From a virus, in the IMG/VR virus record IMGVR_UViG_3300021364_000407, positions 1 to 23,515 of that record: DNA of 23,515 bases; one strand, 5' to 3'. This document shows, one piece after another, positions 1 to 23,515 of this stretch. The translations under genes were made by a program, and so were the position numbers. The notes under the pieces were generated by a model that was not told the DNA's origin, did no database searches, and saw only the letters and a list, made by a program, of their open reading frames with translations. Each line of letters starts with the position of its first letter. Position 1 is the stretch's first letter.

Positions 1-454
1 CATGTGTTCCTGATGGTGTCTTCCAGTCCTCTCCATATAACTGTTCAATATATAATTCACTTTCAAGAGGAACATTGTAAGTATGTCCTGCCATTTCTTT
101 CTGAACTAATATAGGGAATGCTGGATTAGCATAAATGTCACAATATAAATCTGACCATTCTGTTTTAACACTGATCAAATTACCTTCCATAAAATTTGGA
201 AACAATTCCCGAGTCCTAGTTCTAGTTAAATTATAACTCTCAAAATTAATTGCGTTTAGTTTATCCCACTGAGACAAATGAATCGTGACATCAACATCAG
301 TATCATTAGCAATTAACTGCCCGTCTCTAATACAACCAAGCAGAGTTCCACAATCTAGATAATAATCTATGCTGTTTTTCTTCAAAACACTAACAACTTC
401 ATGAAGAAGATAGTTCATCAGATGAAGTTTATTATTTTTATCTAACTTATTCAT
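1..454 (-). CDS. LicD-like nucleotidyltransferase-fold protein (partial, 3' end beyond window)
   Basis: I translated this reading frame by hand: about 151 codons stay open from an ATG at 454-452 to the left edge, so the C-terminus is missing. Around residues 34-51 it reads LDCGTLLGCIRDGQLIANDT followed by DVDV. That matches the core of LicD/fukutin-type proteins, where a GTLLG segment is followed by an acidic D-x-D motif of a nucleotidyltransferase fold. Near the visible end, LYGEDWKTP resembles the conserved YG-x-W-x-TP of LicD proteins. LicD enzymes transfer phosphocholine or similar phospho-groups to cell-surface glycans; the substrate here is unknown. A late-type box lies 22 bases upstream, just after the hsp20 terminator, so expression is probably late and independent of hsp20. 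Family assignment is fairly secure; function is inferred. Confidence 0.75.
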   Translation of the reverse strand, partial: MNKLDKNNKLHLMNYLLHEVVSVLKKNSIDYYLDCGTLLGCIRDGQLIANDTDVDVTIHLSQWDKLNAINFESYNLTRTRTRELFPNFMEGNLISVKTEWSDLYCDIYANPAFPILVQKEMAGHTYNVPLESELYIEQLYGEDWKTPSGTH

Positions 455-475
455 AATGAAAATGTAAGTCCAATT

Positions 476-483
476 TATTTATT
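476..483 (-). promoter_or_regulatory. Late promoter box for the LicD-like gene
   Basis: Read on the minus strand this is AATAAATA, a match to the T4-type late box recognised by the gp55 sigma factor with gp45. It lies 22 bases upstream of the LicD-like ATG and just past the hsp20 terminator T-tract. The region is AT-rich, so chance remains possible. Confidence 0.55.
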
Positions 484-487
484 GACA

Positions 488-525
488 CAAAAAAGAGGGT
501 TGCCTGACTGTGACCAGGACCCTCT
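488..525 (-). terminator. Rho-independent terminator of hsp20
   Basis: On the minus strand AGAGGGT (525-519) pairs with ACCCTCT (500-494). The stem is extended by CCTG/CAGG across a two-base bulge, and a run of six T follows (493-488). It lies 22 bases beyond the hsp20 stop codon, so it isolates hsp20 from the LicD-like gene. Confidence 0.8.
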
Positions 526-546
526 GTGGCGTAGCGACGACGATAT

Positions 547-981
547 TCAATAACTATTTAGTTCATAAGTTTTCTTTCTCTGATGTTCAGGAATGACTCT
601 CTTTAATTTAATTGTCAACATGCCATTATCAAATCTAACATCAGTTACTTCTACATCATCTGAAAGAGTTCTGCTCCAGGTGAAAGATCTTTTTGCAATA
701 CCTCTATGAAGATACTCTGGATCTTCTTCATCTGGTTTGTTACATTCAACGAAAAGTTTGTTAGATTCAGTTGATACTGAGATGTCATCCTTACTGTATC
801 CAGCAAGTGCAAGTTCTAATCTAAACTCAATGCTAGATTCTTTCACTAAATTATGTGGCGGATAGTTTGGTTCCGACTCATGAACTGATGCAAATCTACG
901 AATCCATTCATCCATTCCAATTCCGAATCTTGATGCGTCATTTAACAGACGATCAATATCTGCGATGTGGTACTTAACCAT
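547..981 (-). CDS. hsp20: Small heat shock protein, Hsp20 / alpha-crystallin family
   Basis: A 144-residue protein with an alpha-crystallin domain from about residue 48 to 138. Visible hallmarks are the FRLELALAGYSKDDI segment at the start of the domain and the GMLTIKL motif near its end, the equivalent of the family GxLxxxxP/L signature. Hsp20 proteins are ATP-independent holdases that form oligomers and bind unfolding proteins. Nearly all cyanomyoviruses carry one, and a role in protecting proteins or assisting virion assembly is assumed rather than shown. The C-terminal IxI anchor is not evident; the tail is short and basic (RKKTYELNSY). A good ribosome site TAAGGAG (996-990) sits nine bases before the ATG. 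It appears monocistronic, with its own candidate promoter and terminator, and is divergent from the plus-strand gene at 1107. Confidence 0.93.
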   Translation of the reverse strand: MVKYHIADIDRLLNDASRFGIGMDEWIRRFASVHESEPNYPPHNLVKESSIEFRLELALAGYSKDDISVSTESNKLFVECNKPDEEDPEYLHRGIAKRSFTWSRTLSDDVEVTDVRFDNGMLTIKLKRVIPEHQRKKTYELNSY

Positions 982-1013
982 TATAGTAGCTCCTTAAATA
1001 AGCGAGTTTGTGT

Positions 1014-1043
1014 TTTGGTGTCCCCGAAGGCGACATATATAAT
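1014..1043 (+). promoter_or_regulatory. Weak candidate sigma70-type promoter for the plus-strand gene
   Basis: TATAAT at 1038-1043 is preceded by TTTGGT at 1014-1019, 18 bases away. It would drive the divergent gene starting at 1107. The -35 match is poor and the area is AT-rich, so this is only a candidate. No late box is seen in plus orientation. Confidence 0.25.
1020..1034 (-). promoter_or_regulatory. UUCG-loop hairpin in the hsp20 leader
   Basis: On the minus strand GTCGCC-TTCG-GGGAC folds into a short stem with one bulged G, capped by the very stable UUCG tetraloop. It would lie at or near the 5' end of an hsp20 mRNA started from the box at 1048-1041. T4 mRNAs use comparable UUCG hairpins. 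Role here is inferred. Confidence 0.4.
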
Positions 1044-1048
1044 TTATA
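1041..1048 (-). promoter_or_regulatory. Candidate late promoter box for hsp20
   Basis: Minus-strand TATAAATT, one base off the T4 consensus TATAAATA, 60 bases before the hsp20 ATG. It is the only plausible late box in this divergent intergenic region, but the mismatch lowers confidence. Confidence 0.4.
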
Positions 1049-1106
1049 AGAGCACGACAAAAAAGTGAAGTGCTGTCCACCGAACTAAACTATAGGGTTT
1101 TCCAGA

Positions 1107-1943
1107 ATGAATTTATTGCATGATTACAATATTATCAACGATGAAACTATTTCAAAAACATTTGAGTTGTCAGAAACTATTGAAGAAAAAATTTACACTG
1201 ACAAAATTTCTGGACTGAAATATGGAGTCTTAAGAAATTTTTATAAGGACCCTGTTGCGGTAAAAGAATTTTTTAAAAACTTTCCTCTGTTAACTAAAAC
1301 AGTATCAAACTCTCCAGGTATTCAACTTTATTTCTCAATCACTATGAATGAGAGTTTGAAACCAATATACAAATATCTCCACACCATGTTGCAGAGAAAT
1401 AAATTTCCATGCAATCCAGAACCACAATTTCATGTTCCTGTCTGGGAAACATATTGCAATTTTTATTGGAAGAACATGTATGCTAGCAGAGCAAGTATGA
1501 CTCCACACTTTGATAACTTCAACCTTGGATTTAATATCTGGTTGACAGAAGATGTTCCGTCAGGAACAGACTTCTATAGTTATCGTTGGAAAGACTATGA
1601 ACCAGTTTACTTTGTGGAAGAATTTAGAAATCAAAATGAACATGAGTTTGATGATTTCTTCAGAGAACTATGCGAATACTATGAAGATGGTGAAGAGATA
1701 GATTGGAATCCTGATGAAATTGACAACTCTTCTGTGTGGGAAAAATATCACACCATTGATCCTGAATATAATTCAGCAACATTCTATCCTGGCATTTTCT
1801 TTCACATGCCTTCTGTTCATCCAGACAAGTATGATGACAACTTCTTACGCCATTCTCAAGTAATCACATACGCTTACACACAATTGAGAGAGTATCAACA
1901 TTACTGGAGATTCTATAAATCAACTGGTGATTTCTTGAAATAA
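1107..1943 (+). CDS. Probable 2-oxoglutarate/Fe(II) oxygenase-like protein
   Basis: A 278-residue protein and the only plus-strand gene in the window. Residues 133-140 (PHFDNFNL) hold an H-x-D pair (H134, D136). After it come GFNIWLTEDVPSGTDFY and, near the C-terminus, a second histidine cluster (H233, H238) with R248-H249. That is the layout expected of the double-stranded beta-helix fold of 2OG/Fe(II) dioxygenases: an HxD metal pair, a distal metal His, and a basic residue for 2OG. Such enzymes hydroxylate proteins, nucleic acids or small molecules; no substrate can be inferred. An acidic insert (about residues 165-220) separates the metal motifs. The stop codon lies inside the A-tract of the terminator used by regA on the other strand. 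Which distal His binds iron is uncertain; the fold call rests on motif layout only. Confidence 0.6.
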   Translation: MNLLHDYNIINDETISKTFELSETIEEKIYTDKISGLKYGVLRNFYKDPVAVKEFFKNFPLLTKTVSNSPGIQLYFSITMNESLKPIYKYLHTMLQRNKFPCNPEPQFHVPVWETYCNFYWKNMYASRASMTPHFDNFNLGFNIWLTEDVPSGTDFYSYRWKDYEPVYFVEEFRNQNEHEFDDFFRELCEYYEDGEEIDWNPDEIDNSSVWEKYHTIDPEYNSATFYPGIFFHMPSVHPDKYDDNFLRHSQVITYAYTQLREYQHYWRFYKSTGDFLK

Positions 1944-1965
1944 AAAAAAGACCCCTTGCGGGGTC
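1942..1965 (-). terminator. Terminator at the end of the gp55-regA operon
   Basis: GACCCC (1965-1960 on the minus strand) pairs with GGGGTC (1955-1950) across a four-base loop, followed by eight T (1949-1942). The polarity serves minus-strand transcription leaving regA. On the plus strand no T-run follows the hairpin, so it would stop the convergent gene at 1107 poorly, although the stem itself is shared. Confidence 0.85.
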
Positions 1966-2013
1966 GCGGGTGTTCCGATTGTAGAGTGTGCCGCACGAAA
2001 AGCACAAAATTAT

Positions 2014-2454
2014 TTATGCTTCGGTTGTGGCAACTACTTTCTTCTTACCAATATTATACTTTGCTTCCAGTGTCCACTCGGACTTTTCTTTGTAAGCAAT
2101 AACTTTAATTTGATTGAGAGGAGATACATCTTCAATCGCCTCAGGTTTTACAACCGTAATCAATTCCCAGTCAACCAGAAGTTGCGTGATACGGTTACGA
2201 CGCTGAACATCATTCAACGTCAGGTTGGCACGTTTGCCGTCAAGAGCAAAGAGTTCTTTAAAGTGAACGATGTAATATCTACCCTGCTTATGAAGAATAT
2301 GGCAGGACTGATACAGTTTCTTTTCCTTCCGAGAAGCAACACCAATTCTGGTCAGAGTTTCACGAACTTTAAGAAAGTCATCAGGCTCACTCAAAGTAAC
2401 CTCCACCATATCATGGGGTTCCCAAGTTACTTCAATATCAGTCGCTGTTGTCAT
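2014..2454 (-). CDS. regA: Translational repressor RegA
   Basis: Homologue of T4 RegA, which binds ribosome-binding sites of many early phage mRNAs, including those of clamp and clamp-loader genes, and represses their translation. From residue 16 (MVEVTLSEPDDFLKVRETLT) the protein tracks T4 RegA closely, including LYQSCHIL and YYIVHFKE, and ends with the conserved EWTLEAKYNIGK. It is 146 residues against 122 in T4, because of a 15-residue N-terminal extension and a short lysine-rich tail. The first ATG overlaps the gp62 stop (ATGA), which favours the long form; an internal ATG at 2409-2407 would give the T4-like N-terminus. Last gene of the operon, followed by a terminator. Confidence 0.95.
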   Translation of the reverse strand: MTTATDIEVTWEPHDMVEVTLSEPDDFLKVRETLTRIGVASRKEKKLYQSCHILHKQGRYYIVHFKELFALDGKRANLTLNDVQRRNRITQLLVDWELITVVKPEAIEDVSPLNQIKVIAYKEKSEWTLEAKYNIGKKKVVATTEA

Positions 2455-2834
2455 TGTTTTCCACCTCTAGTCAATTTTTGTTTAATAGCATTTAACTGTT
2501 CATCAGAAAGAATACTAAGAGCAGAGCGTGCTTTTTCATTACTATAACCATAGTATGATTTCACAGCATCCAGATCTGTAATTTTCTCCTTCTTCAACCA
2601 GGGAGAGAATCTCCGTTTTGGTCTGACAATATTTAGTAAAAATTCATATTGTAATTTTTTATCTAGGTAGTGACTGATGTTCATTTCATTCGCCACCATG
2701 ATTGTATCTATAAACCCAGAGAGACAGCGATTCACAATGAATGGTGGATACTCATTCTTATTCTCTTCTGTCATGATATTTTGCTTTTCGTGGTTGATAG
2801 AATTCAACCAATGCTTCAATTCAGTTTTGCTCAT
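2451..2834 (-). CDS. 62: Clamp loader small subunit gp62
   Basis: About 127 residues, corresponding to the small subunit of the T4-type gp44/62 clamp loader, which opens the gp45 ring and loads it at primer-template junctions. The recognisable part is a central VRPKRRFSPWLKK segment aligned to the PRGKRYGKWAK of T4 gp62, followed by a helical LDAVKSYYGYSNEKARSAL stretch. It is clearly shorter than T4 gp62 (187 residues), as in other marine T4-like phages. I chose the ATG at 2834, nested in the end of the preceding gene. A longer frame starts with TTG at 2861 but has no ribosome site. Its stop overlaps the regA start (ATGA). Confidence 0.85.
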   Translation of the reverse strand: MSKTELKHWLNSINHEKQNIMTEENKNEYPPFIVNRCLSGFIDTIMVANEMNISHYLDKKLQYEFLLNIVRPKRRFSPWLKKEKITDLDAVKSYYGYSNEKARSALSILSDEQLNAIKQKLTRGGKQ

Positions 2835-3045
2835 CAGATGATATTTGATATTTGTATTCAAGAACCATTCGGTAGAAAAAATCTTTAAGTGCAGTCAACC
2901 GCTCCTGTTCATAAGGATCTCCACCAGGCCAATGCTGTAAATGATATGACACTGACTGGTAGACTTGATGAACATCAATGACATCCAGTTCCATCACAAT
3001 GTATGGAATGTCATCGTCGCTAAGTTGTCCGTCGTAGTTATTCAT
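2821..3045 (-). CDS. Conserved cyanophage-type small protein, unknown function
   Basis: A 74-residue acidic protein that I do not recognise as a named family. It contains a WPGGDPYEQERLTALKDFF segment and ends in SSDEQN; the second half is predicted helical by eye. It has no cysteine pair, signal peptide or membrane segment. The start overlaps the methylase stop by eight bases and its end overlaps the gp62 start by 14 bases. It is therefore locked into the clamp-loader operon by translational coupling, and a role linked to replication is possible but unproven. Confidence 0.75.
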   Translation of the reverse strand: MNNYDGQLSDDDIPYIVMELDVIDVHQVYQSVSYHLQHWPGGDPYEQERLTALKDFFYRMVLEYKYQISSDEQN

Positions 3046-3868
3046 AATTGAATAGTAGTAATTCTGCTCGGTCCTTCTGTTCGTTCATATAATCGCCTGT
3101 AGAGCGCATGGTATATGTTAGATCATAAGTACATGCCATCCATCCTTCAAAGCGGTCCTTGACCATCTGAGTGGAGTTGTAGGAGATTAATTGAGGACAA
3201 ACGTAACGGTCGCAGTCAGTAGCAAACTGATCATGATCAAACCGCTTGTGTAGATCTCCCTTCTTGCCATAGAGGTTATCTTTAATGTCATATGGAGGAT
3301 CATGATAGATGAAAGTACTCTTATCATCAGTAAGAAGTCCTTCATAAGACCAGTTAGTAATCTTCCAGTTGCGAATAATGTAACTATAACCCTTCAGTTT
3401 TTCAATTCCTGACATTGAGAAGTTTGAGTCAGATGCCTGCCTGCTAAAGGATGAGGACTCAGTGAGACCAGAAAAAGAGCACTTGTTAATAACGTAGAAA
3501 GCACAAGCGCGATATAGAGGGGAAACGGAATAGTCATTTACAATCTCCTTTGCTTCTAAAAATAATCCACGGGCAGATCCTTGATCAGGATAACGAGACT
3601 TCAGTTCCTGCAAACGACGATAAAGTTTATCACCGTTGTCCTGAAGTTCTCTCCAGAAGTTATACAGTGGTTCGTAAAGATCATTCACCCACACAGGAGT
3701 GTCTGGATTTGCTTTACTGAATGCAATGGCAACACTGCCACCACCAAGAAATGTTTCACGATACTCTTTGATATCCTCAGGGAATCGTGGAAGAAGATAC
3801 TTAGTGGCGCGTGATTTACCACCAGGATATCTAAGCGGCGTCTTGAGAGACTTCATAGTTTGGTTCAT
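3038..3868 (-). CDS. dam: DNA adenine-N6 methyltransferase, Dam / D12 class
   Basis: A 276-residue S-adenosylmethionine-dependent enzyme that methylates adenine N6, most often in GATC for this class. Visible motifs: LRYPGGKSRA at 12-21 (D12-class N-terminal motif), FLGGGSVAIAF at 40-50 (cofactor-binding FxGxGS-like motif), and DPPY at 190-193 (catalytic motif IV), in the order of alpha-class enzymes such as T4 Dam (259 residues). No restriction partner is nearby, so a phage function such as protection from host restriction, or marking DNA for replication or packaging, is more likely. The ATG at 3868 is used here; an ATG at 3856 would remove four residues. It overlaps the preceding 60-residue gene by 38 bases. 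Specificity for GATC is inferred from the class. Confidence 0.93.
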   Translation of the reverse strand: MNQTMKSLKTPLRYPGGKSRATKYLLPRFPEDIKEYRETFLGGGSVAIAFSKANPDTPVWVNDLYEPLYNFWRELQDNGDKLYRRLQELKSRYPDQGSARGLFLEAKEIVNDYSVSPLYRACAFYVINKCSFSGLTESSSFSRQASDSNFSMSGIEKLKGYSYIIRNWKITNWSYEGLLTDDKSTFIYHDPPYDIKDNLYGKKGDLHKRFDHDQFATDCDRYVCPQLISYNSTQMVKDRFEGWMACTYDLTYTMRSTGDYMNEQKDRAELLLFNYE

Positions 3869-4013
3869 GATATTTAAGGTATTCCCAAAAGGTCATTTTA
3901 AGTTCTTTCTCTGTCATGCCACAGTGAGCGGCAGCAGCGGGAAGATTCATAGAAGCATAGAAGAGTCCTTCATGTGCTTCTTGTACGTTCTGAGGAGTAG
4001 TTTTTTTACGCAT
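3831..4013 (-). CDS. Small protein with possible helix-turn-helix
   Basis: A 60-residue protein starting at the ATG 4013-4011, which overlaps the stop of the preceding gene in a TGATG arrangement. An upstream TTG adds one codon only. The segment LPAAAAHCGMTEKELKMTFW (about residues 23-42) has the pattern of a helix-turn-helix: an alanine-rich first helix, a CGMT turn, and a recognition-like helix. The N-terminus is basic (MRKKTTP). This would fit a small DNA-binding protein, but the call rests on pattern only. Its last 38 bases overlap the methylase start. Confidence 0.6.
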   Translation of the reverse strand: MRKKTTPQNVQEAHEGLFYASMNLPAAAAHCGMTEKELKMTFWEYLKYHEPNYEVSQDAA

Positions 4014-4303
4014 CAAAGAATAAGTTTCTTCTTGTCTGGAGTTGCAATAGGCGAATACATTTGCTCGTACTGCTGTACGATTTCATCTGCTGCTTCAGCA
4101 ACATAGATAATAAACTTAGAAGAGATAGTAATATCTTTATCTTCTTTACTAATCATAGGAGACCATGCAACAAAGGTAAGAGTTCCCTGCTGCGTAGGAA
4201 TGCCAACGATAGCATTACGAATAGTGATTGAATCATCTGAAGACTCAATAACTTCTGTAACCAGATCCTCGCCAGAGGACATACGAATAAGTTTTACATT
4301 CAT
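4013..4303 (-). CDS. Marine-myovirus protein with possible Sm-like fold
   Basis: A 96-residue protein. The ATG at 4303-4301 overlaps the gp44 stop (ATGA); a GTG four codons upstream is the alternative. It begins MNVKLIRMSSGEDLVTEV, continues with alternating beta-type segments (ITIRNAIVGIPT, LTFVAWSPM, ITISSKFIIYVAE), then has a helical DEIVQQYEQMYSP tail. The opening 'KLI...SGE-LV-EV' strand-turn-strand resembles an Sm/Hfq-type beta barrel. Similar proteins are common near gp44 in marine T4-like phages. An RNA-binding or oligomeric role is possible but is inference. A second protein with the same plan lies at 10524-10928. Confidence 0.75.
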   Translation of the reverse strand: MNVKLIRMSSGEDLVTEVIESSDDSITIRNAIVGIPTQQGTLTFVAWSPMISKEDKDITISSKFIIYVAEAADEIVQQYEQMYSPIATPDKKKLIL

Positions 4304-5241
4304 TTGAATTGACACTCCATCATAATTTCAGTTAAACATGCCAGAAGATTGATCTCCTGATCAGCAGCAAATGCCGCCTGATATTGATATTTAGCAATCA
4401 CCAAGACTGCTGCTGGGATAGTGGCGGGCGTAAGAACATCATACATTGCTTCATAGATGCGATGAATAACCATATTGAAATCGTTATCCAGGTTTGCCAC
4501 AACCCACTTACGAACAACATTGAACTCTTTGTTCTTCAAAGCATTCGTAAGTTCTTTGAGATTAATATCAGTAATCTCTGTAAGGATACCAGTATCAATG
4601 TTACCAGTATTGCCATACTTCTGAAGTTGATTCAGTACACGACGCCAGTCAGGGAAGTGATTCTGAATTAGTTCTGCAACAACCTTCGGATCATATTGTA
4701 CATTCTCTGCCTCAAGAATAGACCTGACACGGTTGAAGAACTGTCCAGCAACTGTTGCTTTTTCTTTTCCTTTGTAGGCAAAATCAATGACTGAGCATCG
4801 CGACTGGATGGGATCAATGATTTTGTTTTTGTAGTTGCAGGTAAAGATGAATCGGCAGTTGCTATGATACGCCTCAATAGAACTCCGTAGGAGGAGTTGT
4901 ACGTCGTTGCCTGTGTTATCTGCCTCATCAATGATGATGACCTTGTGCTTACTTCCTTGAAGTGAGACGGTCGTCGCAAAACTTTTTGCTGTGTTCCGTA
5001 CCGTGTCCAAAAATCGTCCTTCGTCAGATCCATTGATAACAATATAAGATAGTCCTAGTTCACTACATAATGCCTTAGCGGCAGTGGTCTTACCAACACC
5101 AGGAGGACCAGTAAGAAGAAGATTATTCAACTCACCAGCAGCAACCTGCTGTTTCAAATCACGCTTGATACTCTCGGGGAGGATACAATCGTCAATTTTT
5201 TGTGGGCGATACTTTTCAACCCACAGATACTGTTCATTCAT
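4300..5241 (-). CDS. 44: Clamp loader ATPase subunit gp44
   Basis: About 313 residues; T4 gp44 is 319. It is the AAA+ motor of the clamp loader and, with gp62, places the gp45 ring on DNA. Counting from the chosen ATG at 5241: WVEKYRP near residue 7 (the RFC-box N-terminus), Walker A GPPGVGKT at about 45-52, Walker B VIIIDEAD at about 101-108, sensor-1 FIFTCN near 132-137, and the SRC arginine-finger motif at about 147-149. Upstream TTG, GTG and ATG codons in the same frame could extend it by 2-4 residues. The ATG at 5241 is preferred because GGTGA sits at ribosome-site distance. It overlaps the 52-residue AbrB-like gene by eight bases. Confidence 0.96.
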   Translation of the reverse strand: MNEQYLWVEKYRPQKIDDCILPESIKRDLKQQVAAGELNNLLLTGPPGVGKTTAAKALCSELGLSYIVINGSDEGRFLDTVRNTAKSFATTVSLQGSKHKVIIIDEADNTGNDVQLLLRSSIEAYHSNCRFIFTCNYKNKIIDPIQSRCSVIDFAYKGKEKATVAGQFFNRVRSILEAENVQYDPKVVAELIQNHFPDWRRVLNQLQKYGNTGNIDTGILTEITDINLKELTNALKNKEFNVVRKWVVANLDNDFNMVIHRIYEAMYDVLTPATIPAAVLVIAKYQYQAAFAADQEINLLACLTEIMMECQFK

Positions 5242-5392
5242 GCTCATCACCAATTAATTTTTTCAACTCATAAGAACCGTCACCACGGTCTATCCATTCT
5301 AACACATCACCCTCAACCCATCCAGTAACTTCTAGAAGATCATCGGGGAATGTGAGAACACCATCATCATCTATTTTAAGATTCCACTTCAT
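5234..5392 (-). CDS. Small AbrB/SpoVT-like protein
   Basis: A 52-residue protein found by reading the gap between gp44 and the 175-residue gene. Its ATG at 5392-5390 overlaps the upstream stop (ATGA), and its TGA at 5236-5234 lies inside the gp44 start. The sequence MKWNLKIDDDGVLTFPDDLL, then EVTGWVEGDVLEW and a GDGSYELKKL strand, follows the AbrB/SpoVT swapped-hairpin pattern: a strand, G-x-L-x-x-P, a short helix, and a G-x-x-EGD-x-L-E turn and strand. AbrB-type proteins are dimeric DNA-binding transition-state or antitoxin regulators. No toxin is adjacent, so a phage or host transcription regulator is more likely. Coding is well supported by the tight overlaps on both sides. Confidence 0.75.
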   Translation of the reverse strand: MKWNLKIDDDGVLTFPDDLLEVTGWVEGDVLEWIDRGDGSYELKKLIGDEHE

Positions 5393-5916
5393 ACCCAATC
5401 TGGTTTTTTGGATGGGTCACGAAGATAATTAGATGCAACCCAAGGTTTGGATGCGATATACATTTTGTAAGCAGTAAAAGTGTCAATGCTTGTGTCAAGT
5501 TTGTATTCATCGGGCATTGCTCGTACAAAGTTATCTGCCATGGAGGAGCATGTGATTGCGCGATGTGATTTAGCATGAAAGATTTTCTTAGCAGTGAACA
5601 ATGTGTCATTGCAAGAATGAATCTTATCATAGCGGCGTTTGTATTCGCCACACAACGCTAGACCATGTGTTACCAACCATGCAGTGTTGTAATGATTTTG
5701 TGCTGCCCAGATAGTACATGGGTGATTACGAAACGCACCTTTGGCAGTAGCATAATATCCACCATCTTTCTTAGGCAACGGACCCCAGTTGTAATACCAT
5801 TTAGAATAAATGATAGACAACATCTGACAGCACTCAAGTGGCATTTTGACGATATGTTTGTCTGGTAAAACTTGTGCTGACAGATGAGGACTGGGGGAAG
5901 TCACAAAGATGTTCAT
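5389..5916 (-). CDS. Conserved phage protein of unknown function
   Basis: A 175-residue protein. The N-terminus has polar residues that look conserved: DKHIVKMPLECCQML at about 19-33 (D19, H21, K24, E28, Q31), then NHPCTIWA at 64-71 and ALCGEYKRRY near 87-96. I recognise the type (DKHVVKM-x-LE-x-x-QML with an NHPC-x-x-W motif) as widespread in phages, but know of no established activity. The clustered H, K, D, E and C residues suggest an enzyme, possibly nucleic-acid related. It starts three bases after the gp45 stop and ends in an ATGA overlap with the AbrB-like gene, so it is co-translated with the replication proteins. No membrane segment is visible. Confidence 0.8.
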   Translation of the reverse strand: MNIFVTSPSPHLSAQVLPDKHIVKMPLECCQMLSIIYSKWYYNWGPLPKKDGGYYATAKGAFRNHPCTIWAAQNHYNTAWLVTHGLALCGEYKRRYDKIHSCNDTLFTAKKIFHAKSHRAITCSSMADNFVRAMPDEYKLDTSIDTFTAYKMYIASKPWVASNYLRDPSKKPDWV

Positions 5917-5919
5917 AAA

Positions 5920-6582
5920 TTAATTTGAATCGGGTTCAAGTGCAATCCAATACGTCAATGGAATTTTCTTATTGATGAACTTACTGATAAGACGCTTAGA
6001 CATGATGACATCATAGTCGCCTTTCATGATTCTGACATTCTCAACTTTAAGATTCAGAACAAACTCGTCGTCAGTCTCGCCCACAGTGATAGAGAAAGCG
6101 TTAGATGTATCATTTTCTTTGTCACGAACGGACACAATGATATTCTCTCCATCACCAATCACTGTGAGATCAGGAAGTTGATAGACTGATGCAGCACGTT
6201 GAAGAGTTTCAAGGTTATCAGAACTCAGAGTAAACTTGATATCCTCATCCATTGCGATATCGTTCTCAGGTGCTTGCTTGATCAGACTAGGATCAGCAAA
6301 GAAATACTTCAGAGAAAACTTATCTTTTTTAATCTGAACGTACTTGTCATTACCAAACGAGAACTCGGGGTCCTTCATACTGGGAATATACAGACCTGAG
6401 ATAAACTCATTCAGATCGTAGATAGAAAAATCCTGAGGAAACTCTTCTTGTACTTTTGCTACAGCGAGAATATTCTCTGCAACAGAGACGGTACGAAGAG
6501 TGTTGCCAGATTTAACGGTAATAGAATTATTGATATTAGAGAAGTTCTTAAGAACTTGGAAAGTATTTTCAGACAGTTTCAT
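5920..6582 (-). CDS. 45: DNA polymerase sliding clamp gp45
   Basis: A 220-residue protein (T4: 228). The true start is the ATG at 6582-6580, giving MKLSENTFQVLKNFSNIN, which aligns with T4 MKLSKDTTALLKNFATIN. An in-frame ATG 22 codons upstream lies inside the previous gene and is rejected. Gp45 forms a trimeric ring that tethers the polymerase and also activates late promoters with the gp55 sigma factor. Other recognisable segments are IYDLNEFISGL and the C-terminal YWIALEPDSN, matching T4 YVVALEADS. It begins two bases after the stop of the DUF3310 gene. Confidence 0.95.
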   Translation of the reverse strand: MKLSENTFQVLKNFSNINNSITVKSGNTLRTVSVAENILAVAKVQEEFPQDFSIYDLNEFISGLYIPSMKDPEFSFGNDKYVQIKKDKFSLKYFFADPSLIKQAPENDIAMDEDIKFTLSSDNLETLQRAASVYQLPDLTVIGDGENIIVSVRDKENDTSNAFSITVGETDDEFVLNLKVENVRIMKGDYDVIMSKRLISKFINKKIPLTYWIALEPDSN

Positions 6583-6584
6583 AA

Positions 6585-6899
6585 TCATTGAGGATAAGGT
6601 TCGCCAGAGGGTTTGTGAAGACCAGAGAAGTGATACAGAAGAACGCAATAGTGAATTGCTTTTAGGATGTCCATCTTAGACTTTCCATTCTTCTTACCAA
6701 AACGAGAGAGATACTTGATAGCATTAGATCTGCAGAATGGTTCTGCGTCACCGATACTCTCAATCAAATCCAAGGTCTGGGTCTTTGATTCTTCGGAAGT
6801 ATAGTGTGAATGGTATGTACCAGTCAGATACTCACGAATCTCTTTCAGCGTAAGGTCTTCATCATATTTCCAATGATGAGGTTTGCCTTCAGTCGCCAT
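6585..6899 (-). CDS. DUF3310 protein (related to the C-terminal part of T7 gp1.7)
   Basis: A 104-residue protein with the DUF3310 pattern: an HY segment (about 33), DLIESIGDAEPFCRSNAIKYLSRFGKK (about 44-70), and MDILKAIHYCVLLY. The NAIKYL-x-R-x-GKK block is diagnostic. The same domain occurs in the T7 gp1.7 nucleotide kinase, where it is the C-terminal part, so a nucleotide-metabolism role is possible. This short stand-alone form is common in phages and its own activity is not established. Its ATG lies 11 bases inside gp46, with a good GGAGG ribosome site. It sits between the recombination nuclease and the sliding clamp. Confidence 0.8.
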   Translation of the reverse strand: MATEGKPHHWKYDEDLTLKEIREYLTGTYHSHYTSEESKTQTLDLIESIGDAEPFCRSNAIKYLSRFGKKNGKSKMDILKAIHYCVLLYHFSGLHKPSGEPYPQ

Positions 6900-8616
6900 T
6901 TGCTGTTTCCTCCAAAATACTAAAATTTTTCACTTTGTTGAATTTAAGTACACGGTCAAACTTTTCAACCATGTGTTCGCGATGAGAAATAATAAACAGG
7001 TTAACGTCCTTGGTGAAGTTTCTCAGAATATATGATAACTCATCAGTGCCCGTGCTGTCAAGCGAACTGTCAAAGATTTCATCCAGAACGAGCAGATTGG
7101 TGTCAACACTGTTCTTGAGTTTAGCGATTGCTCTCCAGGTTAGCATGAGAGCAATGTCAATACGAGACTTCTCTCCCTCAGAGAATGATGAGTAACTGAA
7201 ATCATCCCGATAACGAGACTTAATAGTTTCCTCAAAACTCTCACTGAGAGCAAAGTTTACAAAGAAGTCCATCTGCTGAAGATACTGATTGATGTGCTTA
7301 TTCATCACAGGCAGGTATCGTTTGATAATTCTGGTCTTGATACCAGTATCCTTCAGAAGGTTGGCAGCGACACTATAATAATCTTTGTTCTCTTTATGTT
7401 CGGAGAGAAGTTTTTCATAGTCTTGCTTAGTCTTTTGCAGAGTCAGCAATTGATTTTTTTCATCAGATTCAGAGTCTTTATTCTTTTGAATTTTTAAGAT
7501 CTCTGATTCTAACTCAAAGATTTGTTTTTGAATTCTACGAATCAAAGAGTTGTTCTTAGAAACTTCTGAATTTTTTTCCTGAATATCTTTATTGATTTCA
7601 TTGCACTTAGAAATCTCAGTGGTTACTTTCTCAATCTCTTCTTCCAGTTTCCCCCATGCATCTTCAGTCTCTTTCAAAGACTTATGATTAGTTTCAATCT
7701 TTTTAAGTTTGAATGACTCATCCAGATCTTGTTTACATGTAGGACATGAGTTATTACTTTCGTAAAATTTATTTTCTTTGGTAAGATTGTTAATTTTATT
7801 TTTAAACTTTATTTTAAAGTTTCGTAAGTTATCATACTTTTTTATAAAATTATTCTCGTTCACCAAGTCAGCAGTTTTATCCAAAACATACTGATTGAGT
7901 GTACCGTTTTGATTCAAGATGCTATTCTCTTCTTCCAAAAGGGAGGAGATCTTAGTTTCCTTTTCTTTGATACGATTGTCACTTTGCGTCTCAAGTTCTC
8001 TAATCAAAGATTCTTGAGTCTCTATCCTGTGGTTGACAAGATCAAGATCTTTTTCTGTGAAGCGAATATCATCATTTAATTGCTTCATACGATCCTTGAG
8101 ATTATTATTCATGGTAGAGAATACCTGAATGTCAAGGAGATCTTCAATGATTTCTCTACGAGAAGCAAGAGGTAATTGCATGAAGGGGACAAAGGTAGAT
8201 GACCCCAGAACTACAATCTGTGTAAATGATTTGTAGTTCAGTTTAAGAATGTTTTGCTCAAGAAACTTCTGCTGATCAGAATTAGCAGCATCTTGATTCA
8301 ACATGACATCATCAACATAGACCTCAAAGAGGTTTGGTTTCATGCCACGGATAATTTTATATTCTTTCTTACCAATACTAAACTCTACTTCAACTCTACA
8401 ATCTTTACCATTGATAGAGTTAACCAGTTGTGGTTTATTGACCTTACGAAATGGTTTGTTAAACAGCACAAAAGTAAGAGCATCCAAGATGGTGCTCTTA
8501 CCTGCTCCGTTGGTGCCAACGATAATATTGCTCTGGTGTGTGTTTAGATTTACTTGTGTAAAATTATTCCCTGAAGATAAAAAGTTTTTATAACGAATTT
8601 TTTTAAACAGGATCAT
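6889..8616 (-). CDS. 46: Recombination endonuclease subunit gp46 (Rad50/SbcC-like)
   Basis: A 575-residue SMC-type ATPase; T4 gp46 is 560. With gp47 it processes double-strand ends for recombination-dependent replication and host DNA degradation. Motifs: Walker A GTNGAGKST at 34-42; long coiled coils at about 175-290 and 300-415; the zinc-hook CPTC at 291-294 at the turn; ABC signature FSEGEKSR at 478-485; Walker B LLVLDE at 508-513; H-loop ISHR with H545. All parts of a functional Rad50-type protein are present. The start overlaps the DUF3110 stop (ATGA). Confidence 0.97.
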   Translation of the reverse strand: MILFKKIRYKNFLSSGNNFTQVNLNTHQSNIIVGTNGAGKSTILDALTFVLFNKPFRKVNKPQLVNSINGKDCRVEVEFSIGKKEYKIIRGMKPNLFEVYVDDVMLNQDAANSDQQKFLEQNILKLNYKSFTQIVVLGSSTFVPFMQLPLASRREIIEDLLDIQVFSTMNNNLKDRMKQLNDDIRFTEKDLDLVNHRIETQESLIRELETQSDNRIKEKETKISSLLEEENSILNQNGTLNQYVLDKTADLVNENNFIKKYDNLRNFKIKFKNKINNLTKENKFYESNNSCPTCKQDLDESFKLKKIETNHKSLKETEDAWGKLEEEIEKVTTEISKCNEINKDIQEKNSEVSKNNSLIRRIQKQIFELESEILKIQKNKDSESDEKNQLLTLQKTKQDYEKLLSEHKENKDYYSVAANLLKDTGIKTRIIKRYLPVMNKHINQYLQQMDFFVNFALSESFEETIKSRYRDDFSYSSFSEGEKSRIDIALMLTWRAIAKLKNSVDTNLLVLDEIFDSSLDSTGTDELSYILRNFTKDVNLFIISHREHMVEKFDRVLKFNKVKNFSILEETANGD

Positions 8617-8879
8617 GATAACTCATTATGGGACGGGGGGATTAGCAATTCATCAGGAGTAACTATGGTATAAGCATAACCTGAACTTTCACACATTTCA
8701 ACCATGTGTTCGGCATCAACTTCTACTATAACCAGTTGAGGGAAATCTTCTGCCTCCAAAAGTCCAGAGAATCTTTCTGCATCTTCTTCCTCCTCAAACA
8801 AGAGAAGTACTCTTTCGTTGTTGTTTTGTAGTGAATAGGCACCCTCACTCTCCTTTCCTGCGAGGCACAAGATAAACAT
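8613..8879 (-). CDS. DUF3110 protein between gp47 and gp46
   Basis: An 88-residue protein matching DUF3110, a family found mainly in cyanobacteria and cyanophages. Features are an N-terminal FILCLAGKESEGAYSL strand region, the block LLLFEEEEDAERFSGLLEAE (about 25-44, the 'LFE-x-E-DAERY-x-x-LLEAQ' signature) and a C-terminal DELLIPPSHN. Function is unknown in host and phage. The start overlaps the gp47 stop (TAATG) and the end overlaps gp46 (ATGA), so it is co-translated with the two nuclease subunits. That suggests, but does not prove, a link to the complex. The family argues for a cyanobacterial host. Confidence 0.85.
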   Translation of the reverse strand: MFILCLAGKESEGAYSLQNNNERVLLLFEEEEDAERFSGLLEAEDFPQLVIVEVDAEHMVEMCESSGYAYTIVTPDELLIPPSHNELS

Positions 8880-9931
8880 TATACCACCTCCAGTGACTCT
8901 ATGTAAAGAGACTTCATGATCTCCTTAATCTTTGTGGGATTTAAGTTTGTAGTAATCTCATCAACATAGTTTTCTAGAATAGTAAGAGTATCCTCATGCT
9001 CCAATTCCATATCACTATCTTCTTCATTCTCTGCAGAGAAGTCCTCAATAATTTTAAGATCTAAAGTTACGTCCTGAAGACCGTTGACAACATAATCAAA
9101 CAGTGTGTAATCTGTTTTGTTTTCTACAACAAGTTTGACTGCTGTATCTTTATAATCATCAAAGTCAACACTACCAAATAATGATTTATCTTTAACGTCA
9201 TCATAGAAAATCTTATAGAACATCTCATATGGATTTTCAATAAATTCTAACTCAAGAGTATCAGTGTCAAAGATATGAAAACCTCTTTGATCTGCATAGT
9301 CATTCCAATACATCTGATATGTATTACCAAGATATGTAATGTTTCCTTTCTGACTCTTGGTGTGAAAGTGACCAGACATTACCAAGTCAAACTTAGAAAA
9401 CTCATCTGTCTTTCTACCATGCTGAGATGTATAAGTTGGATTGGTTTTGAAACCTTCCATCTCCAGATGTCCCAAGACAACCTTAGCATCAGTTCCTTTT
9501 AATAGATCTATTGTCTGCTGTTCGTTCTGATCACAGATCCATGGAAGATATACCATCTTACGTCCACCTACTGTAACTTCAGAAGGATCGCTGTAGAGAC
9601 GAATGTTTGAATATTCTTGGAGAAGACAATCTAAAGAATTAATTTCTAATGTATTCTTATAGAATGAATCATGATTACCAACCATCAAATCAACATTAAC
9701 ACCCATGTCTTCCAGTGGGGTGAAAATATTTTTTCTTGCCCAATCAAGACTCCAGAAGTCAATGTTGCGACGAATATCAAACACATCACCCAGATGAATG
9801 ACGTGCTTAATTTTTTTCTTCTTCAATGTAGGAAAGAAGACGTTGTTATAAAACTTCAGAAAGTAATTATGATAGTCTTGATTGCCTTTCTTGAATCCAT
9901 AATGTGTGTCGGTAATCAGGGCAATTTTCAT
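8879..9931 (-). CDS. 47: Recombination endonuclease subunit gp47 (Mre11/SbcD-like)
   Basis: A 350-residue metallophosphoesterase; T4 gp47 is 339. It is the nuclease partner of gp46. Visible metal-binding motifs: D8 and H10 in ITDTHYG, D49 in HLGDVFD, N86-H87-D88 in VGNHDSF, H155 in GHLEMEG, and H188/H190 in SGHFH. That is the complete two-metal set of Mre11-type nucleases. The C-terminal part (about 250-350) is acidic and probably binds gp46. The start overlaps the gp55 stop (ATGA) and the end overlaps DUF3110. Confidence 0.97.
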   Translation of the reverse strand: MKIALITDTHYGFKKGNQDYHNYFLKFYNNVFFPTLKKKKIKHVIHLGDVFDIRRNIDFWSLDWARKNIFTPLEDMGVNVDLMVGNHDSFYKNTLEINSLDCLLQEYSNIRLYSDPSEVTVGGRKMVYLPWICDQNEQQTIDLLKGTDAKVVLGHLEMEGFKTNPTYTSQHGRKTDEFSKFDLVMSGHFHTKSQKGNITYLGNTYQMYWNDYADQRGFHIFDTDTLELEFIENPYEMFYKIFYDDVKDKSLFGSVDFDDYKDTAVKLVVENKTDYTLFDYVVNGLQDVTLDLKIIEDFSAENEEDSDMELEHEDTLTILENYVDEITTNLNPTKIKEIMKSLYIESLEVV

Positions 9932-10404
9932 TTTCTAGTTTTCTGCTCAATGTTTTGTTTAATGCTATTGTACTCAGAAGATGAGTAATTCAATTCATTT
10001 TTATCAGCATAGAGAACTTCATCAAATCCAGATTTCTCAAGAATCTTACTCTTGATATCCAATTGTTTTTTCTCTTTCTGAATTCTTCTCAGGAATGCAT
10101 AATAAATGATTTGAGTGAAGTATGCAAATGGATTACCACGATCAGGATCAAAATTATAGATGTACTGAACGCAGTTCTCAATACCATCACTGATCATATC
10201 CTCACGAAAAGGATAGTTAATAAAGTTTGGTTTGTAAGATAAGTGGGTAGCGATCTTCAGAAAGCACTCTCCGATATAATTAGATATCATAGGACGAGGT
10301 TCCTCGTTTGCCAATGCCTTATCAACTTTGTTTTTATAAACTGTGAGAGCAGATAAGAATTCTTTATTATCTACATAGTGTTCTGGTTTTTTCTTGTGTC
10401 TCAT
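9928..10404 (-). CDS. 55: Late-transcription sigma factor gp55
   Basis: A 158-residue sigma70-family protein (T4: 185) that directs host RNA polymerase to late boxes together with gp45. The core LSYKPNFINYPFREDMISDG, then IENCVQYIYNFDPDRGNPFAYFTQI, is the sigma region-2 remnant typical of gp55: the DMISDGIE helix followed by FDP-x-RGNPFAYF. No region 4 is present, as in T4. First gene of the long replication operon, with a sigma70-type promoter just upstream. The late boxes before virion genes in this window are its expected targets. Confidence 0.93.
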   Translation of the reverse strand: MRHKKKPEHYVDNKEFLSALTVYKNKVDKALANEEPRPMISNYIGECFLKIATHLSYKPNFINYPFREDMISDGIENCVQYIYNFDPDRGNPFAYFTQIIYYAFLRRIQKEKKQLDIKSKILEKSGFDEVLYADKNELNYSSSEYNSIKQNIEQKTRK

Positions 10405-10436
10405 TCTGATACATTTTCTTTTTCTATGTTAAAACC

Positions 10437-10464
10437 ATTATAACACACTTTCAGAGCTTGACAA
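10437..10464 (-). promoter_or_regulatory. Sigma70-type promoter of the gp55-gp47-gp46-gp45 operon
   Basis: On the minus strand TTGTCA (10464-10459) and TATAAT (10442-10437) are separated by 16 bases. The -10 is perfect and the -35 differs at one base from the host vegetative consensus. It lies 33 bases before the gp55 ATG in a 119-base gap, one of the few gaps in the replication region. Early expression by host polymerase is inferred. Confidence 0.65.
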
Positions 10465-10523
10465 CATTGGATTTCATGTGTAGACTAACTCTGTCAGGGT
10501 TAAAGATCAATAATAGCTATTAA

Positions 10524-10928
10524 TCAATAGTTATCAAATAACTCATTAAATTTAGATCTAGCATCTTTAATAGAGGAGCGATGTCCTTTATATTTTTGTT
10601 TTCTATTGAGTCGTGATCTTTCTTTCTCATGATTTTCTAGATCAGTAACTGCTCTCTTGTAGTGAGTCAGTCCAGGTTCAAGTAATTCATTGATGGTAAT
10701 TATTTTACCCATCTCAATAAAGAATGTGTCGTCGGTAGACGACTTAATCCATTTAGACAATTTCAAACCTTTTACTTGAATATCATCCATGAACTCTTCA
10801 AGTATACTCATGTCCTCTATGATTAATGGTTTGTGTGTAATAATACCATTGCCATAAGGTTCTGCTAAACAGATAATTTCATCACCACTTATTAATTTGA
10901 TTGTTGCAAAAAATTGATCCTCTGTCAT
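10524..10928 (-). CDS. Unknown protein with possible Sm-like N-terminus and basic tail
   Basis: A 134-residue protein coupled to uvsW by an ATGA overlap. The N-terminal part (ATIKLISGDEIICLAEPYG, then ITHKPLIIEDM, KLSKWI, FFIEMGKIITINEL) is beta-rich. It follows the same plan as the 96-residue protein at 4013-4303: KLI-x-SG-D/E-x-x opening, a Pro-containing second strand, a Trp strand, and an 'I-x-I' strand before a helix with a Tyr. The last 45 residues are highly charged and basic (ENHEKERSRLNRKQKYKGHR), suggesting nucleic-acid contact. No terminator is evident after it; only a weak AT-rich hairpin overlaps its stop (10513-10535). Confidence 0.75.
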   Translation of the reverse strand: MTEDQFFATIKLISGDEIICLAEPYGNGIITHKPLIIEDMSILEEFMDDIQVKGLKLSKWIKSSTDDTFFIEMGKIITINELLEPGLTHYKRAVTDLENHEKERSRLNRKQKYKGHRSSIKDARSKFNELFDNY

Positions 10929-12400
10929 TTCTTGATATTTACTGGAATTATTTCATAATTAAATTGTTCTTCGTTATATACTTTAATTCTTTCTTTCAAA
11001 TGATTCAGAGTATAGTTATTATAACTTCCTTTGGAAAAATCATCAGCGATATCATATAGCACTGCTTTTGATTTGTTTTCTCCTTTTCTCAGCACTCTGC
11101 CGATGGACTGTAAGTTTCTAATTCTTGACTTACTGGGAGATGCAAAAACAATGTTATGCAAATTCTTGATATTAATACCTGTAGAGAAGGTTCCGTAGGA
11201 AGCAATGATAACGCAGTTATCATTTAACTCTGCTATTTTTCTAATCTCTTCTCGTTCAGATGCCTCTACACCACCATGAACAAAGAATACCTTTCTGGTA
11301 TCCCCGATGGTATTATTTATCAGATCAAAAAGTGGTTCCCCATGCTTCTCCACATAGTTGAATAGCACCAACGTATTACCACTCAGATCACGAACAAGAT
11401 TTTTGATGAATACATTACGTTTGCCATGTGTTACAATGTATTCCATCTCATCTTGATATGTCGCAAATCTATACGTTTCATGACGGAGAGCAAGGATTTT
11501 AATTTTCAGATCACTAAGTTGTCCCCTCTTCATCAACTCACTGGTGTTGATAACTTTGTTAGACAAACCAAACAACCCTTCCAACACTAGACGATGTGTT
11601 TTAGTTCCATCTAGAGTTCCTGTAAAACCGATGCGATACTTTGCCTCATGAAGTTTAGTCATAATACCAGTCAAAGATTTTGCTTTGAATGTATGGCACT
11701 CATCTCCAATTACAGCAGTATAAGAATCAAAGCACTTCTTGGGAAGTTTGTGAATAGATTGCCATGTAGTAATTACAACAGGCATAGTTGACATCTTCTC
11801 TACACCAGCATATACTTGGTGGCAGTATTCCTCTGCATCCCATCCATAATCTTTAAAGTCATTGAACAACTGAGTGACCAATGAAATGCTAGGAACAATA
11901 ATAAGAGTTTTTAGATTAGCAGCAGTAAAGTACCTGACCAGAGAATAGATCATAAAAGATTTTCCTGACCCTGTGGGAGACAGAACAATATTTCTATAAT
12001 TCTTCAATGAATTAAATACAGCATCAATCTGATAGTCTCTAGGTTTGATTGGAGTTCCTTCAGTTAAGAACTTCATGTATTCCCTGACAGACTCATGCGT
12101 AATGTCAGGATCTCTGTCAGTCGGTTTGCCGTAAAATTCGTTATCTAAAAGTTTACAAGTATATTCTCTCTCCTGTGCCCACTCAAAAAGATAATGAAGT
12201 AGACCATTATAAAGTTGACCATTGCCTGGACTGAATAAACGAATCTTCCCATCCCAATATTTGTATCTAGGATTTTTCTTTAGGAACTTTGCTTCAGGAA
12301 CTTCAAAAGTAAAATACTCCGACAGTTCATATTTAATATGAGGTTCGCAGTCTACTTCCAAATAAACTTCATTCTTCTTTTTGATACTGATGTCTGCCAT
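10925..12400 (-). CDS. uvsW: DNA/RNA helicase UvsW
   Basis: A 491-residue superfamily-2 helicase (T4: 503). UvsW unwinds R-loops and branched DNA and moves the phage from origin-dependent to recombination-dependent replication. Motifs: an N-terminal domain ending in RYKYWDGKIRLF (45-56), typical of UvsW; Q-motif-like RDYQ at 121-124; Walker A SPTGSGKS at 141-148; DECH (motif II) at 233-236; GFTGTL (motif III) at 258-263; and SIGRVLRKG (motif VI) in the C-terminal third. Its start overlaps the uvsY stop (TAATG). Confidence 0.96.
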   Translation of the reverse strand: MADISIKKKNEVYLEVDCEPHIKYELSEYFTFEVPEAKFLKKNPRYKYWDGKIRLFSPGNGQLYNGLLHYLFEWAQEREYTCKLLDNEFYGKPTDRDPDITHESVREYMKFLTEGTPIKPRDYQIDAVFNSLKNYRNIVLSPTGSGKSFMIYSLVRYFTAANLKTLIIVPSISLVTQLFNDFKDYGWDAEEYCHQVYAGVEKMSTMPVVITTWQSIHKLPKKCFDSYTAVIGDECHTFKAKSLTGIMTKLHEAKYRIGFTGTLDGTKTHRLVLEGLFGLSNKVINTSELMKRGQLSDLKIKILALRHETYRFATYQDEMEYIVTHGKRNVFIKNLVRDLSGNTLVLFNYVEKHGEPLFDLINNTIGDTRKVFFVHGGVEASEREEIRKIAELNDNCVIIASYGTFSTGINIKNLHNIVFASPSKSRIRNLQSIGRVLRKGENKSKAVLYDIADDFSKGSYNNYTLNHLKERIKVYNEEQFNYEIIPVNIKK

Positions 12401-12828
12401 TAGGTCACACCTTCAATAAATGTTTTCCATTCAATCGCGTTCTTAATTTGATACGAGCGATTGTTGATCATCCTGATCACTCCTTCTAAGTAATCAATGA
12501 TGATGTCGTACATATCAATCTTTAGTTGTAAATCTTTTACTTCTTGGTCAGACTCTATGTACATAGGAATGTCTGATTTGAGAAGTTTTAAACTAAATGG
12601 ATTGTCCTTATAGTCTTCTGGATCTGCTTTGCCTGTGTAATACTCAAACTTCCTACGAGTTAATTGTTTGAGATTTCCTTGTGCCTGTTTTCTTTTGAAT
12701 CTATAGTCTGAGAAAATTCTTAAATATTTTGAATGTAGTGTGGGAATACTAAGAGCAGCAGTGTCAAGTTCAACAGGATCAATTTTTGAATCCTGCTCCC
12801 ACATCGCCTGAATTTCATCAAAGGTCAT
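12400..12828 (-). CDS. uvsY: Recombination mediator UvsY
   Basis: A 142-residue protein (T4: 137). UvsY loads UvsX recombinase onto gp32-coated single-stranded DNA. Similarity to T4 is clearest in the YYTGKADPEDY segment (T4: YYSGRGDGDEF), the IMDYLEG-type helix (IDMYDIIIDYLEGVIRMI) and the C-terminal SYQIKNAIEW (T4: GFAIKHIQDM). The N-terminal 25 residues are acidic. Coupled on both sides: TAATG overlap with the upstream tube-fold gene and with uvsW. UvsX itself is outside the window. Confidence 0.9.
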   Translation of the reverse strand: MTFDEIQAMWEQDSKIDPVELDTAALSIPTLHSKYLRIFSDYRFKRKQAQGNLKQLTRRKFEYYTGKADPEDYKDNPFSLKLLKSDIPMYIESDQEVKDLQLKIDMYDIIIDYLEGVIRMINNRSYQIKNAIEWKTFIEGVT

Positions 12829-13346
12829 TAACCAATCACATCCCCATCTTTATTCTTAATTCTATATATGGAATATTTAAAGGTGACATCTGCGGTCATG
12901 TAATTGACTTCAGTATCAGCAGCATCAAAGGTTAGCTTTGAAAGCACTACTGGGAATGCATGATCATATTCAACCGTACAGATAACATTGTAGTTACTAT
13001 TCAAAATTTCTAATATAATTTGAGTTTCAATCGGATCTGCATCTGTATCATATCCTTCTGCAAGACCAGTTTTCTTCAACCATTTGAGAACAGAAGTATA
13101 GTTCTCCATGTTCTCATCAACTAAAAATCTTACAGTAAGATCTTCAAAATTTGTTTCTGTGCCAGCAATTGAATAATCCCTGAACGGAGTTGGGATTACG
13201 ATATCAGGAATACTTACTCCAGGAATGTCTACTGCTTGACAGATAAAAGAAACTTTTGGGAACTTTAGGATAGATAATTTAAATCCCTGTGGTGCCAAAA
13301 AGTTTCTATTTTCAATATTTCCCAGATAAGATGTTGAGCGTGCCAT
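12828..13346 (-). CDS. gp19-like tail-tube-fold virion protein
   Basis: A 172-residue protein that resembles the tail tube protein in several places: FICQAVDIPGVSIPDIVIP aligns with T4 gp19 FQCKATALPAGIVEKIPVG. Next come AGTETNFEDLTVRFLVDE (T4: AGDRTFDDWTVTVMNDE), a W-containing helix (SVLKWLKK), and a C-terminal AFPVVLSKLTFD...VTFKYSIYRI strand pair. It is clearly different from the main gp19 at 18570, so it is a second protein of that fold. It could be a tube initiator, tail terminator (T4 gp3 is of similar length) or other tail component. A late-like box and no clear ribosome site precede it. It lies directly after the gp23 terminator and is coupled to uvsY. Confidence 0.75.
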   Translation of the reverse strand: MARSTSYLGNIENRNFLAPQGFKLSILKFPKVSFICQAVDIPGVSIPDIVIPTPFRDYSIAGTETNFEDLTVRFLVDENMENYTSVLKWLKKTGLAEGYDTDADPIETQIILEILNSNYNVICTVEYDHAFPVVLSKLTFDAADTEVNYMTADVTFKYSIYRIKNKDGDVIG

Positions 13347-13363
13347 GGGATAAAGTTTTTAAA

Positions 13364-13371
13364 TATTTAGA
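13364..13371 (-). promoter_or_regulatory. Candidate late box for the gp19-like gene
   Basis: Minus-strand TCTAAATA, sharing the TAAATA core with the other late boxes, 18 bases before the ATG at 13346 and directly after the gp23 terminator. Confidence 0.4.
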
Positions 13372-13372
13372 T

Positions 13373-13401
13373 AAAAAAAAGACCCCTCCTGAGAGGGGTC
13401 T
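13373..13401 (-). terminator. Strong terminator of gp23
   Basis: On the minus strand AGACCCCTC (13401-13393) pairs perfectly with GAGGGGTCT (13388-13380) across a four-base loop, followed by T (13379-13373). It sits 24 bases past the gp23 stop and ends the late capsid unit. The 3' arm and T-tract share a 16-base identical stretch with the regA terminator. Confidence 0.92.
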
Positions 13402-13424
13402 GTAAGGACCTGTGTGAAGCGATA

Positions 13425-14777
13425 TCACATGAGGTTGGTAACACGGACACGTCTGTAGTAGACGTTGGTGCTGAGGTTGCCAGCGGCGACTGGATCGGAG
13501 TCGGTAAGAGCGGTAAGACCCTTGGCGAATGGATTGAGTACCATGCCATAGCGAGTCTTGAAACCGATCTTGGGCTGGAAGGTGTCAGGACCGATTGCAC
13601 GAACCATCTGCAGAGGAACGTATGGGCAATAGAACAGACCAGCATCGTAAGGGGAAGTACCCTTGTAACCAGCGATAAAGAACTGAGCAGCGTTCTGACC
13701 CTCGGAAGGCAGTGCCGAATAAGGATCAATGTAAACGCGGATACGACCATTCAGAGTACCGACGAAGGTGCTGCCAGTGTCGTCAACGTTCAGACCTGTG
13801 TTGAGAGCAGGGTTGTAGTCAAGGACGCCTGCCATGGACAGAGCAGAAGCAACGTCTGAAGAACAGACGAGCATGTTGCCCTTTCCTCTACGAGTCTCTT
13901 TCGCGATGGCGTTCATTTCACGCTCAATCTGGAAGAGGAGACCCTTGAACTTCTCAACGCTCCAGCGACCGTTGGAGTCAACGTCAAGGTCAAAAGTACC
14001 CTGAGCAGCAGTGTTCTGCTGAGCACCAGGCTTAGCGGAACGGAAGACTGTACGGACGACTTCTCTGTTGATTTCGGTGAGGATCTCAGCAGAGAGGATG
14101 TTGGCGAGTTCAGTCTCGGCATCCAGACCATGAATTGCCTTCAGGTCTTGTGCGAGTTCAATGCTGTACTCAGCTTTCAGAGCACGGCTCTTAGCGGTAA
14201 CAGCAATCTTCTCAATGCTGAATGCCATTTCTGGGAATACGCTGGTAGCAGCTTCGCCCAGAGCTTCAGCAGTTGAGGTGGACATTCCAGTGTCGGAATC
14301 GTAGGTGCCACCATCGTTGAGAACAGCGGGGTTGGTTCCTGTCTGAGCAGTACCACCAGTGCTGGTGCTGCTGTTATAGGGAGTACCAGACCATGCTTGG
14401 TTAACTTCGTTGTAGAAGGTCTCAGAACCTGTCTGACCCTCATACTTGGAGCGCATGGCGAAGATCAGTCCAGTAGGACCGTTCATAGGCTGAACGCCAC
14501 AGATGTCATAGGCGATCAGATTAGGCATTGAGCGACGGATCAGTGAGATCAGTACGGGGTCAAAACCTGCGACGTTACCAGCGCCAGTTGTAGGTGTATT
14601 GATAGGACCAGCGTTAGTAGGCGCTTCGGTCAGCATTCTCTCCTCGCGGAGGAATTTTTCTTGGTTCTCCAGCAGTTGAGAAGTAACGGCTTTCTTGTAG
14701 CTATCTTTGATCTCGGGGAGATCGCCATGAGACAGAACAGGTGCCCACTTCTCCTGGAGTTGTTCGGTATTGAACAT
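13425..14777 (-). CDS. 23: Major capsid protein gp23
   Basis: A 450-residue HK97-fold capsid protein (T4: 521; cyanophage forms are shorter). Diagnostic segments are FDPVLISLIRRSMPNLIAYDICGVQ at about 72-96 and GPTGLIFAMRSKYEGQ near 100-115; the C-terminal half includes ERKMNAIAKETRRGKGN-like and GYKGTSPYDAGLFYCPYVPL segments. The N-terminal about 51 residues are a helical, charged propeptide ending in LTE at 49-51, a match to the gp21 protease rule (L/I)-x-E, so cleavage before APTNAG is predicted. A good ribosome site (AAGGAGA) precedes the ATG. It has its own late box upstream and a strong terminator downstream, as expected for the most abundant virion protein. Confidence 0.98.
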   Translation of the reverse strand: MFNTEQLQEKWAPVLSHGDLPEIKDSYKKAVTSQLLENQEKFLREERMLTEAPTNAGPINTPTTGAGNVAGFDPVLISLIRRSMPNLIAYDICGVQPMNGPTGLIFAMRSKYEGQTGSETFYNEVNQAWSGTPYNSSTSTGGTAQTGTNPAVLNDGGTYDSDTGMSTSTAEALGEAATSVFPEMAFSIEKIAVTAKSRALKAEYSIELAQDLKAIHGLDAETELANILSAEILTEINREVVRTVFRSAKPGAQQNTAAQGTFDLDVDSNGRWSVEKFKGLLFQIEREMNAIAKETRRGKGNMLVCSSDVASALSMAGVLDYNPALNTGLNVDDTGSTFVGTLNGRIRVYIDPYSALPSEGQNAAQFFIAGYKGTSPYDAGLFYCPYVPLQMVRAIGPDTFQPKIGFKTRYGMVLNPFAKGLTALTDSDPVAAGNLSTNVYYRRVRVTNLM

Positions 14778-14819
14778 TGGATTCTCCTTGGAAAAATTTA
14801 ATGTGTGTGAACTATAACT

Positions 14820-14827
14820 TATTTATA
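14820..14827 (-). promoter_or_regulatory. Late promoter box of gp23
   Basis: Minus-strand TATAAATA, a perfect T4 late consensus, 43 bases before the gp23 ATG and just past the gp22 stop. Confidence 0.85.
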
Positions 14828-14834
14828 ATTTAGA

Positions 14835-15920
14835 TCACTTACTGTAGCGTGAGATTGCGGAAACATATTGCTCCATGCCAGCAGGGATTACCTTTTCGGC
14901 AACAGGCTCAGATTCCTCTACGCTCTCATTGATTGAAGTCTTAGGGAAATAGTTTTCCTTAATAGTTTCAATCTTCTCTTTGAATGACTCTTCGGAAGTA
15001 AACTCTACACCCTCAGCAAGAGAGGAAAGTTTTTCTTTCTGAGTATCAGCGAGACCCTTGGATACTTCGGCAACGATAGATTCCTTGACGAATTCTCCGA
15101 GAGCAGAATTTAATTCAACATTTTTTTCAATTTGTTCGTTGAGTTTTGTCTCCATTTCATCTAATTTTTCGCTCATCCCCTCAACCATATCGTACTTCTC
15201 TTCTGGGATGTCCATGTAGTGTTCAGTGAACACACCCTTAAGAGCAGACATAAATGACTCAGCAATCTCGGTGCGAATACCTTCGTTGATTGCGAGCTTG
15301 TTATCACTAATCCATTGTTCTACAACATAGTTCAAGAAAGCATCAACCTTAGTTGACATTTCTTCCTTGATCACATCAATTTGCTCATTCAACTGAGCAG
15401 CATAACTTTCTTCCAGACGCTTGGTTTCTTCATCAATTTTAGAAGAAACAGCAGCGGTGAAAATTGTTGTTGCCTTTTCTTTGAACTCTTCGGAAAGTTC
15501 CTCGCCATTGACGAGGGCATTGATGTCATCAGTAACATCAAGTTCTTCCTTGCTCAATTTAGGCATTGCGTCCCCGCCACCACGGCTGACACTCTTGCCA
15601 GACATATCCTTACCGCCTTCTAATTTAGGCATAGGATCTTGCTTGCCTTCGCCCGAGTTAACTGCAGTCTTAGACTTTTTAACTGGAGCAGCAGCTTTGG
15701 CACCTGAGTTTTCAAACTTACCTGAATACTCAGCAGATGTGCCAGCAGACATGGGCTCAACGTTAGCAACGGCAACGTCGGCACCCTGTGCAGCGGGAAG
15801 ATGTGAACCTTCTGCTGGTGCGGCACCAGCGTTGACAGCATTTTTCATTTCTGTAACGGTCTCTGCATCAAAGTTTTCTGATGCAAAGTCTTCAAATTTC
15901 TCGTTTAACGAATTAGCCAT
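14835..15920 (-). CDS. 22: Prohead scaffold (core) protein gp22
   Basis: A 361-residue acidic protein between gp21 and gp23, the T4 position of the major scaffold. It has an alanine/glycine/serine-rich, low-complexity N-terminal third (about 30-120) and a long helical, Glu/Lys-rich C-terminal part (about 130-330) with coiled-coil pattern, such as EKLDEMETKLNEQIEKNVEL. Gp22 shapes the prohead and is destroyed by gp21 protease. Several (L/I)-x-E sites are present (for example LNE at 5-7, LSE at about 147). It is longer than T4 gp22 (269), as usual in cyanophages. The identification rests on position and composition more than on conserved motifs. Confidence 0.9.
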   Translation of the reverse strand: MANSLNEKFEDFASENFDAETVTEMKNAVNAGAAPAEGSHLPAAQGADVAVANVEPMSAGTSAEYSGKFENSGAKAAAPVKKSKTAVNSGEGKQDPMPKLEGGKDMSGKSVSRGGGDAMPKLSKEELDVTDDINALVNGEELSEEFKEKATTIFTAAVSSKIDEETKRLEESYAAQLNEQIDVIKEEMSTKVDAFLNYVVEQWISDNKLAINEGIRTEIAESFMSALKGVFTEHYMDIPEEKYDMVEGMSEKLDEMETKLNEQIEKNVELNSALGEFVKESIVAEVSKGLADTQKEKLSSLAEGVEFTSEESFKEKIETIKENYFPKTSINESVEESEPVAEKVIPAGMEQYVSAISRYSK

Positions 15921-15962
15921 GTAAAATAACCCCGTACTGGATACTTTTGATTTTCTATTACT

Positions 15963-15970
15963 TATTTATT
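15963..15970 (-). promoter_or_regulatory. Late promoter box of gp22
   Basis: Minus-strand AATAAATA, one base off the T4 consensus, 43 bases before the gp22 ATG in the short gap after gp21. Confidence 0.75.
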
Positions 15971-15974
15971 AAAA

Positions 15975-16619
15975 TTATAAGTTAGAAAGCAGTCTCTCAA
16001 ATCCCTCAAGGATTTTACCCTCAAGTTCTCCGCGTGAAACTCTTTCTAAATCTTTTTTTACTTGTTGGAGTTCTGCTTCTTTAAATGCTCCATTGTTCCA
16101 AATCCATTCTTTTCCTTCCATGATTCCGTTGACAAAAGCATCAGGAGCAGAAGGATCTGCTACAATATCAGCAGCAGTTGTAAGCATGAAGTCGTCACGG
16201 ACATAGTTAGAACCACCTTTAGATTCTAAACTACCGACACCTCTTGAAGAAACTCCGAGTTGAACTCCTTCACGAAGAAGATTCTTCGCAATTTGACCCA
16301 TTGGGGTTTCAAGAAGTTTTGCCTTACCAACATAGTTAGAACCATCTTGATAAAGTTCAACAATCTTATGTGAAACACGATCAAGGTTGATGGTAGGACC
16401 ATCGGGATGACCGAGTTCACCAAGAGCACGAGACTTTTGAACGAAATTTTCGTTGTAGTTAGTTACTTCGCGCTGAAGAACAGGCATGGGATATACTCTT
16501 CCGTTGCGATTCTTGATATCGCCTTGGAGGAATACTCCCTGAATATATGTATACTCTTTTCCATCCTTCTCCTCAGTGAGAAGTTTAATATCTTCAATGT
16601 GCTCTACGATAAGTTTCAT
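15975..16619 (-). CDS. 21: Prohead protease gp21
   Basis: A 214-residue protein (T4: 212), a serine protease of the herpesvirus-assemblin-like fold that matures the prohead. Visible catalytic candidates are H71 in GELGHPDGP, the serine of LGVSSRG (S124/S125), and D151 in TTAADIVADPSAPD, in the expected order and spacing. The N-terminal YIQGVFLQGDIKNRNGRVYP is typical of the family. Substrates in this window are gp22, the gp67-like protein and the gp23 propeptide. The start overlaps the gp67-like stop (ATGA). Which of S124 and S125 is the nucleophile cannot be told from sequence alone. Confidence 0.95.
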   Translation of the reverse strand: MKLIVEHIEDIKLLTEEKDGKEYTYIQGVFLQGDIKNRNGRVYPMPVLQREVTNYNENFVQKSRALGELGHPDGPTINLDRVSHKIVELYQDGSNYVGKAKLLETPMGQIAKNLLREGVQLGVSSRGVGSLESKGGSNYVRDDFMLTTAADIVADPSAPDAFVNGIMEGKEWIWNNGAFKEAELQQVKKDLERVSRGELEGKILEGFERLLSNL

Positions 16620-16876
16620 TGTTCTTCTTCGGGTTCGGTGGTTGGATCTTCAATCTCTTGCTCTGCAGATCCTTCGGGTTGAGGAGCATCAATGTTGGGA
16701 TCACCAACTTGAGGTTCCTCTTCCTCAACAGGATTCATCAGTTGAGCAGCATACTCTTTTTTGTAAGCATCTAATTGCTCTGATGCTTTTGCATAGAGCA
16801 TATCAATCACTTCATCTGAAGCAACAGAATTGTTTCCGTTGACAATTTTATCAATCAATTCTTTAGTAACAGTCAT
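16616..16876 (-). CDS. 67: gp67-like prohead core protein
   Basis: An 86-residue protein between portal gp20 and protease gp21, the place of T4 gp67 (80 residues). The first 45 residues are helical (KELIDKIVNGNNSV, then DEVIDMLYAKASEQLDAYKKEY). The second half is very acidic and proline-rich (PVEEEEPQVGDPN to TTEPEEEQ), like the acidic tail of T4 gp67. Gp67 is a minor prohead core component, cut by gp21. The assignment is based on position, size and composition, since these proteins diverge quickly. Confidence 0.7.
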   Translation of the reverse strand: MTVTKELIDKIVNGNNSVASDEVIDMLYAKASEQLDAYKKEYAAQLMNPVEEEEPQVGDPNIDAPQPEGSAEQEIEDPTTEPEEEQ

Positions 16877-16899
16877 AATGGAAAATTAATTTATAGTAT

Positions 16900-16907
16900 T
16901 ATTTAGT
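16900..16907 (-). promoter_or_regulatory. Candidate late box for gp67-gp21
   Basis: Minus-strand ACTAAATA, overlapping the gp20 stop codon and 24 bases before the gp67-like ATG. A second weaker candidate TATAAATT at 16895-16888 would leave only 12 bases of leader. Confidence 0.45.
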
Positions 16908-18534
16908 TTTCAATCTCTTTAGAAGTCTGCGCTTTCATAGGAGGTTTTGTTGACGTGTCAACTGGACCACCTGCTGGTGGAACTGGAGCATTGGGATCTT
17001 CCACTGGCATGACTGGAGTATCCATGAGTTCACCAGACTTCTTCTCCTTATCAATTTGAATGCGGATCTCTTCAATCTCCGATTCTTTTTGTTGTAGGAT
17101 CTGACGTTTGATATGATCATTGGAGTAGTAAACACCCAAGAAAGGTTGCATTCTTTCTACAAGGTTTAATCTCTCACCGATCATCTCAATCTCTTTGAGT
17201 TCAGTGAAATGGTTATCAAAGAGATAGTCATATTGAATATGCTGCTCCATCATTTCCCAGTCATCTGTAGTGATGACACCTTTGAGAATTAACTGAGTCT
17301 TCAACATATCATTGAAGAGATGTGAGAACTGCTTACGGAGTCTGCCGACAAACTTGATGAACTTAAGTTCATCACGCAGGATCTCATTGGAGCGTCCAAG
17401 ACTAAATCCCTTTTCCTCGCCCACGCGAGATGGTGGGAGATTTAGCGATTTATAAAGTTTCTTCAGGAAGTATTCAACGTCCTTCAGTTCTCCAAGATTC
17501 TGAGCACCAGGAAGTGTAGTGATCTCAGTTCCTCTGCCACCTTCACGGCGAGGTAACCAGAAGTCTTCCAGCATACTCATGAACTTTTTGTCGTCACGAA
17601 TCTCACCAGTGTTAGCATCATAGACTAACTTATTTCTATAGCGAGACATGACCTCACGCAGATATTGTTCTGCTTTAACTTTAGGAAGATTACCGACATC
17701 AATGTAGAAAATTCTACGCTCTGGTGCGCGGGACAATCTATAGATAACAAGTGAATCTTCAATCATTCTTAATTGATTGACTGCCTTCAATGCCTTATGA
17801 AGATAAGACAATGGCAGATTTTGATTCATGTCCATCAGTCCTGACGTGCAGAACGTGATCGCATCTGGTGCAATCTTCACACCGAGTTGATCGTTCCCTG
17901 CAAGACTAACCGCTGCTTTATGATTAAATACTCCTTTTGGATTGTAGAGATAGTACTCATTAACCTCACCGTAATTTAATTTTGCAGCATCTCCCTGTCC
18001 AGGAGCAGGTTTCTTTTTAACCTCGCGCATCTTTTTGATCTTTAGTGGATCAATGTAGCGAAGTTCCTGAATGCCTTCGGTGGGTTTATTTACATCAATT
18101 ACTTTATGATAATAAAGTCTTCCATCAATATACCAACGTCTGAAAATATGATAGCACTTCTTATCAAACTGCAGTAAGCGTTTGATCTCGTTAAATTCTT
18201 CTCTGATTCTCTTCTTGATTGACTCGCTCTGCTCAAGATTAGAGAGTTCAATTTCTACTGGTGAATCATCACCATCTGCAACGATTGCTTCGTTGACTAC
18301 TTCATCAATTGCGGAGTCAACTTCAGGATGTAATGAGACTTCACGATACTTTCGGATCTGCTCAAACTCATTTCTGGAGACTCCCTCCATGTCAACATAT
18401 TGACCGTAATAACCCCCAGCGGAGATCGTCACGGTCCCATCGTCATTATTAGGAGCAACAGGGGAGATTAACCCCTGCTGCTTCTTTTTCTTTTGATTAT
18501 CCTTATCTAAGGAAAATCCAAACAACTCCGCCAT
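16903..18534 (-). CDS. 20: Portal vertex protein gp20
   Basis: A 543-residue portal protein (T4: 524), the dodecameric ring at one capsid vertex that starts prohead assembly and forms the DNA channel. Recognisable segments are YREVSLHPEVDSAIDEVVNEAIV (about 63-85), the LYYHKVIDVNKPTEGIQELRYIDP region, RAPERRIFYIDVGNLPK (about 268-284), and DFWLPRREGGRGTEITTLPG (about 324-343), all typical of T4-like gp20. The C-terminal 40 residues are proline-rich and likely flexible. The gene has its own late box and ends 26 bases before the gp67-like start. Confidence 0.97.
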   Translation of the reverse strand: MAELFGFSLDKDNQKKKKQQGLISPVAPNNDDGTVTISAGGYYGQYVDMEGVSRNEFEQIRKYREVSLHPEVDSAIDEVVNEAIVADGDDSPVEIELSNLEQSESIKKRIREEFNEIKRLLQFDKKCYHIFRRWYIDGRLYYHKVIDVNKPTEGIQELRYIDPLKIKKMREVKKKPAPGQGDAAKLNYGEVNEYYLYNPKGVFNHKAAVSLAGNDQLGVKIAPDAITFCTSGLMDMNQNLPLSYLHKALKAVNQLRMIEDSLVIYRLSRAPERRIFYIDVGNLPKVKAEQYLREVMSRYRNKLVYDANTGEIRDDKKFMSMLEDFWLPRREGGRGTEITTLPGAQNLGELKDVEYFLKKLYKSLNLPPSRVGEEKGFSLGRSNEILRDELKFIKFVGRLRKQFSHLFNDMLKTQLILKGVITTDDWEMMEQHIQYDYLFDNHFTELKEIEMIGERLNLVERMQPFLGVYYSNDHIKRQILQQKESEIEEIRIQIDKEKKSGELMDTPVMPVEDPNAPVPPAGGPVDTSTKPPMKAQTSKEIEN

Positions 18535-18563
18535 TGTATAAGGTTAACTACGTTTACTGTAGT

Positions 18564-18571
18564 TATTTATC
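18564..18571 (-). promoter_or_regulatory. Late promoter box of gp20
   Basis: Minus-strand GATAAATA, overlapping the gp19 stop codon and 30 bases before the gp20 ATG. A short stem ACTAC/GTAGT lies between box and start. Confidence 0.6.
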
Positions 18572-19175
18572 AGATTCCGCTAGAGGCACCAATGTCAGCG
18601 GTAGCATTACCACCTGTGGATTCCCACCAGTCATACTGGAATTCAACAGTATACTCAGCGATGCTATTGTTGTTATCGTATGACAGATCAATCTGAGAAA
18701 CGTTTGATGGGAAAGCATTCTGGAAAGTATACTTTCTCAATACAGTATCAAATGGTTTTCTGTCATCATTGTCTCCAGTGTTTGTTCCTCTCTTAAGTTG
18801 CTCAACTTGAAGAGTGGAAGCAAATCCTGAAGTATAACCAGCACCATCAGAGTGTCTGTTAAGTGAATCCAACCACTTCTCAAAGAACGCTCTAATTTTG
18901 AAGTCCTCGTCAAGCATGACGGTGACAGTCCATGATTCAAACGTTCTGTCTCCAGGAAGTTTGATTACACGACCACGGAAAGGAACTTCAACTGTGCCGA
19001 TTGAAGAAGCTGGAAGACCAGCTGAACGACAGAGGAATTTAAATTCCTGTCCTTTTGCTTTAGCAGCGTCAGCGATAGCAGTGGGAGCAGATTCCAAAGA
19101 AGGAATACTGACCATGAATAAATTGGGGCGCACACCATACCCAATTTTTCCCTTAAATGCAGTTAAACTTGCCAT
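18570..19175 (-). CDS. 19: Tail tube protein gp19
   Basis: A 201-residue tube subunit (T4: 163). RPNLFMVSIPSLE near the N-terminus corresponds to T4 RPNLFQVEI. FRGRVIKLPGDRTFESWTVTVMLDEDF (about 66-92) corresponds to T4 MNRKINVAGDRTFDDWTVTVMNDE, and the C-terminal NNNSIAEYTVEFQYDWWE to T4 NNEIQTFEVTLALDYWE. The extra length is in a serine/glycine-rich insert (about 105-140) and a short C-terminal tail. It polymerises into the inner tail tube inside the gp18 sheath. A strong ribosome site AAGGAG precedes the ATG, with a late box 25 bases upstream. Confidence 0.96.
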   Translation of the reverse strand: MASLTAFKGKIGYGVRPNLFMVSIPSLESAPTAIADAAKAKGQEFKFLCRSAGLPASSIGTVEVPFRGRVIKLPGDRTFESWTVTVMLDEDFKIRAFFEKWLDSLNRHSDGAGYTSGFASTLQVEQLKRGTNTGDNDDRKPFDTVLRKYTFQNAFPSNVSQIDLSYDNNNSIAEYTVEFQYDWWESTGGNATADIGASSGI

Positions 19176-19199
19176 TGTTAGTTTATCTCCTTATGTTAG

Positions 19200-19207
19200 T
19201 ATTTATT
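19200..19207 (-). promoter_or_regulatory. Late promoter box of gp19
   Basis: Minus-strand AATAAATA, 25 bases before the gp19 ATG and seven bases beyond the gp18 stop. Confidence 0.75.
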
Positions 19208-19213
19208 CTATGA

Positions 19214-21148
19214 TCAAACTCTGCCGATGACTTCATCAAAGGAAACACCTGTGCGGGTGGCAACGAATGTTAGGGTGATGAAGTTAATGGAGCGAGATGG
19301 TTTAACGAAGATGTCAGCAACAAACTCACTTCTATCAATAACATCTGGAGTGTTGTTTGACTCATCAGCAACTACGAGGAAGTCAGTCATACCTCTTCTT
19401 GCTTGAATGTCGCGTAAGAAATTATCAACCTGAGTGGTGAAGTTATTTCTAGTTGACTCGTCATTCAGTTCAAACAGAACACTTCTTGAGAATTCTGAAA
19501 TTGATCTCTCAATGATGAGGAACAAACGGCGAACGTTGATTCTGTCAAAAGCGGAAGGACTACGAAGAGCAGTTTTATCACCAAACAGAACGATGCCCTG
19601 ACCAGGGAACGAAGCGATTGGGTTAACTCTCTTAGCATAGAGTTCATCTCTCTGCTGTTTAGTTGGGTTGAAAGCAATCTTGATTGCATTTCTCAGGTTG
19701 CCTCTGTTGAAACCAGCGGGGGAGAACCATGCTTCAGCAACAGAAGTTGTGTTAACACAAAGACCAGCAACGTCAGCGTTACATGGGATCCAACGATAGG
19801 TGTCATTGAATCTGTCGTAGATGTACTTGTAGTTAGAATCAAATACAGCGTAGGAAGAACTATCGCTGATTGACTCAAAGAACTCAACTACGTTTTCTTT
19901 TTGTTTAGCCGAAGTTGAAGCATCGCTACCAATAACATCAGTTCTCTTTGGAGAAATGAATGTGATACAATCCTTACGATTTGTAGAAATGTTGATCAGT
20001 GAGTTTGCTTTAGCAAGACTACATGGACCAGGAAGAACGTAATCAATACGAATTGTCTCTGAATCGGAGAAAACATCCAGATAAGTCTGAGTGGTGTCGT
20101 CTACATCATATGTTTCGTAATCAGTACCAGCAGCGAATGAATAAGACTTAGGTCCAAGGAATGAGAAGTCTGAAGTAGAATTGCTGTTAGCAGTAATTTC
20201 TACAAGACCGCCTTCGCTATAAACAGAAGTAGTTTCGTAAGCAGTTACATAGATGTACTTGGAACGATCTCTAACTACATCTTTATAGAAGTTAGATTCT
20301 CCTTCGGTTGTTTTACCATCAGATGCCTTTGATACATAGAGAATTTTCTCAATGATTGAATTGGCAACACCAGTGATTGCTCCAGTGTCATCAATAACTA
20401 CGACGTGCATCTCGTCATTGCTACCGCCCTTAGAAGCAACGTGTGGTGAAGTACCAGGACGTGGAGCGATTGCATTCCAGAGAATACCAGTTGTTGCTTC
20501 CTGCTGATCGTACCAATCTACGGTGCTGTTAACAGCAACGCCACTGACAGTTCCGCCACTGCTAAATCTTACAGAAGCAGGATCAAGAACAACAGCGACC
20601 TTTGTGGTGTCGCCAGTGTTATCCTCGTAAGCAATTCCAGTTGCGGTTCCGTCGGTAACAGCATCACCCTTGGTGAATGCAACGCCGCTAGCGAGTGTCA
20701 GGATTTGGTCAGCACCAGCATCAATGGTGATAACCTTCAGAGCATTGCCCCAAGTTCCTGGGTTCTTAGCAAGGAAATCGTAGGATTGTACGGTTCCTTC
20801 AATATTTGCTTCGTAATCTTCTTCGCTGTTAACACGAACACCAGCAACTGATCCGCTGTTAGCATTTGTCAAGAATGCAGCGTTGGTCTCAGTGCTTCTA
20901 GCTACCTGAAGATTGCCACCGTAGTTAAGAAACTCGGAAGCGGTATACCAGGATTCGTAGTTATCATCGGTTGGTTTGCCGAAAGTTTCAACCAGTTCTT
21001 TCTCACTGGTGATCAGTTTTGCTACTCCTACTTCGCCCTTGACGAAAGGACCAGCGATAGCGCCAATATTAGTAATTGTTTCTTGGATACGAGAATTGGT
21101 AAAATCTCTTTCCTGAACGACAATTCCAGGCGATACTTGTGTTGCCAT
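19214..21148 (-). CDS. 18: Contractile tail sheath protein gp18
   Basis: A 644-residue sheath subunit (T4: 659). The N-terminus SPGIVVQERDFTNSRI and the region FLNYGGNLQVARS (about 73-85) are typical. The conserved C-terminal domain contains FNRGNLRNAIKIAFNPTKQQ, FPGQGIVLFGDKT and FDRINVRRLFLIIERSI, with the final strand region RSINFITLTFVATRTGVSF, which interlocks neighbouring subunits. The middle (about 95-290) holds variable surface domains and a diverged repeat. Six sheath subunits stack around each gp19 ring. It has its own late box and an AAGGGG ribosome site. Confidence 0.97.
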   Translation of the reverse strand: MATQVSPGIVVQERDFTNSRIQETITNIGAIAGPFVKGEVGVAKLITSEKELVETFGKPTDDNYESWYTASEFLNYGGNLQVARSTETNAAFLTNANSGSVAGVRVNSEEDYEANIEGTVQSYDFLAKNPGTWGNALKVITIDAGADQILTLASGVAFTKGDAVTDGTATGIAYEDNTGDTTKVAVVLDPASVRFSSGGTVSGVAVNSTVDWYDQQEATTGILWNAIAPRPGTSPHVASKGGSNDEMHVVVIDDTGAITGVANSIIEKILYVSKASDGKTTEGESNFYKDVVRDRSKYIYVTAYETTSVYSEGGLVEITANSNSTSDFSFLGPKSYSFAAGTDYETYDVDDTTQTYLDVFSDSETIRIDYVLPGPCSLAKANSLINISTNRKDCITFISPKRTDVIGSDASTSAKQKENVVEFFESISDSSSYAVFDSNYKYIYDRFNDTYRWIPCNADVAGLCVNTTSVAEAWFSPAGFNRGNLRNAIKIAFNPTKQQRDELYAKRVNPIASFPGQGIVLFGDKTALRSPSAFDRINVRRLFLIIERSISEFSRSVLFELNDESTRNNFTTQVDNFLRDIQARRGMTDFLVVADESNNTPDVIDRSEFVADIFVKPSRSINFITLTFVATRTGVSFDEVIGRV

Positions 21149-21183
21149 CTTTTACCCCTTAAAGTTCAGATTTTATCTAAACT

Positions 21184-21191
21184 TATTTATT
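21184..21191 (-). promoter_or_regulatory. Late promoter box of gp18
   Basis: Minus-strand AATAAATA, 36 bases before the gp18 ATG. Confidence 0.75.
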
Positions 21192-21199
21192 ATTTTCAC

Positions 21200-21218
21200 T
21201 GTTTCTCGCGGGGAAACA
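21200..21218 (-). other. Short hairpin upstream of the gp18 late box
   Basis: TGTTTC and GAAACA form a six-pair stem with a seven-base loop (CCCGCGA on the minus strand). No T-run follows on the minus strand, so it is not a classic terminator. It may mark the 3' end or a processing site of the gp17 transcript, next to the late box of gp18. Confidence 0.35.
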
Positions 21219-21231
21219 ATGCATGAACACA

Positions 21232-21453
21232 CTACCAGTCTGGGTATTCCCATCTCTTAGAATCGTTTTTTCTTGCATTAGAAACTCTGTGAATAGTGCA
21301 TTCCTTACACTCATAAGAGTATGATGATACTGTCGGTCTACCCTTTCGTATCTTATAAAAGTCCGTTGATAAATCTTTTTTTACACCACAAGATCTACAC
21401 CTTCTTTCTTTGAAAAGGAGATGTTCTAGTTCAAACTCCTCTTCAAAATCCAT
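21232..21453 (-). CDS. Small zinc-binding protein between gp17 and gp18
   Basis: A 73-residue protein with two CxxC pairs, C19-x2-C22 (RRCRSCGVKKDLSTDFY) and C49-x2-C52 (YECKECTIHRV), separated by a basic loop. The 'CRxCG-x-K-x-L-x-x-FY ... YxCKEC' arrangement is the zinc-binding N-terminal part seen in many phage HNH endonucleases, but no HNH catalytic domain follows, so this is a stand-alone zinc module. The N-terminus is acidic (MDFEEEFELE). The start overlaps the terminase stop (TAATG), so it is co-translated with gp17. DNA binding or help to packaging is possible but unproven. Confidence 0.8.
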   Translation of the reverse strand: MDFEEEFELEHLLFKERRCRSCGVKKDLSTDFYKIRKGRPTVSSYSYECKECTIHRVSNARKNDSKRWEYPDW

Positions 21454-23120
21454 TATAGATAAGACCCCATGTAAGTAAACTCTGAAGATACATCGCCATA
21501 TTCATCCAAGAACCAACGATCACCAGACTCATCCACAAAACTTTCCTGATCTTCTAGACCATCGGAGATAAAACCAAATGGTGCCATATCCTGTTCAATT
21601 TGATTCTTCTGTTCATCATAGATTCTCTGACGGACATCATTGTCTGTCATTTCTTTAAAGTAATCTTGTACTGCTAACCAACAGAAGATTACGAGACACA
21701 TCGCAAGGTCATCGTGACATCCTTCCTCTGCCTCAAACGAATCACGTTTAGAAATGAACGTCGTGAGTTCTGCGATAGTCTCATAGTCTGGGATGATTAA
21801 TTTATCATCCTCAATAAAAGTCTTTAGGTTCAGACATCCAACCTTCTTCACGGTCTTAGACATCTTGACACCGAGTTGTGTTTTCTTTCCAGAGAATCCT
21901 GTGCCGACGATCTGCCCAGCACGTCCTCTCATGGCACACATAAGAATATGATCATACTCCAGATCAAAGTGCATCATGGATGCTACCTGATCTCCAATAT
22001 CATTAACTTCGGTCAGAACGTATGCTCTGTTATATGCTTTCGCTACATCAGTAATAACAGTCGGGAACATGATTGCCTTAATCTCATTGTTCCTGTATCG
22101 TGCTACAAGCCTGTAAGGAAATTTTGTAATGTCAAAAACCAGAAACGCACTATAATCACTGCCCACACCACGGGCAACGTCAACAGTAACAATGTAGTCA
22201 TGTTCTTTCTTAGGTTCTTCATAGACTACCATACCTTTGTTATTATTAGAAATAGGATCTTCATAAACCATAGTGCGAAGTTTGCTCGCAGCAATAAGAG
22301 TATCAACTGATCCAAGAAATTCACACTCAAATTCCTGTGTGAACTGTCGTAATGATGTGTTTGCAATTGTTTGTTCTTTCCACTTAGCGTCTCTACCAGG
22401 AACCTGAGACCAGTGGACTTCTGTGGTGATATATTCATTTTTCTTTCTCTCAGCATCATGCCAAAGTTTATAGAACATGTTCATTCCATTTGGCGTGGAG
22501 ATGATAATAACCTTCGTAGACTTACCAGACGAGATGGTAGGATATACAGAGGAGAAGAACTGTTCTGCGATATGAGTTGGAACGAACGCAAATTCGTCCA
22601 AGAAGATGATGTTGAATGACATACCTCGGACAGCAGAACTGGAGGTAGATGCTGCCATGATCTTAGAACCATTCTCCAGTTCTAGAGATCCTTTGTTCCA
22701 TGACACAATACCTTGTTGCATCCACTTAGGAAGATTCTCATAGGCAAGTTGTAACCTGCCCAAGAGTTCCCTGGACGTAGTAAGTTTGTTTGCCAGAATA
22801 CCAATGTTTACGTTATCATTGAAGATAGCATAATGTAACAGGTAAGATACCACCGTAGTGGACTTACCTGTCTGTCGTGGTAGTTTAGCAATGTTAAATC
22901 GGTTCGTGTGGAACCTGTTAATCATGTCCTCTTGGAAGTCCCACATTTTAAACGGAACAAGACCTTCGTCCAGAGAAACAATTTTGATATAATTTCTAGT
23001 AAAGTAAACTGGATTTTGAGCACACTTCAACCACTCCTGAATTTGTTCGGGAGTAAATTGCATTTCAACATTCGCCGCTTTTAGATTAGGCGAACCTTTA
23101 TATATTTGGTTGGTGCTCAT
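21453..23120 (-). CDS. 17: Terminase large subunit gp17
   Basis: A 555-residue DNA-packaging motor (T4: 610). The N-terminal ATPase has Walker A LPRQTGKST at 80-88, Walker B IIFLDE at 171-176 and the coupling motif STPNG at 208-212. The C-terminal RNase H-like nuclease begins around residue 310 with YIVTVDVARGVGSDYSAFLVFD and ends with GCHDDLAMCLVIF near 480-492, giving the expected acidic metal ligands. The enzyme pumps and cuts DNA into proheads through gp20. The start overlaps the 60-residue gene upstream (ATGA). No recognisable gp16 small terminase is in the window. Confidence 0.97.
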   Translation of the reverse strand: MSTNQIYKGSPNLKAANVEMQFTPEQIQEWLKCAQNPVYFTRNYIKIVSLDEGLVPFKMWDFQEDMINRFHTNRFNIAKLPRQTGKSTTVVSYLLHYAIFNDNVNIGILANKLTTSRELLGRLQLAYENLPKWMQQGIVSWNKGSLELENGSKIMAASTSSSAVRGMSFNIIFLDEFAFVPTHIAEQFFSSVYPTISSGKSTKVIIISTPNGMNMFYKLWHDAERKKNEYITTEVHWSQVPGRDAKWKEQTIANTSLRQFTQEFECEFLGSVDTLIAASKLRTMVYEDPISNNNKGMVVYEEPKKEHDYIVTVDVARGVGSDYSAFLVFDITKFPYRLVARYRNNEIKAIMFPTVITDVAKAYNRAYVLTEVNDIGDQVASMMHFDLEYDHILMCAMRGRAGQIVGTGFSGKKTQLGVKMSKTVKKVGCLNLKTFIEDDKLIIPDYETIAELTTFISKRDSFEAEEGCHDDLAMCLVIFCWLAVQDYFKEMTDNDVRQRIYDEQKNQIEQDMAPFGFISDGLEDQESFVDESGDRWFLDEYGDVSSEFTYMGSYL

Positions 23121-23299
23121 GTAATTTCAGTAAAAATTAAATTTTCGTTATTGTTGATAATAGCAAAATCATCTTCTTTCATGACTTCAGTAGTTTGTCC
23201 AGCAGGAATTACTTTAGTAATCATTTCGCCACTGGTAACTCCACTTAATGTTATTGTGGCATCCAATCCAGTAGGATTTTCAACATGATAAACAGTCAT
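23117..23299 (-). CDS. Small protein upstream of terminase, unknown function
   Basis: A 60-residue protein, predicted mostly beta by eye (VYHVENPTGLDATITLSGV, EMITKVIPAGQTTEVM, DDFAIINNNENLIF), with no cysteine, membrane segment or known motif. It starts one base after the stop of the DUF6321-like gene and overlaps gp17 by four bases, so it belongs to the packaging operon. I do not recognise the family; size and beta content would allow a small structural or accessory role. Confidence 0.65.
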   Translation of the reverse strand: MTVYHVENPTGLDATITLSGVTSGEMITKVIPAGQTTEVMKEDDFAIINNNENLIFTEIT

Positions 23300-23300
23300 A

Positions 23301-23515
23301 CTAACAGTTCCAAGCTCTCAGTGATTTGTTGATTCTAGAATCAGGGTCTCTAGCAGTTTTCTTAGAGGTTAATTTTTTCTTCATACCCTTCATCCTAGCG
23401 CAGAAGGATGCCCTGCGGGGATTTCCAACCTTCTTGCTTGGAGCTTTAAGGTCGCTGCCAGGATTTTCTCTCTCGTAAGACTTTCGTCCCTTCTCATTAA
23501 GTCCTCCATCTTTGC
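23301..23515 (-). CDS. DUF6321-like protein (partial, 5' end beyond window)
   Basis: I read this frame by hand: 70 codons from the right edge to a TAG at 23303-23301. It shows the pattern KDGGLNEKGRKSYEREN, then GSDLKAPSKKVGNPRRASFC, RMKGMKKKL, and a C-terminal DPDSRINKSLRAWNC. This arrangement (GGLN-x-KGR-x-SY, LK-P, N-x-RR-x-SF-x-R-x-x-GM, then a short W-containing end) matches the small basic phage proteins grouped as DUF6321. Function is unknown; strong basic charge suggests nucleic-acid binding. The N-terminus lies outside the window. Confidence 0.7.
   Translation of the reverse strand, partial: KDGGLNEKGRKSYERENPGSDLKAPSKKVGNPRRASFCARMKGMKKKLTSKKTARDPDSRINKSLRAWNC

Follow-up and report, generated by a model that had tools for sequence, protein, structure and literature searches.

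The lone plus-strand gene at the regA–hsp20 junction of a T4-like cyanophage probably encodes a functional 2-oxoglutarate (2OG)/Fe(II) oxygenase, likelier a protein side-chain hydroxylase, and appears to be carried as an exchangeable cassette, as judged from sequence comparisons and a structural model. The window, that is, the whole stretch of DNA analyzed, comprises a single 23,515-base virus record, a fragment of a T4-like cyanophage core. On the minus strand, the terminase gene (21453–23120) comes first, followed by genes for tail, head, replication, and clamp-loader functions and then by regA, hsp20, and a LicD-like ORF. Among the 60 records listed out of 506, the best isolate for the window hsp20 was Synechococcus phage DSL-LC02 from Dishui Lake, with 59% identity. 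The features around the junction are summarized in Table 1.

Table 1. Genes and candidate control elements at the regA–hsp20 junction of the window
Feature	Position	Strand	Remarks
LicD-like nucleotidyltransferase ORF adjoining hsp20	2–454	other strand than oxygenase	Pfam E 2e-8
hsp20, divergent neighbor	547–981	−	phrog_432, E 1.4e-51
ROSE-like two-hairpin hsp20 leader (predicted)	979–1043	−	hairpin I, 1034–1020; hairpin II, 1006–990
Weak candidate −35, TTGGTG	1015–1020	+	17 bp from TATAAT
Divergent leader of the oxygenase gene	1035–1106	+	67–71 of 72 positions identical to three other occupied contigs
TATAAT, candidate −10 of the oxygenase gene	1038–1043	+	sequence; kept in 4 occupied records
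TATAAATT, candidate T4-late-type box for hsp20	1041–1048	−	overlaps TATAAT by three bases
Possible 5′ hairpin AGCAC...GTGCT in the oxygenase leader	1051–1074	+	read from sequence
Oxygenase gene	1107–1943	+	278 codons, ATG start, intact ORF; PHROG 1644 family
Terminator-like hairpin after regA	1950–1965	−	just beyond the oxygenase stop codon; listed by scan
regA, convergent neighbor	2014–2454	−	phrog_242, E 3.2e-65; Pfam Translat_reg

The oxygenase gene is the only evident plus-strand gene of the window. All 28 minus-strand ORFs scanned matched a PHROG (8 at E ≤ 0.01 and 20 at E ≤ 1e-5). Eleven of the 23 plus-strand ORFs of at least 60 aa were scanned against PHROG; the oxygenase gene was matched at E 5e-20, nine of the other ten had no match, and one was marginal (E 0.0066). 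These counts agree with the original prediction of a lone plus-strand gene. The span assigned to it, 982–1943, contains the intact ORF (1107–1943), and its first part, 982–1106, is the intergenic region common to the oxygenase gene and hsp20, in which no other ORF of at least 60 aa was found. Elsewhere in the window, a 127-aa minus-strand ORF (13367–13750) overlaps the end of the major capsid gene (13425–14777, minus strand) in another frame.

The predicted protein matched the PHROG 1644 profile with an E value of 4.9e-20 over profile positions 3–212 of 220. Pfam DUF6445 was matched by 22 of the 24 alignment members at E ≤ 0.01; the window protein, which scored 15.4 bits against a curated cut-off of 24 bits, was not among them. 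In a residue alignment of 32 sequences, including the window protein and near-duplicates, H134, D136, H233, and R248 were invariant (32/32), as were P70, G71, P133, G153, T154, and N222. H238 was present in only two of the aligned sequences, and position 250 (RxS) was S, T, A, and V in 25, 5, 1, and 1 of them, respectively. Judging from this alignment, H134, D136, and H233 are putative metal ligands of an HxD...H facial triad, and R248 is the putative 2OG-binding arginine of the oxygenase family. The HxD...H...R layout proposed earlier was recovered, with H233 and not H238 as the distal ligand. An acidic insert between the metal motifs had also been proposed; it is present in the window protein, where residues 158–210 contain 18 D/E and 4 K/R (net −14), but the matching segment has a net charge of only −5 and −6 in the two nearest distinct alleles, and it was rejected as a conserved feature. 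PDB sequence searches yielded no significant match (best E 0.43), and one profile match, at a non-significant E of 0.2, was to the mimivirus lysyl hydroxylase aligned at HxD. An NCBIfam scan of six family members gave no match for five and a match at chance level for one, scans of viral_contigs with the window, L052, and L054 proteins gave no close member beyond L001 and the query contigs, and a literature search on DUF6445 found no paper.

The PHROG 1644/DUF6445 proteins of the cyanophages S-ShM2, S-H9-1, S-CAM4, Syn9, and S-SSM7 have the same four catalytic-type residues and align with the window protein over most of the length, with 19–29% identity, and are about 40–60 aa shorter, partly at the C-terminus. 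Unlike the window gene, which is at the regA–hsp20 junction, their genes have head, head-tail, or psbA/psbD genes or a cluster of 2OG oxygenases nearby, and family members elsewhere are found in the vicinity of genes for head, head-tail, or S74-peptidase proteins or of psbA, or within a 2OG oxygenase cluster. In S-H9-1, a single small ORF separates the homologue from the major head gene that precedes it, and phrog_1644 carries the label "minor coat protein" in PHROG; both would suit a structural protein or minor coat protein in which the oxygenase fold has been kept and the activity lost. We consider such a protein improbable, because the H/D/H/R set, which would be needless in a non-catalytic fold, is kept even in the relatives with 19–29% identity, because 12 of the 24 alignment members matched 2OG-FeII_Oxy_3 at E ≤ 0.01, and because homologues are found near other annotated 2OG oxygenases, adjacent to them in S-ShM2 and Sf-FS3 and separated from them by a single gene in S-CAM4 and S-SSM7. 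The family profile was searched in eight records chosen by hsp20 (DSL-LC02, S-BM3, S-SM1, S-SKS1, HTVC008M, ACG-2014f, P-HM2, and S-H38) and in six others chosen as holding a member. Of the eight, P-HM2 was matched below 1e-10 with an internal stop, HTVC008M at 2.5e-7, and DSL-LC02 and S-SM1 near 6e-4, and the other four gave no match.

The structure of the window protein was predicted with AlphaFold2 from an input of 24 rows, consisting of the window and IMG/VR sequences alone, and the model had a pLDDT of 76.4 and a pTM of 0.77. In the model, H233 and R248 mark the beginnings of two successive strands or lie right beside them. The predicted fold is a double-stranded beta-helix, closest to OGFOD1 and lysyl and prolyl hydroxylases. 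In a second-look structural alignment, OGFOD1 reached a Z score of 12.8 (181 residues, 3.3 Å), and the mimivirus lysyl hydroxylase, LH3, and PHD2 reached 12.6, 11.9, and 10.9, respectively; 490 of 1000 re-aligned PDB chains had a Z score of at least 8. The 50 rows listed belong, by title or as known enzymes, to the 2OG/Fe(II) superfamily, except two named "uncharacterized." OGFOD1/Tpa1, mimivirus L230, and human LH3 share the predicted fold with Z scores of 10.7–12.8 over 162–199 residues, but only 12–16% of the residues are identical. Foldseek ranking by E value placed NO66 first with poor TM-scores, and models of unnamed viral proteins reached a TM-score of up to 0.69 over the query. The fold is the one expected from the original prediction of a 2OG oxygenase, and together with the invariant HxD/H/R residues it indicates that the gene product is very probably a 2OG/Fe(II) oxygenase.

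The solved enzymes ranking first, namely the first 14 structural rows by Z score, were OGFOD1 and lysyl hydroxylases, and for this reason alone a protein side chain is the more likely substrate than a small molecule. This is a lean, not a result, since the small-molecule enzymes PolD, PasI, EvdO2, and AsqJ were close behind in the same PDB list. Their presence there, and the keeping of the LicD-like ORF beside hsp20 in L052 and L053, would fit an oxygenase that modifies nucleotides, sugars, or lipids in concert with the LicD-like gene, which lies downstream of hsp20. We rate this as rather unlikely though a serious alternative, given the hydroxylases at the head of the structural list and the LicD-like gene itself, which is encoded on the opposite strand and shows 95% identity in the two contigs compared, one of which, L126, has the swapped oxygenase of 55% identity. 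Many 2OG oxygenases are carried by cyanophages. Passages of PMC3037559 mention DNA repair and 2OG metabolism as proposed roles of cyanophage oxygenases.

The distribution of the gene was analyzed in a scan for hsp20 relatives that covered 74 contigs, 12 of which (L052–L063) had an hsp20 with at least 61% identity to that of the window. Three of the 12 had an oxygenase homologue, likewise oriented, between regA and hsp20, namely L053 (the same contig as L001), L052 (the same contig as L126), and L054, whose proteins were 96%, 54–55%, and 47–48% identical to the window protein, respectively. The other nine had a junction of 98–158 bp without the gene; near-copies occur among these empty contigs, L055 being identical to L056 at 1025/1025 positions and to L057 at 1019/1025. 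Four occupied records are known, including the window, and the contigs are fragments. The occupied L054 and the empty L057, with its 158-bp junction, were identical at 434/435 positions of regA and 429/429 positions of hsp20. Judging from these contigs, the gene is optional at the regA–hsp20 junction and is gained, lost, or swapped among relatives. The earlier suggestion of an inserted accessory gene is in line with occupied and empty sites in otherwise near-identical flanks, and the gene proved to be sporadic rather than universal. The location had been described as the edge of the core; the site is inside the replication core.

Comparison with L126 revealed a local exchange. The neighbors of the swapped allele in L126 were 95–100% identical in protein to those of the window (97% for hsp20 and 100% for regA), and only the oxygenase fell to 55%. 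The oxygenase gene had a dS of 1.71, a dN of 0.379, and a pS of 0.673 between the two, compared with a dS of 0.05–0.44, a dN of at most 0.028, and a pS of 0.05–0.33 in the twelve other genes. Identity per 60 bp dropped from 0.97 to 0.42–0.75 at position 1974 and returned to 0.82 at 1149 and 0.98 at 1089. The dN/dS ratios of the oxygenase gene against the window were about 0.12, 0.22, and 0.23 for L127, L126, and L054, respectively, and the alleles are therefore kept functional under purifying selection. The near-saturated dS in one gene, the low dS in twelve neighbors, and boundaries at the gene ends indicate, on the basis of these alignments, that the L126 allele is a recombinational replacement and not the product of fast change in place. 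Rapid adaptive change in place would likewise leave the extreme divergence confined to the oxygenase among the thirteen genes compared, but it is very improbable given a pS near saturation, the low dN/dS, divergence that stops at the gene ends, and regA terminators that are unlike each other. Ancient inheritance of the gene as an ordinary member of the locus, with many losses among relatives and no horizontal exchange, would explain why its position and orientation do not vary among the four occupied records; we regard this as unlikely, because it does not account for an allele of 55% identity among neighbors of 95–100%.

The divergent leader of the oxygenase gene was far more conserved than the gene behind it. 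Of the 72 bases before the ATG, 71, 70, and 67 were identical between the window and L053, L052, and L054, respectively, and the first 30 coding bases already differed at 2, 6, and 11 positions. The leader was 93–99% identical in these three contigs, while the encoded proteins were 48–96% identical. In viral_contigs, two exact 22-mers of the leader hit the three other allele contigs and no further ones. The leader segment was absent from the empty sites printed, where hsp20 had another AT-rich box. The window and L053 have the same regA terminator, whereas those of L052, of L054, and of the empty sites are unlike it. Because the terminator, the gene, and the leader differ or are absent at the empty sites, the occupied alleles bring the regA terminator, the gene, and the divergent promoter segment with them. 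With its own conserved divergent leader and a terminator between the gene and regA, the gene may well be under separate control, as had been suggested; the indication is one of anatomy. Between the regA stop codon and the terminator, a stem-loop-like stretch, GTGC...TTCGTGCG...GCAC (about 1967–2013, minus strand), was observed in the window and in L052–L057, a related stretch, CGTAG...CTACG, follows regA in DSL-LC02, and none was seen after regA in L058, L060, L062, and L063.

A sigma70-like −10 sequence in place of a late box had been proposed for the oxygenase gene. The TATAAT is a plausible −10, but the −35 is weak, with 3/6 matches, and the −10 overlaps the late-like TATAAATT facing hsp20. 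A promoter scan requiring at least 4/6 matches per hexamer did not list the TATAAT/TTGGTG pair. The T4 late sequence is quoted as TATAAAT in passages of PMC3037559. We infer from the two overlapping boxes that the oxygenase gene and hsp20 may be timed differently. A plus-strand ACTATAGGG near the ATG was considered as a T7-type promoter and was dropped, with no test in its support.

Opposite orientation had been taken as a sign of insertion, and this argument turned out to be weak. In a non-random sample of 24 annotated phage hsp20 regions, 15 had a gene divergent to hsp20 (S-BM3, S-SM1, S-H38, S-SSM5, S-RIM12, ACG-2014d, S-IOM18, S-RIM2, Syn33, P-RSM3, P-TIM40, ACG-2014a, S-RIM14, S-RIM8, and Syn9) and nine had none (DSL-LC02, S-SKS1, HTVC008M, ACG-2014f, P-HM2, S-CAM1, S-SSM7, S-H9-1, and S-CAM4); a gene divergent to hsp20 is ordinary by itself. 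The divergent genes of S-BM3, S-SM1, S-SSM5, and Syn33 are numbered T4-GC 235–237, or part of it. This block shares with the oxygenase gene the junction and the orientation divergent to hsp20, and a similar leader was found in 4 of 12 phages, but the proteins differ: GC 236 of S-SM1 matches DUF6322, and GC 235 and GC 237 have no Pfam match. The leader comparison covered 12 of 14 regions, the two shortest (S-SSM5 and S-H38) being left out, and the numbers of shuffles out of 1000 that aligned as well were 0, 0, 8, and 19 for S-BM3, S-RIM2, S-SM1, and S-IOM18, respectively; the other 8 of the 12 phage leaders did not match. The likeness rests on this shuffle test, since a blastn search of phages with the leader returned nothing significant (12 records, all with E 9), the only cyanophage among them being S-BM3, matched at its hsp20 leader. 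At the place of the 1051–1074 hairpin, S-BM3 has AACAC...GTGTT. From these comparisons, we read the regA–hsp20 junction as an old divergent docking site with changing cargo. Annotated 2OG-Fe(II) oxygenases were also seen directly downstream of hsp20 in HTVC008M (L009 4463–5017) and S-SSM7 (L143 1218–1401), so oxygenases recur around this core junction. According to passages of PMC3037559, cyanophage core genes include hsp20 and dioxygenases, and proteins shared by co-isolated phages have 21 to 100% identity, with Hsp20 among the low ones.

The hsp20 leader is predicted, from sequence and by analogy, to be a ROSE-like RNA thermometer. In hairpin II, CUCGCUU pairs with the Shine-Dalgarno sequence AAGGAG, with one G left unpaired. 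A set of 58 distinct phage hsp20 leaders was obtained from 99 loci, the leader starts being picked by the best Shine-Dalgarno sequence, which favors finding one, and U(U/C)GCU followed by GGAG was present in 47 of the 58, including the window, compared with a mean of 0.8 and a maximum of 5 in shuffled sequences. Pairs were counted in 54 of the 58 leaders, aligned without structure; L064, L091, L109, and L124 were dropped, three of which lack the motif, and L005, L062, and L063 were kept although misaligned. In the named structure, 90.9% of the cells were paired against 81.3% in shuffles (0/500), a figure flattered by the dropped rows, and 66 cells were changed on both sides against 26.2 (0/500) with a covariation score of 0.389 against 0.230 (0/500 as high), all three measures being inflated by relatedness. 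Sliding the pairing partners by one base reduced the paired cells to 63%. Changes on both sides were found in 5/6 pairs of helix I, and the support was weaker for the Shine-Dalgarno hairpin. Two of the five structure measures failed to beat the shuffles (206/500 and 297/500), and RNAalifold predicted only helix I from the leader alignment.

At the Rfam gathering score, the leader had no match (ROSE_2, 19.3 versus 65 bits; ROSE_3, 17.3 versus 43 bits). ROSE_2 (E 0.057) and ROSE_3 (E 0.15) were the only Rfam families listed in the 171-base stretch. Of eight further loci, two had ROSE_3 listed at the leader, L081 with E 0.0038 and L054 with E 4.2; it was not listed in the remaining six, among which the leader of L101 falls off the contig. 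A covariance model of the leader gave 57 matches at E ≤ 0.01 in 67 sources, mostly its own training rows; 56 shared the hsp20 reading frame and lay no more than 66 bases from its projected first codon, and the remaining one (L014, E 0.0086) was elsewhere than at an hsp20 start. In four genomes outside the training set (Syn9, S-SSM7, S-H9-1, and S-CAM4), the best match ended at the annotated hsp20 start in two and three codons inside it in two, and in DSL-LC02 the model found nothing at hsp20. In P-HM2 (L011 3917–3991), the annotated hsp20 start is 24 codons upstream of the leader-model start and would place the element inside the reading frame; one of the two, the annotated start or that of the model, may be in error. 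The predicted mean unpaired fraction of the Shine-Dalgarno sequence rose only from 0.25 at 15°C to 0.35 at 45°C, compared with 0.36 to 0.41 for shuffled upstream sequences, and thermodynamic folding of the hsp20 leader reproduced no clear heat switch. These alignments suggest that the ROSE-like element recurs before the hsp20 genes of cyanophages, of a pelagiphage, and of uncultured relatives. The Pseudomonas ibpA thermometer, as described in passages of PMC3669281, likewise has about 60 nt and two hairpins before a small heat shock protein gene, with U(U/C)GCU paired to the Shine-Dalgarno sequence and a G opposite. Compared with ROSE-like thermometers, the phage hsp20 leader scores below the Rfam gathering thresholds, and thermosensing here is a prediction. 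According to passages of PMC4166951, a ROSE-like leader also occurs in the cyanobacterium Anabaena variabilis. The only three phage thermometers named in passages of PMC11182007 are an early case (Altuvia 1989), which is lambda cIII according to passages of PMC4166951, SP-beta blyA, and a sigma70 gene; in the literature portions searched, no report of a ROSE-like leader in phage hsp20 was found.

The cassette would consist of the regA terminator and the oxygenase gene, flanked by two stable ends, on one side the regA terminus and on the other a conserved divergent control region, which would serve hsp20 in one direction and the cassette gene in the other. Alleles may be swapped by homologous recombination of co-infecting phages through the near-identical leader and regA. 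Gain or loss of the cassette would have to use the regA and hsp20 flanks, because the leader is missing from the empty sites. The TATAAT and the late-like box that overlaps it would give early or middle expression of the oxygenase gene and late expression of hsp20. More tentatively, and with less confidence than in the exchangeable oxygenase itself, the junction may be a docking site whose shared promoter region fires early or mid into the cargo and late into a thermometer-bearing hsp20 mRNA, the cargo being a 2OG oxygenase here and T4-GC 235–237 elsewhere.

PeSL cassettes, which mediate modular shuffling in T4-like phages, allow ectopic exchange through several copies per genome; the oxygenase leader had one match in the window, a 23.5-kb fragment. 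PeSL cassettes of T4-like phages resemble the present arrangement in that a promoter region and a terminator bracket the exchanged gene, as described in passages of PMC4503421, but here one divergent leader is shared with a core gene and the terminator is exchanged, not conserved. The same passages doubt the PeSL mechanism for their own cyanophage case. What is new here is the anatomy, in which one divergent leader stays constant while the gene behind it is swapped.

These results demonstrate gene exchange at regA–hsp20, inside the supposedly stable replication core. The natural pair of near-identical flanks with and without the gene, together with diverged alleles under one leader, makes the oxygenase testable by comparison. 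If the docking-site reading is true, the hsp20 leader would represent a widespread phage class of RNA thermometer and chaperone output would depend on temperature; if the ROSE-like leader works, aquatic phages would tune their chaperone to temperature.
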